Assembly: GCF_029502005.1 (NCBI RefSeq)
Contig: NZ_JAMQOT010000012.1
Location: 1 to 64,000, forward strand
Source: Natrinema salsiterrestre
GTDB lineage: Archaea > Halobacteriota > Halobacteria > Halobacteriales > Natrialbaceae
Reading direction: 5' to 3'
Length of the DNA stretch: 64,000 nucleotides
How positions within the stretch are numbered: the stretch's first letter is position 1; every line of letters begins with the position of its first letter. The translations under genes were made by a program, and so were the position numbers. Under the pieces are notes generated by a model. It was given only the letters and a program-made list of their open reading frames with translations, searched no databases and was not told the DNA's origin. Positions 1 to 64,000 of this stretch are shown in pieces.

Positions 1-114
1 CCTTCGCCGAACATCCCTGAGCTGCTGTATCAAGAAGCTAAACAGCCGTCTCCGGCACGAATGACGCTCTTAGAGGAGGTGTGTGCTGATCTCTATGCAG
101 GCTCAGAAGCTTAA
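1..114 (+). CDS. C-terminal end of an unidentified protein, possibly from a mobile element (partial, runs off the left edge)
   Basis: Frame 1 is open from the first base to a TAA at 112-114 and encodes about 37 residues with a helical C-terminus (includes PSPNIPELLYQEA and LLEEVCADLYAGSEA). I do not recognise the family. It lies opposite the point where the VirB4-like gene on the other strand stops making sense. The simplest reading is that this is the tail of a gene carried by an insertion in that gene. The transposase idea is inference; the open frame and the junction with the conjugation gene are seen. Confidence 0.35.
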   Translation, partial: PSPNIPELLYQEAKQPSPARMTLLEEVCADLYAGSEA

Positions 115-484
115 CCGAATACAGATGGTCGGCATAGTTAGCGATGTAAAGTGTCGTCGTCCACTGCTCGCCGACCCGTGCGGCTCGCGTTTCCCACTCG
201 ACAGCTCCGGGCGCGGTGACGGTCTTGTGCGACTCGGAGATGTCGTCGAGGAGCTTGCGTTCGGCCTCGCCTTCTTCGAGTGTCTCCTCGTCGAGGACAT
301 CGGTAAAGTCCACGTCTGGTTCATCATCCGCAGTGAAGCGGTCCCAGAGGTACTTACTGCCGACGCCAAGGCCGAGACCCACTGCAAGGGCAAGTACTGC
401 ACTCTCTGCTGGCGTCAGATTCTGGAGCCACCCGGCGACGGAGCCAAGCGCGCCACCACCAGTCTGGAGGAGCACGTTACGCAT
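38..484 (-). pseudogene. VirB4/TraC-like conjugation ATPase, N-terminal remnant
   Basis: From the ATG at 484 the product begins with a glycine-rich segment and one hydrophobic helix (about residues 22-42). An acidic stretch follows, then VEWETRAARVGEQWTTTLYI, which resembles the start of haloarchaeal VirB4-like ATPases. After about residue 120 the sequence changes to unrelated residues and stops at 38. All Walker motifs are missing, so no ATPase can be made from this copy. It overlaps the end of the next gene by 8 nt, as expected of a conjugation operon. The family call rests on remembered similarity plus context. Confidence 0.55.
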
Positions 485-1598
485 CGTGTGGGTCCTCCCG
501 GCGCGAGTGGCCGATGATCGATTGGTTGCGAACCACACGCTCCGCCTCGTCGTAGTCGTGTTCGCGGCCGTTCCAGAAGTCCATATTCAGGACGAACAGC
601 TCGACCGTGCTGAGGCGGCGTGCGGACCACCCCGACGCCTGCTGTATGAGTTCGGATCGCACGTCGTTCACGCGACTGTCGAGCTTCTCGAACATCTGCG
701 CACGTCTTTCGACGTCGGTGAGGTCCTCGCGGCGGGTGACGAACGGGTTGAACAGGAACCCGATGACGGGGAACTGCGTCAGCTTCTCGGCAGGGGTGCC
801 CTCGTCACGGAAGCGGTCGTATACTTCTATCGGGCTGACTTCAACGCCGATGTAGTACCGGACCTGCTGAATGCCCCGGTCACGCATCTCCTTCGGCCGT
901 GTTTCCCGATATTCTTCGAGGAGTTCCCGGAAGATCGGGTTCTCCGTGACGTCTTCGTCAGTGAGGCGCTCCTCGATGGTCTCGGTGATCTGCTCCACCG
1001 GAAATGAACGGGTTGTGGCGTGGAGTTTGAGCTTCGAGTCCAGCTCTTTGTTGGCGAACTCCTCGCCAGCGTCCTGGAGCTGCGCCCAGTCGTCGGACAT
1101 CGCGAAGTCCATGTTGGCCGGATCGATCTCGATGAACGCCTCCATCGAGCCGTCTTCACGCTGGATGGCACCAGCGCCCGGCCACGCTCGCTTGATGTTC
1201 GTGAGGTCTTGCGTTCGCTCGTCGGGCTTGAATGGCGTGTAGTTCGCGAGTCCGCCCTCGTTGCGCTCTGACTCGTTGGTACTCGTGTCGGCGTCGGCGG
1301 GCGCACTGAACGTGACCTGAGGCCGTTTGAGGTACCGATAGACGTCTTTGGTCCACGTCCAGGCGTTCAGGTGGGTTGGTGAGACGTAGATGACGGCAAC
1401 GCCAAAGCCAAGCCCGCCAGCAACGAACGGGAGGGCCAGTGATTCGATCCCGGTGAGCCCCGCGATAAACAGCCCAATAATGGGGAAGGCGATGAGCATA
1501 CCGACGTCCCCTTCCTCGATATTGAGATACGGGATGCGACTCTCCTCGCCGAACTGATCCATGATGCGCCGTGCGGCCGCGTCTTGATCTGCTGACAT
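477..1598 (-). CDS. PrgI/VirB3-like conjugation membrane protein
   Basis: 373 residues. A short cytoplasmic lead is followed by two close hydrophobic helices (about residues 32-72), then a long soluble acidic domain containing NIKRAWPGAGAIQREDGS and a C-terminal helical region. Two helices near the N-terminus plus a soluble domain, directly beside a VirB4-like gene, fit the PrgI/VirB3 inner-membrane part of type IV secretion systems, which anchors the VirB4 ATPase. The ATG at 1598 lies 2 nt after the stop of the upstream VirB6-like gene, so the genes are almost certainly co-transcribed. The name is by architecture and neighbourhood; no catalytic motif was seen. Confidence 0.6.
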   Translation of the reverse strand: MSADQDAAARRIMDQFGEESRIPYLNIEEGDVGMLIAFPIIGLFIAGLTGIESLALPFVAGGLGFGVAVIYVSPTHLNAWTWTKDVYRYLKRPQVTFSAPADADTSTNESERNEGGLANYTPFKPDERTQDLTNIKRAWPGAGAIQREDGSMEAFIEIDPANMDFAMSDDWAQLQDAGEEFANKELDSKLKLHATTRSFPVEQITETIEERLTDEDVTENPIFRELLEEYRETRPKEMRDRGIQQVRYYIGVEVSPIEVYDRFRDEGTPAEKLTQFPVIGFLFNPFVTRREDLTDVERRAQMFEKLDSRVNDVRSELIQQASGWSARRLSTVELFVLNMDFWNGREHDYDEAERVVRNQSIIGHSRREDPHDA

Positions 1599-1600
1599 AG

Positions 1601-2716
1601 TTAGTGAATCCCTCGGTCAAACTCCATCCCGCTGTCGTCACTCGCCGATTCCGCTGTCGCTCCACCTGGGTCATTCTCTGTTCGACGGTACGACGGCGTC
1701 CCGCCATCGTCTCCTCCATGTCCACCGCGGGCAGCCGCTTTTTGCGCGACGGCGTGGCCAGCGGCGGCTTTCGGCCCCCACCGAGCGGCGGTCGTCGCGA
1801 CGCCGGAGCCAGCAAGGTACCCACCGGCGGCGACACCGCCGACGAGTGCTGCGCCTTTCGTCGCACCGCCGACGACTTTGGCCGTCAGCGGAGTCGCGTA
1901 TTTGAACGTCTTCCACGTGATGTAGAGGGCGACCAGTGGGAGGGACGCCGCGACGAGATATTTGAGGAACGCTGTTCCCGGTGTGAGCGTCCCACCGGAG
2001 TAGATCAAGTCGTACCCCTTGAGGACCATCGCTGCGGGAAGCGGGAGGACAGCCAACGGGACAAACCGTTTGCAGAACCCCATCGCGATATCGGATACGA
2101 CCGGAATGTTTCCGTAGGCCAGTGCAAATGCAATCGGCATTCCGTACAGGTAGACATAGAGCAGAATCATCCGGATGTAGAACAGCGCCTCCAGCGCCCA
2201 CATCGAGATTCCACCAATCACGGCGAACAATAGCCCCAGTCCGGGGTTTGTGATGGATACTTCCAAGAATCCAATCATCGCCTCCGTAACCGAGGAAAGC
2301 TCCGGCATCAGGGCGATAGTGAATCCGTCAACGAGGTAGAGTGCAAGAGTGCCAACCCAATACCACGTAATGATTAGAAAAGCACCGACCCAGGCCGTCT
2401 TCTTCGTTTTTCGGGCTTCGTAGGTACTTCCAATATTGAAGATCCGAACCGTGTGACGGCCCTGAACGCTCATCACGAGGAGCAAGAGGGCAACCAGCAT
2501 GATTTCGCCGCCGATGAGAGCATCGTGAATCGCTGGCCAGGGTGCATTGGTTGGTTCACCGAAAACAAAAGCTCCGTTCGTCTCTGGAGTAGGTGTCCCG
2601 AACATTCCCTCAGTCAGAGTTTCATACCCTGATCTGAGACCGTCCATGAACAGCCCAATGAACCACTCAACGACGCCCTTGATACCCTCAAGGACGACAT
2701 CAATGAGATCGACCAT
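1601..2716 (-). CDS. VirB6/TrbL-like polytopic conjugation protein
   Basis: 371 residues with about seven hydrophobic helices between residues 70 and 290. A Gly/Ala-rich C-terminal tail (GGATKGAALVGGVAAGGYLA) is followed by a charged, disordered end. A polytopic core with a low-complexity tail is typical of VirB6/TrbL, which form the membrane channel of type IV secretion systems. It sits between a VirB3-like protein and a Tat lipoprotein with gaps of 2 nt on each side. The assignment is inferred from topology and operon position. Confidence 0.6.
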   Translation of the reverse strand: MVDLIDVVLEGIKGVVEWFIGLFMDGLRSGYETLTEGMFGTPTPETNGAFVFGEPTNAPWPAIHDALIGGEIMLVALLLLVMSVQGRHTVRIFNIGSTYEARKTKKTAWVGAFLIITWYWVGTLALYLVDGFTIALMPELSSVTEAMIGFLEVSITNPGLGLLFAVIGGISMWALEALFYIRMILLYVYLYGMPIAFALAYGNIPVVSDIAMGFCKRFVPLAVLPLPAAMVLKGYDLIYSGGTLTPGTAFLKYLVAASLPLVALYITWKTFKYATPLTAKVVGGATKGAALVGGVAAGGYLAGSGVATTAARWGPKAAAGHAVAQKAAARGGHGGDDGGTPSYRRTENDPGGATAESASDDSGMEFDRGIH

Positions 2717-2718
2717 CG

Positions 2719-3555
2719 TTATACCTCAGTGATCGTGACCTCACAATCAGTCATATCGTCGGAACCAGTGTATTGAACGTTGTAGGTGCTTGAGACCTGA
2801 TTTCCACCGACCCCTGTCTCAACGATAACAGTAAACTGGCCACTATTCCCGTCTGGGGAACATCCCATCCCGTCCTCAGTTTCTGTACCGAACGGAAACG
2901 AACTACTGAACAGGTCGGCCGTCTCACCAGGGGAGACTACTACCCGGTCGGTTTCGTGCATTCCATTGCCTCTGGGGTTCTCAATTGGATTGGGAACGTC
3001 CCCGGAGAAGATTAGTTCAGTTATCGCTTCCGGACCGCTTCCTGTGTTCTCTACCGTGACGAATGCCTCGCCATTCTTGATCCGGTCTGTCTCGGATTCA
3101 CCATAGACTTCGTCCCACGGCTTATCTGGATTATTCCGATAGAGTCCGACATCCTGTATCTGAATCTCTGGACGGAGTTCAGTCGTGGTCTCAACTACTG
3201 TCTCCTCGCCTTTCAACGCGAGTACGCGGTACTCACCGGGCGCATACGCGGTGCCAATCTCGAATGAGACCTGCTGAGCACCTGCGGCTACGTCACGCTT
3301 CCCGAATAGCTCGCCGTTCGGTTGGATAAGATTGACTTGGTCGATGTCGGCCTCTCCGGAGAGTTCGACGACGAGTGTGGTTCCCTCGACAGCGATACGC
3401 GTGAGTGGGCCTTTGCCATCTGGAGAGGTCGTTCCGTCACCAGGCGTCCCAGAACCGCCATTGTCGTTCAGACAGCCAGCGACGCTCATGAGGGCAGCAC
3501 CTGCGACTGTTCGGAGGGCGGTTCGCCGACTGATGTGTGGGTGGTTTCTAGTCAT
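2719..3555 (-). CDS. Tat-exported lipoprotein of the conjugation cluster
   Basis: 278 residues from the ATG at 3555. An upstream in-frame ATG exists but would bury the signal. The N-terminus has a twin-arginine signal (SRRTALRTVAGAALMSVAGC) ending in a lipobox cysteine, then a low-complexity Gly/Thr/Ser linker. The rest is a beta-rich extracellular domain with Ig-like character and a late Cys pair (MGCSPDG and TDCEVTI). It is probably anchored outside the membrane and may be a surface component of the secretion apparatus. The function itself is unknown. Confidence 0.75.
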   Translation of the reverse strand: MTRNHPHISRRTALRTVAGAALMSVAGCLNDNGGSGTPGDGTTSPDGKGPLTRIAVEGTTLVVELSGEADIDQVNLIQPNGELFGKRDVAAGAQQVSFEIGTAYAPGEYRVLALKGEETVVETTTELRPEIQIQDVGLYRNNPDKPWDEVYGESETDRIKNGEAFVTVENTGSGPEAITELIFSGDVPNPIENPRGNGMHETDRVVVSPGETADLFSSSFPFGTETEDGMGCSPDGNSGQFTVIVETGVGGNQVSSTYNVQYTGSDDMTDCEVTITEV

Positions 3556-3557
3556 GA

Positions 3558-5294
3558 CTATGGGTTCCGTTGGAAGATGTCTTCTGGACCGAGCATTCGG
3601 AGGAGCCGCTTGCCAGCGTAGAACATCACAATGAACGGGATGAGCTGCCAGCCAACCTCGAAAATGAACGCGAACCAACCGTCGATGGTGCCGAGCGGAT
3701 GCCAGCGAGCAGTAGCCGTCGCACTCACATACGCGGGGTCGTGCCCGAGCCACGAACCTGGATGGTACCGAGCCGTGTAGATACCCGGCTCGTCGATCGT
3801 CACAATCGCCACCCCGGAGGCGTTGGTCTCGACGCGTTGCTCCGCGATGGTGATGTAGCCGTTGCGAGTGGTCCCGCCGATTGGATATCGTCGGTCGGGA
3901 TCGCTGAGCACGATCGGGGCGCCGGTCTCGTTATCCCGGAGTTCGATGCGGAGTGTGGCCTGACTTTCGTTCTGCTGGATCACCTCAACAGTCAGATTAC
4001 TGCGCCGGAGCTGCCGCTCAGAGCCAGCGTCAGGTGCCACAATCGAGGCGTTCACACCCCGTACGATCCCCGCTACCTGGAGCGCGTTGCGGTCGACGGT
4101 CTCCGCGCGAACTGCGACGCCGTACGTCGTCGTGTACGACTGGTTGACGAGGTCGATGTTGATGTTCTCACCGAGAGTGCCGTCCGGAGACGGTCGGTCA
4201 GTGCCCCAGGTGTCGATGATTTCTGGGCCATCGCGAACTGGTTCGGCACGCGGGCCGATCCGTGATGGATATGCATGGACGTACACAGGGATCGCATCCG
4301 ACTCGACGGTGGCGCTGTCGGTCCGGTTTGACCTGACGAGTGTATCCCAGTTGGTGTTCCGGGCGGTGTAGAACCGCCAGACGCCACGCACTCGTGCGCT
4401 TCCATTCTCCGTCAGCGTGTACCCCTGCCACGGCCGGGACTGGAAAATGGCGACACCAGCGTCACCATTGGGATACTCGGCGTAGTAGGGGTACGCAGAG
4501 AGGTCGTAGATCTCGACGGCGATCGAATCCGAGACGTTGAGCGATTCGGTACGATACGTGACCTCGACATCGGTCTCGTCGCCTCGGTCGATTCGCGTGG
4601 TCTTCTTCAGCCGGACGCTGATTTCGGCTTCAAGCGTAAGGTTTGCACTCCAGTCATCCTCAATCTGGTAGTCGAGGGCCGGCGTGTGCGAGCCGTCACG
4701 CTCGACGATGGTTTCGCTGTCCTTCTTCAATCGAACCTCCTCGACCTCGTAGCTCGTGAGCGACCACTCGATCGTCGTGTTCCCCGAAGAGCTTCCGTTC
4801 GGGACGCGAACGCGATAGTCGACGAACCCCCGCATCGTGCCGTTCGGCGCGATATAGAGCGGGGTTTCACCCGACTCCAAGTGACCTCGCGTCGACGGCT
4901 GCACTGCGAACACCGTGGCGTGGGCGTCCTCGATGAACACCCCGTCTTCGAGCGACGCGTGGCGCGGATGCACAGACGTATCCGACCCACCGGGTTCGAG
5001 ATCAGCGAAATCGTTTCGCGTCCACGTTGCAGCTGTCTCCGGCGGGCGCGTGAACGTGATGTCTGTCCCGTTTGCGAGTTGGTGCATCGCGGTCCGGCTC
5101 TCGCCGTAGCGCTGCTGGTACTCCTCCTGGCTGATGTAGTTGTCCGCGTCGCGAGACCACAGCGTCGCTGATTCATTCTCAGTGAGTCCATTCCCCTCCG
5201 TGCCTGGCCGTGGCGGGCTTGCAGTAACGAGACCCGTGACTAGGCTCGTCACGAACAGGGCGGCCATTAGCACGGAGAGCTCTCGTTGTTTCAT
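3558..5294 (-). CDS. Large surface protein of the conjugation cluster, single C-terminal anchor
   Basis: 578 residues. A Sec-type signal peptide (MKQRELSVLMAALFVTSLVTG) precedes about 480 residues of beta-rich extracellular sequence containing many N-x-S/T sequons. One transmembrane helix lies near residues 545-565, with a short basic tail (GKRLLRML). A strand-rich segment before the anchor (about 430-530) resembles an Ig-like domain. Surface exposure and N-glycosylation are inferred from the signal and sequons. It sits between the lipoprotein and the VirB2-like gene, so an adhesin or mating-pore role is possible but unproven. Confidence 0.65.
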   Translation of the reverse strand: MKQRELSVLMAALFVTSLVTGLVTASPPRPGTEGNGLTENESATLWSRDADNYISQEEYQQRYGESRTAMHQLANGTDITFTRPPETAATWTRNDFADLEPGGSDTSVHPRHASLEDGVFIEDAHATVFAVQPSTRGHLESGETPLYIAPNGTMRGFVDYRVRVPNGSSSGNTTIEWSLTSYEVEEVRLKKDSETIVERDGSHTPALDYQIEDDWSANLTLEAEISVRLKKTTRIDRGDETDVEVTYRTESLNVSDSIAVEIYDLSAYPYYAEYPNGDAGVAIFQSRPWQGYTLTENGSARVRGVWRFYTARNTNWDTLVRSNRTDSATVESDAIPVYVHAYPSRIGPRAEPVRDGPEIIDTWGTDRPSPDGTLGENINIDLVNQSYTTTYGVAVRAETVDRNALQVAGIVRGVNASIVAPDAGSERQLRRSNLTVEVIQQNESQATLRIELRDNETGAPIVLSDPDRRYPIGGTTRNGYITIAEQRVETNASGVAIVTIDEPGIYTARYHPGSWLGHDPAYVSATATARWHPLGTIDGWFAFIFEVGWQLIPFIVMFYAGKRLLRMLGPEDIFQRNP

Positions 5295-5322
5295 GGGGGC
5301 TCGCGACGGGGATGGTAGTCGT

Positions 5323-5745
5323 CTACCAGGGGGCGAGGTCGACGCACTGCGCCAGCGGGAGGTTCATCATCGACCCAGCGACGGTGTAGAGTGGTCCGAG
5401 GGCGACGAGGACGACCGCAGACTTCATCGCGGAGCGCTTGTGGCGCTTGAGTCCCTTCTTCTGGTCGGGCGTGATCGTGAACATCTCGATGAGGGAGTCG
5501 GCCTGCCACACGACTGCGAGGCCGACAATACCCAGCGCTGTGGTAAGCTGGAAGAAGCCCTCAATCATACCCGGGAGGTTGTCCGCGCTACAGACGGCGT
5601 TCGTCTGTGCGGCGGCGGGTTCCACAGCGAACAGGCTCAAGAAGACCACGATGAGCGTGGCCTGTCTGGGGATCCTACTCGCCGCCGTGGACTGGCTGTC
5701 GGCGCGATTCGAAGCTGTCTCGGAGGGCGTATTGTCCTGTGACAT
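5323..5745 (-). CDS. VirB2/TrbC-like small membrane protein
   Basis: 140 residues. A long polar N-terminal leader precedes a hydrophobic signal helix (about 29-46) ending near AAAQT. Two further hydrophobic helices (about 63-83 and 110-128) are separated by a short basic loop (DQKKGLKRHKRS). This leader plus two helices with a basic loop is the architecture of VirB2/TrbC pilin-like subunits. Two Cys flank the mature part (AVCSADN and AQCVDLAPW) and might form an external disulfide. Placement in the conjugation operon supports the call; sequence similarity alone would not. Confidence 0.55.
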   Translation of the reverse strand: MSQDNTPSETASNRADSQSTAASRIPRQATLIVVFLSLFAVEPAAAQTNAVCSADNLPGMIEGFFQLTTALGIVGLAVVWQADSLIEMFTITPDQKKGLKRHKRSAMKSAVVLVALGPLYTVAGSMMNLPLAQCVDLAPW

Positions 5746-5751
5746 AGCGGG

Positions 5752-6000
5752 TTACTCCTCTGCGTCGTCGACGAGTGCTTTGAGATCGGCGTAGCGATTG
5801 GTCTCTTCGACGATTTCTTCTTTCGTGTAGCCCTGTTCGCGGGCCCGTTCGAAGAGATCTCGAAGCTCGTCAGGGTCGACGTCGCGAAGCTCCATCTCGT
5901 CTCGGAGGGCGCGGCGATAGAGGGCGGAACCGTTGATATGGCTGTTCCACGTCAGATACAGATCATCGATGTCTTCGATGGTGACTGCCCGTGTGATCAT
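5752..6000 (-). CDS. Small acidic protein, first gene of the conjugation operon
   Basis: 82 residues from the ATG at 6000; another ATG at 6021 would add seven residues. The product is soluble, helical and acidic, with no membrane segment (ELRDLFERAREQGYTKEEI). It is the promoter-proximal gene of the minus-strand operon and precedes the VirB2-like gene by 6 nt. A role in regulation or assembly is conceivable but nothing in the sequence identifies it. Confidence 0.6.
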   Translation of the reverse strand: MITRAVTIEDIDDLYLTWNSHINGSALYRRALRDEMELRDVDPDELRDLFERAREQGYTKEEIVEETNRYADLKALVDDAEE

Positions 6001-6103
6001 ATGTGCGGGGTGGGTATGCACCGGTTGAGCCCCGGTCCATGGTGGTGCGATAGCTAGAAGATCGGTATATGCTTTCTGGCCACCAACTGGCGCAAAAATC
6101 TAA

Positions 6104-6116
6104 AGTAAATTATAAT
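6104..6116 (-). promoter_or_regulatory. Putative TATA region for the conjugation operon
   Basis: On the minus strand the sequence TTATAATTTACTT lies about 100 nt before the first start codon, in the only AT-rich stretch between xseB and the operon. Its position fits an archaeal promoter, but no transcript data are available. Confidence 0.4.
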
Positions 6117-6147
6117 CCGAGAGCTCGTTCACCTTGCAAGGGTTCCG

Positions 6148-6188
6148 TTAACCAACAATGGAGTTAGATGCCGTTGGCTGTTGGTTAA
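6148..6188. repeat. Perfect 10-bp inverted repeat upstream of the conjugation operon
   Basis: The arms TTAACCAACA (6148-6157) and TGTTGGTTAA (6179-6188) are exact reverse complements separated by 21 nt. The repeat lies between the end of xseB and the predicted promoter of the conjugation operon. It could be an operator for a dimeric regulator or a transcription stop after xseB. No T-run follows, so an operator is somewhat more likely. Confidence 0.6.
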
Positions 6189-6203
6189 TATTGGTATGGG
6201 ATT

Positions 6204-6407
6204 CTACTCGAGTTCCACGACGTCTCCACGCCCGTTGTCGAGGATTTCTCGCACCTCGGCCAAGAGTTCCCGACCTTCCTCGTGGAGCCTTGTACCTTCA
6301 TCGAGGCCACACTCGTCCGCATCGAGCTGCTCAATGATTTCTTCGACACGGGTCAGCCGGTCATGGATCTCTTGATCGTTTGCCACGCTTAGATCACCCC
6401 CAGCCAA
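6204..6407 (-). CDS. xseB: Exodeoxyribonuclease VII small subunit
   Basis: 67 residues forming two acidic helices (IHDRLTRVEEIIEQLDADEC and LHEEGRELLAEVREILDNGR), the coiled-coil hairpin of XseB subunits that wrap around the XseA coiled coil. The ATG at 6407 overlaps the end of xseA by 19 nt; a GTG at 6386 would follow it by 2 nt. Either way the pair is translationally coupled. Exonuclease VII degrades single-stranded DNA from both ends. Confidence 0.8.
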   Translation of the reverse strand: MAGGDLSVANDQEIHDRLTRVEEIIEQLDADECGLDEGTRLHEEGRELLAEVREILDNGRGDVVELE

Positions 6408-7432
6408 AGCCCAGTGATGACCAACAACAGCAACAGCAGCACAGCGATTGCGGTCTTGTAGTAGACCGGCGGGAGGCCCTCGGGTGCGGCCGCCTCGTCG
6501 ACAGCTTCGACGAGTTCCTGTTCGTGTTCGTGCTCCTGCTGGAAAGTTTCGTACGCAGCCTCGAGTTGCTGCTCCAGCGGTTCGACCTCACTCGCAAGGA
6601 ACTCCTCGCGAGAACTCACGATATACTCGCCGGCGGCGGTCGGCGTGATCGTCGCGACGTCCGCCACCTGGTCCGCGATGAGCCGGTCATCGGTGTGTCC
6701 AATCGCGGTGACTACGGGGGTATTGGCGGTGAAGATCGCCTCCGCGACCCGCTCGGTGTTGAAGGCTTGGAGGTTGGAATCACTCCCACCGCCGCGGCCG
6801 ACGATGATCGCGTCGACGTCCTCCGAGCGGTCCAGATGGTGGATGCCGTTCGCGATGGACGTCGGCGCCTCCGATCCCTGGACGGTTGCGTCCTTCACTA
6901 GGATGTCGACGGTTGGATCCTGCTCGTGGATCGCGTTCTGGATGTCGTACCGGGCGTCTCCTCGGAGAGAAGTGACAACACCGACTCGCTCCGGGAACGC
7001 CGACGGGCGCTGTTTCTGTTCGTCGTCGAACCAGCCACGCTCTTCGAGTTCGCTTCGTAGTCGCTCCACGGCAGCCGCCTGGTCGCCGTCGCCGACGACG
7101 ATCACTTCCCACGGTTTGAGGTCGATTTTCCCACCTTCGACCCAGTACTCGATATCGCCCTCGAGGATGACCTCGGTTCCGTCTTCGAGTTCGGCGTCCA
7201 TATCCCGGTAGCGGTTCGCCCAGATCATACAGGGGAGCTCGGCTTCGCCATCCGTGAGCGTAAAATAGAGCGCAGTACTGTTTTGGTGGAGATCGGTAAC
7301 TTCTCCGATACAGCGGACACTGTGGAGGGCAGACGTTTCTTCGATAGCCGATGCAATCCGCTCGTTCAGCTCCTGCACTGAAAGAACATCCCCGGAGCGA
7401 ACTTCATCTCCCTCGCGTTCAGCATCAGCCAT
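6389..7432 (-). CDS. xseA: Exodeoxyribonuclease VII large subunit with a C-terminal membrane helix
   Basis: 347 residues. An OB-fold DNA-binding domain (about 15-110) is followed by the catalytic domain with AFPERVGVVTSLRGDARYD, the IIVGRGGGSDSNLQAFNTE loop and GHTDDRLIADQVADVATITP, all typical of XseA. The usual long coiled coil is shortened to about 40 residues (LASEVEPLEQQLEAAYETFQ). The chain ends in a very hydrophobic helix (about 325-345) where bacterial enzymes are soluble, so this nuclease may be membrane-tethered. It lies upstream of and overlaps xseB, and downstream of the tbp gene. Confidence 0.85.
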   Translation of the reverse strand: MADAEREGDEVRSGDVLSVQELNERIASAIEETSALHSVRCIGEVTDLHQNSTALYFTLTDGEAELPCMIWANRYRDMDAELEDGTEVILEGDIEYWVEGGKIDLKPWEVIVVGDGDQAAAVERLRSELEERGWFDDEQKQRPSAFPERVGVVTSLRGDARYDIQNAIHEQDPTVDILVKDATVQGSEAPTSIANGIHHLDRSEDVDAIIVGRGGGSDSNLQAFNTERVAEAIFTANTPVVTAIGHTDDRLIADQVADVATITPTAAGEYIVSSREEFLASEVEPLEQQLEAAYETFQQEHEHEQELVEAVDEAAAPEGLPPVYYKTAIAVLLLLLLVITGLWLGVI

Positions 7433-7516
7433 CGATCCGACTTAAAAAGTGAGTAGGAGAGACAAAAATGTACTCCCAGTGGCGGCGCCTCCGACGACCT
7501 GGTTTGAGTCCCCAAA

Positions 7517-8077
7517 TCAGTCCAGTAGCCCGAGATCGTTGAGCTGGTCTTCGATCTTCGTGAGGGCTTGTTCGGCGTCATCAAGTTGCTTGCCGCCAGT
7601 GATGACGAGCTTCCCACTGCCAAAGAGGAGCGCGACGACGTCCGGATTGTCGAGCCGGTAGACGAGTCCGGGGAACTGTTCGGGTTCGTATTCGATGTGT
7701 TCGAGCCCCAAGCCGATAGCGATGGCATTCAAATTGAGTGTGTGGTCGAGGTCGCCACTTGAGACGATATTCTGGATTTCAATCGCCGGAGAAGCAGCGA
7801 CATCGACGCCCAACTCGCGGAGTTCGTCGAAGACGTGCTCAAGGGCGGTCGTAACGTCGTCAACGCTTTTCGCACCTGTACAGACGACTTTCCCCGAGCG
7901 GAAGATGAGTGCTGCGGCTTTTGGATCGTGCATCCGATACACGAGACCAGGGAAGTTATCGGGATCGTAGTCGGTCGCCCCTAGGTCTTCGGAGAGCGTT
8001 TCAAGATCGAGTTCCTGGCCGATATCGGACGATGCAACCACGTTCTCAACTTGAATTGACTCGGTTGTGACACTCAT
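7517..8077 (-). CDS. tbp: TATA-box binding protein (TBP)
   Basis: 186 residues made of two imperfect direct repeats of about 90 residues, the TBP saddle. Each repeat carries the FPGLVYR and SGKVVCTGAKS / SGKLVITGGKQ signatures. It recognises TATA boxes and recruits TFB and RNA polymerase. Haloarchaea often hold several TBPs, with extra copies on plasmids that favour subsets of promoters; this copy sits beside a histone-fold gene and exonuclease VII. No tfb gene is visible here. The acidic C-terminus is intact. Confidence 0.95.
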   Translation of the reverse strand: MSVTTESIQVENVVASSDIGQELDLETLSEDLGATDYDPDNFPGLVYRMHDPKAAALIFRSGKVVCTGAKSVDDVTTALEHVFDELRELGVDVAASPAIEIQNIVSSGDLDHTLNLNAIAIGLGLEHIEYEPEQFPGLVYRLDNPDVVALLFGSGKLVITGGKQLDDAEQALTKIEDQLNDLGLLD

Positions 8078-8152
8078 AGCTGTACCTTCCAGTCACGAAC
8101 ATCTTAAAACAGGGAGTGAATTCGAGCAGAGGGATAGTTCGTTCCGAGCGAC

Positions 8153-8320
8153 CTAGAGATCGCGGGGCTGGACAGTTTTCCGATCGTTTGCCTCGGCACG
8201 CCGGGCTGCATCTTGGAGCACTTCAGTTACCTCATCGTCCAGCGCCTCGTAGAAATCCGCCGAGACGTTGTGGTCATTGAGCGCTTCTTTCACGGCCGAT
8301 TTGACGATCAGGTCTGCCAT
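8153..8320 (-). CDS. Small histone-fold (DUF1931-type) DNA-binding protein
   Basis: 55 residues from the ATG at 8320; a longer frame to 8356 is open but adds atypical residues. The sequence (VKSAVKEALNDHNVSADFYE ... VLQDAARRAEANDRKTVQPR) matches the short haloarchaeal DUF1931/histone-fold family, with the C-terminal NDRKTVQPRDL typical of histone folds. It probably binds DNA as a dimer. It is transcribed in the same direction as tbp. Confidence 0.75.
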   Translation of the reverse strand: MADLIVKSAVKEALNDHNVSADFYEALDDEVTEVLQDAARRAEANDRKTVQPRDL

Positions 8321-8447
8321 ACGCAGCGACATTTCTCCCGTCCTCTGTATAAACATACAGGTATCTGATTCAGTATCTGTGGGGTTTTACTGCGCTTTGA
8401 GGGGCAACAGACGTATGCGATAGTGCTTCGTATCAGTGAGCGGGACG

Positions 8448-8741
8448 ATGTACGACCTGACCGGCTTCCAGCGCGACCTCCTGTACGTGATCGCTGGCCT
8501 CCAGGAACCCCACGGCCTCGCCATCAAGGAGGAACTCGAGGATTACTACGAGAAAGAGATCCATCACGGACGACTTTACCCGAATCTCGATACGCTCGTC
8601 GAGAAGGGCCTCGTCGAGAAAGGCGAGAAAGACCAGCGGACGAACGTCTATACGCTCACGCGGCGCGGCCGCCGTGAAATCGAAGCCCGCCGTGAGTGGG
8701 AGCATCAGTACATCGAGATTGGAGAGTCTGCGCCTGCGTAG
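8448..8741 (+). CDS. PadR-family transcriptional regulator
   Basis: 97 residues. The winged helix begins LTGFQRDLLYVIAGL and contains the typical PadR recognition region (HHGRLYPNLDTLVEKGLVEK) and wing (DQRTNVYTLTRRGRREIEAR). A GTG at 8436 could add four residues; the ATG at 8448 matches the family start better. PadR proteins usually repress a nearby gene in response to a small molecule. The gene is divergent from the tbp cluster and faces the SHOCT gene; its target is unknown. Confidence 0.85.
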   Translation: MYDLTGFQRDLLYVIAGLQEPHGLAIKEELEDYYEKEIHHGRLYPNLDTLVEKGLVEKGEKDQRTNVYTLTRRGRREIEARREWEHQYIEIGESAPA

Positions 8742-8859
8742 GTTCTCTCGTACAGATCAGCTACTCCATTGTCCATGAATTATCTGAAAATCCGCGATGG
8801 GTGTGATTTCCATCTCGGATGATGTCGGTAGTAGCTCTCCTCTTCGGTAGCGACGTATG

Positions 8860-9249
8860 TTAGCGATTCGTCGTGAGGCGGCCACGGCGGCGTTCGAATT
8901 CTTCGTCGTCGATCTCACCGCGGGCGTACTGCTCACGGAGAGTCACGAGGGCTCTATCCTCGGCGGGCCCGTCAGTCTGAGATCGGGTAGCCAACCAATA
9001 GACGAGATAGATGGGTAGACCAATGATGAGGGCCATCCAGAGGAGGCCGAACAGCATCATGCCCCATCCCCATAGCCCCCAGCCGGTCATGTGGCCGTCG
9101 TCCCACATTCCGTAGTGCCAGTCCCACATCACCGCGTCCGGGACGGCTGCGTGCGTTAGGGCCATACCCCCGATAACCGCGACCGTCAGCGCACCGACGA
9201 CGATCAGTCCGAGGGAACGAGTACCGCGTGGTTGAATTGAGTTTGTCAT
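8860..9249 (-). CDS. SHOCT-domain membrane protein with a Met/His/Trp-rich loop
   Basis: 129 residues. Helix one (about 13-33) and helix two (about 62-86) flank an external loop rich in Met, His and Trp (MWDWHYGMWDDGHMTGWGLW). The C-terminal SHOCT motif is LVTLREQYARGEIDDEEFER. SHOCT is a short oligomerisation domain found at the end of many small haloarchaeal membrane proteins. The soft ligands in the loop could bind Cu(I) or another metal, but this is inference. It follows the DoxX gene by 30 nt and is probably co-transcribed with it. Confidence 0.75.
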   Translation of the reverse strand: MTNSIQPRGTRSLGLIVVGALTVAVIGGMALTHAAVPDAVMWDWHYGMWDDGHMTGWGLWGWGMMLFGLLWMALIIGLPIYLVYWLATRSQTDGPAEDRALVTLREQYARGEIDDEEFERRRGRLTTNR

Positions 9250-9279
9250 GTATATTTCTCCTGAAATGGTTCGGCGTGG

Positions 9280-9840
9280 TTAGCCGAGGATGTACTCGAG
9301 GACGGGGTAGCGCTCGACGAGTGCCTCGCCGCCGACCTCGTACTGTTCGATGTACTTGTCGAGCCCGAGGATGCGGCCCGCACCGAACGCCGCAACCGCG
9401 AGGAACACGAGCATGTACGCGAAGTCACCGTTGATGACGCCGTGAGCGATGTCCCAGTTCCCGAAGTAGAACATGACCATCATGAGCGCGCCGAAGAACG
9501 CCGCGAGGCGGACGAACGCGCCGACGAGCAGTCCGAGACCGATGAACAGCTCGCCGTACGGCACGGCGACGTTCGCGAACTCGACGAACCACGGGGTCGA
9601 ACCCATCCACGCGAATAGTCCCGCGAGGGGGTTGCCGTTGGTCGCCGCGACGTTCGCCAGATAGCCACCCGCCGCGAATTCACCCGTGATCTTCGTGAAC
9701 CCGGAGTACGCGAACGCGTAGCCCATCATGAGACGCAGCGCGAGCACGAACCACGCGCTCAGGCTGTGGACACGTCCACCGACGGTCAGGCCGCCGACCT
9801 TGCTCTCAAGTTGGTTGACGCCAGAGTTGATCGTAGACAT
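9280..9840 (-). CDS. DoxX-family membrane protein
   Basis: 186 residues, four hydrophobic helices, with the family features LSAWFVLALRLMMGYAFAYS, PYGELFIGLGLLVGAFVRLA and the late GAGRILGLD. DoxX/DoxD proteins resemble the small subunit of thiosulfate:quinone oxidoreductase and occur in membrane redox and oxidative-stress systems. This is the intact reference copy for the two others in the window (about 33.4 kb and 43.2 kb). It ends with ERYPVLEYILG. Divergent from an HTH gene across a 111-nt region that carries a dyad. Confidence 0.85.
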   Translation of the reverse strand: MSTINSGVNQLESKVGGLTVGGRVHSLSAWFVLALRLMMGYAFAYSGFTKITGEFAAGGYLANVAATNGNPLAGLFAWMGSTPWFVEFANVAVPYGELFIGLGLLVGAFVRLAAFFGALMMVMFYFGNWDIAHGVINGDFAYMLVFLAVAAFGAGRILGLDKYIEQYEVGGEALVERYPVLEYILG

Positions 9841-9894
9841 TGTTACTTCACCGAGTGAGAGTACGCAGGGAGAGACGATATACCGGTACGCCAG

Positions 9895-9911
9895 TGTTCT
9901 GAGTCAGAAAA
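9895..9911. promoter_or_regulatory. Dyad between DoxX and HTH genes (putative operator)
   Basis: The core is an inverted repeat, TTCTG - AGT - CAGAA, at 9897-9909. The flanking pair T9895/A9911 also matches, with one mismatch between. A TATA-like TATTTTA lies just downstream at 9921-9927, and the HTH GTG start is 25 nt after that. A closely similar dyad sits in the same place at 40317-40337. Confidence 0.55.
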
Positions 9912-9951
9912 CCGGGCGGCTATTTTACCCCACTAGGACGAGTATGCGAGT

Positions 9952-10302
9952 GTGACTGAGGAGTTGAGCCCACCAGCCGTCTTTGCCACACTCGACGACG
10001 AGTACGCTCGCGATATTCTCGTGGCGACGAACACGGACCGACTCTCTGCAAAAGAACTCAGCGAGGAATGCGATATGTCACGCCCAACCGTCTCTCGTCG
10101 CGTCAACACACTCGTTGAGCAAGGACTTCTCGAAGAGTACACGCATGTCGATCCCGCTGGTCGGCACTATCGGGAGTATGAGGCACGTCTCGAACGTATC
10201 GAAGTCCTCCTCCAAGACGAGGGGTTTGACATCCAGATCGATGTCCGGCCGGATCCCGCGGACCGGATTACATCCATCTTCGAAAACATGCGGGGAGACT
10301 GA
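9952..10302 (+). CDS. ArsR-like winged-helix regulator (module A)
   Basis: 116 residues from GTG. The helix-turn-helix is LSAKELSEECDMSRPTVSRR, followed by VNTLVEQGLLEEYTHVDPAG and a C-terminal helix used for pairing. The start lies about 25 nt after a TATA-like box, consistent with a leaderless transcript. It is a close paralogue of the protein at 40376-40726. The next gene begins 3 nt downstream and encodes a small membrane protein, so the two are an operon; a membrane partner may control the regulator. Confidence 0.85.
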   Translation: MTEELSPPAVFATLDDEYARDILVATNTDRLSAKELSEECDMSRPTVSRRVNTLVEQGLLEEYTHVDPAGRHYREYEARLERIEVLLQDEGFDIQIDVRPDPADRITSIFENMRGD

Positions 10303-10305
10303 TTC

Positions 10306-10581
10306 ATGAAACACACATTATTCGTCATCGCCAAGTTGTTCATGACCGCGTTGGCTCTGGTTATCGCGTACCAAGCCTATCGCGGCTACCAACGCCACGG
10401 AACACAGCTGATGCTCTACGTCGCCCTTGGGTTCGCACTAATTGGCCTCGGTGGACTCCTCGAAGGAGTTCTATTCGAACTGCTCCAGGTGTCAATCTTC
10501 CAGGCAGGTCTCGTGGCTGCACTAGTCGCGGCGGCGGGAATGCTTTCTATCTTGTACGCGCTCTATGCGCCGAACCCCTGA
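10306..10581 (+). CDS. DUF7521-type three-helix membrane protein (module A)
   Basis: 91 residues with three hydrophobic helices (about 5-22, 33-55, 62-86) and the motif AYQAYRGYQRHG between the first two. Similar proteins follow the second HTH copy at 40729 and 41021, with AYQAYRGYRRNN and YYSFEAYRRTG. The constant pairing with a winged-helix regulator suggests a sensory or anti-regulator role, which is inference; no enzyme motif is present. Confidence 0.8.
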   Translation: MKHTLFVIAKLFMTALALVIAYQAYRGYQRHGTQLMLYVALGFALIGLGGLLEGVLFELLQVSIFQAGLVAALVAAAGMLSILYALYAPNP

Positions 10582-10636
10582 ATTCCCGATTCAGCAAAGT
10601 ATCTTGGAATCGTGAATTAGTGAGACGGTTATTCAC

Positions 10637-11320
10637 TCATCCTCGTAGACGTTGCGCGACAGCCGTGACTTGGTCCCAGAGGAATTCGGCGTCAACGCTC
10701 TGGTTCGTCGTTACGACTGGCACGTCACGGAGATAGGAGTCCGTCTGAAGGATCTCAAGGAGGAAGTCCGCAACGTCAGCGCGTGAAATCGGACCAGCCG
10801 TGGCGTCAATGTCGACGCCGTGTTCGTACTCCCCGGTTTTGGGTCCATCTGTAAGACCGCCGGGGCGGACGATCGTCCAGTCGAGACCGCTCCCAGCGAC
10901 GAGTTCCTCCTGTCTGGCTTTGTCGGCCATCAGGTCATAGAGCACCGTCACGTTCGCAAGGCGGACGTACCACGGAACCTGCTGGACGCTCGATCCTAAC
11001 CCCATCGATGTCAGGACGACCAGGCGTTCGATCCCCCGTTCCTGCATTGCATCGATAATGTTCGCGGTCCCGCGAGAGACCACGTCGGAGGGATTGTCCG
11101 ACGTTCGACCGAGAAGACAGATGACCGCATCTGATCCGTTTACGGTGGCTTCGACCGCGTCCGGATCGAGTACATCCCCCTCTACGGCGGTGACTGCCTG
11201 GTTCGGTGGGAGTTTTGCAGGGCTTCGAGTGAGCGCGCGAATCGAGTGATTCACTTCGGTCGCTTGTGCCGTCAGTTCACGTCCGGTCCCGCCTGTCGCA
11301 CCGAAGAGTGCCAGTTCCAT
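10637..11320 (-). CDS. NAD(P)-binding oxidoreductase (NmrA-like atypical SDR)
   Basis: 227 residues. The Rossmann motif GATGGTGRELTAQA starts at residue 8, followed by DVLDPDAVEATVNGSDAVIC and VLTSMGLGSS, and the late GLDWTIVRPGGLTD. These are hallmarks of the NmrA/NAD(P)H-binding branch of the extended SDR superfamily, which acts as reductases or redox sensors. No YxxxK catalytic pair in the classical position was seen. It stands alone on the minus strand; the substrate is unknown. Confidence 0.8.
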   Translation of the reverse strand: MELALFGATGGTGRELTAQATEVNHSIRALTRSPAKLPPNQAVTAVEGDVLDPDAVEATVNGSDAVICLLGRTSDNPSDVVSRGTANIIDAMQERGIERLVVLTSMGLGSSVQQVPWYVRLANVTVLYDLMADKARQEELVAGSGLDWTIVRPGGLTDGPKTGEYEHGVDIDATAGPISRADVADFLLEILQTDSYLRDVPVVTTNQSVDAEFLWDQVTAVAQRLRG

Positions 11321-11573
11321 ATGGTCACCTACGTTTTCATGTTGGTTGTCGTTCCCCTCGTTTCAGTCGATTACGCTTACAATTCTAAAGGACGACCGAG
11401 CGTTCGCTCTGGACGCTCGATTACCAGAGAACTCCGAAATTTGATTCGACAGGTTGGGGTCATCGTCACTACAGCCACGGATCGGTTTCACATTCTAACG
11501 AGAGGTGTTCTGTCATGCCAGTATCGAAACCACAATCGTAGTGAAATAGGCGACCGTAGCCGGTGCTACAAGT

Positions 11574-11660
11574 ATGACAGACATGCTGGGTTTGTTCGCT
11601 GATGAAACCGCCCCTGAAGAGCGACCAGCTCATGACTCGATAGGAGAGGCGGAACCATGA
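11574..11660 (+). CDS. Short upstream ORF overlapping the next gene (ATGA)
   Basis: 28 codons starting MTDMLGLFADETAPEE and ending EAEP, whose TGA overlaps the ATG of the following gene by 4 nt. The acidic composition fits a haloarchaeal protein. The overlap suggests translational coupling or a leader peptide, but no homologue is recognised, so it may be chance. Confidence 0.35.
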   Translation: MTDMLGLFADETAPEERPAHDSIGEAEP

Positions 11661-11932
11661 GCGAGGAAATCTCCGCCAACCGGGCAGGACTCATATTCGG
11701 TGCCATCTTCGCAGCGTCGCACGCTGCATGGATCGGATTCGTCGTCTCGGGCGTCTCTGAAACAGCGGTCGCCACTGTCGCCCGGACCAACTTCGTTGAG
11801 TACGAGGACACGGTCGATTTCGACCTCTCTCTGGCTGGTGCCGGCCTCATGATCGCGTTAGTTGCAGGATATCTCATGGGCGGGTTGTTCGCCCTGCTCT
11901 GGAATCGGCATGAGATCCACGATGACGGGTAA
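11657..11932 (+). CDS. Small two-helix membrane protein
   Basis: 91 residues with two hydrophobic segments (about 10-32 and 57-80) and an acidic middle (EYEDTVDFDLSL). It has no recognised domain. It is bounded by the NmrA-like gene on one side and a hydrolase on the other, both with independent orientation or spacing. Function unknown. Confidence 0.6.
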   Translation: MSEEISANRAGLIFGAIFAASHAAWIGFVVSGVSETAVATVARTNFVEYEDTVDFDLSLAGAGLMIALVAGYLMGGLFALLWNRHEIHDDG

Positions 11933-12065
11933 CCCGGTCATCCAGACAATCGCCCTCAACCGATAACTGTCAAGGATGGTTAGTGTCCACCGAGACGATC
12001 CTCGGAGCAGGCTCTCAGATGGACCGTCTATTCGACACCACCGCAGGGGGTATCTCTAACTCAGT

Positions 12066-12998
12066 ATGGCGTCACCATCTTTTCCACCGGGATACGTCCG
12101 GTTCGACGACGTTTCCGAAACGCTTCCTGAACCGACACCCGTTCCGGTGTCGGAATCAGTTGAACTGGAGACGCTTCACCTCCCCGGGCCGGACCCGGCG
12201 ATCGTGTTCGTCCACGGTGGTCTCGGGTCGCTTTGGAACCCGTATCCACAACTAGACGCGTTCGAGGGGCCCCACGAGTTGGTCACGTATGCGCTCGCCG
12301 GCAACGGAAACTCGACCATGCGGCAGGAGCAGTCCCTCTCCGGGCATGTAGCTGACCTCCTGAATCTCCTTGATGAACTCGGTATCACGAATCCGATCAT
12401 CCACGGCCACAGTTACGGTACCGCCCTCGCTATCGAGTACGCGAAGCGCCATCCCACAGCCGGGCTCGTGTTACACGCAGGGGGCGATCATGATCTCACC
12501 CCCGCGGGGGAGAAACCGCTTTTGCGACTATTTCTGGCACTCCGACTCTATAAGATACCCGCGAACGACGCGCTCATCCGGCAGTTAGCCTACAGCGTCG
12601 GCTTCCACGAGGAGACGCCATCGGTCGTGGTTGAGGACTTCCTGCAATCGAACCCGCTTCCCCACCGTCGCTCAGCGTGGACGACTGTCACCGAGGCCTT
12701 CTGGGGGTACGACGGTCGCCCCGATATTGAGCGAGTCGATGCCCCAACGCTCGTCATCCACGGACCAGCCGACGGTATTGTTCCCATCGAGGTGGCACGC
12801 GGAACCGCGAGGCGGATTCCCGAGAGCGTTTTCTGCAGGCTACAGCGTACCGGTCACGTCGCTATGATAGAGCGCCCGAATGCGTATAACAGTCTGCTTG
12901 AAGCACTCATCAAGACGGTTCGAGAGGACCGGGATTTGGAAATGACGGTTCGAGAATCGGTCGACGAAAACGGTAGCGAAGTATCCGAAGTTCGCTAA
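12066..12998 (+). CDS. Alpha/beta hydrolase
   Basis: 310 residues. The oxyanion motif is VFVHGGLGS, the nucleophile elbow GHSYGTALAIEYA (Ser), the acid APTLVIHGPADGIVP (Asp) and the base RTGHVAMIE (His). These make a complete catalytic triad in the order expected for this fold. The substrate cannot be read from the sequence; esterase, lactonase and epoxide-type activities are possible. It is transcribed alone, facing a pair of minus-strand YHS genes. Confidence 0.85.
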   Translation: MASPSFPPGYVRFDDVSETLPEPTPVPVSESVELETLHLPGPDPAIVFVHGGLGSLWNPYPQLDAFEGPHELVTYALAGNGNSTMRQEQSLSGHVADLLNLLDELGITNPIIHGHSYGTALAIEYAKRHPTAGLVLHAGGDHDLTPAGEKPLLRLFLALRLYKIPANDALIRQLAYSVGFHEETPSVVVEDFLQSNPLPHRRSAWTTVTEAFWGYDGRPDIERVDAPTLVIHGPADGIVPIEVARGTARRIPESVFCRLQRTGHVAMIERPNAYNSLLEALIKTVREDRDLEMTVRESVDENGSEVSEVR

Positions 12999-13002
12999 GG
13001 AA

Positions 13003-13323
13003 TCAGGATCGTTCTGCAGCTTTATTCGCCCGTTCGAGATCGAACTGAAGGTCGGTGTCGTCCTCGAGACCGACGCTCAGCAATTCCGGGTCGGCGACCG
13101 TCAGGTTGAACTCACCGACGGCGCGGCCGTAGTGCAAGCGCGGTACCATTACGCCACTCGCATCACAGAGGTGGGGTCGTGGCTCGTCGACGAATCGCTT
13201 CGGGTGCTCTTCGAAGAAATCACGACAGTCGGACGAACAGAAGTAGAACGTCGTCCCCTCGAAATCGGCGGTGATTTCGCTTGAGTCGCTGGCTTCCATA
13301 CCGCAGACCGGCTCAACTGGCAT
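13003..13323 (-). CDS. YHS-domain protein with an extra C-terminal region
   Basis: 106 residues. The N-terminal YHS/TRASH-type module (PVEPVCGMEA ... TTFYFCSSDCRDFFEEHPKR) carries the Cys-x-Gly-Met and paired Cys used to bind soft metals. The second half, from about residue 55, contains HLCDASGVMVPRLHYGRAVG and has no assigned fold. It precedes no other gene on its strand; a second, shorter YHS gene lies upstream. A metal-chaperone or sensing role is inferred from the domain. Confidence 0.75.
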   Translation of the reverse strand: MPVEPVCGMEASDSSEITADFEGTTFYFCSSDCRDFFEEHPKRFVDEPRPHLCDASGVMVPRLHYGRAVGEFNLTVADPELLSVGLEDDTDLQFDLERANKAAERS

Positions 13324-13387
13324 ACTGGCAGTACGCCTCGCCCTTCCATAAACGTCAGTCGGCCATTTGCTACTGTGCGTAGGCTCC

Positions 13388-13531
13388 CTACTCGGTGTAT
13401 ACTGCGGGCTGTTTCTCGAAGCGCTGTCGACATTCTTCGCTACAGAGATAGTACGTCACCTGGTCGTGCCGGACTGAAGCTACCGCTTCGTCAACTCTGA
13501 GTTGCATACCGCAGACGGGATCCCTCGGCAT
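13388..13531 (-). CDS. Minimal YHS-domain protein (47 residues)
   Basis: The frame reads MPRDPVCGMQLRVDEA, then VTYYLCSEECRQRFEKQPAV, then a stop at 13388-13390. It is one complete YHS module and nothing else. The three Cys and the Gly-Met pair are all present, so it looks functional. It lies 64 nt upstream of the larger YHS gene on the same strand and probably shares its transcript. It may be a small soft-metal carrier, by analogy with the family. Confidence 0.75.
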   Translation of the reverse strand: MPRDPVCGMQLRVDEAVASVRHDQVTYYLCSEECRQRFEKQPAVYTE

Positions 13532-13615
13532 TCTGTTCACAGATCCGTCTCCAAGCCGATTGGGTATTTCGAAGTAGGTCGACGGGCACGTATTAAGGGC
13601 CGTCGGAAGAACTCT

Positions 13616-15211
13616 ATGACAACGCCCATGGTTCGATTTCTTCTCCGTCTAATTCGTATTCTTGGGACGTTCACCCCGTTCATCCTACGCTTTCTCCGTG
13701 ATCGGCATCGGTTTCTGATCGTCGGTGGGTCACGCACTGTGCCACGGGACCAGCACGAGCAGCGTGCCCGCCGTCTACGGGAGGCGATGCTCAACCTTGG
13801 GCCGACGTTCGTAAAGATCGGCCAAGTTCTCTCGACGCGCCCAGATCTCGTTCCGCAAGTGTACGCGGAGGAGTTCGCAGTGCTCCAAGATGCGATCCCG
13901 GCGGGTCCGTATCGAGAGATGATTCCGGCTCTCGCCGAAGACGTCGGGTATCACTCGTACGACGACTTCGATCCCGAACCCATCGCCGGCGGATCGCTAG
14001 CACAGGTCTATCGGGCGACCTATCAGGGAAAACAGGTGGTCGTGAAAGTAAGACGCCCCGGAATCAAGGACCTCATCGAGACCGATCTGCGCATTATTCG
14101 TCGCCTCGTTCCCCTTGCACTGTTTCTCGCACCTGATCGGTTCAGTTTCTCACTCCGGAACATGGCGGACGACTTTGAGCGCATCATTCTGGAGGAACTG
14201 GACTTCGAGCGAGAGGCCCAGATGATGGAGGAGATTCGGGAAAATTTCGCTGCCGACGAGAATGAGACCGTTACGATCCCACGCGTATTTCGTGACGTCT
14301 GCTCCGAACGTGTCCTCACCATGGAGTACGCCGAGGGAACGAAGGTTACTGACCTCGAGGAACTCGAAGCGAAGGGCTACGATCCGGAGAACGTCGCCCG
14401 ACGAGTGGCGAATGCCTACTTCACGATGGGACTCGATCACGGTGTGTACCACGGCGATCCCCATCCTGGAAATCTCGCTGTCGACGATGATGGCCGCATC
14501 GTATTCTACGACTTCGGGATGAGCGGTCGGTTCACGCCGGCGATGCAAGCGAGCGTGATCAACCTCTATCTGGCCGCTGTCAACCGGGATGTCGAATCCA
14601 TCATCGACGAACTTGTCGCCCTTGGTGCACTCGATCCCGACGCCGACAGGGCCGCCGTCGGCCACGTTCTCGAGTTAGTTATCGATGACCTCGAAGGGAG
14701 TGGTGATGTGAACTGGCAGCAGATAATCGACGTGGTCGTCGGAATGCTCCGAGAGTTTCCGTTTCGTATCCCGCCAGACGTGATGTTAGTCATTCGGGTG
14801 GGATCGATCGGTGAAGGTGTTCTTAGACAGCTCGATCCCGAGTTCAATATCCTCGCAGCTGCGCAGGCGTTCCTCCGTGAACACGGCTTCCTCCAGCGAG
14901 CAGCCCGGATGAAACTCGCCGAAGCTCAGTCCGACATCGAAACCTCCCTCTGGGCCCTCCTCCGGCTACCCACGAAATTGGATCGTGAACTGGACGCACG
15001 AGAACAGGAACGCACAGTGATACCTCAGGAGATCGCACAGAGCCAACGACGGCAGACTCGTTCGATCGGGTACGCCATCCTCGCAGGAGGAACATTTGTA
15101 GCGAGTGGTCTCGCATTATCCGTAAGTCAGATCTCTGCTACTGTTGGGATCGTCGTCGCACTCGGCTTCACCATTTTATTCATTCATTCATCAAGGCAAC
15201 AGCGTCGATAA
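13616..15211 (+). CDS. ABC1/UbiB-family atypical kinase with C-terminal membrane helices
   Basis: 531 residues from the ATG at 13616; the open frame to 13502 would run over the YHS gene and is not likely. Family motifs are present: VKIGQVLSTRPDLVPQVYAE (KxGQ), AGGSLAQVYRA (Ala-rich loop), HGVYHGDPHPGNLAV and IVFYDFGMSG. Two hydrophobic helices near the end (about 483-525) anchor it. ABC1 proteins are ATP-dependent and linked to quinone and lipid metabolism. No ubiquinone-type pathway is seen nearby. Confidence 0.9.
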   Translation: MTTPMVRFLLRLIRILGTFTPFILRFLRDRHRFLIVGGSRTVPRDQHEQRARRLREAMLNLGPTFVKIGQVLSTRPDLVPQVYAEEFAVLQDAIPAGPYREMIPALAEDVGYHSYDDFDPEPIAGGSLAQVYRATYQGKQVVVKVRRPGIKDLIETDLRIIRRLVPLALFLAPDRFSFSLRNMADDFERIILEELDFEREAQMMEEIRENFAADENETVTIPRVFRDVCSERVLTMEYAEGTKVTDLEELEAKGYDPENVARRVANAYFTMGLDHGVYHGDPHPGNLAVDDDGRIVFYDFGMSGRFTPAMQASVINLYLAAVNRDVESIIDELVALGALDPDADRAAVGHVLELVIDDLEGSGDVNWQQIIDVVVGMLREFPFRIPPDVMLVIRVGSIGEGVLRQLDPEFNILAAAQAFLREHGFLQRAARMKLAEAQSDIETSLWALLRLPTKLDRELDAREQERTVIPQEIAQSQRRQTRSIGYAILAGGTFVASGLALSVSQISATVGIVVALGFTILFIHSSRQQRR

Positions 15212-15283
15212 CTGGTATCTCGAATACGGAGTACCCCCACGACGCCTCAAACTATTTTGTGGCGTCTATGCGAAGTACCTGAT

Positions 15284-16012
15284 ATGCTCAAAGATAAAGT
15301 TGCGATCATCACTGGTGGTGCAACCGGGATCGGCAAAGCAATTGCTTCGAAGTACATTGATTACGGAGCCGAAGTCGTTATCGCAGGTCGCACGGAAGAA
15401 ACCGGCCGAGAGACTGCCGAAGAACTCGGCTGTGAATTCCACCAATGTGACGTCACGGAGTATGAGCAGGTAGAGACCCTCGTCAACAGTACGGTTGACG
15501 AATACGGACAGCTTGACGCAATCGTAAACAACGCTGGAATTGGCCAAGTAGGGTCCATCGAAGAAATGTCGCTCGAAGAGTGGGATACGGTCATTCAAAT
15601 TAATCTCACAGGGGTTATGTACGGCTCGCGAGCGGCGATCCCGTATCTCAAAGACAGTGAGGGGTGCATCATTAATGTCGCGTCGATTTATGGCCTCGTT
15701 GGTGGTCCTGGATCACCTGCCTATTCGGCAGCAAAAGGTGGTGTCGTGAATTTCACACGAGAGCTCGCCATCGACTACGCCACAGAAGGGATACGTGTCA
15801 ATAGTATCTGCCCTGGATTCGTTGAAACGCCGATGACAGACGACTACCTCGACCAGGAACAGTTCTACGAGTTCGTCCGAGACGAGACACCCATGCAGCG
15901 AGTGGCCGAACCCGAGGAGATCGGCGGCATTGCGATGTTTCTCGCCTCTGATGAGGCGACGTACATCACAGGCACAAACATTCCTGTCGACGGAGGCTGG
16001 ACTGCCCACTAG
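15284..16012 (+). CDS. Short-chain dehydrogenase/reductase (classical SDR)
   Basis: 242 residues from the ATG at 15284, where the Rossmann core begins at once (VAIITGGATGIGKAIA). NNAGIGQVG, SPAYSAAKGG (YxxxK) and the C-terminal AMFLASDEATYITGTNIPVD follow, giving the full FabG-like set. The enzyme uses NAD(P)H to reduce or oxidise a carbonyl; the substrate is not specified. It follows the ABC1 gene by 72 nt on the same strand. Confidence 0.9.
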   Translation: MLKDKVAIITGGATGIGKAIASKYIDYGAEVVIAGRTEETGRETAEELGCEFHQCDVTEYEQVETLVNSTVDEYGQLDAIVNNAGIGQVGSIEEMSLEEWDTVIQINLTGVMYGSRAAIPYLKDSEGCIINVASIYGLVGGPGSPAYSAAKGGVVNFTRELAIDYATEGIRVNSICPGFVETPMTDDYLDQEQFYEFVRDETPMQRVAEPEEIGGIAMFLASDEATYITGTNIPVDGGWTAH

Positions 16013-16191
16013 TAACTACGGTCGCACATTCACCACACTTGGTTCCAACATTACGCGGGAGACCAGTCGGATAGTAGCAGCGCAAAACGTGCTACTATCT
16101 ACCGAAGGCAAGCACCGTAACTCCCTGAGATGCTTCTATGAAGTGAGGAACTGCCGCCATATTATTTAGTCTCTCTAACCAATCCCCCAGT

Positions 16192-16692
16192 ATGGAACAG
16201 AATCGATCCGATCTCACACTACGTGTTGGGAGTATCGCCGACGAGTCAGTTGGTCGCGTTATTCCGGATACGTCGGTAGCAGAGGTCGCCCAAACGATGG
16301 TCGCGCAAACCAAATGTGCCCGCTACGTCGTTGTGGAAGAAAACGACCAGCTCGTGGGCATCATTACAGATCGAGATTTGATTGGCGCGCTCCTCACGCC
16401 AGATAGTGAGTTCAACGTTCTCGCAACGGATCAGAGCGAATCCAACATAACCGCCGGAGATGTGATGACCTCCGACCCCCTCACCGTAACGCCTGAGGCG
16501 GAGGTACCGAGGGTACTGCGACAAATGAACGAGGCGGCTGCCCGCCATGTTCCCGTTGTCGAAGATGGCTCAGTTGTGGGGATCGTCACCCTTGACGATC
16601 TCATCACTCACCTCGCGGGAGAAGCTGCCCATGTCTCCGCACAGATGGACAATCTCTCCGGGATCATCCGGTCAGAGTCCCAGAGAAAGTAA
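16192..16692 (+). CDS. Two-CBS-domain protein
   Basis: 166 residues with two CBS modules (about 22-85 and 86-150), seen as VVVEENDQLVGIITDRDLIG and VPVVEDGSVVGIVTLDDLIT. CBS pairs bind adenosyl nucleotides or S-adenosylmethionine and act as energy sensors or regulators. It is a stand-alone protein without a fused effector. The gene is alone; it precedes the adenylate kinase gene by 59 nt, which is suggestive but not proof of a functional link. Confidence 0.85.
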   Translation: MEQNRSDLTLRVGSIADESVGRVIPDTSVAEVAQTMVAQTKCARYVVVEENDQLVGIITDRDLIGALLTPDSEFNVLATDQSESNITAGDVMTSDPLTVTPEAEVPRVLRQMNEAAARHVPVVEDGSVVGIVTLDDLITHLAGEAAHVSAQMDNLSGIIRSESQRK

Positions 16693-16751
16693 CCTCCGCA
16701 TCTGAGACTCTCGATACGTGTCTTTTTCGTGACTGACATCAAAAGAGAGAC

Positions 16752-17387
16752 ATGGCCGAACCACGGATTCTAATCCTCGGTGGACCAGGCGCAGGAAAGG
16801 GGACGCAGAGTAGAAAGGCTTCTGAGGAGTTTAATGTAAAGCATATCACTACCGGGGAGCTCCTTCGGGCAAATAAGGACAGGGATATTTCAGAATTTGA
16901 ATCAGAGTATGATGTCCCGCGCACATATATGGATCAAGGTGAGCTTGTTCCGGACGAGGTTGTCACTCTGCTCGTTAAAGAGGCTCTATCGCAAGTCAAT
17001 GGCTTTGTTCTGGATGGGTATCCCCGCAACGTAGAACAGGCTGAGGAACTCAATAATATGACCGACGTTGACGTTATTCTATATCTTGACGTAGACGAGG
17101 AGGAACTTGTTCAACGACTCACGGGTCGCCGTATAGACCCAAAAACAGGGGACACTTATCATATAAAATATAGTCCGCCTGAAGATCCTGAAGTTGAAAG
17201 ACGACTTGAGCAGCGGGATGACGATACCGAGGAGACAGTCCGTGAACGTCTACGTGTATTTCGTGAGACCACTGAACCAGTTATTGAATACTACGAAGAA
17301 CGAGGTCAACTGGAACGTGTCGACGGAAAACAGTCTCCTGATGAAGTCTGGGTTGACGTAAGGAAAGCGGTTGAAAACGCGCAATAG
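16752..17387 (+). CDS. adk: Adenylate kinase
   Basis: 211 residues. P-loop GGPGAGKGTQ (10-19), the AMP-binding stretch around ITTGELLRA, DGYPRN and the LID start GRRIDPKTGDTYHIKYSPPE are all present; the LID lacks zinc Cys. It interconverts ATP and AMP with two ADP. The coding sequence is markedly AT-richer than its neighbours (many AAT, ATA, TTT, GAA, AAA), suggesting origin from a lower-GC haloarchaeon. It is probably an accessory copy rather than the sole adk. Confidence 0.9.
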   Translation: MAEPRILILGGPGAGKGTQSRKASEEFNVKHITTGELLRANKDRDISEFESEYDVPRTYMDQGELVPDEVVTLLVKEALSQVNGFVLDGYPRNVEQAEELNNMTDVDVILYLDVDEEELVQRLTGRRIDPKTGDTYHIKYSPPEDPEVERRLEQRDDDTEETVRERLRVFRETTEPVIEYYEERGQLERVDGKQSPDEVWVDVRKAVENAQ

Positions 17388-17646
17388 GTCGCGAAAAAGT
17401 TGGGGTGAGCGTTACTATACCGGGCATCACCTAGCAGATCTGTACATTTTACACACTGGTACCCGGCGAGTCTGTAGTTGAGAGGGCACGATCTTGCTGA
17501 GGTGATCTCGACGATGTTCGATAAAAGCCGACCATCATACCGTACGAATTAGAACTTGGAACGGTTATTGGCCGAAGAACGATCCAGTAGGCAATTATGG
17601 GGGGCTCTTCGAACCGATGAAGAGCCTGTCAGCAGACGCTGGCCCG

Positions 17647-18747
17647 TCAAGAGAGCGGATCTCGTCCTTCATACTCACCGCTCTCACCATATTCCGGCCG
17701 CTGGAAACCACCCTCACGGTAGACATCGAACTCACCCCGCTCGATGTCGTCCCGGATGATGTCTGCGGTCGTTTCGTCGACGCTCACGAAGTGACACAGC
17801 GGATGCCCCGGGTACGCGACTGCGTTCTCGAGTACACCGACGACGAGGCCAGTTGACGGTGCACGAACGACTTCGACCTCATCTTTGAAGTGATCGGAGA
17901 TAGTGAACAGCTGCTCCCCGTCCTCGACGAGCGGCTGTGGGCCCCACTTCATATCGACGAGTCCGCCGGTGGCAGCACGAAGCCACGTCTTCTCACCGTC
18001 GCGTGCGACCACACGCGTCCACCCAGGCCAAGAGACCGGCCGGTCTGGCAGAACCTCGTGTTCAGCGAGGACACTCGCCACGCAGTGAAGGGCGCGTTCG
18101 AGATGCGTCGATTGGAACCGGTGGGCGCGCCCCATCTCCACAGTTACGGTCGGAACCCCCGTCTTCGATGCTGCCTTTCGGAGCGTCCCGTTTGAGCCTT
18201 CACCGTCGAGAATCACGCTCGTTCCGAATGCACGGGCGATGCGTTCGACGTCAGAGTCGCGCATATCTGCCCGAACGTGATACATCGTCGTCCTGTTGCG
18301 CGTCGAGGTGTGGAAATCCAGCCCTAGGTCGCACTTCGAGACGAATTCCTCGAAGATAGTATGGGCGAGACGTTTCGCCATCGTTCCCTGTGGATTCCCG
18401 GGGAACGACCGGTTGAGGTCCTCGTCATAGATCGGGATGTAGCGCTGTTGGGCCATGAATCCCGGGACGTTCAGTACGTGGAGGCAGACGAGTGCCCCGT
18501 GGATGTCCGGGGGACCGTAGGTTTCTGCGACCTCTTGGACGATCTTGATGCCGTTCAGTTCGTCGCCGTGCACGGCAGCACTGAGGAACATCGCCGGGCC
18601 ATCATTCTCTCCGTTGACGACCGTGACCGGAATGTCGATCGGGTCGCCGTGGAAACTTGTTCCCACCGAATAGCGGAACTGGCGCTTCTCTCCGGGTGAG
18701 ATGGTTCGGCCGCCGACCTCAATCGGTTGTGTCGCGGATCCAGTCAT
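17647..18747 (-). CDS. Succinylglutamate desuccinylase/aspartoacylase-type zinc hydrolase
   Basis: 366 residues. The zinc site is indicated by SAAVHGDELNGIKI (His and Glu) and a downstream LGLDFHTSTRNRTTMYHVRA (His); VTVEMGRAHRFQ follows. These fit the AstE/aspartoacylase branch of M14 metallopeptidases, which cleave acyl-amino acid bonds. The C-terminal third is a beta-rich domain. The start overlaps the previous gene in the operon by 4 nt; together with the ICMT-like and CopB genes it forms one transcript. The link to copper is not explained by known biology. Confidence 0.8.
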   Translation of the reverse strand: MTGSATQPIEVGGRTISPGEKRQFRYSVGTSFHGDPIDIPVTVVNGENDGPAMFLSAAVHGDELNGIKIVQEVAETYGPPDIHGALVCLHVLNVPGFMAQQRYIPIYDEDLNRSFPGNPQGTMAKRLAHTIFEEFVSKCDLGLDFHTSTRNRTTMYHVRADMRDSDVERIARAFGTSVILDGEGSNGTLRKAASKTGVPTVTVEMGRAHRFQSTHLERALHCVASVLAEHEVLPDRPVSWPGWTRVVARDGEKTWLRAATGGLVDMKWGPQPLVEDGEQLFTISDHFKDEVEVVRAPSTGLVVGVLENAVAYPGHPLCHFVSVDETTADIIRDDIERGEFDVYREGGFQRPEYGESGEYEGRDPLS

Positions 18748-19370
18748 TGAGAATCACTCTCGGACTGCTCTGAATGTGTCTGCGCTGCACGTCTACTGGG
18801 TTTACCAAGGAATCGTGGAACCGCCTCGCAGTATGACTCGTATTCGCCCCCGTACTGCTCGCGGAGCCACGGCTCTTCGGCGAGTGGTGCGAGCAGGAAC
18901 CACACGATTCCACCGATAGCGAGAATGACCGTTTGAATCGAACCTGCGAGGAGGCCTCCGCTGGCGAGCATGGTGATGAACCCCACGTACTGTGGATTGC
19001 GAGAGAAGCGATACGGTCCCTCAGTTTGAAGGTGGCCTTCGAGACCACTGCTCTCCCAGAATCCGAGTGTCCACATCGCCCAGATAGACAGCGCTGTGCC
19101 TGCTACGAAAACAAGCACACTGACGAGTTGCACCACCACCGGTGGTTCGTACCAGTGCCACCAGTCGAGGTATGCAATGCCGACCAGACCCACGACGTAT
19201 AGCGTCCAGGCTGTCCAGCTGACCCAGAACGTCCAGTTCCGCGTCCCGTGCGGCCAGAACCGGAATGTCGGACTGACGATGGTGGCAAGGAGGCCACCCA
19301 GTAGGAGTCCCCCGGATAGGAGACTGACGCTGAACAATGTCTGTGTCGCCTGGAGTGCCATAGGGATCAC
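18744..19370 (-). CDS. ICMT/PEMT-like membrane methyltransferase family protein
   Basis: 208 residues with about five hydrophobic helices. The C-terminal region has the isoprenylcysteine methyltransferase-like motifs [14 protein letters not shown] and [20 protein letters not shown]. These membrane proteins use S-adenosylmethionine to methylate lipid-linked or thiol substrates. It is the middle gene of CopB - this - M14 hydrolase, each overlapping the next by 4 nt. Another ICMT-like gene is at 32661. What it modifies in a copper operon is unclear. Confidence 0.75.
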
Positions 19371-21739
19371 GCACCAATGTCGGGCACGGAAATATCGGCG
19401 CTGCGGAGACGACGGGCGTTGATAGCGACGATGATTGTCGAGAGAGACATGAACACCGCGCCGATCGCCGGCGACAGCAGGATACCGATAGGCGCGAGGA
19501 CTCCGGCAGCGAGTGGGAGCGCGAAGACGTTGTAGCCGGTCGCCCAGACCAGATTCTCCTGCATCTTCCGGTAGCTCGCCTTCGAGAGCTTGATGAGACG
19601 GACGACATCCAGGGGATTGTTGTCGACGAGGATGATATCGCCCGACTCGATGGCGACGTCGGTCCCTGAACCGATGGCAATACCGACATCTGCTCGCGTG
19701 AGCGCCGGCGCGTCGTTGACGCCGTCGCCGACCATCGCGACCAGTTTCCCCTCGGACTGGAGCGCTTCGACTTTCGTGTCCTTTTCGTCGGGGAGTACCT
19801 CCGCGAAGTACTGGTCGATGCCGAGTTCCTCCGAGACAGCCCGTGCGACGTCCTCCGAGTCACCGGTCAGCATCGCCACCTCGATATCCATCGCGTGTAG
19901 CGCCTCGATGGCCTGCCGGCTTTCTTCCCGAATAACGTCCGCCAGCGCGAATGCTGCGACAACTTCGGATTCGTCGTGAACCAGGTAGATAACCGTCTCT
20001 GCGTTCGAGCCAGCTTCCTCCGCGAAGGCAGCGATTTCGTTGGACCGCTCGATACCGAATTTCTCAATCAGGTTCGGTCCACCGATATGAACCGTCTCGC
20101 CGTCCACAGTGGCTCTGACGCCGAGACCGCGGAAATTCTCAAAGTTCGAAACCTTCGCTCGCTGGATATCCCGTTCCTCGGCGGCGTCTCGGATGGCGCG
20201 AGCGATCATATGCTCGGAGTCACCCTCGACACCAGCGGCGACTTCGAATGCTCGCTCTTCAGTCCAGTCGCCTGCCGTCTCAACACCGACGACGCCCTGT
20301 TCGCCCTTCGTGAGGGTCCCGGTCTTGTCAAACATCACCGTGTCCAGATTTCGAGATTCCTCCATGGCGATGCGGTCGCGGATGAGCATCCCGTTTTGGG
20401 CAGCCGTGGAAGTGTTGATCGCGACCACGAGCGGGACGGCAAGTCCAAGTGCGTGGGGACACGCGATGACCAGGACCGTCACGACGCGCTCGAGGACGGT
20501 GATGTTGTACCCGACCGCGACGACCCACGCGACGGCAGTAATCGCCGCGACGCCGAGTGCAATATAGAACAGCCAGCCAGCTGCCTTGTCGGCGAGCAAC
20601 TGGGTTCGAGATTTGGACTGCTGGGCCTCGTCGACCAGTCGCATGATGCCCGCCAGCGTCGTCTCGTCGCCGGTCTTCGTGATTTTGACGCGGAGACTCC
20701 CGTCCTGGTTGACCGTCCCGGCGACCACCTCTGATCCGGGCTCCTTCCCAACTGGTCTGGATTCGCCGGTAATCATCGACTCGTCAACGGACGACTCGCC
20801 CTCGACGACTTCGCCGTCGGCAGGCACGCTCGCGCCCGGGCGAACGAGCACGACGTCGTCCTCGCCGAGTTCGGAGACGGGCACTTCCTCGGTATCTCCA
20901 CTCTCGGTGATACGCTCGGCGGTATCGGGCATGAGCTTCGCGAGTTCGTCCAGCGCCCCCGAGGCCGCCCGGACCGACCGCATCTCCACCCAGTGGCCCA
21001 GCAGCATGATGTCGATCAGCGTGACGAGTTCCCAGAAAAACGGTGTCGTCCCTTCGAGAAACAGACTCGCGATCGAGTAGACGAACGCCACCGATATCGC
21101 CAGCGAGATGAGCATCATCATCCCCGGCTCGCGGTTTTTCAGTTCCGTCCGGGCCATCGAGAGGAAGGGCACGCCACCGTACGCGAAGATCACGACCGCA
21201 AGTACCGGCGTTATCCACGTACTCCCGGGGAACGTAGGGGCCGTATAGCCGAAGACGTCCTGAATGAATTCGCTGAAGACGATGACCGGAATCGAGAGGA
21301 CGAGCGACACCCAGAACCGCCGCCGAAACATCGCCTCGTGGCCCGAGTGATCCGTGTGATCGCTGTGATCCCCGTTTCCACCCCCGTGTCCCTTCTCGTG
21401 GGCGTTACCACCATGGTCGTGCTCGTCGTGTACGTGCTCTGCTTCTGTAGAGTGAGCGTGCTCGGCCGCAGCGTGGCGGTGCGGGTGTTCGGCTTCGTGG
21501 TCGTTATGTGCGTGTTCGTCCGTGGATTCGGACTCCGTGGTGGCGTCTGCCGCAGTGTGAGTGTCGTCCTTCGGGAGTTTGGACTCCGGCTCGGATGACG
21601 CGTGGGCTGATGCTCGTGGTTCCGACTCTGCTTTCAATCGGCAAATTCGACAACAGTAGACGGGTCCTTCGGATTGATGCGAGGGGTGCCCCTCTTTAGA
21701 GGGATTTTCGGATGTCTCGTGGTCTGGATTGTTGCTCAT
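19367..21739 (-). CDS. copB: CopB-type heavy-metal P-type ATPase with a His-rich N-terminus
   Basis: 790 residues. The first about 135 residues are extremely His/Asp/Glu-rich ([20 protein letters not shown]), after a CCRIC cluster. The core has eight helices, a CPHALGL ion-translocation motif (CPH is typical of CopB-like exporters), the phosphorylation loop DKTGTLTKG, a TGES actuator and [10 protein letters not shown]. It uses ATP to move copper or a related ion across the membrane. It heads an operon with the ICMT-like and M14 genes, and lies downstream of the divergent HMA/Lrp locus. Confidence 0.9.
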
Positions 21740-21862
21740 GGCGTGGGTATTGGTGCCGTCCCTTATTATGCTGTCCAGACCCTGATACGGCGCGGTACCG
21801 TCAAGAGGGCCGGTGTCGAACGAGAACGGCGGGGCACTTGTGGACGTGCGTTCCGGCGGTTC

Positions 21863-22060
21863 TCAGGCGTGGGCGGTGTATCCAGCGTCCTCGACGGCTT
21901 GAACGAGTGACGTGACGTCAGCATCGCCATCGACGCTCGCCTGTTTGGCCTCGCGATCGGCAGTCGCGTCGGTCACGCCGCTCACTTCTCGAAGCGCGTC
22001 TTCGACTGTCTGTTCACAGTGACCGCAGGTCATTCCTTCGACAGTGATGGTCTGCGTCAT
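21863..22060 (-). CDS. copZ: CopZ-like heavy-metal-associated chaperone
   Basis: 65 residues from the ATG at 22060; a codon at 22072 would add MYQC. It is a single HMA fold with the Cu(I) site GMTCGHC at residues 9-15 and a typical C-terminal VQAVEDAGYTA. It carries Cu(I) in the cytoplasm to the ATPases. The gene is 123 nt upstream of copB on the same strand and divergent from the Lrp-TRASH gene. Confidence 0.9.
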   Translation of the reverse strand: MTQTITVEGMTCGHCEQTVEDALREVSGVTDATADREAKQASVDGDADVTSLVQAVEDAGYTAHA

Positions 22061-22100
22061 ACACTGGTACATACGGGAGGGGAATCTTTGTCAGTTTCTG

Positions 22101-22127
22101 CTTCGAATCCAAAGTCTATCTTGGAAG
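22101..22127. promoter_or_regulatory. Metal-locus motif GAWTCYAAAKTCT in the copZ / Lrp divergent region
   Basis: The sequence CGAATCCAAAGTCTATCTTG (22104-22123) contains GAATCCAAAGTCT. The same 13-nt pattern is found upstream of copA (22861) and of the YHS permease (31037). It lies between the divergent copZ and Lrp-TRASH genes, about 66 nt before the Lrp start. It could be a regulator site or a promoter element; not tested. Confidence 0.4.
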
Positions 22128-22192
22128 TGGGATGGCATTCAAATCTTGGCGCTGGGAAACAATATTGTGGTTCGGGGGTTCAATGGGGAGAT

Positions 22193-22783
22193 ATGCGTGA
22201 TTTAGACGAGACAGACATGGAGATCCTCTCGCTACTAGCAGAGGACGCGCGACGCCCGTTCAGCAGCATCGGTGAGGAGGTGGATCTCTCGGGGCCAGCC
22301 GTATCAGACCGCGTGAAACGGTTAGAGGAGGCCGACATCATCAACGGCTTCACCGTCGACGTGAATCGCGCACAACTGCGAGCTGGCGTTCCGGTGTTCG
22401 TCCAGCTCGAAAACGATACCGCTGCCATCGAGTCACTTCGAAGCCGGCTCCACGACGCGGATGGTATCGAACACCTCTTCGTCACTGCCGAGGGGAAAAT
22501 ATGGTTCTACGGTCGTGCGGAAGGACAGAACGTTCGCCGGTGGGTCGAGGGTCTCCTCGAAGACGCGCCATCAACGGAGTACTCGGTGACGCTCGTCGAC
22601 GACCTCGAATGGACACCCTCACTCGACCGCACCGAGTTCGCAATCACGTGCGCCGAGTGTGGAAATACGGTCGATAGCGAGGGCGAATCCGCTCGAATCG
22701 ACGGAGACATCTATCACTTCTGTTGTCCGTCGTGCCGTGGCCGCTTCGAAGACCAGTATCAACGTCTCGAAGACGGAGTCTAG
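22193..22783 (+). CDS. Lrp/AsnC-type regulator with a C-terminal TRASH metal-binding domain
   Basis: 196 residues. The Lrp HTH is DETDMEILSLLAEDARRPFS and onward (VDLSGPAVSDRVKRLEEADI). The RAM-like effector domain spans about 65-145. The TRASH motif is ITCAECGNTVDS and YHFCCPSCRGRFED, with a four-Cys set. Haloarchaeal proteins of this architecture are known copper-responsive regulators. It is divergent from copZ, and copA lies 160 nt downstream, so it probably controls both. Confidence 0.9.
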   Translation: MRDLDETDMEILSLLAEDARRPFSSIGEEVDLSGPAVSDRVKRLEEADIINGFTVDVNRAQLRAGVPVFVQLENDTAAIESLRSRLHDADGIEHLFVTAEGKIWFYGRAEGQNVRRWVEGLLEDAPSTEYSVTLVDDLEWTPSLDRTEFAITCAECGNTVDSEGESARIDGDIYHFCCPSCRGRFEDQYQRLEDGV

Positions 22784-22855
22784 TTGTAGCCGCGATTTCC
22801 GCTCCAGATCGGCGGAGTCGATATTGGCATCCTTCGGTAGTGGAACGGAACTAGG

Positions 22856-22880
22856 CCTTTGAATCTAAATTCTATACTGG
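22856..22880. promoter_or_regulatory. Metal-locus motif upstream of copA
   Basis: CCTTTGAATCTAAATTCTAT (22856-22875) holds GAATCTAAATTCT, whose GAAT/ATTC halves are inverted repeats around CTAA. It lies about 70 nt before the copA start and matches the motif at 22101 and 31031. Whether it binds the Lrp-TRASH protein or is part of the promoter is not known. Confidence 0.45.
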
Positions 22881-22943
22881 TCTAAAGCACTGGTCTCGAA
22901 ACAGTAACTGCACTAAGGAAGGACTACGTAGTATAGGACAAGA

Positions 22944-25550
22944 ATGGGAACGCGAACTGCACATCTCGACATCACAGGGATGACCTGTGCTAACTGTTCG
23001 GCGACAGTTGGCGACGCGCTAGGGTCCCTCGACGGCGTCGTTGAGGCGAACGCGAACTTCGCCACGGATGAAGGCTCCGTCGAGTACGATCCTGACGAGG
23101 TATCGCTCGAAGAGATATACGAGGCGATCGAAGATGCCGGGTATGGTGCGGTGTCTGACACAGTGACCATCGGCATCTCCGATATGACCTGTGCCAACTG
23201 TGTACAGACCAATGAGACTGCCCTAGAGAACACACCCGGTGTCATCGCGGCCGAGGCGAACTTCGCCACCGACGAAGCCCAGGTCCGGTACAACCCCGCG
23301 GACACGTCGCTGGATGCACTCTACGATGCCATCGAGAGCGCGGGCTACTCGCCCGTCCGAGAGGACGGCGACGACAGCGACTCTGGCGAGGACGCGCGCG
23401 ACGCCGCGCGACAGGCTGAAATCCGTAAGCAGCTTCGACTGACCCTGTTTGGTGCGGTGCTGTCGGCACCTCTCCTCTTTTTCCTCGCCGAGAAGTTCCT
23501 CCTCGGCGGTGGCGTCCTCCCGGAGACCATTCTCGGAATCGAGTTCGGCTGGGCAGAGTTCCTGCTGGCGACGCCCGTCCAGCTGGTGCTCGGTTGGCCG
23601 TTCTACAAGAACTCGTACAATGCGCTGGTGAACAACAAGCGCGCCAACATGGACGTCCTGATCGCGCTGGGCTCGACCACTGCGTACGTCTACTCTGTCG
23701 CAGTCCTCTCAGGGCTCATCGCGGGCGGCCTGTACTTCGACACCGCCGCGCTCATCCTCGTGTTCATCACCCTCGGGAACTACCTTGAAGCCCGCTCGAA
23801 GGGCCAAGCCGGCGAGGCGCTCCGCAAGCTGCTGGAGATGGAGGCCGAGACCGCCACCGTCGTCGATGAGGCCGGCAACGAGGAGGAGATCCCACTTGAG
23901 GACGTCGAGGTCGGCGATCGGATGAAGGTTCGGCCTGGCGAGCAGATCCCGACCGACGGGGTCGTCGTCGATGGCCAGTCAGCGGTCGACGAGTCGATGG
24001 TCACCGGCGAGTCTGTCCCCGTCGAGAAGAGCGAGGGTGACGAGGTCGTCGGCTCGACTATCAACGAGAACGGCGTGCTCGTCGTGGAGGCGACGAAGGT
24101 CGGGAAGGACACGGCGCTTCAGCAGATCGTTCAGACGGTCAAGGACGCCCAGTCGCGCCAGCCCGACATCCAGAACCTCGCCGACCGCATCTCGGCGTAT
24201 TTCGTGCCGGCAGTCATCGCCAACGCCGTTCTCTGGGGTGTCGTCTGGTACCTGTTCCCCGGAGCGCTCGCGAGCTTCGTCGAGTGGCTCCCGCTGTGGG
24301 GTGCCGTGGCAGGTGGACCTGCAATCGCTGGAGGGACCGTCACCGTCTTCGAGTTCTCGATCATCGTGTTCGCGTCGGCCGTACTGATCGCCTGTCCCTG
24401 TGCGCTGGGCCTTGCGACGCCTGCCGCGACGATGGTCGGGACGACTATCGGTGCACAGAACGGCGTCCTGTTCAAGGGCGGTGACATCCTCGAACGCGCG
24501 AAGGACGTCGACACGGTCGTCTTCGACAAGACAGGGACGTTGACGAAAGGCGAAATGGAGCTCACCGACATCGTCGTGTTCGACGGTGACGGACAGCCTC
24601 TCACGGATGGCGGCGATACTGCTGCAGATGGTGGCCAACTGACCGCTCGTGACCGTCTCGGTGAGGAAGATGTCCTTCGGCTCGCGGCCACGGCCGAACA
24701 TGCGAGCGAACACCCGCTCGCCCGTGCCATTGTCGACGGCGCCGAAGAGCGGGGGATCGACGTGAGCGACCCGGACCACTTCGAGAACGTCCCCGGCCAC
24801 GGCATCAGAGCGACTGTCGGCAACAGTGAGGTCCTGGTCGGGAATCGGAAGCTCCTCCGTGACAACGGGATCGACCCCTCGCCCGCGCAGGACACGATGG
24901 AGCGCCTCGAGAACGAGGGGAAGACGGCAATGCTCGTCGCCTACGAGGGCGAACTCGTGGGTGTGGTCGCCGATGCCGACACAATCAAAGAGAGCGCGAA
25001 GGACGCTATAAGTCAGCTCCAAGAACGTGGTGTCGACGTGATGATGATCACCGGCGACAACGAGCGGACCGCCCGCGCGGTCGCCGAGCAGGTCGGCATC
25101 GCTCCCGAGAACGTCCGCGCGGGGGTTCTCCCCGAGGACAAATCCGATGCCGTCGAGAGCATTCAGGACGAAGGCCGGAAGGCGATGATGGTGGGCGACG
25201 GCGTCAACGATGCGCCCGCCCTCGCCGTCGCGTACGTGGGGACCGCCATCGGCTCGGGGACGGACGTGGCCATTGAGGCGGCGGACGTGACGCTGATGCG
25301 CGACGACCCCCTCGACGTCGTGAAGGCCATCCGCATCTCGGACGCGACGCTCGCGAAGATCAAGCAGAACCTCGTCTGGGCGCTCGGGTACAACACCGCG
25401 ATGATCCCGCTGGCGTCGCTGGGCCTACTCCAACCGGTGCTCGCTGCCGGTGCGATGGCGTTCTCCAGCGTGTCGGTGCTGTCGAACAGCCTGCTGTTCC
25501 GACGGTACACCCCCGATCACGACTACAAACTGCTCGGGAAGCTGCGCTGA
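22944..25550 (+). CDS. copA: CopA-type Cu(I)-exporting P-type ATPase
   Basis: 868 residues. Two N-terminal HMA domains with MTCANC at 13-18 and 81-86 precede eight helices, the [11 protein letters not shown] translocation site, [18 protein letters not shown] and [10 protein letters not shown]. It exports Cu(I) from the cytoplasm using ATP. A short insert ([19 protein letters not shown]) sits in the nucleotide-binding region. The next gene begins 20 nt downstream and starts a five-gene run on the same strand, so copA may head a larger operon. Regulation is likely by the Lrp-TRASH protein just upstream. Confidence 0.95.
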
Positions 25551-25570
25551 ATACCAAAGCCACTTGATCC

Positions 25571-25795
25571 ATGTCCTCTATTTCCCGCCGCAAGGTGCAC
25601 GCGTACCTCGTCGAGACGGCCGATACTGAGCCCACGTACCTTCGGGCTCGGGATATCGCTAGCGACCTCGACGGATCGCCGAAAGCCGTCGCACAGTATC
25701 TGAGCCAGCTCCAGGACGACCTCACCGACGTGTCGCTCGAACAGTGGGGACGCTCGAAGAGCACGACGTGGCGACTGGAGGTGAGCGAGTCGTGA
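25571..25795 (+). CDS. Small HTH-like protein (DUF7123-type)
   Basis: 74 residues with a predicted winged helix (YLRARDIASDLDGSPKAVAQ, then YLSQLQDDLTDVSLEQWGRS). Its stop overlaps the GTG of the DUF63 gene by 4 nt and it follows copA by 20 nt. Such small proteins are thought to bind DNA, but the target is unknown. Being inside the copA-led run, it may be a local regulator. Confidence 0.7.
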   Translation: MSSISRRKVHAYLVETADTEPTYLRARDIASDLDGSPKAVAQYLSQLQDDLTDVSLEQWGRSKSTTWRLEVSES

Positions 25796-26793
25796 GCACC
25801 GTCACTCGCCGCGTCGAATCCGCCCTCCCCGCCACTGGAACTCGGGAGTGGTGGGTCCTGTATCTGCTCGCCCCGGTCGTCCTCGTCGGTGCAGCACTCC
25901 TCGCATTCCCGACGCTCGTCTACGACCGATTCGTCTGGCAGTATCTCTGGGGCCCGGTCGTCGCTGACGCTGCCGGCCAGCCAGTCACGCACGAGGGAAT
26001 ACGGGCCGTCCGCGGATACAACGCCGTGAACACGGTGACGTACCTCGCGGCCGTCGTGTACAGTCTCCCCGGGCTCCGAGCGTATCTCGACTCCCTCAAT
26101 GTCACGTACGACGCTCGACTCGCGTACGGGTTCGCGCCAATCATCGTTGCTGGCGGAGCGATGCGCGCCCTCGAGGATATCGGCCTGCTCGGTGACTACG
26201 CCGTGCTGTTCATCACGCCGTCGATCTACTTCGTCGTCACCGCCGTCACCGTCCTCTCACTCGGCGTCGGCGCACTCGCGCGTAACCGGAATATCGGGTC
26301 CATCCCGTCGATAGTCGGTCTCGTTGGAACGGTCTGGGCGATCGGTGCCGTCGGGTGGGCGCTCTGGCACGGGCTCTCGACGTCGGCTCCACTCCGCGTG
26401 TGGGTGCCGGTCGCGACGACGGGGATCGCCCTCGGTGTGACCGCGCTCTACTACTGGGGAGCGAGTCTCGTCGATGTCGCACACCTTCGACACCCGTTGT
26501 TCCTGCTGGCCGTCTTCGGCCAGATGTGGGATGCGGCGCAGAATCTCATCGGCGTCACGTTCCTCGGCTATTCACCCAAGCTGGTCGTGACGAATCTCGT
26601 GTACCAGGCGACCGGCTTCTCGGGGTCGACGTTCGTCCTCAAACTCCTCGTGACCGGCGGTATCGTGTGGTACCTCGCGGACGCGAAAGACGAAATGAAC
26701 CACACCTGGTGGTGGCTCATGACGTTCTTCATCGGAGCGATTGGGCTCCCGATGGGCGTCCGTGGATCGCTTCGGATGATGCTCGGAGTCTGA
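25792..26793 (+). CDS. DUF63-family integral membrane protein
   Basis: 333 residues from the GTG at 25792, in the GTGA overlap with the previous gene. About eight hydrophobic helices and the stretches APVVLVGAALLAFPTLVYDR and MRALEDIGLLGDYAVLFITP match the archaeal DUF63 family. No function is established. It is co-transcribed with copA and the small genes around it, giving a possible role in copper or envelope handling, which is inference. Confidence 0.8.
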   Translation: MSTVTRRVESALPATGTREWWVLYLLAPVVLVGAALLAFPTLVYDRFVWQYLWGPVVADAAGQPVTHEGIRAVRGYNAVNTVTYLAAVVYSLPGLRAYLDSLNVTYDARLAYGFAPIIVAGGAMRALEDIGLLGDYAVLFITPSIYFVVTAVTVLSLGVGALARNRNIGSIPSIVGLVGTVWAIGAVGWALWHGLSTSAPLRVWVPVATTGIALGVTALYYWGASLVDVAHLRHPLFLLAVFGQMWDAAQNLIGVTFLGYSPKLVVTNLVYQATGFSGSTFVLKLLVTGGIVWYLADAKDEMNHTWWWLMTFFIGAIGLPMGVRGSLRMMLGV

Positions 26794-26795
26794 CA

Positions 26796-27254
26796 ATGGA
26801 GACGATGAACACAAACGGTACGACACGACAGTACGGCGCGGCAATCGCACTCGTCTCGGGAGTCTACTCGCTGCTCTCCGCGACAGGTGGCACCGGGATG
26901 ATGGGCTCGAACAGCGGGCTCCTCATGGCGCTCCTCGGCGTCGTCGTGGTCGTCCACGGCGTCGTTCTGCTGACGCCCTATGCGGATCGGCTCGGGAACG
27001 CGAGTGGTCCCCTGATGATCGGCTACTCGCTCGTGATGTTGCTCAACCAGGCGCTGGTCGGCGTCACCGGGAGTGTGAACTGGGGAATGGGTAGCGGGAT
27101 GGGGTCCGGTATGAACGGCGGGATGAGCGGCGGCATGGGGTCGTCGATGACTGCCGGGATGGGCTGGGACCTCGGAATGGTCGCGCTCGCAGTCCTGATG
27201 TTGATCAGCGGCGTGATTATGACGAACCGACGAAACGACAGCACAGGGATGTAA
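26796..27254 (+). CDS. Four-helix membrane protein with a strict Met-x-x-x repeat
   Basis: 152 residues. Hydrophobic helices are at about 13-30, 40-60, 68-90 and 125-142. Between the last two is a Gly/Met-rich loop in which Met lies at residues 98, 102, 106, 110, 114, 118 and 122, exactly every fourth residue, with Gly or Ser between. Met-rich motifs of this type bind Cu(I) in several copper-handling proteins, so an extracytoplasmic copper site is plausible. It begins 2 nt after the DUF63 gene and 13 nt before DUF1405. Family unknown. Confidence 0.75.
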   Translation: METMNTNGTTRQYGAAIALVSGVYSLLSATGGTGMMGSNSGLLMALLGVVVVVHGVVLLTPYADRLGNASGPLMIGYSLVMLLNQALVGVTGSVNWGMGSGMGSGMNGGMSGGMGSSMTAGMGWDLGMVALAVLMLISGVIMTNRRNDSTGM

Positions 27255-27267
27255 TTCGGCGAGACGA

Positions 27268-27972
27268 ATGACATCCGCACCTACAGCGACCACGAATCGA
27301 CTGCCCAGCTACCTTGCCCCACTCCCCCGGCGCGTCGAGGACTTCGCACTTCGGTACGCGTGGGTCATCGTCGCGATAAATCTGGCCGGGACTGCGTTCG
27401 GGTTCTGGTACTACCGCTTCCAGCTGGCCCAAACCCCGATAGTGATGTGGCCGTTCGTCCCCGACAGCCCCGCCGCGACGCTGTTCGTCGCGCTCAGTCT
27501 CGCCGCGTGGAAACTGGATTACGACGTCGAGTGGCTCCATATGCTCGCCTTCTTCGGCAACATCAAACTCGGTCTCTGGACGCCGTTCGTCCAGCTGGTT
27601 CTCAACGGACCGGGCGGTATCGAACCCTGGCTCTACTGGTTCCTCATCGTAAGCCATCTCGCGATGAGCCTCCAGTCGTTCCTGATCTATCGCTACGCCG
27701 AGTTCACGGTCGGTGCGGTCGCCGTCACCACCGTCTGGTACGGCCTCAACGACATCGTGGACTACTTCGCGCCGCTCGTCGGGGAGTTTCACCACACGTT
27801 CCTGCGGGCCGAACTCGTCAACGGCGCACTCGATCACTCGGTGCGAGCGCACGACCTCGCAGCGGCCGCGGCCGTGACGCTGACGCTCGCCGCGGCGTTT
27901 CTCGCACTAGCGACACGGGTGAAGAAGCTCGAAACAACTGAGGAGTCCTCCGCACGAGGGGTGCGCCGATGA
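27268..27972 (+). CDS. DUF1405-family membrane protein
   Basis: 234 residues with about six hydrophobic helices. YAWVIVAINLAGTAFGFWYY and WLHMLAFFGNIKLGLWTPFV are typical of DUF1405. The family has no known function. It overlaps the cupredoxin start by 4 nt and follows the Met-repeat gene by 13 nt, so it is a member of the copA-led operon. Confidence 0.85.
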   Translation: MTSAPTATTNRLPSYLAPLPRRVEDFALRYAWVIVAINLAGTAFGFWYYRFQLAQTPIVMWPFVPDSPAATLFVALSLAAWKLDYDVEWLHMLAFFGNIKLGLWTPFVQLVLNGPGGIEPWLYWFLIVSHLAMSLQSFLIYRYAEFTVGAVAVTTVWYGLNDIVDYFAPLVGEFHHTFLRAELVNGALDHSVRAHDLAAAAAVTLTLAAAFLALATRVKKLETTEESSARGVRR

Positions 27973-28394
27973 ACGGCTATTCACGACGGTCGGTACTTCG
28001 CCGGAGCCGGAGTGTGCTAGCAGTCGGGGCAACCGCGATTGCTGGCTGTCTCGGAGGTAGCGGCCCGTCGGGTCCGACGGTCACGATGACGGGCGACCTC
28101 CGATTCGATCCGGGCGAAGTCGCAATCGACCCCGGTCAGCAGGTCACCTGGGTGAACGAGAGTGGAGTCCCCCATACCGCATCGGCATACGAAGAAGGGA
28201 TTCCCGACGAGGCGTCGTACTTCGCAAGCGGCGGCTACGAGTCCGAGCAGGCTGTCCGGTTGAGTACGTCAGCGAGAGGGTTTCTCGAACGGGGCGAAAC
28301 CTACAGTTACACGTTCGACGTCACGGGGACGTACCAGTATTTCTGCCTGCCACACGAGGAAAGCGGGATGGTCAGACGTGTCATCGTCGAATGA
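27969..28394 (+). CDS. Cupredoxin (halocyanin-like) Tat lipoprotein
   Basis: 141 residues. The N-terminal Tat lipoprotein signal is RRSRSVLAVGATAIAGC, followed by a Gly/Ser/Pro linker. The blue-copper ligand set is complete: His in GVPHTASAYE, then Cys, His and Met in FCLPHEESGM near the end. It carries electrons as Cu(I)/Cu(II) on the outer membrane face, or buffers copper. It is the last gene of the copA-led run; its ATG overlaps DUF1405. Confidence 0.9.
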   Translation: MNGYSRRSVLRRSRSVLAVGATAIAGCLGGSGPSGPTVTMTGDLRFDPGEVAIDPGQQVTWVNESGVPHTASAYEEGIPDEASYFASGGYESEQAVRLSTSARGFLERGETYSYTFDVTGTYQYFCLPHEESGMVRRVIVE

Positions 28395-28417
28395 CCACGA
28401 GAGTCGACCTCACCCGA

Positions 28418-28939
28418 TCACTGACGGTGGGTCGATGGGTATCCCGGCATTCCATCAGCTATCCATAGCCAGAGCCCCAGTACCGTGACGACGGTTTGCC
28501 CGAGTACATACGGGGTCGGAGACAACAGCGCGAGCAGATCTCCGATCGTCTCGACGTGGTGATAGTCAGTTACGACCGGCCAAAACAGAAACAGTAGCGT
28601 CTCCTCGGGGACGAACAGGTAATCCACGAGGTCCGCAGCGAGGTGTGATCCATATCCGAGCGCGTACGCCGCGCCGACCTCCCACCGGTCTCTGTGTTTC
28701 GTGACGTAGAAGACAATCAGGACGACGAGTGCCGCGGCGAACACTGAGTGCGCGACCGACCGACTCGGGAGCGATGGAAGTACAAACGCGAGTGGTTTGT
28801 CGACGAGATCCGGGAGCAACGCACCTCCGAACAGGGCGATGATCGGGACATCGTCACATCGGTCAGTAGGGCCACCAAAAATGCCTCGGTAAACGAGATA
28901 CGCGACTGCAGCGTGGACCCAAAAGAGCACACTCGACAA
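28418..28939 (-). CDS. Membrane-bound metal-dependent hydrolase (DUF457/YdjM-type)
   Basis: 173 residues with several hydrophobic helices and the His/Asp pattern of the family, for instance RSVAHSVFAAALVVLI and GYGSHLAADLVDYLF, and the late DYHHVETIGD. These membrane hydrolases probably use His/Asp-bound zinc, but the substrates are unknown. It is on the minus strand, after the amino acid permease. Confidence 0.75.
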   Translation of the reverse strand: MSSVLFWVHAAVAYLVYRGIFGGPTDRCDDVPIIALFGGALLPDLVDKPLAFVLPSLPSRSVAHSVFAAALVVLIVFYVTKHRDRWEVGAAYALGYGSHLAADLVDYLFVPEETLLFLFWPVVTDYHHVETIGDLLALLSPTPYVLGQTVVTVLGLWLWIADGMPGYPSTHRQ

Positions 28940-28987
28940 TACTGTCCAGGTTACGTAAACCGTTCACGCACTGCTGCCCCGTCAGCA

Positions 28988-30286
28988 TCACACGCCATCG
29001 ATTTCGGAGCGAATAGTCTCGCGCTCGAAGTAGAGGATTTCCAGTCCCAGGAGGACAACCGTCACAACGAGAACCACACTAAAGACGGCGGGTTCCATCA
29101 CGGCGAGGTGGTACACTAACGACGGGAAGAACAGTACTGCACCCACCACGCCGACGGCGGGGAGGATACCTGTTCGAAGCCCCGCTCGATGCCTGAACGC
29201 GAGGAAACTCATCGACCCAAAGACGGTGATGAAGGCAAGCGACGCGAACGACGTGATTCCCTGAAGACTACCGTAGGCGGTGAACGCGGCCGTTATCAGG
29301 CCCAAGATGAGAAGTGTTCGCGTCGGAGCACCGTCGGCATCGGCATCTCCGATCCGGTCGGGAAGTAGGTCGTCTTCAAGCATTCCCGTCGCAAAGTGGG
29401 CCGCCGAGAACAGCGTGGCGTTGATCGCGCTCCCAGTCGAGAACAGCGCCGCCACGGAAATGAGGATGAACCCCATCTGCCCCATGAACGGTTCGGCCGC
29501 GATGGCGAGTGACACCTCGGGGTTCGCGGCGATCGTTTCGGGCTGAAGTAGACCCGTCGTGACGACTGCTACGAGGACGTACAGCCCGAGAGACGCGGGA
29601 ATTGAGAGGTAGATCGCCTGCGGGATGGTCGTCCGGGCGTTCCGAAGACTTCCCTCGTCGTAAAAGAGTAGCTGCCAGCCCTGAAAGGCGACGAACGAGA
29701 GGGCGGCGGACATGAGCAACCCGCCCGTCGCGACGGAGGAGAACCCGGTCGTCAGCTGTCCTGTCCGCGCTCCAAAATAGAACCCCCACACACCGAAAAT
29801 GAGGAGAATCCCGACCTTTGCCGCGACGAGGAGCACCTCGGTCACGCCACTCGCCCGGGCGCCGAGGACGTTCAGCAGTACAAACCCCAGGACGCTGAGA
29901 ACCGACACGACGGGGCGGAGTGGAACCCCGAGGGCTGTTTCGACGCCGAGAAGTTTCGTCGCGAAACTACCGAATGCGAACGCGTACATCCCCATCGACC
30001 CGATATAGCCAAACAGAAGCGTCCACCCGACCATCCCAGCGACCGTCGTCGACTCACCGAACTCCTGTAAGAAACTGACCGAGCCGCCGGACACGTCGCC
30101 AAGCCGCTGGAGACGAACGTACGAGTAGCCAGCGCAGAACGCGACGACACCGCCGCCGGTAAAGGCGAGCCACGCCGCAGGCCCCGACATTTCCGCAACG
30201 ACGCCAAGTACGGCGAAGATCCCACCTCCGATCATACCACCGAGCGCAATCGAGACTGCACCGAGACGGCCCAGCTTCTCGCTCAT
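28988..30286 (-). CDS. APC-family amino acid/amine permease
   Basis: 432 residues with about twelve hydrophobic helices. The N-terminal LGAVSIALGGMIGGGIFAVL is the conserved first-helix motif (GxGIFxx) of APC transporters. It would move amino acids or related amines by ion or substrate coupling. It lacks a UspA-like C-terminal tail seen in some haloarchaeal relatives. It is a single minus-strand gene with no metal link seen. Confidence 0.9.
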   Translation of the reverse strand: MSEKLGRLGAVSIALGGMIGGGIFAVLGVVAEMSGPAAWLAFTGGGVVAFCAGYSYVRLQRLGDVSGGSVSFLQEFGESTTVAGMVGWTLLFGYIGSMGMYAFAFGSFATKLLGVETALGVPLRPVVSVLSVLGFVLLNVLGARASGVTEVLLVAAKVGILLIFGVWGFYFGARTGQLTTGFSSVATGGLLMSAALSFVAFQGWQLLFYDEGSLRNARTTIPQAIYLSIPASLGLYVLVAVVTTGLLQPETIAANPEVSLAIAAEPFMGQMGFILISVAALFSTGSAINATLFSAAHFATGMLEDDLLPDRIGDADADGAPTRTLLILGLITAAFTAYGSLQGITSFASLAFITVFGSMSFLAFRHRAGLRTGILPAVGVVGAVLFFPSLVYHLAVMEPAVFSVVLVVTVVLLGLEILYFERETIRSEIDGV

Positions 30287-30378
30287 CGTCTCTCCGTTGG
30301 GATGCCATCTTTAGGCTTCTTGTCGTTACGAATCCAAACCACCTCAGCCCGAGAAGTAGAAATCGTCTGCCTCGATGC

Positions 30379-30678
30379 TCAAGTTCGGAAGAGCGAGTAG
30401 AACCACGCTTCAGTGTCCGGATGGAGACCGTTATGGACTGTCCGGACCGCCGCAGCGATTGATACTGCGAAGATAGCGTGAAGAAGATGTGTCGGAACCC
30501 ACCCGACCACTACCGCACTCGCCCCGAGGACGGCAGCACAGAGCGCTCCAACGCCGATTCTGAAAAAGAACGGCCGCTGAATCACCAACACAGTGTCCCC
30601 GTAGAGCAGGATGTAACAAAGGGACGCAAGCCCACTAGCGACGACTGCCGAGAGTAACGAGAAGAGGAGCGTAGTCAT
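30379..30678 (-). CDS. Three-helix membrane protein of unknown function
   Basis: 99 residues with three hydrophobic segments (about 5-25, 40-62 and 65-85) and basic/acidic ends (NGLHPDTEAWFYSLFRT). It follows the next gene with a 4-nt overlap, giving a two-gene operon. No domain is recognised. Confidence 0.65.
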   Translation of the reverse strand: MTTLLFSLLSAVVASGLASLCYILLYGDTVLVIQRPFFFRIGVGALCAAVLGASAVVVGWVPTHLLHAIFAVSIAAAVRTVHNGLHPDTEAWFYSLFRT

Positions 30679-30974
30679 CGGGATTCTCCTCCAGAATACC
30701 CAAGTCGCGGGTGAATATATCCGAGTGCGCCGAGTACGGCCACGAGACTAAGGAGAGCACCGGTTTCCACTGCAGCGAGCAGACCATGCGGAAGCGGCGT
30801 GAGCATCCCGAGATGGGCGATCCCGAACAGTAACCCAACGAGCGGTATGCCAACGAGTAGGTACCCATATATTCCCTCGTACTGGTGCCAGATAGCGGGC
30901 GTTTTGCTCACCGTGTACGCGGTGCTCGCGAGAATGATACCCGTCACGAGAAGTTCGCTGTAGGACGTAAGCAT
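30675..30974 (-). CDS. Three-helix membrane protein of unknown function
   Basis: 99 residues from the ATG at 30974; an upstream ATG at 31001 would add nine residues. Three hydrophobic segments (about 5-22, 33-52 and 60-82) and a short C-terminal tail (HPRLGYSGGESR). It overlaps the 30379 gene by 4 nt and is divergent from the YHS permease. Helix count and size resemble the DUF7521-type proteins but the YRGY motif is absent. Confidence 0.65.
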   Translation of the reverse strand: MLTSYSELLVTGIILASTAYTVSKTPAIWHQYEGIYGYLLVGIPLVGLLFGIAHLGMLTPLPHGLLAAVETGALLSLVAVLGALGYIHPRLGYSGGESR

Positions 30975-31030
30975 ACGACTATCCTCCCCAGCCAGCCACA
31001 AGTCAATTACTCCGCACCCGAAGTGGCATA

Positions 31031-31055
31031 CCCCTTGATTCTAAATTCTGCTAGG
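31031..31055. promoter_or_regulatory. Metal-locus motif upstream of the YHS permease
   Basis: CCCCTTGATTCTAAATTCTG (31031-31050) contains GATTCTAAATTCT, 12 of 13 identical to the copA copy. It lies about 105 nt before the permease start and is the third member of the set in this window. The function is inferred only. Confidence 0.45.
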
Positions 31056-31155
31056 GTTGTGATGCTGGTATCCAAAGGCTCACAAACGATATATCCCACA
31101 GATGTAGCCACAACCGCATTAGGAGAGCAGCCCCTAGATGTAGGCCACCAAGACA

Positions 31156-32490
31156 ATGGACAGATCAGATTACGCGATCCTCTCGGTTATCGCCGTAATC
31201 ACCGTCGCCATCGGCATCGTCACGACGACAAAACCGCTCGGGACGTTCGTCGTGGAGAGCACGAGGCAGGCCGCGACGACGACCGCCGCGATGGCGTGGA
31301 TCACCTGGTGGGCGCTCGTCATCGGGTTCGCCATCGCCGGCGGCGTCGAGGCGTGGGTCTCGACCCAGCAGATTTCGGAGCTGCTCGAGGGACACGGGCC
31401 TCGCTCCATCGGCCTCGCCACGTTCTTCGGGTTCGTCTCCTCGTCGTGTTCGTACTCGGCCATCGCCACGGCGAAGAACCTCTACAAGAAGGGGGCGTCG
31501 GCTGCGGCGGCGCTGGCGGCGTTCCAGTTCGCCTCGACGAACCTTGTCATCGAGATCGGCATCGTCATCTGGCTGCTGCTGGGCTGGGAGTTCCTGCTGG
31601 CCGACGTGGTCGGTGGCCTGCTCCTCATCGGCCTGATGTCGGTTGGCTTCGTCTACGTCGTCCCCGACAAGATTCTCGATGAAGCACGCGAGAACGTCAC
31701 CGACGACGAGGGCATCACTGTCCAAGACCCGGTCTGTGGAATGGAGGTCGATCCTGAGGAAACCGACTACTCCATCGAGCACGAGGGCCAGACGTATTAC
31801 TTCTGCTCGCAGTCCTGCAAGGACTCCTTCGACCCGGAGGAAGCGAACACGTCGATTCCGGAGAAGGCGACCTCGTGGTCCGGGTGGAAATCGCTCGCGG
31901 ACAAACAGTGGAAGGAGTGGGCGATGCTGTGGGACGAGATCGCTATCGGGTTCATTTTCGCCGGCCTCATTGCCGGGTTCATTCCCGAAGCCGTCTGGAC
32001 GAGCGTCTTCTCTGGCGCCGTATTCGGTTTGCCGGTGTACGTCCTCTGGACGGCCGCGCTGGGTGCGATCATCGGCGTCGTCACCTTCGTCTGTTCGGTC
32101 GGGAACGTCCCGTTCGGGACCGTCCTCTGGACGCGCGGGCTCCCCTTCGGGTCGGTGCTCTCGTACATCTTCGCGGACCTCATCGTCCCGCCGATCATGA
32201 AAGCCTACGACGAGTACTACGGGACGACCTTCGCGGCGGTACTCAGTCTGATGATCTTCGTCACCGCCGTTATCGCCGGGTTCGTGGTCCACTTCCTGTT
32301 CCTGGGCCTGGGCCTCATCCCCTCACGAGCCTCCGCGCAGATCGCCGAAGTGTCCATCGAGCTCAACTACAAGCTCGTGTTGAACGTCCTCGCGACGGCG
32401 TTCTTCGCGTTCCTCTACTGGCTCCACAAACAGGATTCGGTGGCTGGTGGGGAACGCGGTGACGAGAGACATGCGGCAATGACGGACTGA
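31156..32490 (+). CDS. Soft-metal permease (DUF318/SO_0444-type) with an internal YHS domain
   Basis: 444 residues with about ten hydrophobic helices. The first half has the permease signature FVSSSCSYSAIATAKNLYKK (Cys 98), and the second half repeats the fold (FVCSVGNVPFGTVLWTRGLP). A complete YHS module sits between them (DPVCGMEVDP at 191-200; Cys 217 and 221). The family exports copper, zinc or arsenic-type ions. The YHS domain could present metal to the pore. A second such protein is at 44191. Confidence 0.85.
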   Translation: MDRSDYAILSVIAVITVAIGIVTTTKPLGTFVVESTRQAATTTAAMAWITWWALVIGFAIAGGVEAWVSTQQISELLEGHGPRSIGLATFFGFVSSSCSYSAIATAKNLYKKGASAAAALAAFQFASTNLVIEIGIVIWLLLGWEFLLADVVGGLLLIGLMSVGFVYVVPDKILDEARENVTDDEGITVQDPVCGMEVDPEETDYSIEHEGQTYYFCSQSCKDSFDPEEANTSIPEKATSWSGWKSLADKQWKEWAMLWDEIAIGFIFAGLIAGFIPEAVWTSVFSGAVFGLPVYVLWTAALGAIIGVVTFVCSVGNVPFGTVLWTRGLPFGSVLSYIFADLIVPPIMKAYDEYYGTTFAAVLSLMIFVTAVIAGFVVHFLFLGLGLIPSRASAQIAEVSIELNYKLVLNVLATAFFAFLYWLHKQDSVAGGERGDERHAAMTD

Positions 32491-32660
32491 CGGGTATCTA
32501 CCTGCTCACGTAGTTCACAATCTGAATTTCGTCTATCAATAATTCGACGACACAGACAAGGAACATCTACGGTGTCGGGCAATTAATCCCTGACTCCCTT
32601 CCACTGCCCAACCACAGTTTCGATACGAATACCATTCATTCCAGAGCGGTCTCGTCGAAG

Positions 32661-33341
32661 TCATGGGTCTTTGAGATCGTCACTGCTGCTACGAGACTCA
32701 GCCACGAGATCGCGCCACTGCTCCCAGCGGGGGATAAACATCGGCACTTTGCGCTGATAAGTGCGGTAGTCCTCACCGAATGTATCGATCATATCACGCT
32801 CTTCTCTCCGTGCAAGCCACGTAAAAATCACAACGACGAACGGAAATAGAGCGACAGAGAAGATTGTCGGCCAGTGAATGATGCCCTCGCCAAACAGAGC
32901 GATGAACAGACCGGTGTATTGTGGATGGCGGACGTACCTGTAAAGCCCGTCTGTGACCAGTCGGTCGTCCTGTCGGGCACGATAGACTTGTCGCCATCCC
33001 TGAGCAAACAGGCCGATGCCGACAAACGCCACAGCGTAGCCGAGGAGCATTGATACGAACATACCCGTTTCGCCAAACCCGATCAGTGTAGACCAGAGAT
33101 TGGTACTGACGTACTCGCGGTCCAGACCGAAAAACCGGACCAGCAGATAGATCGTCAGTGGAAACCCGTACATCTCCGCATATAATGCGATGATGAACGC
33201 CTGTACCACTCCTGCGCCGACCCACTCCCGCCAGCTGTCAGGAGCGAAGTACCGATAGAAGAACCAAGAAACGACGACAATGAAGATAATCGCGAGGCCC
33301 CAAGCACCGGGATTCGTAATAGTGGTATCTATTGATGACAC
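32661..33341 (-). CDS. ICMT/PEMT-like membrane protein (second copy)
   Basis: 226 residues with about six hydrophobic helices. The family motifs are LYRYVRHPQYTGLFI and RREERDMIDTFGEDYRTYQR. It starts 2 nt after the stop of the frameshifted DoxX gene, so DoxX and ICMT-like genes form a pair here; in the CopB operon the ICMT-like gene sits in a metal transporter context. The substrate is unknown. Confidence 0.8.
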   Translation of the reverse strand: MSSIDTTITNPGAWGLAIIFIVVVSWFFYRYFAPDSWREWVGAGVVQAFIIALYAEMYGFPLTIYLLVRFFGLDREYVSTNLWSTLIGFGETGMFVSMLLGYAVAFVGIGLFAQGWRQVYRARQDDRLVTDGLYRYVRHPQYTGLFIALFGEGIIHWPTIFSVALFPFVVVIFTWLARREERDMIDTFGEDYRTYQRKVPMFIPRWEQWRDLVAESRSSSDDLKDP

Positions 33342-33343
33342 GC

Positions 33344-33901
33344 TTACTTACCCGAGTAGATACTGAGTCCAGGGATGCCGTTCGACAAGCGGCACTCCAC
33401 CAACCTCGTACTGTTCAATGTACGCGTAAGGCCGAGTATCCGTCCCGCACCGAACGCGGCGACTGAGAGGAACACGAGCATGTACGCGAAATCACCGTTG
33501 ATGTAGCCATGTGTGACATCCCAGTTGCCGAAATAGAACATGAGCATCATAAATGCCCCCCAGAACGCAGCGAGCCGAGTGAGGGCACCGAACAACAACC
33601 CGAGGCCGATAAGCAGCTCTCCCCACGGTACTGCAACGTTCACGAAGTCAACAAACCACGGCGTGTTCCCCATCGCGACGAACAGATCAGCGAGTGGACT
33701 CCCGCTATTCGGAACGGCCCCGGTGAGATATCCACCGGCACTAAAACTTCCCGAGAGGACCTTGTCGAGACCACTCTGGAAGAACGCCAGTCCCATCATC
33801 AACCGAAGCGCAAAGATAAACCAGACACTCAACGTGTGTAGTCGACCGCTTGCGGTGAACCCCCCGATCGTACTTTCTAATTGAACTTCTTGAGATGCCA
33901 T
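33344..33901 (-). pseudogene. DoxX-family protein, C-terminus lost by a 1-nt frameshift
   Basis: The first about 150 codons match the DoxX at 9280-9840 closely (LRLMMGLAFFQSGLDKVLSG, PWGELLIGLGLLFGAL, GAGRILGL). After GRILGL the reading frame yields unrelated residues. In another frame the same DNA reads YIEQYEVGGVPLVERHPW and QYLLG, then a stop at 33348-33350, exactly the family C-terminus. One base (C on the plus strand) is missing near 33427, where GTCAAGG would be expected instead of GTAAGG. It may be a recent mutation or a sequencing error. Confidence 0.75.
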
Positions 33902-33996
33902 ATCGTGCTAATTCCCGGGAAGGTGTTATAAAATCGCGTTGGGATCTCGCCATACCGGAATAGAGAGCCCTTTTCGGGGTGATCTCTCCGATACCG

Positions 33997-35253
33997 TCAT
34001 ACTGGCTGAATAGTATCGTATTCCCAGGCGTCTGTGACGGCGGCATACGTCTGCTTGATTACAGCCGGGTTGGAGAAGATCCGAGCAGCCACCCGTGGAT
34101 GCCCCAAGAAGCGACGAAGAACCGCCCGTGGGGATCGATCGATGTCTTCGATGTCGATTCCAGACACCACTTGGACGGCATCACCGAGAACGGTCATCTG
34201 ACGCGTCTCGACGAGGTGCCGCATAATCCGGGCGAGCAGGTACTCCCCTTTCATCGTCCGATAGAGTCGGTCTGGATACTCCTGAAGGCTTCCCTCCGCC
34301 GTCAACTTGGCTGCGAGATACGACGACTGAATTGCTTGCGAGATCCCCTTCCCGGTCAGCCGATTCGCGAGTCCAGCCGCATCCCCGACACGAACGACGG
34401 GCCACTCAGGTAGATAGGTCAGCGCAGGATCGAGACTCGGTCCTTCGGGGATGATAGCGATATTCGTCTGACTCCGAGATGGTATCGGCCAGCCGTTTCG
34501 TTCACACGCCGCCTCAAATGCGGCTATGTAATCGGCTGGGCGTTCGCTCTCAGTCCACCCGATGCCGACGTTTGCCCGCTCGGGCGATTTCGAGAACGCC
34601 CACGCGTACCCGGTATAGCCCTCAAGAACGATCTGGCTATTCGGGTAGAGATCTGAAAAGTCGCCCTCCACGTCAGCATTGAGGGCGATCATCCGACCCG
34701 CGTACTCGTCCGTTCTCCCTCGAACTTTGCTGGTAATCGACGGTTGGCCAGTCGCGTCGACCAAGAGGTCGTATTTATCGGCCAACGTCCGGAACTCCGC
34801 CTTCGTGATCTGGTGGTTTTCGTGAATCGAAACGCCCTTTTCAGCGAGGCGTTCGGACCATCGTCGTTCAACGATGTTTCGGTCGGTGATGTACGTATCG
34901 GAGGCCGGGAATCTCCCACTCCCGGTGTGCTGTCTGCTGGATGTCGTTCCGTCGTAGATATCCACACGTAACTCCGGAAGAGCATTGACGAACCCATTCG
35001 CCGACATCGAACGGAGTGGAATCTTCGAGACGGCCGTCATCGCTTCCCCACAGTTGACTCGTTTGTCGTCGTACGACTGACGTTCGAAAAGGTCTACTTC
35101 GAAACCTCGCTTGGAAAAGCCTTCAGCAGCGGCGAGACCGCCGACTGCCCCACCGAGTACTGCCACGCGTTGGATTCGCGGTAACGGTTCAGACGACTGC
35201 TGTGAGCGAGAGCGGAAACTTTCAGATCGTGAAGTAGTTGTCTCTAATACCAT
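33997..35253 (-). CDS. FAD-dependent oxidoreductase of the geranylgeranyl reductase family
   Basis: 418 residues. The FAD Rossmann motif VAVLGGAVGGLAAAEGFSKR starts near residue 30, the DG/GD motif is VVRVGDAAGLANRLTGKGIS, and GYTGYAWAFSKSPERANVGI is typical of the GGR family. These flavoenzymes reduce isoprenoid or lipid double bonds. A paralogue is at 58292-59497. It follows aconitase with a 26-nt gap and may be co-transcribed. The exact lipid or carotenoid substrate is not evident. Confidence 0.85.
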   Translation of the reverse strand: MVLETTTSRSESFRSRSQQSSEPLPRIQRVAVLGGAVGGLAAAEGFSKRGFEVDLFERQSYDDKRVNCGEAMTAVSKIPLRSMSANGFVNALPELRVDIYDGTTSSRQHTGSGRFPASDTYITDRNIVERRWSERLAEKGVSIHENHQITKAEFRTLADKYDLLVDATGQPSITSKVRGRTDEYAGRMIALNADVEGDFSDLYPNSQIVLEGYTGYAWAFSKSPERANVGIGWTESERPADYIAAFEAACERNGWPIPSRSQTNIAIIPEGPSLDPALTYLPEWPVVRVGDAAGLANRLTGKGISQAIQSSYLAAKLTAEGSLQEYPDRLYRTMKGEYLLARIMRHLVETRQMTVLGDAVQVVSGIDIEDIDRSPRAVLRRFLGHPRVAARIFSNPAVIKQTYAAVTDAWEYDTIQPV

Positions 35254-35279
35254 TTGTCACTCAGGATAGTTGCCCCTTA

Positions 35280-38057
<2,778 letters not shown>

Positions 38058-38123
38058 ACCTCTTGCTACGGTGACCTGGCTCTTGAATTGTCTCCTCCTT
38101 GGACGGGGTGACGATGTGGAAGG

Positions 38124-38858
38124 TTACAAAATACGATCGAGTGCATCCCCGATCGACGCGACTTCAACGACTCGAATCCCCTGAACCGTCACGTCTGACG
38201 GTGTGTCGTCAGAAACGATCAGTTCCGTCGCTCCCAATGCTCGTGCTGCACGGGCCTTCGCTCCGATTTTACCGACAGGAAGCAACACTCCTTCGTCGTT
38301 CACAACGCCGGTTATCAGCTTCGTTCGTGGAGGGGACTGTCTCCGGAGGCTAGCGACTAGTGCGACCGTGAGGCCCGCTTCCCAGCTTTTCCCGCCGAGT
38401 GCGAGTACCTCTGAGTCGGGAGGATCGAACGTGACTCGTATCGACGTTCCCGCGAGCGAACGGCCAGTGAGACGCGTCGCCGTCTCCGTCGCCTCCCGGA
38501 GTGCGAGCTGTAAATCGTGACGGACCTCAACGTCGCCCACATCGACAAACAACTCACCATCACCCTCCGAAAACGCAAACTTGACCGGGAGTATGAGGCC
38601 CTCGCCAGACGAATCGACTGCTGGAAGATAATACTGTACCATGGCGGGAAGCGTCGCCCCACCGGCAAGCGTCGCCAGCGATTGAAACCCCTCGTCGGAG
38701 CGTGTGAGACCGAGAACTGCTCCAGCACCTCCGACACCACCGGTGGCGAGTCCGACAAGGAATCCGCGCCGTGACAGAATCTCGTCTTCGATCCGACCAA
38801 TGACATCGCTTTCCGAATCGGAAGGGAGCTGGGTCGCGGTGGAGTCATCGGAAGCCAT
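38124..38858 (-). CDS. Membrane-anchored or exported Lon-type (S16) protease domain without ATPase
   Basis: 244 residues. The N-terminus has a twin-arginine-like segment and a hydrophobic stretch (LSRRGFLVGLATGGVGGAGA), then one more hydrophobic run. The C-terminal half matches Lon proteolytic domains: the Ser in GGKSWEAGLTVALVASL (Ser158), then TGVVNDEGVLLPVGKIGAKA with Lys201, the S16 catalytic pair. No AAA module is present. It lies 66 nt upstream of acnA and probably precedes it in one transcript. Protease activity is inferred. Confidence 0.7.
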   Translation of the reverse strand: MASDDSTATQLPSDSESDVIGRIEDEILSRRGFLVGLATGGVGGAGAVLGLTRSDEGFQSLATLAGGATLPAMVQYYLPAVDSSGEGLILPVKFAFSEGDGELFVDVGDVEVRHDLQLALREATETATRLTGRSLAGTSIRVTFDPPDSEVLALGGKSWEAGLTVALVASLRRQSPPRTKLITGVVNDEGVLLPVGKIGAKARAARALGATELIVSDDTPSDVTVQGIRVVEVASIGDALDRIL

Positions 38859-39004
38859 GATACTGTACTATGGGCCTATCGAACGTCGTGGTATTGATTA
38901 ACAGTCACACAGTAATAAAGCCTCTTCGAGGAACAATGTCCTCCCAGAACGGGTACGCCTATGCCGATTGCTCCCCGAGTATCAGAATACGCCTCTCGTG
39001 AAAT

Positions 39005-39538
39005 ATGACGTATCGATATCGGTCACTCCTTGGCATTACAGTCGTGAGTGCTATCGTGACCGGTGTCGGCGTCTGGCTCGCCTATCTGCTCGAACTCGCT
39101 CTGCTTCAGGCGACGACGAACATGACGTGGCCACTACTGGTTGGGCTCATCGAGGAAGCACTCGTTCGCTTCCTCCCACTGATTCTCACGTTCTACGGCT
39201 GGAGTTACTGGCGGGGACGACTCCTCTCGAAAACCGAGGGATTGCTTGCTACCGTGGCGTCCGGATTCACTGTCGCTGGACTCGAAGTACTGCTCAAACT
39301 CGAGTACTTGGCGCAGCTAGAGGCGACGGTCCGATTCGATTCGCTATTCCTTCCGCTGGTGTTCGTACATATCCCGTTTGCGCTGCTCGCCGGGCGGTTC
39401 GTGTACGCGCTCGGAGAACGGATTCACGGAAACGAACCGATTGGAATCCCGTCGCTCTCTCGGCGAACCGTGGCGCTGCTCGTCCTCGGCTATCTCGGCC
39501 TCGCACTTGCACACGTCGGCTACAATATACTCGCCTAG
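39005..39538 (+). CDS. PrsW-like membrane protease candidate
   Basis: 177 residues with about six hydrophobic helices. Candidate metal or catalytic residues are in GLIEEALVRFLPLI (Glu50, Glu51), GLEVLLKLEYLAQLE and LALAHVGYNIL (His and Asn near the C-terminus), the spacing expected of PrsW/CPBP-type intramembrane proteases. Shorter than full PrsW proteins. It follows the Lon-like gene divergently. Activity not proven. Confidence 0.55.
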   Translation: MTYRYRSLLGITVVSAIVTGVGVWLAYLLELALLQATTNMTWPLLVGLIEEALVRFLPLILTFYGWSYWRGRLLSKTEGLLATVASGFTVAGLEVLLKLEYLAQLEATVRFDSLFLPLVFVHIPFALLAGRFVYALGERIHGNEPIGIPSLSRRTVALLVLGYLGLALAHVGYNILA

Positions 39539-39623
39539 TCGTACAAACAGAAACACGAGGAGGATTTAGGGGACGAAAATCGCGTGTCAGCTACCGATCA
39601 CTCATCGACGGAACGACGCGTGT

Positions 39624-40259
39624 TCACTCGTGGTCGTCGCCGAGAGCTGTGCTGACCATCCCGTTCAGTTCTTCGAGCTTCTCGCGAACGCGCTCGGGCT
39701 TGTCAGCCGGCGGGTCTTCCAAGGCGACCTGCTCGTGGGGATCCGGTTCGCCGACGATGACGCTCCCAATCATGCCGAGGCTCTCGTGGGGCGTACAGTA
39801 GTAGTGGTAGACGCCCTCGGTCTCGAACGTGTGTTCGAACGTTGCGCCCTGTTCGGTATAGAGACCACTGTCCCAGGCCGCCGCTCCATCGGGGACGAGC
39901 TGGGGCTGGTCATTGTCGGAGTGGTACGCGGTCGTCGAGTGGCTCCCGCTCTCGTTGTGCCAGGTCACGGTCCCACCGACGTTCACCCGCACGACGTGTG
40001 GCTCGAAGTGGTAGCCCCCGTCCTCGGTAATCATGTTCACTTCGGCCGTATCGGACGGCGCCCCGACCGCCTCGTCGTGGCCATCCTCCTCGTCGCTATG
40101 GCCGGACTCCGTGCTGGTGTCGTCTTGTCCGCTCTCGGTCGGCGTTCCGTTCGCCCCTCCGCCGTCGTTATTCTGCGTTCCGGTGCAACCGGCAAGCCCA
40201 ACGACTGCCGTACCGCCAGTCAGCTGAAGCATCCGTCGACGCGTGAGTGAGTCGGTCAT
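39624..40259 (-). CDS. Halocyanin-like cupredoxin Tat lipoprotein
   Basis: 211 residues from the ATG at 40259; the ATG at 40334 would place extra residues before the signal. The Tat lipoprotein signal is TRRRMLQLTGGTAVVGLAGC, then a long acidic Ser/Gly/Asp linker with HSDEEDGHDE. The cupredoxin site has His in HSTTAYHSD, then YYCTPHESLGM with Cys, His and Met. It holds copper and may pass electrons on the outer face. It is divergent from the second HTH/DUF7521 module across a dyad-containing region. Confidence 0.9.
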   Translation of the reverse strand: MTDSLTRRRMLQLTGGTAVVGLAGCTGTQNNDGGGANGTPTESGQDDTSTESGHSDEEDGHDEAVGAPSDTAEVNMITEDGGYHFEPHVVRVNVGGTVTWHNESGSHSTTAYHSDNDQPQLVPDGAAAWDSGLYTEQGATFEHTFETEGVYHYYCTPHESLGMIGSVIVGEPDPHEQVALEDPPADKPERVREKLEELNGMVSTALGDDHE

Positions 40260-40316
40260 GGAATCGGTCACCTTACACGTGAACCTACACACTCGGTGGA
40301 TATAGACCGGAAAGCA

Positions 40317-40337
40317 GATTTGCTGGGTCAGCAAATC
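40317..40337. promoter_or_regulatory. Perfect 9-bp dyad between halocyanin and HTH genes (putative operator)
   Basis: Arms GATTTGCTG (40317-40325) and CAGCAAATC (40329-40337) are exact inverted repeats around GGT. The dyad lies directly upstream of the HTH TATA box, 38 nt before the GTG. The dyad at 9895-9911 has the same core CTG-N3-CAG and the same position, and both modules encode paralogous regulators. Confidence 0.7.
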
Positions 40338-40343
40338 GGCGTT

Positions 40344-40353
40344 TCTTTATATA
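40344..40353 (+). promoter_or_regulatory. TATA box of the HTH module B
   Basis: TCTTTATATA ends about 22 nt before the GTG start of the HTH gene, giving the spacing for a leaderless archaeal mRNA. The nearest G/C-rich bases and the upstream dyad make this one of the better-supported promoters in the window. Confidence 0.6.
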
Positions 40354-40375
40354 CTCTTTCACAACATCACGGACT

Positions 40376-40726
40376 GTGAGTGAGGAGCGAGACATCTCGG
40401 GGATCCTCGAAATCCTTGACGACGACTATGCACGCGCAATCCTCGAGGCGACTCGCCAGAAACAGATGTCCGCCAAGGAACTCAGCGAAGTGTGCGATAT
40501 GTCTGTCTCGACGGTTTCCAGACGGGTCAACACATTACTGGAGTACGACCTGCTTATCGAGCGAACGCATATCGATCCGGACGGTCACCACTACAGCGAA
40601 TATGAGGCCCAGCTCGATCGCGTTGACGTCCGACTTCTCGAGTCTGGCTTCGACGTCCGTATCGAACTTCGAGAAGACGCCGCCGACCGCTTTACGCGCA
40701 TTTGGGATAATATGAGGAACGAATAA
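40376..40726 (+). CDS. ArsR-like winged-helix regulator (module B)
   Basis: 116 residues from GTG, paralogous over its whole length to the 9952 protein: MSAKELSEVCDMSVSTVSRR against LSAKELSEECDMSRPTVSRR. The C-terminal helix is FDVRIELREDAADRFTRIWD. It is followed at 2 nt by a DUF7521-type gene and then a second one. It probably binds the dyad just upstream and controls its own module and the halocyanin. The inducer is unknown. Confidence 0.85.
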   Translation: MSEERDISGILEILDDDYARAILEATRQKQMSAKELSEVCDMSVSTVSRRVNTLLEYDLLIERTHIDPDGHHYSEYEAQLDRVDVRLLESGFDVRIELREDAADRFTRIWDNMRNE

Positions 40727-40728
40727 CC

Positions 40729-41016
40729 ATGCACCCTGGACTCATCGTTGCAAAGCTCGTTACAATGGTTCTGGGATTCCTGATCGCCTATCAGGCGTAC
40801 CGGGGCTACCGTCGGAACAACAGCCGACCACTGCTCTATGTCGCGATTGGCTTCGTCTTCATCAGTTTCGGGGCCGTCATCGAGGGTCTCTTGTTCGACG
40901 TGGTCGGACTCACACTCTCAGACTCGGGTACGGTAGCGACCATCATCGTGGCTGTCGGTATGCTCTGTGTCCTGTACGCGCTATACGGACGCGACACCAA
41001 GGAAGTGGAGGAGTAA
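40729..41016 (+). CDS. DUF7521-type membrane protein (module B, first)
   Basis: 95 residues, three hydrophobic helices (about 5-22, 33-53, 60-84), with the AYQAYRGYRRNNSRPLLYVA motif shared with module A. Start is 2 nt after the HTH stop. The next gene begins 4 nt after the stop. A membrane sensor partnering the HTH protein is plausible. Confidence 0.8.
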   Translation: MHPGLIVAKLVTMVLGFLIAYQAYRGYRRNNSRPLLYVAIGFVFISFGAVIEGLLFDVVGLTLSDSGTVATIIVAVGMLCVLYALYGRDTKEVEE

Positions 41017-41020
41017 TCGG

Positions 41021-41296
41021 GTGGTCGCGACAACGACGGCGGTTCTGATCGGCGTCCGCTTGCTCGTACTCGCACTCGGTATCCTGATCACGTACTACAG
41101 TTTCGAGGCGTATCGACGAACGGGTGCGTACTATATGCGAAATGCTGCAATTGGCTTTGGAATCATCACTCTTGGTGTGTTCATTGAAGGAGTATTGTTC
41201 GAGTTCGGGGGGCTTGATCTCGCTCTTGTCCACATCATCGAATCGGTCGCCATCGGGCTCGGATTCGTGGTCCTCCTCATCTCGCTTCGCCGGTAG
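41021..41296 (+). CDS. DUF7521-type membrane protein (module B, second; GTG start)
   Basis: 91 residues from the GTG at 41021, preceded by a purine-rich GTGGAGGAG ribosome-binding sequence. Hydrophobic helices at about 8-22, 36-56, 62-87 and the motif ILITYYSFEAYRRTGAYYMR relate it to the preceding gene. Tandem copies in one operon suggest a duplicated or heteromeric membrane component. Confidence 0.75.
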   Translation: MVATTTAVLIGVRLLVLALGILITYYSFEAYRRTGAYYMRNAAIGFGIITLGVFIEGVLFEFGGLDLALVHIIESVAIGLGFVVLLISLRR

Positions 41297-41308
41297 CTCA
41301 AGCCGCGT

Positions 41309-42208
41309 CTACACTCCTCGAATAGTCAACACTGGCTCATCCGAGTTCCGGAGAACCCGCTCGGTCACACTCCCGATGAGCCGTCGTGAAAGACCGGACC
41401 GTCCGTGTGTTCCCATCACGACGAGATCTATCCCGTTTTGATTGCAGTATTCTTCTATTGCCTGGTGAGGAACGCCGTGAGTGATCTCAGCAGCGACTGA
41501 AACACCGTCGGCAGCTGCCCGGGACTGGACGTCTTCGACGATAGTCTCTCCGTTTTGCTCCAGTACTTGCTGCAGTTCGTCCCACGTCCATCCCGGACGA
41601 GACGCGTAGGCACCTCTATCCACAACGTAGAGGACATGAAGTGTCGCATCGTACGTCCAAGCCAAATCAAGAGCGTGAGCGACTGCCTCTCGTGCGGGCT
41701 TACTCCCATCAGTCGGGACGAGAATATGCTCAAAGCCGCCCTGGGTTTCAGATTCTGATAGCGCCGGCTTCGCTTTGACACTAAGCACGGGGATATCGAC
41801 AGTACGGACGATTCGGGTCGTTACACTGCCGAGCAGGACTCGGTCGAGACCGGTGTGTCCTCGGGTTCCCATACAGACGAGGTCGATCCCGATATCGGTG
41901 ATGTAGGAGCGAATTTCACGCGCTGGAATGCCACGGCGAACCTCAGTTACTGCGTCGAGACCATGTTCTGCAGCTCGAGTTTCGATCTGCTGGGTGGCGG
42001 CATCGCCAGCATCATACCACATGTCTGGGAGTGTCTCCAGGTCGGTTTCCAGCGTGGTCAGTTCCAGCTTTCGCTCGATGGGCGAACTGTCGACGACGTG
42101 GAGCGCGTGGACAGTTGCGTCGTATCGGCGAGCGAGCTCAAGTCCGTATTGGATTGCGGGCTCGACGTTATCGCTGCCATCAGTCGGGATGAGGATGTCG
42201 GTATACAT
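41309..42208 (-). CDS. Tandem UspA universal stress protein
   Basis: 299 residues made of two Usp domains (about 1-150 and 155-299). Each has the ATP-binding loop: CMGTRGHTGLDRVLLGS and VMGTHGRSGLSRRLIGS. UspA proteins bind ATP and help cells survive stress. It is the last gene of a minus-strand run that includes SRPBCC, a small membrane protein and DoxX. Confidence 0.9.
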   Translation of the reverse strand: MYTDILIPTDGSDNVEPAIQYGLELARRYDATVHALHVVDSSPIERKLELTTLETDLETLPDMWYDAGDAATQQIETRAAEHGLDAVTEVRRGIPAREIRSYITDIGIDLVCMGTRGHTGLDRVLLGSVTTRIVRTVDIPVLSVKAKPALSESETQGGFEHILVPTDGSKPAREAVAHALDLAWTYDATLHVLYVVDRGAYASRPGWTWDELQQVLEQNGETIVEDVQSRAAADGVSVAAEITHGVPHQAIEEYCNQNGIDLVVMGTHGRSGLSRRLIGSVTERVLRNSDEPVLTIRGV

Positions 42209-42232
42209 GGTTGGATGAGTGCGTTGATGTTG

Positions 42233-42766
42233 CTACGGACTCTCGTCCGTCGGTTTTGGGGGCTTATGGGCTGTCGACTCGATGCGTTCCTTGAAGAAGA
42301 CGAGCTCCTTGTTGGTGTGGTCGTAGAGCTTGGCCTTCCCGTCAAGAACGGTGGTAAAGAGCCGCTTTAGCAACCGGCCCCGGCGGTTATTCGGGAAGTC
42401 CATCCAGACGGCGTGTGACATCCGGGTTCCATCCTCAGTCTCTTCGAGCCGAATCGTACCACCTTCGGGGATTCGAACGGTGACAAGTCCACGAAGGAGT
42501 GGATAGTACGCTGTCCCAGTCCAGACCGCCACGTGTGGATGATCGATGTACTGAAATCGGCCGTGCAGATCGGCGTACATCCCAGCGACTTCTTCCGCCT
42601 GGTGGAATGTCGCCCCCTCTTGTGGGCGATTATCGGGTGTGTCGTATTCGAGTCCGTAGTGTTCCTCGGGGTTCGATGCCGTCCAGTGGACGGGGTCAGT
42701 TACGTAGTCCCAGATCTCCTCGGGCGATGCGTCGATGACGATTTCGGCTTTGTCAGTGACATACAT
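42233..42766 (-). CDS. SRPBCC (START-like) ligand-binding protein
   Basis: 177 residues with the SRPBCC/polyketide cyclase fold: AEIVIDASPEEIWDYVTDPV, then beta strands, and a late amphipathic helix (RGRLLKRLFTTVLDGKAKLY). These proteins bind hydrophobic ligands or act on them. It lies 24 nt before the UspA gene, so probably co-transcribed. Ligand unknown. Confidence 0.75.
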   Translation of the reverse strand: MYVTDKAEIVIDASPEEIWDYVTDPVHWTASNPEEHYGLEYDTPDNRPQEGATFHQAEEVAGMYADLHGRFQYIDHPHVAVWTGTAYYPLLRGLVTVRIPEGGTIRLEETEDGTRMSHAVWMDFPNNRRGRLLKRLFTTVLDGKAKLYDHTNKELVFFKERIESTAHKPPKPTDESP

Positions 42767-42799
42767 GGTGGTCTCTCCACGCTCTCATTTTTCCTTCGC

Positions 42800-43099
42800 T
42801 CACCGTGCGAGCGCGTTGTACAACCACGCGAAGGCGTACACGAGAACGAAGCTAATGACAGTTGCCTCGACCATGCCCGCCACCGTTCCGACGACGGTCG
42901 GTTCGAAGAACAGGTGCCACTGTTCCATCATCGCTACCGCACCCTCGTACACTCCGACAGCACCGAAGACACCGAGCAGTAGCATCACGGCTGCTGCGAC
43001 GATCGCTCCGGATGCCCCGAGTGCAATCGCGTTCAGTTCTCGGACTGCATCCTCAGCTTGGTCAGTACGGTTTGCGGTGTTGCTGGTAGTCGTGCTCAT
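42800..43099 (-). CDS. Small two-helix membrane protein
   Basis: 99 residues from the ATG at 43099, since the longer open frame to 43324 would overlap DoxX. Two hydrophobic segments (about 24-46 and 67-92) with a Gln/Trp/His-rich loop (MMEQWHLFFEP). It lies between DoxX (137 nt) and the SRPBCC gene (33 nt). No known family. Confidence 0.6.
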   Translation of the reverse strand: MSTTTSNTANRTDQAEDAVRELNAIALGASGAIVAAAVMLLLGVFGAVGVYEGAVAMMEQWHLFFEPTVVGTVAGMVEATVISFVLVYAFAWLYNALAR

Positions 43100-43235
43100 G
43101 TCTAGTAATACGTCGGCATGGTTCAATGCGATTGTCGTTACGATTCGAAAGCAAACGCCCGTCGAAGGGGACCACCGACGTTTCGTCGACATACGAAAAC
43201 GGTACAGGAGGACGTTTTCGAGGCTTCCTTTCGAA

Positions 43236-43808
43236 TCACCCGAGCAAGTACCGGAGCCACGGATTGGACTGCACGATCTCAAGGTCTTCGAGATAGGCAT
43301 CCAGCCCGAGAATCCGCCCAGCACCGAACGCGCCCAGCCCGAACAGGAGGACGGCGTACACGATGTGGTCGTCGACGACCCACCCGTGGGCGACAGGAAG
43401 CCCTGCCAGAAGCCCGCCGGTCAGCGACGCGAGCCAGTAGAACAGCATCATCACCGCACCCCAGAAGGCGCTCCAACGGACGAACGCACCCAAGATAAGT
43501 GCGAGTCCGGTCAACGTGAGCCCCCACATATTGAGCTGGTCGATGAGTGGGTTCCCAGCCATACTCCCCCAGAATCCCATCAGCGGATTACCTTCCGGGA
43601 CGGCGTTCATCAGGAAACCAGCGGCAGTCCAGTTGTTCTCCGGGTTGGCGTCCAGATACGTGACGAGCTTCGTGACGCCGCCCTGAAAGAGCGTCCACCC
43701 CATCACGATGCGAAGGAGGAACAGTGAGTATCCGACCCAGTGCTCGGAGTAGTCGAACGTGACGGGACGGCCCCAGATTTCCGTTTCGAGGGTTTCTGTC
43801 GTTGCCAT
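43236..43808 (-). CDS. DoxX-family membrane protein (third copy)
   Basis: 190 residues from the ATG at 43808; the ATG at 43829 is an alternative. Four hydrophobic helices, GYSLFLLRIVMGWTLFQGGV and the late GAGRILGLDAYLEDLE, ending RYLLG. Compared with the 9280 copy it has a longer N-terminus. It leads the run to the small membrane protein, SRPBCC and UspA genes. Confidence 0.85.
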   Translation of the reverse strand: MATTETLETEIWGRPVTFDYSEHWVGYSLFLLRIVMGWTLFQGGVTKLVTYLDANPENNWTAAGFLMNAVPEGNPLMGFWGSMAGNPLIDQLNMWGLTLTGLALILGAFVRWSAFWGAVMMLFYWLASLTGGLLAGLPVAHGWVVDDHIVYAVLLFGLGAFGAGRILGLDAYLEDLEIVQSNPWLRYLLG

Positions 43809-43829
43809 AGTGCAGCTAGAATGATTCAT

Positions 43830-44190
43830 TCATAATTTATTACAATTGTGCTTATTAAGGGGCGGATATCAGGGCGAGAAATCTTCGAATCGAAACCGAC
43901 CAATGAGTATGGCCATCACTCCCGATTGCTGGTCTGCTCAATCTGATGGGTATGTATTCCCGTATGCACGCTCGCTCTGAGTAACCCGGAGTTCGTGGGG
44001 GCAGCGGTTTCAGACAGTATTAGACCCGAACAGTGAACCGCATACGCTCCCCTCGCAGTCGTTTGTCCCCGTGCGATGCGGCGAACCCAGTCGAAGCCAG
44101 CTCACGATTTTGATTCTATGGGTAAGTGACGCCCCCTGTTTTTGATTTGTAAGCGCAATCGACAAAGACGATGCCTGCGATGGTGTACAT
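43830..44190. other. Intergenic region between DoxX and the YHS permease
   Basis: No gene is seen. The left end is AT-rich (CATAATTTATTACAATTGTG at 43831-43850) and probably holds the DoxX promoter on the minus strand. A short segment at about 44105-44120 (TTTTGATTCTATGGG) partly matches the metal-locus motif and lies about 75 nt before the permease start. The rest shows no feature. Confidence 0.4.
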
Positions 44191-45594
44191 ATGCAGGCCG
44201 CGCTCGTCGAGGGGATTCTCGAATCGCTACGGATCGGTATTGGATTTCTCTGGACAGCCGCGTGGGCGATTATTATGGGGCTCGCCATCACGAGTCTCGT
44301 CCAGGTCTACGTCTCGAAAGAGCGGATGGCCAACGTTCTCGGAGAGGGGAACCTGAGTGGACTCACAAAGGCGACACTGTTCGGCGCTGCGAGTAGTGGG
44401 TGTAGCTTCGGGGCCGTCGCCATCGGGAAAGGATTGTTCAAGAAGGGAGCGCATACAGTGAACTTCCTCGCGTTCATGTTCGCGTCGACGAACCTCATCG
44501 TGGAGTTGGGTCTGATGATTCTGATTCTCCTCGGGTGGGAGTTCCTCGTCGCAGAACTCCTCGGTGGCGTCATCCTCATCGCCGTGATGGCACTGCTCGT
44601 CCATCTGACGCTCCCCGAGAATCTGTTCGAGCAAGTCCGGCAGGAACTGAATCAACACGACCACGAGCAGGGAACCACCGAGGACCCGACCTGCGGAATG
44701 GAAGGCAAAGACGAGTACTCGCTGGTGACCGACGGTAGCGAGACGCTGAAGTTCTGCTCGAAGGGCTGTATGGAGACCTACCAGCAGGAAGCCGCAAGTA
44801 GCGGCGGCTGGCAAAATGAACTCCTCTCGTGGGGCGGGTGGTACAAAATCGGGAATCAGTATCGCAAGGAGTGGTCGATGATCTGGACGGACGTCATCGC
44901 GGGCTTTCTCATTTCGGGGTTCGTCATCGTCTTCGTCCCCCAGCGGGTGTGGAACACGCTGTTCCTCCAGGGCGACGGACTACTCGTCAGCGCCGAGAAC
45001 GCCATCATGGGAGTGACGATCGCCGTTATCAGCTTCGTTGGGAGCATCGGCAACGTCCCGTTTGCCGTCGCATTGTGGGGCGGCGGTGTCAGCTTCGCCG
45101 GAGTCATCGCGTTCGTCTACGCCGATCTCATCACGATTCCAGTCCTGAACGTCTACCGGAAGTACTACGGCTGGAAAGTGATGCTGTACATCCTTGGCGT
45201 CTTCTTCGTCACGATGGCCTTTACCGGCTTCCTCATGGAGCAACTGTTCGCGGCGCTCGACATAATCCCGAACCTCGCTGGCGGGCAGACAGCGTCCGAA
45301 CAGACGTACTTCGAGCTCAACTACACCTTCTACCTCAACATAATCGCGTTCGCACTCTCTGGCTTCCTCCTCTACGTCTACCGCCGAGGATTGGGTGCCC
45401 CCGGCCAATATCGTGACCCGGTCTGTGGGATGCGGACCGATGATAGCGGGCCGAGTCTCACCCACGACGGCGAGACGTACTACTTCTGTTCGAACCGGTG
45501 CAAGCAATCGTTCGAGAAGCACCCATCCAAATTTGCACATCAGCACCCACAGGTTTCTGGGACGGGAGCTTCCCAGAACCATGAGGATCACTAA
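44191..45594 (+). CDS. Soft-metal permease with two YHS/TRASH domains
   Basis: 467 residues. The permease has the same layout as the 31156 protein (GAASSGCSFGAVAIGKGLFK, then the second half). A central Cys-rich module (PTCGMEGKDEYS ... KFCSKGCMETYQ) is followed by more helices. A second, complete YHS module ends the protein (DPVCGMRTDDSGPSLTHDGE and YYFCSNRCKQSFEKHPSK). Two metal-binding modules on one exporter is unusual. Copper, zinc or arsenic-type ions are likely substrates by family. Confidence 0.85.
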   Translation: MQAALVEGILESLRIGIGFLWTAAWAIIMGLAITSLVQVYVSKERMANVLGEGNLSGLTKATLFGAASSGCSFGAVAIGKGLFKKGAHTVNFLAFMFASTNLIVELGLMILILLGWEFLVAELLGGVILIAVMALLVHLTLPENLFEQVRQELNQHDHEQGTTEDPTCGMEGKDEYSLVTDGSETLKFCSKGCMETYQQEAASSGGWQNELLSWGGWYKIGNQYRKEWSMIWTDVIAGFLISGFVIVFVPQRVWNTLFLQGDGLLVSAENAIMGVTIAVISFVGSIGNVPFAVALWGGGVSFAGVIAFVYADLITIPVLNVYRKYYGWKVMLYILGVFFVTMAFTGFLMEQLFAALDIIPNLAGGQTASEQTYFELNYTFYLNIIAFALSGFLLYVYRRGLGAPGQYRDPVCGMRTDDSGPSLTHDGETYYFCSNRCKQSFEKHPSKFAHQHPQVSGTGASQNHEDH

Positions 45595-45726
45595 CCGTCA
45601 TGTCTCGATACCAAGTATCGTGGCCAGGTAGCCCAGAGTATTGCTTCGGCCAATCAAAACAGGTACAGCGATGTCTCGAGAACTCTTATGCATGAGCAGG
45701 TATCTCGGCGGATCAAGGTGGGGGAC

Positions 45727-46317
45727 ATGAATCGGCGGCGAGCCGATACAGTGGTCGGTGGCTTGGTCGCCGCCGTCCTCGTCGTCGGCGGTGTGCTCAG
45801 CTGGCAAGCATATCAGCAACAGCAAGCCTTCGACCAGATGGGATCGATGATGGGCACGTCGATGGGGTCTGTTCACGGAACAAATCCACTTTGGTACGTC
45901 CTCGAAACCTTCCTCGTCTCGGCTGTCATCGGTGGGGGGTATCTCGTGATTCGGGATGAGGTCATCAGCAGAGACGTAACCGACCGCTCACAGAATGAAA
46001 TGGCGAATCCGACCGATCCGGAGGGTGACGAATCGCCAGAGGGAACCACCCAACCAGACGGGGCTATCAATCCAGAGTCTCAGCCACAGGCTCGTGTGTT
46101 GGAACTCTTGCCGGATGATGAACGCCGTATCCTCGAACCAGTCATCTCCTCGCCCGGCATCACACAGATCGAATTACGAGATCGCTCGGACTTCTCGAAG
46201 AGCAAGGTCAGTCAGACGGTCAGTGCCCTCGAGAAGCGTGGACTGTTATACCGCGAGCGTCAGGGGCGAACGTATCGTATCTATCCGAGTGACGACCTGC
46301 GGCAGAGTCAGAGCTAG
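45727..46317 (+). CDS. Membrane-anchored winged-helix regulator with a Met-rich loop
   Basis: 196 residues from the ATG at 45727. Two hydrophobic helices (about 9-27 and 55-75) flank a short external loop holding Met 38, 41, 42 and 46 and His50 (MGSMMGTSMGSVHG). After an acidic linker, a C-terminal winged helix is RILEPVISSPGITQIELRDR, then KSKVSQTVSALEKRGLLYRE. The layout suggests a membrane sensor that reads an external ligand, possibly metal, and acts on DNA directly. It follows the YHS permease. Confidence 0.75.
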   Translation: MNRRRADTVVGGLVAAVLVVGGVLSWQAYQQQQAFDQMGSMMGTSMGSVHGTNPLWYVLETFLVSAVIGGGYLVIRDEVISRDVTDRSQNEMANPTDPEGDESPEGTTQPDGAINPESQPQARVLELLPDDERRILEPVISSPGITQIELRDRSDFSKSKVSQTVSALEKRGLLYRERQGRTYRIYPSDDLRQSQS

Positions 46318-46386
46318 CATTTGCTAGCGCCTATCGATCAGTTTTGTAGTTAGGCGTCGTATCTACCCCATATGTAATCGCCACGT

Positions 46387-46531
46387 CCCCTACTTGATAA
46401 CGGACTACGAAGCGGCGAGGCTCAAAGCGGATGAAGAGGGGACCGAAGAACCGGACACCCGAGACACAGAACAGACAGCGAGGGATCAGCCCGGATTACT
46501 GGCGACTCTCAGGAGCCGACTCGCTCGATAA
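46387..46531 (+). other. Open frame fragment without a start codon
   Basis: An in-frame segment reads HVPYLITDYEAARLKADE, then an acidic run, then TARDQPGLLATLRSRLAR before a TAA. The composition is haloarchaeal and protein-like, yet no ATG, GTG or TTG precedes it convincingly. It may be the end of a decayed gene. Family not recognised; the surrounding 46318-46675 holds nothing else that I can see. Confidence 0.3.
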
Positions 46532-46675
46532 TTCCCGGTCCAGGTCACCCCACTTGCTGTCTCGAAGGTCGGCTCGTGAATCCACACCTTTCGAAGACGC
46601 TGGCTTCTGATGTCAACGCTACATCGTCTTCTTCCAGCCACCGTCCATCGATCAGTGTATCGTCAATTAGGCAGC

Positions 46676-46892
46676 ACTCTTCTCCAGTATGGCCAATCCT
46701 CGGTCCAGGATGAATGAGTGGCTCGAAGACAATCAGGAACTCTACTGGAAGATTGTCATTCCCGCCAAGTGCAAACGGGAGTTCCGCGACAAACTGGACC
46801 AGGCGAATATAAATCAACGAACATTATTCCCGGCCTCGATGGAATCGCGACGTGGCTCAAGGAGTATTACAGACCGAGCGCTTCGCAGTGAC
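46676..46892 (+). pseudogene. FRG-domain protein, C-terminal remnant with a frameshift
   Basis: The remnant reads ALFSSMANPRSRMNEWLEDN, then ELYWKIVIPAKCKREFRDKL and ANINQRTLFP, which follows the C-terminal part of FRG-domain proteins. After the CCCGG at 46829-46833 the frame breaks; with one extra G the DNA continues GLDGIATWLKEYYRPSASQ and a stop at 46890-46892, completing the family end. The N-terminal part is gone and an in-frame stop precedes the fragment. FRG proteins occur in defence and toxin settings, so this may be scar tissue of an earlier system. Confidence 0.55.
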
Positions 46893-46931
46893 TGCACGGA
46901 AAAAGGGGAGATGGAACTGCTGGCCAACTAC

Positions 46932-47393
46932 TCAGTGTCGTCCGTGATGGTGCTTCCTACGGCGATGGCACTTCTGGCGGTGATGGGGACTCCGTTTCGT
47001 GGATTCCTCCTCAGTCCGTTCGGCCTCGCTCGCCGTTTCGGAATCGACGTCGATTCGCTTTTCGACGTCCGCTATCGAATCGTTCTCCAGCAGTATCTCC
47101 AGTCGGCGTTCGAACTCCGTGTCGTCGATTTCGCCAACTGCGTACTGCCGTTTGAGAGTATCTAGAGCCACCGATTCGTCCGTCGAACCGCTCGAGGTAT
47201 CACCGTACGCCTCGGAGGGGTCGTTCGATTCACTGTCGGCCAGTGCCCACACTGCCCCGGCCCCGACGACGAACGCGGGGAGAAGCCAGAACCAGGCGCT
47301 GTTCGACCCCGCAGCCGCGAGACCACCACCGAGCGTCAGGAGGCCGACGACCCAGTTGCGGCTCACCGTCACGCCCCCAATTGCATGTTCCAC
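46932..47393 (-). CDS. SHOCT-domain membrane protein
   Basis: 153 residues. Two hydrophobic helices (about 14-29 and 33-51) precede an acidic linker and the SHOCT motif LDTLKRQYAVGEIDDTEFER. A long polar C-terminus ends in a basic, His-rich tail (HHRQKCHRRRKHHHGRH), which might bind metal or nucleic acid. It is transcribed alone on the minus strand and diverges from the SHOCT remnant at 47629. Confidence 0.7.
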   Translation of the reverse strand: MEHAIGGVTVSRNWVVGLLTLGGGLAAAGSNSAWFWLLPAFVVGAGAVWALADSESNDPSEAYGDTSSGSTDESVALDTLKRQYAVGEIDDTEFERRLEILLENDSIADVEKRIDVDSETASEAERTEEESTKRSPHHRQKCHRRRKHHHGRH

Positions 47394-47628
47394 ACATTAC
47401 TGTTGCAACCATGCGACCAAAAGGCTCACGGCGTCTCGCGGTGGGGCCGTCGTGGCATTTGCGGTCTCCATGGGGGTGGGTTCAGTCGACCTGTCAATAC
47501 ACGCGGCGCCAGTAGAACAGATAGAGCGCGATGACGAGATCCCGCAGGAGTTTCGAACTTCGCCCGCAGTGGACGAGGCCGTTGATCGTCAAGAGAGCGG
47601 TATCCTCGCCGAGATACACGGCCCTTGG

Positions 47629-47956
47629 ATGCCACCGCACGTCGACTTACGCTACTCGCTGCCCCCCGCTCGTCGCGGCGACCGGAACAGCTGCCGCCCA
47701 CGGTGGCGGTAGCTACGGCGGCGGCATGATGGGCGGCGGCTGGAGCCTCTTCGGCGGGACGATGGGTCTCTGGGGGCTCCTCTGGATGGAATTGCTCATC
47801 GCGATCCCGCTCTATCTCGTCTTGGCGCTCGCAAGGCGTGGCCGAGATGGTACCGATGAACGGCCGCTGACGGTCCTCAGAGACCGCTACGCACGCGGTG
47901 AGCTCTCGGACGACGAGTTTGAACGGTGGCGCGAGCAACTGGAACGGGCCGGATGA
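47629..47956 (+). pseudogene. SHOCT-domain membrane protein with a frameshift in the signal helix
   Basis: The ATG at 47629 reads MPPHVDLRYSLPP and then runs into a run of six C at 47662-47667. Dropping one C restores LVAATGTAAAHGGGSYGGGM, a perfect signal-helix end, then two helices and the SHOCT motif LTVLRDRYARGELSDDEFER, stopping at 47956. In the given sequence the frame is shifted by one base, so the product would be lost. The C-run makes both a recent slip and a sequencing error possible. The mature part has a Gly/Met-rich GGGMMGGGW. Confidence 0.7.
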
Positions 47957-48048
47957 CGCTTCGGGAATCCGTTCCAGCACAGGTGAACCCACCCGCCACG
48001 ACCGCTCCAGGCCCCATTCTTAAGTCTGCTAATAGCGTACTATATTGG

Positions 48049-48471
48049 ATGACGTACACAATTCAAGAGCCAGTATCCGGTGACTTCGACCAGGTAGTCG
48101 AGACGACAATCGACGCACTCAAAGGCGAAGAATTCGGCGTCCTCTGTGACATCGACGTGTAGGCGACGCTCAAGGAGAAGGTCGGCGAGGAGTTCCGACA
48201 GTACCGCATCCTCGGGGCGTGCAATCCGGGACTGGCCCACGAGGGCTTGAACGAAGAGATCGAACTCGGTGCGCTCCTCCCGTGTAACGTTATCGTCTAC
48301 GAAACCGATGATGGCGAGGTCATGGTGAGTGCAGTCGATCCGCGACAGCTCGTCGGTATCGCCGACAACGAGGCGCTCGGCTCGATCACGAACAAGGTCC
48401 ACGATAGGTTCGAGCACGTCCTCGCTAGCGTCGCTGACGAATTCGACTCCCCCATCGGAGGCCTGAGATAG
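48049..48471 (+). pseudogene. DUF302-family protein with an internal amber stop
   Basis: The frame from the ATG at 48049 reads YTIQEPVSGDFDQVVETTID and EFGVLCDIDV, then TAG at 48160-48162, and continues as ATLKEKVGEEFRQYRILGAC and LLPCNVIVYETDDGEVMVSA to a stop at 48471. The continuation is the expected remainder of a DUF302 protein. One base change (for instance CAG or AAG to TAG) explains the break. The right part has no strong start of its own. No sign of pyrrolysine machinery is visible here. Confidence 0.8.
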
Positions 48472-48828
48472 ATGTCGTCATTGAATCAAATTGACACCAC
48501 GACCATCGTTTTCCTCATCCTCGGGGTGATTATCGTCCTGCCGATACTCACGATGGGGATGGGATTCGGCGGGATGATGGGGTACGGAGGCATGATGGGG
48601 GGGTACGGTACGACTAGTGGCTGGTGGCCACTCGTTGGGATGCTCGTCCAGTTGGTCTTCCTCCTCGTTCTGCTCGGTGGGGGATACCTCGTCTTCCACC
48701 GGGTGACGGAATCGCAGTCGTCGCGGAATCCCGCGATGGAGGTTCGCACTGCGTACGCCCGTGGCGATCTCTCCGATGAGGAGTTCGAGGAGCGGTGTGC
48801 GAACCTAAGCCGCGAGAAGTATCCATAG
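48472..48828 (+). CDS. SHOCT-domain membrane protein with a Met-rich loop
   Basis: 118 residues. Helix one (about 11-29) is followed by a Met/Gly-rich loop (MGMGFGGMMGYGGMMGGYG, residues 28-46), helix two (about 52-74) and the SHOCT motif VRTAYARGDLSDEEFEERCA. The start abuts the DUF302 stop at 48471, so the two were one operon. The Met cluster at the membrane edge could bind Cu(I). Confidence 0.8.
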   Translation: MSSLNQIDTTTIVFLILGVIIVLPILTMGMGFGGMMGYGGMMGGYGTTSGWWPLVGMLVQLVFLLVLLGGGYLVFHRVTESQSSRNPAMEVRTAYARGDLSDEEFEERCANLSREKYP

Positions 48829-48844
48829 CACGATCATATCTCCA

Positions 48845-49018
48845 TTGGTACAGTGTCGGAGATTCTTGACTGCGCTCGGAGCCGGAATCGCAAGTCTCAC
48901 TGGATGTGTTGGGAATCTTCCGGGCAGTGGCGGTAGCGTCGACGAGACGATTTACGTCGGAATCTACCCTTCCCCAGCTACATCTACGAGTCACGTACCT
49001 AGCGTTCCATCCGGCTGA
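48845..49018 (+). pseudogene. Tat lipoprotein fragment
   Basis: From a possible TTG at 48845 the frame reads VQCRRFLTALGAGIASLTGC, a clear twin-arginine lipoprotein signal with lipobox, then a Gly/Ser linker, DETIYVGIYPSP and a stop at 49018. The mature part is only about 35 residues and no ATG or GTG precedes it, so the gene is probably truncated at its 3' end and has lost its start. Context suggests it once encoded a cupredoxin or solute-binding lipoprotein, which is inference. Confidence 0.45.
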
Positions 49019-49054
49019 AGTTCTCGATAGCTATCTTGGCATCGATATTTACTC

Positions 49055-50044
49055 TTATCGTCTCGCAGCCGACCGCTCTTCGCGTATGTTTTGTACCCCC
49101 AAATAGAGAATTGCCATGCTCATCACCAGTGCACCGCCGAGGAGCAGAGTTAGGCTGAGATCATGCAGTAGTCCAATGCCGTACGTATGGCTGATGGTCT
49201 TACTTGCAACCGAAATACTGCCTATGAGTAGCATGATTCCGAAGGCCGCTCTGAGTTCTGTATCATCGATATGATCAGTAAGCGTCGCTCCGAGCTGGGT
49301 TCCGACTGTACTACCGATAAGCAGGGGGAGCAACATGGCGAAATGAATTGCGCCCCGTTGTCCGTATGCGAACGCCCCATAGGCGCTCGAAATGGTGATT
49401 TGAAAGATATCTGTGCCAACGGCGACAGCCCCTGGCAATGCTAACCCATACATGAGTGCTGGCATCATTAAGAATCCGCCACCGACACCAAGAAATCCAG
49501 AGAGGCCTCCAATGAGCACTGCGAGTAGTAACACGACCCAGATTGAGATCTCTGTGCCTCCTCGAAAAGAAATAGTCGGAGGTATGGAAATTTGCTCGAG
49601 GACTCTCGAGGATGGGCTCACGATAGTTCTCTCTTCTTCGAGTGCGGGATGTCGCCCGTCATGGATGACGAACACGCCAACTGCTGCAAGCAGTATGACA
49701 TACAATACGCTCACTACGAGATCAGCGAGTCCCAAACCGACTAGTGCCAGTAGTACTCGTTTCCCGATTTCAATGCCGACTGTCATCCCGACGATCAACA
49801 GCAGACCGAGTCGATAGTCGATATGACCGAGATCACGGTGAGTGAGAGTCGCAATAAGGGATGTCCAAAAGACGAAGGCGAGTCCAGTCCCGACGGCAGT
49901 TGGGGCAGAATGACCAAGAACGAGAAGCGCAGGAGTGACAAAGAAGCTGCCACCCATCCCAAAAAACCCGAAGAGAATACCGACGGTCAAGCCGAACACA
50001 ACGAAAAGCACGATTAGCGGGAGGGTCAATTCGAAGAGACTCAT
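49055..50044 (-). CDS. TauE/SafE-family sulfite or anion exporter
   Basis: 329 residues from the ATG at 50044 (one at 50104 would add 20). About eight hydrophobic helices in two similar halves, with the conserved FGMGGSFFVTPALLVLGHS and LGVGGGFLMMPALMYGLALP repeats. Family members export sulfite, sulfoacetate or related anions. Intact. The gene is divergent from a long gap and convergent with the lipoprotein fragment. Confidence 0.9.
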   Translation of the reverse strand: MSLFELTLPLIVLFVVFGLTVGILFGFFGMGGSFFVTPALLVLGHSAPTAVGTGLAFVFWTSLIATLTHRDLGHIDYRLGLLLIVGMTVGIEIGKRVLLALVGLGLADLVVSVLYVILLAAVGVFVIHDGRHPALEEERTIVSPSSRVLEQISIPPTISFRGGTEISIWVVLLLAVLIGGLSGFLGVGGGFLMMPALMYGLALPGAVAVGTDIFQITISSAYGAFAYGQRGAIHFAMLLPLLIGSTVGTQLGATLTDHIDDTELRAAFGIMLLIGSISVASKTISHTYGIGLLHDLSLTLLLGGALVMSMAILYLGVQNIREERSAARR

Positions 50045-50394
50045 ACAGCCACGTACAATCGCAGACGCCACAGTTGTTTCTTCACTCTCATTTGAATGTA
50101 GCATGAACCACCTTTTGCAACGGTTCGTGACCCCGTCACATCTCTACTCTGTATCATGAACCAGGGCAGTAGTATAGCAAGTGAAAAATCAAAGTACCAC
50201 ACCAATCACTTAACGGACAGACACCAGCGGAGGTGCTAAACTAGACAGTGCTGTTTGTTTCATTCCAAACTGGTGCACCATCTGCTCACCACATACTCTC
50301 TATCTACCGATCTCTGCGGTGAACACGAATAGTTTGATGCGTTCTAGAACGTTCTCATTCGGATATCAAACGTCCACCCGAGTAATCTAGTAGA

Positions 50395-50682
50395 TTAGTC
50401 GGCAGCGTGTTCGGCCTGTTGAGTCTTAGCTACGTCCAGTGGGTCAGCTGTCGATGTTGCAGTGACCAGTCGCAAGAACTGGCCCGCGTTCGTGAGGAGT
50501 TTGTTCTCGGCCTTCCGGAGGTGTTCTTCGTAGGTCGAACGAGCGACGGCTGTCTGTTCGGCCAGGTCCCGGAGGGAGGTCTTCCGCGGTTGTTTGTAGT
50601 AGCCGCGTTCCAGTGCTAATTGGAGTGCCGCTAGCTGTCGGTCAGGGAGGTCTTCGAACAGTTGACTCGCCGGAGCCAGCAT
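50395..50682 (-). CDS. Short Bat-type HTH_10 regulator lacking the sensor part
   Basis: 95 residues from the ATG at 50682, containing a single HTH_10 domain: LPDRQLAALQLALERGYYKQ, then KTSLRDLAEQTAVARSTYEE and HLRKAENKLL. Full Bat-family proteins are over 200 residues, so the input domain is missing. It may be a naturally short regulator or a truncated one. It is divergent from the 50-residue membrane protein at 50751 and may control it. Confidence 0.7.
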   Translation of the reverse strand: MLAPASQLFEDLPDRQLAALQLALERGYYKQPRKTSLRDLAEQTAVARSTYEEHLRKAENKLLTNAGQFLRLVTATSTADPLDVAKTQQAEHAAD

Positions 50683-50750
50683 ACTGTGGGGGATCTGTGT
50701 CTCCGAGATCCCCCTTCTAGAGCAAACTACCAGTTCGGGCAGACAGGACA

Positions 50751-50903
50751 ATGACTCCCACCGTACTAGCGATCTTACTCACAGGATACGGCCTTGGGCT
50801 CATGACCGCTGCATACACAGTAGCACTAGATATGACGGCTTTACTCGGCGGTATACTAGTTGCTGTTTCTTCCTTCTACATCATCATAACCGATGACTGG
50901 TGA
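50751..50903 (+). CDS. 50-residue two-helix membrane protein
   Basis: The frame reads MTPTVLAILLTGYGLGLMTA, AYTVALDMTALLGGILVAVS and SFYIIITDDW. Two hydrophobic helices are joined by a short polar turn. It is divergent from the short Bat-type regulator with 68 nt between the starts, a common arrangement for a regulator and its target. No family is recognised; conservation would be the test. Confidence 0.5.
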   Translation: MTPTVLAILLTGYGLGLMTAAYTVALDMTALLGGILVAVSSFYIIITDDW

Positions 50904-51008
50904 AAATAGGTCGATGGGATTGGAGAGACAAATCCAGTGGTCGTATTTTCCTCAAGAACCCCTGGTCAGTTTGGAGCATCTAAATCGAACTGAATCTCTG
51001 ACGCGCGG

Positions 51009-51299
51009 CTACAAACTCGACGAGTAACACACATCGCATTCCAGACGCTCATCGAAGGTCACATTATCAAGATACGCTGCCTTCTGATCGAAGTCATCAA
51101 CATCAAACGGCAGTAGTATACCCGATCGGATCTCGATATGGTAGGATATATAGATAATGGCGGGCTCCCGACTGCCATATGCGAATCGCTCGAGGTGCTC
51201 AAGGATGAGCGCTGCTCGACTAAGTTCAAGATGTCTATTACGTGCTTGTATTCCGGAACCTGACCGCGCTCGCGCGTTCTCCCAGTTCGACGGCGTCAA
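51009..51299 (-). CDS. Unidentified protein with a C-terminal Cys pair
   Basis: 96 residues, mixed helical and strand (LELSRAALILEHLERFAYGS, YLDNVTFDERLECDVCYSSS) with a CDVC motif near the end. Composition is less acidic than most neighbours. It has no membrane segment and no recognised domain. It precedes the membrane-HTH pair by 41 nt on the same strand, but relation is unclear. Confidence 0.35.
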   Translation of the reverse strand: MTPSNWENARARSGSGIQARNRHLELSRAALILEHLERFAYGSREPAIIYISYHIEIRSGILLPFDVDDFDQKAAYLDNVTFDERLECDVCYSSSL

Positions 51300-51339
51300 T
51301 CGTAGCGCAGAACACTAGAAACACCATATTCTTCTTATG

Positions 51340-51924
51340 CTAATGGTGTATCCTACTTTCATCATTCGGCTTTGAAGCAGTAGTGTGAAGTCGGCCATGA
51401 AGATACTGCTCACCGCGTTCCGTCAGTTGATATTTGCCCCGTTTGACCCGCTCAATGAGGCCGTGTTCCTCTAATTCGAGCAGACGACGATTCACCTCCT
51501 TCTGACTGAAACCAATATTGAACGCGATAATGGACGGGGTGAGAACCAAATTTGCGTCGTAGAACACACTGAGAATTTCATCATCCATCGGCGCCATCCA
51601 TTCAGTTTGCTGGCGAACCCGGGATGGATCATTCAGTAATACTCGAGACCAATCTCCTGTACGAACATCATTTGTTATAGGGTTATAGAGTCCGAAGATG
51701 ACCAGTAATGCGGCGACCCCATGGACAAGGTGGACCTGCGACGGGGCGATCAGTTCGGTGATCGGTCCGCCGATCACTGCAAGGCCTAACCCGCTGATAG
51801 TGGTGAGTACGAACTGCCGGTATGCCGTCGCTGCCGTCTCGAAGTAAAGAAGGTAGTATAATTCAAGAACAACGATGATCCCGACTGCCAAATTATACCA
51901 AACAAAGGTGGTAGGTCCGTTCAT
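51340..51924 (-). CDS. Membrane-anchored winged-helix regulator
   Basis: 194 residues. Three hydrophobic helices (about 8-28, 36-55 and 65-84), then a winged helix at about 110-180 (AFNIGFSQKEVNRRLLELEE, HGLIERVKRGKYQLTERGEQ). It overlaps the next gene by 4 nt. This is the second membrane-bound HTH protein in the region and is paired with a small membrane protein, much like the HTH/DUF7521 modules but with the parts fused differently. Confidence 0.75.
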   Translation of the reverse strand: MNGPTTFVWYNLAVGIIVVLELYYLLYFETAATAYRQFVLTTISGLGLAVIGGPITELIAPSQVHLVHGVAALLVIFGLYNPITNDVRTGDWSRVLLNDPSRVRQQTEWMAPMDDEILSVFYDANLVLTPSIIAFNIGFSQKEVNRRLLELEEHGLIERVKRGKYQLTERGEQYLHGRLHTTASKPNDESRIHH

Positions 51925-52232
51925 GGTTTTCCACCTGTCAGTCGATCCTGTCGGAGTTGACGATGACGGAGTGCGAGCAGACCGAGGAATATCGCAATAA
52001 CCGTGTTTGCTCCGCTTCGGAGCACGTGGAGGGCCATGGGGTCAAGGTCTGTGGCGAACAGCATAACGTGATATACTGCCAAAACTACTAATCCGACCGA
52101 GAGGAGGGCGACCGCCGTCCCAAACGGCGAGTTTCGGAAGATGCTCCACGAGAGAAGTGCAAATATCCCCGCCCCAGTACTGGCGATAATCACAAGCGGA
52201 ATGCTAAGCATCTGAACGACCGAGTGGATCAT
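51921..52232 (-). CDS. Three-helix membrane protein, partner of the membrane HTH gene
   Basis: 103 residues from the ATG at 52232; a longer open frame to 52370 lacks a good start. Hydrophobic helices at about 8-30, 36-60 and 72-90, with a basic C-terminus (RHRQLRQDRLTGGKP). Its stop overlaps the ATG of the membrane HTH gene, so the two are translationally coupled. Resembles the DUF7521-type proteins in size and layout. Confidence 0.7.
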   Translation of the reverse strand: MIHSVVQMLSIPLVIIASTGAGIFALLSWSIFRNSPFGTAVALLSVGLVVLAVYHVMLFATDLDPMALHVLRSGANTVIAIFLGLLALRHRQLRQDRLTGGKP

Positions 52233-52510
52233 GCTATTAGCTCCACGTCTGCTCCTCCTCAATCCATGGCATGAGATATCACCGATACAGTGATCGGCCC
52301 GTCGAGAACGAACCCAATCCCGTATTACGGTCCGGAGGCAGTTAGCTCGTGTTGACCAACCATCTCTCAATAGCAGTAATATGCTGCAAACTGAGCCTCA
52401 CCGATTAGACATCCTGCCATACCCGAACGGAGTTTTGGACCTCACTATTTCGCCGGTTTAGCAATGGATGTGGATAACAAAACGGATCGGCAGCAAGCGA
52501 CCGGCTGCAA

Positions 52511-52864
52511 ATGGCACTAACAGAAATCGACCACGTCAGCGAGAATGAGGAAATGCAGAAGTGTATCGATAGCTGCTTTGAATGCGCCCAGGCCTGTGAG
52601 TGGTGTGCGGATGAGTGTGCTGGCGAAGGTGAAGAGATGGCTACCTGTCTGCGACTCTGTCGAGATGTCGCTGATCTTGTGACTATGCACGCTCGGTTCA
52701 TGGCCCGCGATTCGGGGTACAGAACGGACATCGCTGCGATCACCGCTGACGCTTGCGAGGAGTGTGCCGACGAATGCGAGCAACACGACGAAGAGCACTG
52801 TCAGGTCTGTGCAGATGTCCTCCGTGAATGTGCAGAGACCTGCCGAAACATGGCTTCGGCCTGA
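52511..52864 (+). CDS. Four-helix-bundle copper-storage-like protein (Csp type)
   Basis: 117 residues with 15 Cys, placed every three or four residues along helices (CIDSCFECAQACEWCADEC and CEECADECEQHDEEHCQVCA). Such Cys line the core of the Csp copper-storage bundle and can hold many Cu(I) ions. No signal peptide, so it is cytosolic. It is close to the start of the GH15 region and far from the ATPases but belongs to the same copper theme. Confidence 0.85.
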   Translation: MALTEIDHVSENEEMQKCIDSCFECAQACEWCADECAGEGEEMATCLRLCRDVADLVTMHARFMARDSGYRTDIAAITADACEECADECEQHDEEHCQVCADVLRECAETCRNMASA

Positions 52865-53244
52865 GGTCTCGTTCACTGCGATTCGTAGCCTTGAGCGTTG
52901 ACTTCTCTTGGCTGGATCGACTTGCGGAGGTCGAATCAGGGACACGATGACAAAGCAACGACCGACTGTAACGGTACGATCGGCTACCAGCTGGTCGTGG
53001 CTCTATTCGCCCTTGGTATACCGGCAGTTGGCTGTTGGAACTACGTATCCTCGGCCTTGGTTTAGGTACGACATCGTCCGGAGAGCTCTCGTACCAAGCT
53101 TTAGGAGTCGCATTACGTGCGTCGTAAGCTGCTGCTGGTCGTCCTCGACCTTTCGTATGACGGCTAAATAGAGAACTCGATACGGCGATGACTAACGGAT
53201 CGTCCGACAACCGCTGACACAAGCGATCACGAGACTAACTCGAT
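52865..53244. other. Intergenic region upstream of the glucoamylase gene
   Basis: No complete gene. One open piece on the plus strand reads CNGTIGYQLVVALFALGIPA then GCWNYVSSALV before a stop, a hydrophobic peptide without a start codon, perhaps a decayed membrane gene. The last 30 bases include GCGATCACGAGAC, also found upstream of the SPW gene at about 61750. Nothing else is evident. Confidence 0.3.
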
Positions 53245-55140
53245 ATGCAGTACAAATCTCTCAAGGAGTACGGTGCAATCGGTGATGGAAATACGGTTGC
53301 CCTCGTCGGTCGTGACGGCTCGATCGACTGGTGTCCGCTGCCCCACGTCGAATCGCCGAGTGTCTTCGCCGCGCTATTAGATGCTGACCGTGGCGGCCGT
53401 TTCACTGTTCAGCCGACGGGGACGTATGAATCAGCGCAGCGGTATCGCGACCGGACGAACATCCTCGAGACGACGTTCCAGACCGGCAGCGGCGCGGCGA
53501 CAGTGACGGATTTCATGCCCGTTGCCGAGGTTGCCGAATCAGGCGACCAACCCCCTGCGGTATATCGAAAGGTGGATTGCGAGGATGGCCCGCTTGAGTT
53601 CGATGTCGAATTCGAGCCGCGCTTTGACTATGCGCGAGACATACCCGAGATCGAACCGACGCCTGACGGCGTCGTCGCGGCCGGTAGCGACGAACAGGCT
53701 ATCCTCTCAAGTGATCTACCGCTTACGCCATCAGCCGATGGCCACGGAGTGAATGCGACGGCGACGCTCGAGGGAGGCGAAACGCGCTGGTTGGTGCTCG
53801 GCTATGACGAGGCGATCCCCCTCAAGCCGTCGCAGCACCAGGAGACGCTCGCAGCTGTCACCGACTACTGGCGGAAGTGGGCACATGACTGCGACGGGAC
53901 AGAGTGTCCCGTCGACGATCGATGGCATGATCTCGCAGTCCGATCCTCACTTGTCCTTAAACTCCTCATCCACCGGGAAACGGGTGCGGTATGTGCAGCT
54001 CCGACAACCTCATTGCCCGAGGACCTCGGCGGCGTCCGCAATTGGGACTACCGGTACAACTGGATCCGCGATGCGGCCTTTACCGTTCGAGCGCTGTCTG
54101 AACTCGGGCATCTCGAAGAGGCCCGCTCATACTTCGAGTTGTGTCTCGACCACTGCCGGCATCACGACCCCGCTGCGCTTCCGCCGGTTTACGGTCTCCA
54201 TGGTGGTGGTGACCTTGAGGAGCAGGTCCTCGATCACCTTGAGGGATATTGCGGATCAGCCCCTGTTCGTATCGGCAATTCAGCCCGAGAACAACATCAA
54301 CTCGATGTCTACGGCGAACTAGTTCTCGCGATATACGAGAGCGTCCGCTATGGTGAGCCAGTGACGGCTGACGACTGGACGGTGATGTGCGACCTCATCG
54401 ACTACGTCTGCGACGGATGGGACGAGCCTGATGCCAGTATCTGGGAGACTCGAGACGACCCTCGGCAGTACGTCTACTCGAAAGTCATGTGCTGGGCGGC
54501 ACTGGATCGCGGAATCAAGCTCGCTAACGCGGCGGATGCTGTGCCAGCCCCGTCCGAGCGCTGGAAGACATGCCGCGAGGATATTCGTGAGGCGATTCTT
54601 GAACGCGGATGGAGCGAGAGCGCAAACAGCTTCGTACGGTCATTCGGCGACGACGATGCACTTGACGCAGCAAATCTTCTCGTTCCAGTCGTTGGCCTTC
54701 TCCCACCAAATGACGACCGCGTGCAGGGTACAATTGATGCGACGATCGATCGCTTGGCCACCGACGACGGACTCGTCTATCGGTACCATGGTGATGATGG
54801 ACTCCCCGGAAAGGCGAGTCCGTTTACCGTCTGCTCGTTCTGGCTCGTCACTGCGCTTGCACTCTCGGGGCGAATCGATGAAGCGATTGGCCGCTTCGAA
54901 TCCGTCCTCAAACGCACTAATCCACTCGGCTTACTGGCCGAGGCAGTCGATCCAGAGACCGGTGAACAGCGTGGTAATTTCCCGCAGGCGTATAGCCATG
55001 TCGGCCTACTCAACAGCGCACTCTATCTGTCCGACGCGGACGGCTCGAGCGACGCGTCGCCGGCGCCGCTCGGAACCGACGGAGCCGCCGGAATCGACTC
55101 GAGCACAGAGATCGTCCGTCAGCCGAACGACAACGAGTGA
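53245..55140 (+). CDS. GH15-family glucoamylase/trehalase-like hydrolase
   Basis: 631 residues. The N-terminal beta domain starts with YGAIGDGNTVALVGRDGSID; the (alpha/alpha)6 catalytic barrel has GGVRNWDYRYNWIRDAAFTV and GNFPQAYSHVGLLNSAL, as in haloarchaeal GH15 enzymes. It hydrolyses alpha-glucosides, perhaps trehalose used as an osmolyte. No signal peptide is present, so it is cytoplasmic. It is followed 10 nt later by the VKOR/SPW gene. Confidence 0.9.
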   Translation: MQYKSLKEYGAIGDGNTVALVGRDGSIDWCPLPHVESPSVFAALLDADRGGRFTVQPTGTYESAQRYRDRTNILETTFQTGSGAATVTDFMPVAEVAESGDQPPAVYRKVDCEDGPLEFDVEFEPRFDYARDIPEIEPTPDGVVAAGSDEQAILSSDLPLTPSADGHGVNATATLEGGETRWLVLGYDEAIPLKPSQHQETLAAVTDYWRKWAHDCDGTECPVDDRWHDLAVRSSLVLKLLIHRETGAVCAAPTTSLPEDLGGVRNWDYRYNWIRDAAFTVRALSELGHLEEARSYFELCLDHCRHHDPAALPPVYGLHGGGDLEEQVLDHLEGYCGSAPVRIGNSAREQHQLDVYGELVLAIYESVRYGEPVTADDWTVMCDLIDYVCDGWDEPDASIWETRDDPRQYVYSKVMCWAALDRGIKLANAADAVPAPSERWKTCREDIREAILERGWSESANSFVRSFGDDDALDAANLLVPVVGLLPPNDDRVQGTIDATIDRLATDDGLVYRYHGDDGLPGKASPFTVCSFWLVTALALSGRIDEAIGRFESVLKRTNPLGLLAEAVDPETGEQRGNFPQAYSHVGLLNSALYLSDADGSSDASPAPLGTDGAAGIDSSTEIVRQPNDNE

Positions 55141-55150
55141 GAGACAGACA

Positions 55151-56650
55151 ATGAGCGACACAGACCACGACACGACCGACGAACTGACCGACGCGCGAGA
55201 GCGCCGTTCGCGACCCGACGGCGGCGACGGAAGCGGAGCGGACGGCTCGAACGGGAGCGGCGGAAACGACGGTGGCGACGGAAACGGCGACGACGGCGAC
55301 TCGATGCGGCCGGGCGAGATGATGCTCAAACACCCAGTAAAGGAGACCTGGGTCCAGTACGCCGTCATCTCGCTCGGTATCTGGCTCATCGGGAGTACGC
55401 CGGCGCTGGACTACGGGAGCGCGCTGATGGTCTGGAACAGCGTCGTAAGCGGCCTCGTCCTGATCGCGCTGGCCGGGCTCACGATCTACCGCGAGAGCGG
55501 GTACGCCAACTACGCCAACGGCTTCGTGGGCCTCTGGCTAGTGTTCGCGCCGATCGCGTTCTGGGCACCGACGGCGGCGGCTTACGCCAACAACGCCCTC
55601 GTGGGGACGATGGTGATCACGTTCTCGGTGCTGATCGTGATGCGTTCGGAGATGGACGGCCCGACCGTTCCCCCGGGCTGGTCGTACAACCCCTCGACGG
55701 GCGCACAGCGCGCGCCGCTGATCGCGCTCGGGATCTTCGGGTTCTTCGCCTCGTGGTACATGGCCGCCTTCCAGCTCGGCTACATCGAGAGCGTCTGGGA
55801 CCCGATCTACGGCGCGGGCACGGAGCAGATCCTCACTTCGAAGGTGTCGAAGGCCTTCCCGGTCTCCGACGCTGGCCTCGGGGCGGTCGCCTACTCCGTC
55901 GAGGCGCTGATGGGGTTCATGGGCGACCGGCGACGCTGGCGCACCATGCCGTGGATGGTCGCCTTCTTCGGCGTCGTCGTGATCCCCCTGGGATTCATGC
56001 AGGTGCTGCTGGTCATCATGCAACCGATCATGGTGGGTACGTGGTGTACCCTCTGTCTCCTGTCGGCCTTCGGCATGCTCTGGATGATCTCGCTGACCGT
56101 CGACGAGGTCGTCGCGATGGGGCAGTACCTCGTTCGGCTGATGCGGCAGGGAGATAGCCTCTGGACCGCCTTCTGGATGGGCGGGACGTTCCCCGAAGAC
56201 GAGGCCGGCGTCGGCGACGGCGCGATGCGAGAGATCGACGACGCGCCCGCACGCGAGCCGTTCTGGGGCGTCTCGACCCCGTGGACGCTGCTGGGTGCGA
56301 TGGCGCTCGGTGCGTGGCTCATGCTCTCGCCGACCGTCTTCGGGACGACCGGCTTCATGGCCGACAGCAGCCACCTGGTCGGCTCGCTGGTCGTCTCCTT
56401 CACCGTGATCGCGACCGCCGAGCCCGCGCGCGCGATCCGGTTCCTGAACGTCCCGCTGGCCGCGTGGATCGCCGTCGCCCCGTGGCTGTTCGACGGCGTT
56501 CCGACGGTGGCCGCGATCAACGCCGTCGTCGCCGGGGCGCTCATCGTGGTGCTCAGCGTCCCGCGGGGCTCGTTCGAGGACCGCTACGGCGGCTGGGAGG
56601 AGTACGCCACCCTCGAGACGGTCGATCGATTGAATCCTTTCAGAAGCTAA
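55151..56650 (+). CDS. SPW-repeat / VKOR-like membrane protein
   Basis: 499 residues from the ATG at 55151; the open frame upstream is only a shadow of the GH15 gene. A long Asp/Gly/Ser-rich N-terminus precedes SPW-type helices (about 65-160), a VKOR-like four-helix core (about 185-320) with the CTLC redox pair at 299-302, and further SPW helices at the C-terminus. VKOR proteins exchange electrons between quinones and disulfides. I see only these two Cys in the protein, so the usual shuttle pair is missing. It starts 10 nt after GH15. Confidence 0.8.
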   Translation: MSDTDHDTTDELTDARERRSRPDGGDGSGADGSNGSGGNDGGDGNGDDGDSMRPGEMMLKHPVKETWVQYAVISLGIWLIGSTPALDYGSALMVWNSVVSGLVLIALAGLTIYRESGYANYANGFVGLWLVFAPIAFWAPTAAAYANNALVGTMVITFSVLIVMRSEMDGPTVPPGWSYNPSTGAQRAPLIALGIFGFFASWYMAAFQLGYIESVWDPIYGAGTEQILTSKVSKAFPVSDAGLGAVAYSVEALMGFMGDRRRWRTMPWMVAFFGVVVIPLGFMQVLLVIMQPIMVGTWCTLCLLSAFGMLWMISLTVDEVVAMGQYLVRLMRQGDSLWTAFWMGGTFPEDEAGVGDGAMREIDDAPAREPFWGVSTPWTLLGAMALGAWLMLSPTVFGTTGFMADSSHLVGSLVVSFTVIATAEPARAIRFLNVPLAAWIAVAPWLFDGVPTVAAINAVVAGALIVVLSVPRGSFEDRYGGWEEYATLETVDRLNPFRS

Positions 56651-56652
56651 CT

Positions 56653-56893
56653 ATGTCAAGAGATAATGATTCGGAAGTCATCGTCATGGGTGGCATTGGC
56701 CGGCGGCGGACGAGCCACCGATTACGCGTTCGCAGAAGGCAGAGTAAAGATTGGCTTCTTAGCTCGGAGCGAGGACAGCCTCGAAGGTACCTGCGAGGAC
56801 GCCGAATTGGGTTAGTGGTGAGGCAATTATCCCAATGGATGTCGATGATCCAATTGAAATTGAGACCACAGCCGGGACTAATTGAAAACGATC
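56653..56893 (+). pseudogene. SDR oxidoreductase remnant, multiple frameshifts
   Basis: The start MSRDNDSEVIVMGGIG is followed in a second frame by GRATDYAFAEGRVKIGFLAR and SEDSLEGTCEDAELG, then a stop, and in a third frame by EAIIPMDVDDPIEIETTAG and a stop. Placed end to end these are the first about 75 residues of a classical SDR, including the NADP-binding region. Two shifts and the loss of the rest make it non-functional. It directly follows the VKOR/SPW gene. Confidence 0.7.
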
Positions 56894-56939
56894 CAATTTG
56901 CATAGATTCTCAGTTGAAGGCAGCAATCCCATTCAAATA

Positions 56940-58289
56940 ATGACGTCTACACCGAACATCATCCTCGTCCATTCGCATGACCTCGGGCAGTACCTCGGCT
57001 GTTACGATGTCGACATTGCAACACCGAACATTGATCGGTTGGCTGAGGAGGGTGCACGATTCCCGAATCACTTCACGGCCGCGCCGCAGTGTTCTCCAAG
57101 CCGTGGTAGCCTCTTCACTGGACTTTATCCGCACCGTCACGGACTTCTCGGATTAGCACACACAGAATGGGAACTCGATGTCGAGCGAACGCTACCGTAT
57201 CGGCTCTCCGAGCGCGGCTATGAGACCCACCTGTTTGGACTTCAGCACATCTCCGAAACACCGGATGATCTCGGCTACAATGAAACGCATACAGCAGGGT
57301 CCCTCTCCCCAGATGTCTCCCCCGAAGTCCACTCGATTAACCGTGCGAGGGATGTCGCAGAGACGGTCAAGTCATACCTGAACGCGGACCTACAGTCGCC
57401 GTTCTTCGCGTCAGTCGGGTTTTTCGAGGCACACCGCCTCGAGATGGGAGAAGACGGAGAAGAGGGTGACGTACTCTACGGGTTTGGTGACCGCTACGAC
57501 GGGGATGATCCAGATAGTATCGAAGTTCCCTCGTTTCTCCCCGACAAGCCAGGTGTTCGCGAAGATCTGGCAGCGATGCGGGGGATGGTGTACGCTATCG
57601 ATGACGCCGTAGGGACGATCTTCGATGCCATCGAATCAGCTGGCCTTGATAACGAGACGCTTGTGATCTTTACCACGGAACACGGCATTGCTTTTCCGCG
57701 GGCAAAGGGGACGTGCTACGATCCTGGTATCCAAGGGTGCTTACTACTGTGGTGCCCCTCTCTGATCGACGCAGGAACGGTTCCAGAACACTTGGTGAGT
57801 AACGTCGATATTCTGCCGACTATCCTCGATCTCGTAACTGACGAAGTACCGGATCAAGTCGATGGCCATAGCCTCATGCCGATCTTTGATGCCGATATGA
57901 CGTACTATCCTCGCGACGAACTCTTTGCCGAAATCACATGGCATGACATGTATAATCCAATGCGTGCGGTCAGGACGGATCGGTTCAAGTACATTAGACG
58001 GTTCTGGCATCTCCCACGGACGTTCCTTCCGAACGATGTCTATGCGAGTCTCGCCGGCCGTGAGGTCCGCGGCCGTTACGGTCGACCGTCGCGAGCATAC
58101 GAAGAACTCTATGATCTCAAATTAGACCCCTACGAACGGGAAAATGTGGCTGACGATGAGGCATACGCGCAGGTTCGCACGAAATTGCTGTCGAAGCTCA
58201 GTACGTGGATGCACGAGACGGACGATCCCATACTCGATGGGCCGATCGTCCCAGAAGACTACGACCGAATGTTCGACGGTATCACGTAA
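56940..58289 (+). CDS. Type I sulfatase
   Basis: 449 residues. The active-site motif is PQCSPSRGSLFTG with Cys51, the residue normally converted to formylglycine. Metal-binding residues are in NIILVHSHDLGQYL and FTTEHGIAFPRAKGT. It removes sulfate from organic esters; haloarchaeal examples may act on sulfated glycans. No signal peptide is seen. The gene ends 2 nt before the convergent FAD reductase stop. Confidence 0.85.
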   Translation: MTSTPNIILVHSHDLGQYLGCYDVDIATPNIDRLAEEGARFPNHFTAAPQCSPSRGSLFTGLYPHRHGLLGLAHTEWELDVERTLPYRLSERGYETHLFGLQHISETPDDLGYNETHTAGSLSPDVSPEVHSINRARDVAETVKSYLNADLQSPFFASVGFFEAHRLEMGEDGEEGDVLYGFGDRYDGDDPDSIEVPSFLPDKPGVREDLAAMRGMVYAIDDAVGTIFDAIESAGLDNETLVIFTTEHGIAFPRAKGTCYDPGIQGCLLLWCPSLIDAGTVPEHLVSNVDILPTILDLVTDEVPDQVDGHSLMPIFDADMTYYPRDELFAEITWHDMYNPMRAVRTDRFKYIRRFWHLPRTFLPNDVYASLAGREVRGRYGRPSRAYEELYDLKLDPYERENVADDEAYAQVRTKLLSKLSTWMHETDDPILDGPIVPEDYDRMFDGIT

Positions 58290-58291
58290 CC

Positions 58292-59497
58292 TCATGAGCC
58301 ACGCGCAACAGCGTATTCCCACGAATCAGTATAGGAATCGTAGAGTCGCCGAATCATTCCAGTATCGGATATGAGTTTGGCCGCTGTCATCGGTCGATTC
58401 AGGATGTGTCTGATTACTACTGCCGGCTGTCGGGTGATTTCGTCGATCGTCAGTCCATCGAGCGCCTCTGTGACAGCCGCCAATAACTCTGGGTCTTCGT
58501 GTTCTACCCACGCACCTCGCATTAGATGAGCGAGACGATACTCTGACTTCATTAGTTTGTACAGTTCTTGAGGGTATGCAGACTCGTTCCCACCTGCGAT
58601 GAGGCCAGTGAGGAGATCGGCTGATCTAATTCCCTGGCAAATTCCCTCACCCTGATATCGATTGGCGATTCCGGCTGCGTCACCGACGAGAAACACGTTC
58701 CCCTCGGGAAAATAAACAGTACCGGGATCGAGGCTCGGACCTTTCGGAATGGTGGCGATATTTACTTGCTCTCGCTCTGGTATTGGAAATCCGTTCCGCT
58801 CCGCGGCGGATTTAAGTGCATTAAAATAATCGTCTGGGCGCTGTTCACCTGCCCATCCGATTCCGACATTCGCATGGTGTTCCGACTTTGGGAACGACCA
58901 AGCATAGCCGACGTAGCCCTCGAAAAAGATGCGCGGCCGATTCACATACACCGAGAAATCGCCCTCGACCGTCGCATTGAGCGCGATCATATCGCCCGTG
59001 TATTCTTCCGTTTTTCCCTTCGATTTGAGAGTCAAGGAGGGCTGACCAGACGCATCGATGACGTAATCGTACGTCTCCACAATCTCTGCGTACTCAGCGG
59101 GCGAGACGGACCGGCCAGTACGGAATTCAACGCTACTCGACGCGAGGCGGTCTGCCCACCGTCGTTCGACGGTATCTCGCTCGCAGATATATCCGGGGTC
59201 ACATCTCAGATCCGACGTTGCAAGCGGGTCGGCCTCGAGTCGCCGGTCAGTACTCTCGTAAACATGGAGCTGGAATCCGTCGATATCGTTAACGAATCCG
59301 TTTTTAGGCGTCTTCTCGAGCGGGATTAGCGTCGTGTCGTTTATCGCCTCTCCGCAATCGACTCGCTTCTCGTCGTATTCTTGCCGTTCGTAGACAGTTA
59401 CTTGAGTGAAATCTTCTATATTGTTCAGCCCTGTCGCTACTGCGAGTCCGGTAACTGATCCCCCAATAACTGCTGCTGTAGACGTGCTCTCGTTCAT
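58292..59497 (-). CDS. FAD-dependent oxidoreductase of the geranylgeranyl reductase family (second copy)
   Basis: 401 residues, paralogous to the 33997 protein: AAVIGGSVTGLAVATGLNNI for FAD, QEYDEKRVDCGEAI against QSYDDKRVNCGEAM, GYVGYAWSFPKSEHHANVGI and VFLVGDAAGIANRYQGEGIC. The family reduces isoprenoid or carotenoid-like double bonds. It follows the NDUFA9-like gene by 73 nt on the same strand. Confidence 0.85.
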   Translation of the reverse strand: MNESTSTAAVIGGSVTGLAVATGLNNIEDFTQVTVYERQEYDEKRVDCGEAINDTTLIPLEKTPKNGFVNDIDGFQLHVYESTDRRLEADPLATSDLRCDPGYICERDTVERRWADRLASSSVEFRTGRSVSPAEYAEIVETYDYVIDASGQPSLTLKSKGKTEEYTGDMIALNATVEGDFSVYVNRPRIFFEGYVGYAWSFPKSEHHANVGIGWAGEQRPDDYFNALKSAAERNGFPIPEREQVNIATIPKGPSLDPGTVYFPEGNVFLVGDAAGIANRYQGEGICQGIRSADLLTGLIAGGNESAYPQELYKLMKSEYRLAHLMRGAWVEHEDPELLAAVTEALDGLTIDEITRQPAVVIRHILNRPMTAAKLISDTGMIRRLYDSYTDSWEYAVARGS

Positions 59498-59570
59498 ACG
59501 TGGAATTCCATTTACTAGTACTAGTTTTTCACCGTTCCATTATCGGTGACCGAGAATGGCACCTGAGAAA

Positions 59571-60500
59571 TTAGGAGGTGTTGGCTGCAATCTGTTGTTG
59601 TTTTGGCTTCTTCTGTTTCCCCTCGAGATACGTTGAAAGCCCTGTTAAATCGGATTTGTCGAATCCAAATACGCCAATATCGTTACGGTCAGTCACGTTT
59701 GTCAACTGTAGCGCACGCGCCTGATTGATACCTAGCGGGATCTGTGGAATTGGATCCAGCGCGTACAGTGTGATCGTTGCTATCAGCATCGGCACGGGGA
59801 CGATTTCCACCGATTTTCCGTCGGCCTTATACAGTAACCGAGTCACCTCGGCGAATGTCAGCACTTCTGGCCCTGCAAGTTCGTACACTTCGCCAACGTG
59901 ATCGTCACTTTCGACTCCGTCTGCGAACATTTTGACACAATCGCCGACCCATATCGGCTGAAATTCCGGCATTTTGCCGCCATCAGGGAGGACCGTTACA
60001 TATGGTGTTGTATATTGCTTGATGAAAGTGAACGTCTCACTTCCCCCACCGAAAATGAATGACGGTCGAAAAATAATCCAATCGAGGTCTGAACACCGAA
60101 CGACCTCTTCACCGAGCCCTTGTGTTCGCCAATATGCAATCTCTCCGTTCGGATCTGCCCCCAGCGAACTCATTTCGATGAACTTAGTGACACCATGTTC
60201 TTCAGCGGCTTCAACGGCATTGATAGAGCCACCGATGCAAACGCTGTCGTGGCTGGTCTCTCGTGGCGGTTGGTGCAGTGGGGGGAGTGCCGCGAGATTT
60301 ACCACGACGTCTTTTCCTTCAAACGCACCCTCAATGGAGTCGTAGTCAGTAACGTCTCCTTGAGTTAACGTTACCTCGTCCGGTAAGACCGATGGATCCG
60401 GTGTTCGTGAGAGGGAAGTAACGTCATGACCGCGATCGATAAGTTCTGAGCAAAGGTGCTGACCAACGAATCCATCCCCGCCGGTGATGAGTACGTCCAT
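59571..60500 (-). CDS. NDUFA9-like NAD(P)-binding extended SDR
   Basis: 309 residues. GGDGFVGQHLCSELIDRGHD for NAD(P), LAALPPLHQPP, RPSFIFGGGSETFTF and EVYELAGPEVLTFAEVTRLL match the complex-I-associated NDUFA9/epimerase group. A C-terminal polar Gln-rich end is unusual (KQKKPKQQQI). It may act in quinone or lipid modification. Neighbours on the same strand are an FAD reductase and a thiol oxidoreductase. Confidence 0.8.
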   Translation of the reverse strand: MDVLITGGDGFVGQHLCSELIDRGHDVTSLSRTPDPSVLPDEVTLTQGDVTDYDSIEGAFEGKDVVVNLAALPPLHQPPRETSHDSVCIGGSINAVEAAEEHGVTKFIEMSSLGADPNGEIAYWRTQGLGEEVVRCSDLDWIIFRPSFIFGGGSETFTFIKQYTTPYVTVLPDGGKMPEFQPIWVGDCVKMFADGVESDDHVGEVYELAGPEVLTFAEVTRLLYKADGKSVEIVPVPMLIATITLYALDPIPQIPLGINQARALQLTNVTDRNDIGVFGFDKSDLTGLSTYLEGKQKKPKQQQIAANTS

Positions 60501-60580
60501 GTATTCAGTACGCAGAGGTCTTCTGTAAAAGCACAGCGCGCACCAGCCATTAAGATAGCAAATTAAGAAGAGACCGGCGC

Positions 60581-60817
60581 CTAGAACTGCTGTTGTTCGA
60601 CACCATCATCGGTGCCGATATACAGCTCATCAACCGTTTTAACAAATAACCTGTGGTCCTGGGCACCAGTGATCAACATCAATTGGACGGTACGGTCTTC
60701 TGGATGTTCGAGTGAGCCGAAATCGCTGATCTTGGACTGTCTCGATGCTGCTGTTTCGTCATTTTCCCAATTGGTGGATGTACAACTGTCCTCAGGACAT
60801 TCGAATTCGTTTGCCAT
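60581..60817 (-). CDS. Small protein with an N-terminal Cys pair
   Basis: 78 residues. The N-terminus has FECPEDSCTSTNWENDETAA, a possible half zinc site, and the rest is strand-rich (DRTVQLMLITGAQDHRLFVK) with a Gln-rich end. No known domain. It lies between the NDUFA9-like and DCC genes on the same strand, so probably co-transcribed with them. Confidence 0.5.
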   Translation of the reverse strand: MANEFECPEDSCTSTNWENDETAASRQSKISDFGSLEHPEDRTVQLMLITGAQDHRLFVKTVDELYIGTDDGVEQQQF

Positions 60818-60880
60818 TGATTTTCCTCTAGAGGGAATATCCGTCGTCGACTTCCTCTTCGAGTTGCATTCTCGATCGAT

Positions 60881-61252
60881 TCAACCAGTTAGTCCGCGGT
60901 ATTTAGAGATATAGTGGTATATCGTTTCACGAAGCCGTGGGTAGTACGGAAGGCGGCGAGCGACTGTAAACAGCGGATCGAGAACTGGATACATCTGGAC
61001 GAGCGTTTCCTCCATAGCTCGTCCACAAAAATACACCGCGTCGTCGGTAAGCAGGTGTGCACAGGCTTCGTAGCACGGCGGGAGACGAGCCCGTTGTGTG
61101 GAAGTCAGCTCCGAAAAGCCGACAGATTCAACGTCACTGTGTCGGACGGCCAACGCGGCTGCCAACGTGCAGAAATTACACGTGTCATCGTATATTAACT
61201 GTGGAGGACCTGACTGTGTAGACGAGAGCTTAGCTGCGATCCATTGGACCAT
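60881..61252 (-). CDS. DCC-family thiol-disulfide oxidoreductase
   Basis: 123 residues. The active motif is LIYDDTCNFCTLAAAL, with Cys25 and Cys28 as the DxxCxxC-type pair of DUF393/DCC proteins. A middle strand AVYFCGRAMEETLVQMYPVL and an amphipathic end complete the fold. It probably exchanges thiols with small partners. It is the first gene of the run to the NDUFA9-like gene. Confidence 0.75.
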   Translation of the reverse strand: MVQWIAAKLSSTQSGPPQLIYDDTCNFCTLAAALAVRHSDVESVGFSELTSTQRARLPPCYEACAHLLTDDAVYFCGRAMEETLVQMYPVLDPLFTVARRLPYYPRLRETIYHYISKYRGLTG

Positions 61253-61778
61253 ACGTCTCTTTCAGCAGACACCATGATGAGGCCATTGCTGGCTCACGTC
61301 ATGTCCACTGACCTCACCGCGTGGCGTCCCTCAAGTATCTCTTACATCGTATTTACTGGTTTTCGGTACATGAACGTAGCCGATGGCCAGAATCACTAGT
61401 AAACCATGGTTGGCTGAGCGGTTGTTGCAGAGGTACTAAACGGGCACGCGAATTTGTCAGAAGTGGTCTGGAGTCTCAACCTCACCAATCCTCTTCAGAG
61501 AGGATATATGGGATTACTTCGACTCACTGGTTGTCCGCCGTTCACTCACTCTTGATACCCGGGTTTGATTATAAGAAGGTCTAACCTCACCGTTTTCCCG
61601 CTCGTTACATGGTTCTGGATAACAAAGTGGGTTCTCATCGTAGCAATGAGATGCGATAGCGATTTCCCGTGACGAGTTGTTGCGCGATGCAATACCGTTG
61701 AGAATCGTCGTATAGCGATCACCGTCCGTAGAGCACCGACTGACAACGCGATCACGAGACGACCGCATACAACAGACA
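61253..61778. other. Long intergenic region before the SPW gene
   Basis: No gene is supported. Short open pieces exist on both strands but none shows a domain. The last 35 bases contain GCGATCACGAGAC, shared with the region before GH15 at about 53220. Composition is less GC-rich than the coding parts. Confidence 0.4.
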
Positions 61779-62156
61779 ATGAGCACGACAACGAAATGGC
61801 TCGCAGGAATTAACAGCCTGCTTGGCCTCTGGTTGATCGTAGCACCGTTTATACTCGAGGCTCCGACAGGGGACCTCTGGAACGATGTGATCATCGGTAG
61901 TTCGATCGTCGTTATTGGCGCTTACAACTATTACAGGGCGACGAATCAGCAGTCAGTGAGTACTGGCGGAGCCACACTCAACGTGTTGCTCGGACTCTGG
62001 CTCATCATCGCCCCGTTCGTCTTCGGGGTCGGTGGTGCATTACTGTGGAGCGATGTCATCGTCGGCGTCTCCGTTGCGAGCCTCGCTTCTTACAACGCGT
62101 ACGCCGCCGGTAGTTCAGAACGAGAACGAACGGCCGCTGAGAGTAGTCAACTGTAG
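61779..62156 (+). CDS. SPW-repeat membrane protein
   Basis: 125 residues with two copies of the SPW repeat, each two helices: LLGLWLIVAPFILEAPTGDL and LLGLWLIIAPFVFGVGGALL, with YNYYRATNQQ and YNAYAAGSSE after them. The function is not known. Similar repeats occur in the VKOR/SPW protein at 55151, and the upstream DNA shares a short element with the GH15 promoter, so the two loci may be linked in regulation. Confidence 0.85.
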   Translation: MSTTTKWLAGINSLLGLWLIVAPFILEAPTGDLWNDVIIGSSIVVIGAYNYYRATNQQSVSTGGATLNVLLGLWLIIAPFVFGVGGALLWSDVIVGVSVASLASYNAYAAGSSERERTAAESSQL

Positions 62157-63009
62157 TCCCCTACAAAAACACAATTAGATAATATTTATAAGATCAGATT
62201 AGTGTGGTCGTATAATCGAGACCTCGTTACCCCCAGTAGACGACCCTCAAGGGCGATCGAGCCTTCCGGTAGGGGAATGGCGTCAGGGTTCGATCTGTAG
62301 ACGGTAACTTCCGCTGTAGGTGTTTCTCAAACGATCTCAGAGCTGTGATGAAACGAGTGTGGCGGAACGATTCGCAGAGTCGATTCGAAGGAACTGTGTT
62401 TCATCATCGTCCGTAGGATCGCACATCGTTTGGATCGCTGCCCGGCCCAAAAGGTGCAATAACGATGCGAAGCTCTCTATTTAAGTGAGTGCACCGTCAG
62501 GCGAGAGGACGGCTATCCCAACCACGACCCTCAGAAATCCGAGGTATCAACGCCACATCTCATACAGACTGACGCGATGGGGCACAGAAGCATACCAGAT
62601 AGATCGGTGAGACTAGAGAAGCCGATGGGGCGCAGTTCTAAGCCGTATTGGCAACCGTGATGGCCGAAAGTCGGGTATAGAGGACGATGACCGGGAATGC
62701 CGTCCAGCCGTCGACTTGGCATTGACACCGTATTCGAGATGCCGATGTGCTCGAGTCCGTCCTCTTCGGACGCCACTCGAGTCCGTTCTCGAACGGAAGC
62801 GGCCGTTAGCCGGGGATGATATTGTGTTGTATTGGAATTCAGGTACGGTCCTTATTTCGCACAACCGTGTTAGGTTCCCCAGTGCCAGTATCCAGTTCCG
62901 CCGAGTTCGACAGAAACTATCGCTCGCAACACGTTGATATCCGTTCGCTCAGAATTCCCTCAAACACGCGCATCATCAGTCGAGTTACGATTTCAGGAGG
63001 GAGTGGGTC
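62157..63009. other. 853-nt gap with an AT-rich start and a Shine-Dalgarno at its end
   Basis: No gene is recognised. The left end is AT-rich (AATATTTATAAGATCAGATT at 62179-62198) and may hold a terminator or promoter. A small open frame in the middle on either strand shows no domain. AGGAGG at 62995-63000 lies 9 nt before the GTG of the YeeE gene and fixes that start. Confidence 0.4.
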
Positions 63010-63519
63010 GTGATCGCGGTATCACCCGCGATAATGTCCGCTCTCTCGATAGCGGTCACCCTGTTTCCTCGGGGAATCGATCACTATCTGGTCGGCGGTC
63101 TGTTCGTCGGCCTCGGCATTAGCGTCATCTACCTAGGGACGGGGATTCTCGCCGGGAATAGCACGTTTCTCGAGACGACGCTGTCGTACGCCTCCGACCT
63201 CCCGCGGTTCCAGCGCGAGAAGTACGTCACGTCACGCGACTGGCGGGTAGTCTTCGCGGTCAGTATCGTCGCCGGCGCGGCTATCTACGAATTCGCGTTC
63301 ACCGCTGACGCCTTCGTCACCGAGGTGCAGTGGTGGCGGTTGCTCGGCGGTGGGATCCTCGTCGGGATCGGAACCCGAATCGGGAAGGGCTGTACGTCCG
63401 GACACGGTGTCTCCGGCGTCGCGTCGCTATCCCGAACGTCGATCGTGAACGTAGCGCTGTTCATCGGCGTCGCCGTCGCGACAGCACTCATCGTCGCCGT
63501 GCTGGGGGTGACTCCCTGA
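63010..63519 (+). CDS. YeeE/YedE-family sulfur transport protein (first of two)
   Basis: 169 residues from the GTG at 63010, chosen for the AGGAGG before it. Four hydrophobic helices with VGGLFVGLGISVIYLGTGIL and the family Cys motif GTRIGKGCTSGHGVSGVASL. YeeE/YedE proteins bring thiosulfate or other sulfane sulfur through the membrane. Its stop overlaps the ATG of the second part in TGATG, giving a two-gene unit. Confidence 0.85.
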   Translation: MIAVSPAIMSALSIAVTLFPRGIDHYLVGGLFVGLGISVIYLGTGILAGNSTFLETTLSYASDLPRFQREKYVTSRDWRVVFAVSIVAGAAIYEFAFTADAFVTEVQWWRLLGGGILVGIGTRIGKGCTSGHGVSGVASLSRTSIVNVALFIGVAVATALIVAVLGVTP

Positions 63520-63986
63520 TGAGTGACGACGGCCGCGGGCTGCTATTCATGGCCCTCGTCGTCGCCGGCGGACTCTTACACGGGTTCGGGTTGGCGTACA
63601 GTCGGATGGCCCGCCCCGAAATCGTACTGGACTTCCTCCAGCTCGAGGACTTCGGGCTGCTCTTCGTGATGGGCGGTGCGGCCCTCGTAACGGGCCTCGC
63701 CATTCAATTGGGGACGCGAATCATCAAGACGGCGCCGCTGACGGGGACGCGCTATACCGGCCGTGAGAAAGGGTTCGATAGGAACGTCATCATCGGTGGC
63801 GTCGTCTTCGGTGCCGGCTGGGGGCTCTCGGGCGTCTGTCCGGGTGCCGGCTACGCGAGCCTCGGGATCGGCAATTATCGGATCCTCTGGGCCGTCGCCG
63901 GGCTGTTCATCGGTGCGTACGCACAGGGGCTCTGGCGAGTTCACCGGAACTCGGAAGCGCGTGAGCGGAGCGCGCCCGGAGATTGA
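63519..63986 (+). CDS. YeeE/YedE-family protein (second of two, DUF6691-type)
   Basis: 155 residues. Hydrophobic helices and the Cys motif GAGWGLSGVCPGAGYASLGI, matching the partner that completes the split YeeE fold. It begins in the overlap with the previous stop. Downstream, within 14 nt of the window edge, nothing else can be seen. It likely works with the first half in uptake of reduced sulfur. Confidence 0.85.
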   Translation: MSDDGRGLLFMALVVAGGLLHGFGLAYSRMARPEIVLDFLQLEDFGLLFVMGGAALVTGLAIQLGTRIIKTAPLTGTRYTGREKGFDRNVIIGGVVFGAGWGLSGVCPGAGYASLGIGNYRILWAVAGLFIGAYAQGLWRVHRNSEARERSAPGD

Positions 63987-64000
63987 CCCCCCGTACCCAC

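Follow-up and report, generated by a model that had tools for sequence, protein, structure and literature searches.

A haloarchaeal exonuclease VII with a predicted C-terminal membrane anchor, encoded at the head of a conjugation operon

Exonuclease VII (ExoVII) degrades single-stranded DNA from both ends and has been studied as a soluble repair nuclease, with the C-terminal barrel of its large subunit, XseA, as part of its assembly. In the E. coli enzyme, this barrel is the dimerisation element, whereas the small subunit, XseB, decorates the long XseA coil. Bacterial ExoVII is also reported to clear trapped gyrase complexes (PMC12004951, which cites Huang et al. 2021). With respect to DNA transfer, the conjugation-derived archaeal systems Ced and Ted (PMC9905601) share VirB6-, VirB4-, and pilin-type parts with the system described here, and some Ted loci adjoin genes encoding the DNA-processing proteins HerA and Rad50. 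However, exonuclease VII is not mentioned in the available sections of that paper, and the haloarchaeal TrbL_3 systems constitute a separate family. In the open-licence literature, we found no published report of a tail-anchored XseA variant, and no paper dealing jointly with exodeoxyribonuclease VII, haloarchaea, and plasmids.

The window analysed here, a stretch of 64,000 nucleotides from Natrinema salsiterrestre (contig NZ_JAMQOT010000012.1, positions 1 to 64,000), carries at 6389..7432 (-) an uninterrupted ORF of 347 aa encoding the ExoVII large subunit in a putative tail-anchored form. A previous sequence-only reading had located this gene correctly, without stating its strand. As expected for XseA, an OB fold (around residues 15–110, 7103..7390 (-); PF13742 at residues 17–106, AlphaFold (AF2) strands at 39–115) is followed by the PF02601 catalytic domain (around residues 111–275, 6608..7102 (-)). 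The Pfam match to PF02601 (176 bits) covers only profile positions 1–172 of 315, and the NCBIfam match to TIGR00237 (284 bits) covers positions 1–289 of 389. A phmmer comparison with E. coli ExoVII H238A (PDB 8txr) gave an E value of 8e-43, and E. coli ExoVII was the top structural match as well (Z 26 over 324 residues), although the rmsd of 16.1 means that the two structures differ in how their domains and helices are arranged with respect to one another, so this alignment backs the fold and not the assembly. Residues D163, R213, H246, and D249 align with D155, R205, H238, and D241 of E. coli, which we take to be the catalytic residues of XseA. All four positions were invariant in 64 of 64 aligned XseA, in agreement with the normal catalytic domain described in the sequence-only reading. 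The likeness to E. coli XseA thus includes the OB and catalytic fold, the catalytic residues, and the xseB partner, but at the C-terminus the E. coli protein has a long coil and a barrel, with no hydrophobic tail, in contrast to the coil of around 53 residues and the predicted membrane helix of the window protein.

The window XseA ends in PPVYYK-TAIAVLLLLLLVITGLWLGVI, in which 21 uncharged residues (327–347, 6392..6454 (-)) follow K326, overlapping an AF2 helix at 322–346; this corresponds to the approximately 20 very hydrophobic C-terminal residues noticed earlier. The Kyte–Doolittle maximum of the tail reaches 2.94 over 19 residues, compared to values of 0.87 or less in the remainder of the protein, where no further hydrophobic segment is found. 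As a value of 2.5 was also reached in 134 of 20,000 randomisations in which the entire protein was shuffled, the shuffle test is weak by itself, and the case for the tail rests on its conservation. Of 102 haloarchaeal XseA frames, a count that leaves out a small barrel-type haloarchaeal group, 97 carry the tail (Kyte–Doolittle 2.69–3.67), and the five tailless frames were truncated, frameshifted, or decayed genes. The maximum among 37 barrel-type control XseA was 0.92. The hydrophobic C-terminal helix noticed from the sequence is thus confirmed as a conserved feature.

Further support was obtained from a set of 40 non-redundant tail-type proteins, with a mean net charge of -37, in which the uncharged C-terminal run spans 19–26 residues and all 40 have K or R as their last charged residue ahead of it. 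In strongly acidic proteins such as these, a K/R flank is the sequence signature of a positive-inside (N-inside) tail anchor, which would leave the enzyme in the cytoplasm. The window XseA shows the features of a tail-anchored protein, with one predicted helix within around 30 residues of the C-terminus and a positive flank. Between subclades, the tails diverge strongly in sequence (ITGLWLGVI, LLGYIFIL, GAALVVLLLI) and retain their length of 19–26 uncharged residues. Within the window clade, dN/dS was lowest in the catalytic domain (0.064) and amounted to 0.113 in the OB fold, 0.137 in the stalk, and 0.147 in the tail, the last value being similar to that of the OB fold, and essentially all the replacements in the tail preserved its apolar character. 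As judged from these substitution patterns, the tail is under purifying selection, which together with the 97 conserved frames rules out chance or a sequencing artefact as its origin. Membrane tethering of haloarchaeal XseA is thus well supported as a prediction from sequence. Given that the barrel is known from the E. coli structure as a dimerisation element, the tail that replaces it could instead be a hydrophobic oligomerisation helix acting as its substitute in cytosolic XseA dimers. This we consider very improbable, as a C-terminal run of 19–26 uncharged residues, invariably with K or R just ahead of it, is what is expected of a tail anchor, and such a stretch would be prone to aggregate in the cytosol.

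Between the catalytic domain and the putative anchor lies a short helical stalk (residues 275–321, 6470..6610 (-)). The AF2 model of the window XseA (mean pLDDT of 87) presents a helix of 40 residues (275–314), a Gly/Pro break at EGLPP, and then the separate helix 322–346, whereas in the model of one long-stalk relative a single continuous helix (288–410) runs from the catalytic head into the membrane segment. The distance from core to tail is around 53 residues in the window XseA, compared to 73–211 in other tail-bearing haloarchaeal XseA, in line with the shortened coil that had been noted. In addition, the stalks of tail-type proteins tend to a hydrophobic period of 11 residues and the coils of barrel-type proteins to periods of 7 and 22, which may reflect a difference in the geometry of the coil.

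Scanning of genome contigs yielded 63 loci with relatives of the window XseA in many haloarchaeal genera, many of them on plasmids or plasmid-sized contigs. Nearly all the copies that could be read through carry the same tail; one copy at a contig end (L058) has an altered C-terminus, and the remaining tailless copies are broken or run off the contig edge. The loss of the helix in relatives located near the same genes would have spoken against the sequence-only reading, and the intact relatives within the conjugation operon have the tail. More distant haloarchaeal XseA (around 33–39% identical) have a membrane-helix tail of very different sequence and longer stalks. In contrast, XseA of methanogens and other Halobacteriota share the enzyme core, with around 31–39% identity to the window XseA, but retain the barrel: 30 XseA from non-haloarchaeal Halobacteriota showed the C-terminal barrel motif (SPLAILERGYSI...VGD...DGEA and variants) and no hydrophobic tail. 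The bacterial copies read to the end, one from E. coli and three from the phage collection, likewise had the usual barrel and no such tail. The window XseA thus lacks the canonical architecture of a long coil plus a C-terminal barrel, and because its matches to PF02601 and TIGR00237 end early and the tail replaces the barrel, it corresponds to a variant XseA architecture and not to the canonical form. A handful of genomes from this order (L093–L096), most of them small, have a barrel-type XseA in place of the tail-anchored form.

In a tree built on the OB and catalytic core, all tail-type XseA grouped in a single clade, with a long stem and 100/100 support, so one change to the tail suffices to explain them. 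Three groups were distinguished within this clade: a first one of short-stalk, conjugation-linked XseA, including that of the window; a second one of around 390–460 residues, including copies that adjoin ADP-ribosylglycohydrolase genes; and a third one of around 380–500 residues in varied settings, the last two being joined with weak support (89/52). From sequence comparison, haloarchaeal ExoVII is thus predicted to have lost the C-terminal barrel and gained a tail anchor in its place. Because every subclade has the tail, with or without conjugation genes, the anchor is a trait of the entire haloarchaeal XseA clade, and the idea of a tail peculiar to conjugation copies was discarded. A viral origin of the tail-type XseA was also ruled out, as no haloviral XseA was found in IMG/VR or the phage collection, which contained only bacterial-type XseA. 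If a barrel-less clade placed at the membrane is confirmed, the barrel would be dispensable, and the influence of assembly on activity could be studied in a naturally occurring case.

As for the genetic setting, xseA is followed by the small-subunit gene xseB (60 aa, 6204..6386 (-), PF02609 with 38.6 bits), whose GTG start at 6386 lies 2 bases past the xseA stop. The TTG start of a longer ORF (6204–6407) is probably not the real one, because homologues are also of 60 aa, including the xseB of pNG600, which begins after the end of xseA. The order xseA-xseB was conserved in 32 of 32 tail-type loci checked. Beyond xseB, the operon continues with small ORFs, an exported protein of 578 residues, a lipoprotein-like protein, TrbL_3, and a further membrane protein. 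In the window, the small ORFs include a conserved one of 89 aa with no Pfam family (5752..6021 (-)), present in most T4SS subtype I loci, and a conserved one of 140 aa (5323..5745 (-)), signal-peptide-like and probably with two membrane helices, which could be a VirB2-like pilin, its match to TrbC/VirB2 being below threshold (13.4 bits, cut-off 27.9). The exported protein (3558..5294 (-)) has a C-terminal membrane segment and no Pfam family, and appears in both T4SS subtypes. The VirB6-type channel protein TrbL_3 is encoded at 1601..2716 (-) (PF19590, 464 bits), and the membrane protein, of 373 aa, at 477..1598 (-). In plasmid pNG600 of Haloarcula marismortui, the counterpart of the latter is followed by VirB4-like and VirD4-like ATPases. 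These components, TrbL_3 in the window and both ATPases in the homologous pNG600 cluster, identify a conjugative type IV secretion system, the two ATPases being known from the pNG600 counterpart because the window contig stops short of their positions. Elsewhere in the same genome, there is a second TrbL_3 gene (G000:C1:20267-21256), and no XseA was found on that contig.

The transfer operon comes next in 38 of the 39 intact window-type loci of the genome-contig set with at least around 4 kb downstream, although many of these 38 are closely related and hence not independent. The conjugation cluster that the sequence-only reading had seen beside xseA is thus a conserved transfer operon headed by this gene. 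Transfer genes were absent downstream of two window-type copies (L044 and L126). Comparison of the two operon subtypes (L062–L074 and L123 versus L030–L057; window 6204–8741 region) showed only 23–38% identity between their transfer proteins, but 85–87% between their XseA, where the drop in identity is concentrated past approximately residue 260, and around 57% between their XseB. The difference between XseA and the transfer proteins points to an exchange of xseA among these systems. In the opposite direction, only 42 of the 150 TrbL_3 genes listed have an xseA gene no farther than 12 kb away; xseA is therefore not essential to TrbL_3 transfer systems, so XseA is an optional yet recurrent front gene of their operons. 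Decayed window-type copies are numerous (L006, L011, L083, L085–L090, and Halobacterium salinarum megaplasmids), indicating that xseA is frequently lost; some of them adjoin intact transfer genes.

The long-type copies are found in other settings. No listed TrbL_3 gene was located within 12 kb of any of around 46 such copies. A type IV coupling-protein homologue was noticed near some of them (L160, L168, and L174), but in a wider sample one was present within around 10 kb in only 7 of 40, with neither distance nor orientation conserved, which ruled out conjugation as the setting common to all subclades. Their neighbours are replication genes, ADP-ribosylglycohydrolases, transposons, and ordinary chromosomal genes. 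An ADP-ribosylglycohydrolase gene directly adjoins long-type xseA in L097, L105, L124, L181, and L185 (PF03747, 264 bits in the last), among others; 5 of the 40 long-type loci sampled had a homologue within 10 kb, as did several plasmids. The fixed link to conjugation, together with the short stalk, is thus confined to the window subclade, and because the anchor is retained in subclades outside conjugation operons, conjugation alone cannot explain it. Consequently, of the tethered ExoVII serving DNA transfer that had been proposed from the sequence, the helix and the operon stand, whereas a causal link between tether and conjugation is not supported, given the long-type tails elsewhere.

This distribution is also what gives weight to the main rival explanation, in which the anchored ExoVII serves haloarchaea in general DNA repair and is carried as plasmid or island cargo, with a membrane role unrelated to transfer, for example clearing proteins from DNA ends, and with one subclade captured by a conjugation operon. 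The anchor appears in all subclades, chromosomal and non-conjugative settings included; only 108 of 391 sampled genomes had an XseA above the cut-off, leaving around 72% with no good XseA, as for an optional cargo; and the removal of trapped gyrase complexes by bacterial ExoVII (PMC12004951) is an activity of this kind. On the other hand, the slot ahead of the transfer genes has been retained in the window subclade across two T4SS subtypes whose proteins are only 23–38% identical, which suggests a tie to transfer, and we regard the cargo explanation as possible but rather unlikely.

Our preferred reading is that of a tail-anchored ExoVII with a cytoplasmic head and a membrane-embedded C-terminus, which in the window subclade, where xseA-xseB front a conjugation operon, would most likely act as an accessory to DNA transfer; we hold this reading to be probable, the evidence for the transfer role being the conservation of the operon. 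The OB fold and the putatively active catalytic head would be carried in the cytoplasm on the helical stalk, the last 21 residues would enter the membrane as a single helix in place of the canonical barrel, and the co-produced XseB would presumably be bound to the stalk, despite its shortness. Given the anchor and the lead position in the operon, its site of action is probably the inner membrane face, where it would trim single-stranded or protein-capped DNA ends beside the transfer channel. Such a task at the channel seems plausible by analogy with the trapped-gyrase removal reported for bacterial ExoVII (PMC12004951). The more specific scenario, in which the barrel-to-anchor swap made ExoVII membrane-tethered in haloarchaea and one branch was then recruited to trim transferred or relaxase-linked strands at the channel, is put forward only tentatively. 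The tail-anchored XseA is also a candidate for the processing of DNA during conjugation in haloarchaea, where little is known about how the DNA is handled.

A position at the membrane would also suit an exclusion or defence nuclease that degrades single-stranded DNA entering from rival conjugative elements; the gene is plasmid-borne and mobile, and CRISPR, Argonaute-like, or restriction genes occur in the vicinity of some xseA copies. However, xseA of the window subclade sits inside the transfer operon and not among defence genes, and the DNA of its own element would require protection, making this function improbable.

Finally, some genes were observed on the other side of xseA. Its immediate upstream neighbour in the window encodes a TATA-binding protein (7517–8077 (-)) and is retained in some subtype I loci (93–96% identical) but absent from others. 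A small histone-fold-like protein is encoded at 8153–8356 (-), with sub-threshold matches to Histone and archaeal histone families, and a gene of this type is found upstream of xseA in most window-type loci, frequently accompanied by a PadR regulator encoded on the other strand.

Follow-up and report, generated by a model that had tools for sequence, protein, structure and literature searches.

Why should a run of genes that opens with a copper exporter and closes with a blue-copper lipoprotein carry other membrane genes in between, and do these handle copper themselves or another task of the cell envelope? The question is raised by a stretch of 64,000 nucleotides from Natrinema salsiterrestre (the window), in which the following genes lie together:

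21863-22072, - strand: HMA copper chaperone, divergent from the regulator (PF00403, 69.5 bits); its position is kept in related loci
22190-22783, + strand: AsnC-type regulator with a C-terminal TRASH domain (PF24273, 91.8 bits; PF13404, 55.4 bits)
22944-25550, + strand: copA, P1B-type ATPase for Cu(I) export, carrying two HMA domains and an E1-E2 ATPase domain (TIGR01511, 554.9 bits; cut-off 397)
25571-25795, + strand: DUF7123 small protein (PF23438, 41.7 bits; cut-off 27)
25792-26793, + strand: DUF63 integral membrane protein, GTG start (PF01889, 139 bits; cut-off 25)
26796-27254, + strand: Met-rich small membrane protein, no Pfam family above cut-off
27268-27972, + strand: DUF1405 membrane protein (PF07187, 167.9 bits; cut-off 25)
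27969-28394, + strand: cupredoxin, a Tat/lipobox lipoprotein (PF00127, 64.5 bits; cut-off 21.2)

A sequence-only reading had described the last six as a same-strand run with intergenic gaps of 20, -4, 2, 13 and -4 nt, and both the open reading frames and the family matches agree with it; likewise, TIGR01511, PF00127, the Tat RR motif and the lipobox bear out that a Cu(I)-exporting ATPase comes first and a blue-copper lipoprotein last. The TRASH-domain regulator and the divergent HMA chaperone just upstream, which that reading lacked, are part of the conserved unit; to judge from its sequence, the regulator is probably a copper sensor. No tRNA was found between 15 and 40 kb of the window.

Conservation and spread of the locus

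The same reading had proposed a search for the gene order in other haloarchaea, and the order copA > DUF7123 > DUF63 is indeed kept in 42 of 43 distinct related haloarchaeal loci, nine of which lie on named plasmids and most others on unassigned contigs. Loci L134, L136 (DUF63 in two pieces), L138 (shortened DUF63), L070 (DUF1405 fragment) and L106 (copA cut by the contig end) were counted as positive for the genes present, and L126 and L068, being one record, were counted once. Across diverged loci the gap between copA and DUF7123 is 17 to 21 nt, that between DUF7123 and DUF63 -7 to -1 nt. Behind DUF63 the loci differ: 12 of the 43 continue with the Met-rich protein and DUF1405, eight of these 12 with the cupredoxin too, and 20 have a geranylgeranyl-reductase-like enzyme directly behind DUF63, at a distance of 28 nt in 19 of them; an Rce1-like protease is present in four. 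The complete six-gene set is the rarer form, and many loci possess the first three genes alone or a different tail. That all middle genes always travel together is ruled out by these differing tails, and because DUF63 often occurs without DUF1405 or cupredoxin, these genes are not an obligate set. A relative of the enzyme found behind DUF63 in the 20 loci, 62% identical to it, lies in the same island of the window; its scores against TIGR02032 (82.8 bits, cut-off 158.8) and PF22578 (24.5, cut-off 27) are both below the cut-offs:

33997-35253, - strand: geranylgeranyl-reductase-like FAD enzyme

The genes of the operon are under purifying selection: compared with 12 loci, Ka/Ks of the comparable genes ranges from 0.05 to 0.31, apart from a single 0.49 where the sequences have hardly diverged; in two loci DUF7123 does not differ at all, which leaves no ratio to compute. 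Our data support a copper unit that is conserved and has spread horizontally; its order may reflect one ancestral cassette that is spreading. DUF63-bearing plasmid records number 20, from many genera. Haloarcula marismortui is among the natural carriers, having a plasmid with DUF63, and Halorubrum salinarum possesses the complete operon. The claim that the run is an envelope copper system and not a chance cluster holds in its second part, since chance is ruled out by the order in 42 of 43 loci, the kept gaps and the low Ka/Ks; the envelope label is right but unspecific, and copper export combined with lipoprotein maturation fits better.

DUF63, DUF1405 and a probable role at the lipoprotein N-terminus

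Of 100 genomes of the phylum, methanogens among them, 93 have a DUF63 match; the 14 sampled haloarchaea all have precisely two copies, and the host of the operon has four. The plasmid-type proteins are a third, divergent group that shares no more than 25-31% identity with the chromosomal rows, so that their substrate could differ; E128, D129, D247, K263, K284, R324 and R328 are among 15 invariant columns in 47 rows, plasmid-type and chromosomal. HVO_2859 of Haloferax volcanii is described as a DUF63 protein (PMC9426492).

Indirect evidence links DUF63 to lipoproteins, and the earlier statement that it has no known role should be revised to that extent. A lipobox is found in 34 of 48 Peripla_BP_2 proteins from DUF63-positive genomes (18 of 20 genomes), in contrast to 2 of 24 proteins (2 of 7 genomes) where DUF63 was not found; the genome-level Fisher p of 0.005 comes from few genomes and ignores their kinship. 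The DUF63-less set consists of all seven genomes without a match among the 100, five of them from one family, and two more, G388 (72% complete) and G410 (89%), were left out. The positive genomes were hand-picked, not random, in sets of nine and twelve, one of the twelve (G346) having no Peripla_BP_2 match. There are exceptions on both sides: among the DUF63-less genomes G300 has a clear lipobox and G298 a doubtful one, and among the positive ones G295 and G387 have none. The first batch yielded 46 classified places out of 55, after removal of two repeat proteins (L207, L208), two with a cut N-terminus (L210, L229) and five short ones; the second yielded 26 out of 31, after removal of L258 (same frame as L242), three short ones (L256, L263, L266) and one more. 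In two rows of G405 (L267, L268), which count against the DUF63-lipobox reading, the chosen frame looks wrong. PF13416, tried as a second family, was matched in 2 of 15 genomes and dropped.

We propose from these patterns that DUF63 may be a lipoprotein-lipidating enzyme. As to the bacterial enzyme Lgt, the protein matches PF01889 alone in Pfam at E up to 1, without PF01790, and PF01790 (Lgt) is matched in none of 59 haloarchaea. The structure model of DUF63 (pLDDT 85.5) found no match at E <=0.001 among solved structures in Foldseek, the best Z in VIA-align was 5.8, a level common for helical proteins according to the notes of the tool, and Lgt is not among the best 50 matches listed by either, which leaves room for a relation. 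The DUF63 profile has no match among the sequences of solved structures. AliA and AliB of Haloferax volcanii, two paralogues that we take to be DUF63 proteins, would have their parallel in the two DUF63 genes of each of the 14 haloarchaea. These two paralogues are crucial for archaeal lipoprotein lipidation (PMC12186497).

LhaT (YpjA) of Bacillus subtilis uses acetylated polyprenylglycerol as acetyl donor, and PcrB and YvoF are the donor-making genes. LhaT belongs to the DUF1405 family and N-acetylates lipoproteins (PMC12345273), which contradicts, for DUF1405, the view that the four middle genes lack a known role; the same paper also notes an N-acetylated lipoprotein in Natronomonas pharaonis, citing a halocyanin paper. 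The protein of the operon shares the family with LhaT, and conserved residues with a Bacillaceae homologue, but differs in being a plasmid copy in a copper operon, among archaeal lipids, and in its score of 100.5 bits against the NCBIfam LhaT equivalog NF052528, which is below the cut-off of 255, so that we class it as a DUF1405 protein and not as an LhaT equivalog. Probably it works like LhaT, as a lipoprotein N-acetyltransferase. Five haloarchaeal rows and one from Bacillaceae (Cytobacillus) have 33 invariant columns in common, among them N38, Q52, D66, K100, H130, N161, D162 and D165, a catalytic role not being implied. The structure model, from a shallow alignment, has a pLDDT of 39.1 and is unusable for the six-span fold; the DUF1405 profile has no match among sequences of solved structures, and no relative was confirmed in viral contigs.

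The cupredoxin itself reads as a lipoprotein, with a Tat RR motif, a lipobox I-A-G-C whose Cys27 is encoded at 28047-28049, and the type-1 copper ligand pattern H69, C126, H129 and M134. Motif and lipobox are present in six of seven examined orthologues; in the seventh (L113) the N-terminal region is damaged, and what is left there resembles a lipobox. The Met-rich protein has about four membrane spans (three by hydropathy at the threshold used), a Met-rich loop predicted to lie outside and 12 Met columns that do not vary among 14 rows (one record supplies two of the rows); we propose it as a putative Cu(I) binder.

A proposed link between copper export and lipoprotein maturation

The reading that we prefer, with a probability of roughly 0.6, is that the operon responds to copper and links the export of Cu(I) with the maturation of lipoproteins. 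The TRASH regulator would sense copper and switch on one transcript from upstream of copA, and CopA would pump Cu(I) outward. Through DUF63, the lipobox cysteine would receive the archaeal isoprenoid-glycerol lipid, and DUF1405 would N-acetylate the freed amine of that cysteine, as LhaT does in Bacillus, which would abolish a site at the membrane surface where thioether and amine together bind copper. Once anchored, the cupredoxin, like the Met-rich membrane protein, may bind or relay the exported copper. Because DUF63 occurs without the cupredoxin in many loci, the genes probably act under copper stress on lipoproteins at large, of which the cupredoxin would be one local substrate. A more detailed version, which we advance tentatively and regard as somewhat doubtful, sees a copper-induced plasmid cassette with DUF63 lipidation, DUF1405 N-acetylation and the cupredoxin as substrate, to which some loci might add Rce1-like processing and others saturation of the anchor by the geranylgeranyl-reductase-like enzyme, and which would be independent of the bacterial lgt2-lit2 operons.

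Other explanations place the middle genes differently. DUF63, the Met-rich protein and DUF1405 might assemble into a complex in the membrane that, with the cupredoxin, transports or oxidises copper; in favour of this, all these genes stand in a copper operon, and the Met-rich protein and the cupredoxin are plausible copper binders. However, the one studied relative of DUF1405 is a lipoprotein acetyltransferase, and the presence of DUF1405 in 289 of 292 haloarchaeal genomes, and of DUF63 in every sampled haloarchaeon and in methanogens, argues for a basic job that is not copper-specific, so that we consider such a complex unlikely. We rate as equally unlikely the idea that a successful copA plasmid module carries DUF63 and the tail genes along as passengers, kept by horizontal spread alone. 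In its favour, many loci are near-identical to one another (the 86% group) and copA loci without DUF63 exist, the plasmid-type match being missing in 18 of 38 plasmid records with a copA of at least 80% identity. Yet the synonymous divergence between the window and several loci is about 0.4-0.7 per site while Ka/Ks stays near 0.1, and gaps and overlaps have been kept across diverged loci. The geranylgeranyl-reductase-like gene, so often at its fixed distance behind DUF63, would also suit an enzyme that makes or remodels free membrane lipid instead of lipoprotein anchors, the two together altering the membrane under copper; this we regard as quite improbable, because the lipobox contrast and the neighbouring DUF1405 and cupredoxin point to proteins.

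Proposed likeness to bacterial copper operons, and the putative control region

The coupling of copper export to lipoprotein maturation would have a precedent. In mobile elements of Listeria and Enterococcus, copper induces lit2, which shares a transcript with lgt2 and copper-resistance genes, and the N-terminus of the lipopeptide interacts with copper (PMC8275575, PMC7387801). These likewise are mobile copper units with a lipidating and an N-terminus-blocking enzyme, the enzyme roles being putative in the archaeal case. The bacterial operons possess lit2 and an additional lgt, so the operon described here seems to be their archaeal equivalent, assembled from other enzymes: DUF63 and DUF1405 stand where bacteria have Lgt and Lit, N-acetylation would take the place of acyl migration, and the cupredoxin and Met-rich protein are extra. 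The regulator is of the TRASH type, in contrast to CopRS in bacteria (PMC12345273), and copper induction, demonstrated for lgt2-lit2, is a prediction for the archaeal operon. Exporter and regulator match in type those of the haloarchaeal copA module with a TRASH-domain regulator. To our knowledge, that module contains no lipoprotein enzymes.

Our analysis suggests probable roles for DUF63 and archaeal DUF1405, points to a candidate enzyme for the N-acetylation that has been described in an archaeal lipoprotein, and would offer a second case that links copper resistance with lipoprotein N-terminal chemistry. If the plasmid cassette did arise independently of the lgt2-lit2 operons, two domains of life would have met one chemical difficulty, the binding of copper by the N-termini of lipoproteins, each with enzymes of its own. 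In the one literature collection searched, we found no text uniting haloarchaea, copper resistance, lipoprotein and P-type ATPase. A single paper there names DUF63, and a single one DUF1405.

A scan for bacterial-type promoters, ill-suited to archaea, remained at chance level. The count of operator-like matches in the window was reached by 35 of 100 shuffles, and that of a second scan by 6 of 100, neither being clearly above chance; none of the 14 best-scoring places lies inside the operon. Two operator-like repeats flank the regulator gene, and both fit the pattern derived from the alignment of 13 rows:

22101-22114, + strand: operator-like inverted repeat CTTCGAATCCAAAG, between chaperone and regulator, recognisable in most of the 13 aligned rows
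22857-22870, + strand: second operator-like repeat, upstream of copA

Gene order and the tail of the operon

The sequence-only reading had described six genes on one strand, led by copA, and our analysis confirms them with the gene content as described:

22944-28394, forward strand: copA, DUF7123, DUF63, a Met-rich membrane protein, DUF1405 and a cupredoxin, all six co-directional

Tat and lipobox signals are both present in the cupredoxin. The Met-rich protein spans the membrane about four times; seven of its 18 methionines sit in a loop predicted to face outside, and 12 methionine columns are invariant in an alignment of 14 rows. The copper unit itself starts upstream of copA, with a divergent HMA chaperone and an AsnC-type regulator carrying a TRASH domain; these two flank an inverted repeat with the pattern CTTNGAATCNAAAG, and a less exact copy is found upstream of copA. 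Most of 13 aligned rows show the repeat in recognisable form. The count of such operator-like repeats in the window is not clearly above chance, and none of its 14 best-scoring places falls inside the operon, which agrees with a single transcript that would begin upstream of copA.

A search with a DUF63 alignment yielded 78 loci. To the 38 closest we added six plasmid records, which gave 44 loci; 43 of them are distinct, and nine of these 43 are named plasmids. The order which had been proposed to be more than a chance cluster is indeed conserved in other haloarchaea: copA, DUF7123 and DUF63 follow one another in 42 of the 43 loci, spaced by 17-21 and -7 to -1 nt, the exception (L129) possessing DUF63 and tail without this copA in front. 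Behind DUF63 the gene sets differ. Twelve of 43 loci continue with the Met-rich gene followed by DUF1405 (one DUF1405 being a fragment), and of these eight have a cupredoxin further on (one cut by a contig end) and two more have cupredoxin fragments; a geranylgeranyl-reductase-like FAD gene takes this place in 20/43, at a spacing of 28 nt in 19 of these 20. The listed distance in locus L136 is inflated by a broken DUF63. Neither tail is present in 11 loci, and none of the 43 has both. On two further plasmids the Met-rich gene accompanies copA and DUF63, but DUF1405 is missing. Given these variable gene sets, the operon looks to have been assembled stepwise, with a modular tail. In L107 and L111 (7254-7748), the two loci read out of a group of five without a common tail, a Tat/lipobox protein is encoded about 250 nt downstream of DUF63; that of L107 is a DUF411 protein. 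A gene for an Rce1-like intramembrane protease, possibly an archaeal lipoprotein-processing protease, overlaps the DUF1405 end by 4 nt in four loci (L103, L104, L113 and L126).

The window lies on a contig of 107 kb (C3) in a genome of 4.79 Mb, and the host genome contains the present operon (on C3) as well as the reductase form (on contig C2). Within the class, 23 of 292 genomes hold a full-length DUF63 match of at least 86%, and two more hold pieces only. Among plasmid records, 22 have a DUF63 match, 20 of them at 80% identity or above and from many haloarchaeal genera. A copA of at least 80% identity is present in 38 plasmid records, namely the 20 with the plasmid-type DUF63 (the divergent clade found in these copper operons) and 18 without a match to it; in all three viewed of these 18, neither DUF7123 nor DUF63 is annotated behind copA. 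Ka/Ks between the window and 12 loci ranges from 0.05 to 0.31, except for 0.49 in the cupredoxin of the near-identical L101.

DUF63, DUF1405 and probable lipoprotein modification

Of 100 genomes sampled from the phylum, 93 gave a DUF63 match, with two copies each in 14 haloarchaea and four in the host; among the named control genomes, only Methanocaldococcus jannaschii, Haloferax volcanii and Methanosarcina acetivorans did so. Bacterial Lgt was found in none of 59 haloarchaea. AliA and AliB are probably DUF63 proteins, which would fit the two copies in those 14 haloarchaea. According to a review, the lipidation of lipoproteins in Haloferax volcanii depends critically on these two paralogues (PMC12186497). 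Plasmid-type and chromosomal DUF63 share fifteen invariant residues, seven of which are charged, and this conservation points to an active plasmid clade. The DUF63 protein of the operon is a probable lipidation protein.

The distribution of lipobox cysteines in Peripla_BP_2 proteins was compared between genomes with and without DUF63. In DUF63-positive genomes a lipobox is present in 34/48 proteins and 18/20 genomes, whereas DUF63-negative genomes have it in 2/24 proteins and 2/7 genomes (Fisher p = 0.005 by genome and 6e-7 by protein, both without correction for kinship). A same-genus pair agrees, with 0/1 in the genome without DUF63 (G313) and 2/2 in the one with it (G393). Against the contrast stand two DUF63-negative genomes, G300 with a clear lipobox (assembly 93% complete) and G298 with one doubtful lipobox among four, and two DUF63-positive genomes with none (G295, G387).

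The DUF1405 protein falls firmly within its Pfam family but below the curated cut-off for LhaT, the Bacillus DUF1405 protein, and is therefore named LhaT-like; it is a probable N-acetyltransferase. Of 292 haloarchaeal genomes, 289 have a DUF1405 match; the host has two, which makes the plasmid copy an extra one there. LhaT is reported to acetylate the amine of lipoproteins with acetylated heptaprenylglycerol as donor, and the authors propose an equivalent reaction for archaea, pointing to a lipoprotein of Natronomonas pharaonis that is N-acetylated (PMC12345273). Modification of the N-terminus has been suggested to restrict how far copper binds or does damage at the membrane (PMC7387801, PMC12345273).

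The haloarchaeal unit joins a copper exporter to two proteins that probably lipidate and N-acetylate lipoproteins, respectively, and in part of the loci a lipoprotein itself is present as well. Because an exporter is paired with probable lipoprotein-modifying proteins, we read the unit, which would respond to copper, as a likely archaeal counterpart of the bacterial mobile copper operons with lgt2 and lit2, built from different enzymes. The sequence data establish its gene content, gene order, spread, purifying selection, family assignments and sorting signals; each enzymatic step, the response to copper and the single transcript are inferred.

Neighbouring genes

Several genes flank the operon in the window:

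17647-21739, reverse strand: a second heavy-metal-type P-type ATPase, then an ICMT/PEMT-type methyltransferase and an AstE/AspA-type hydrolase
31156-32490, forward strand: an ArsP_1-type permease with a YHS domain
32661-35253, reverse strand: ICMT-type methyltransferase, DoxX and geranylgeranyl-reductase-like genes in a row
35280-38057, reverse strand: aconitase AcnA

The aconitase is a recurrent gene of such copper islands, present in 23 of 44 locus rows, some of which end early at contig ends; a spare aconitase could stand in for an iron-sulphur enzyme damaged by copper. The row from ICMT-type to geranylgeranyl-reductase-like gene is a set of isoprenoid-related neighbours of copper genes. 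Ahead of the permease gene, the intergenic stretch holds a weaker operator-like match at 31032. The order of ATPase, methyltransferase and hydrolase is annotated likewise in the loci L066 and L234.
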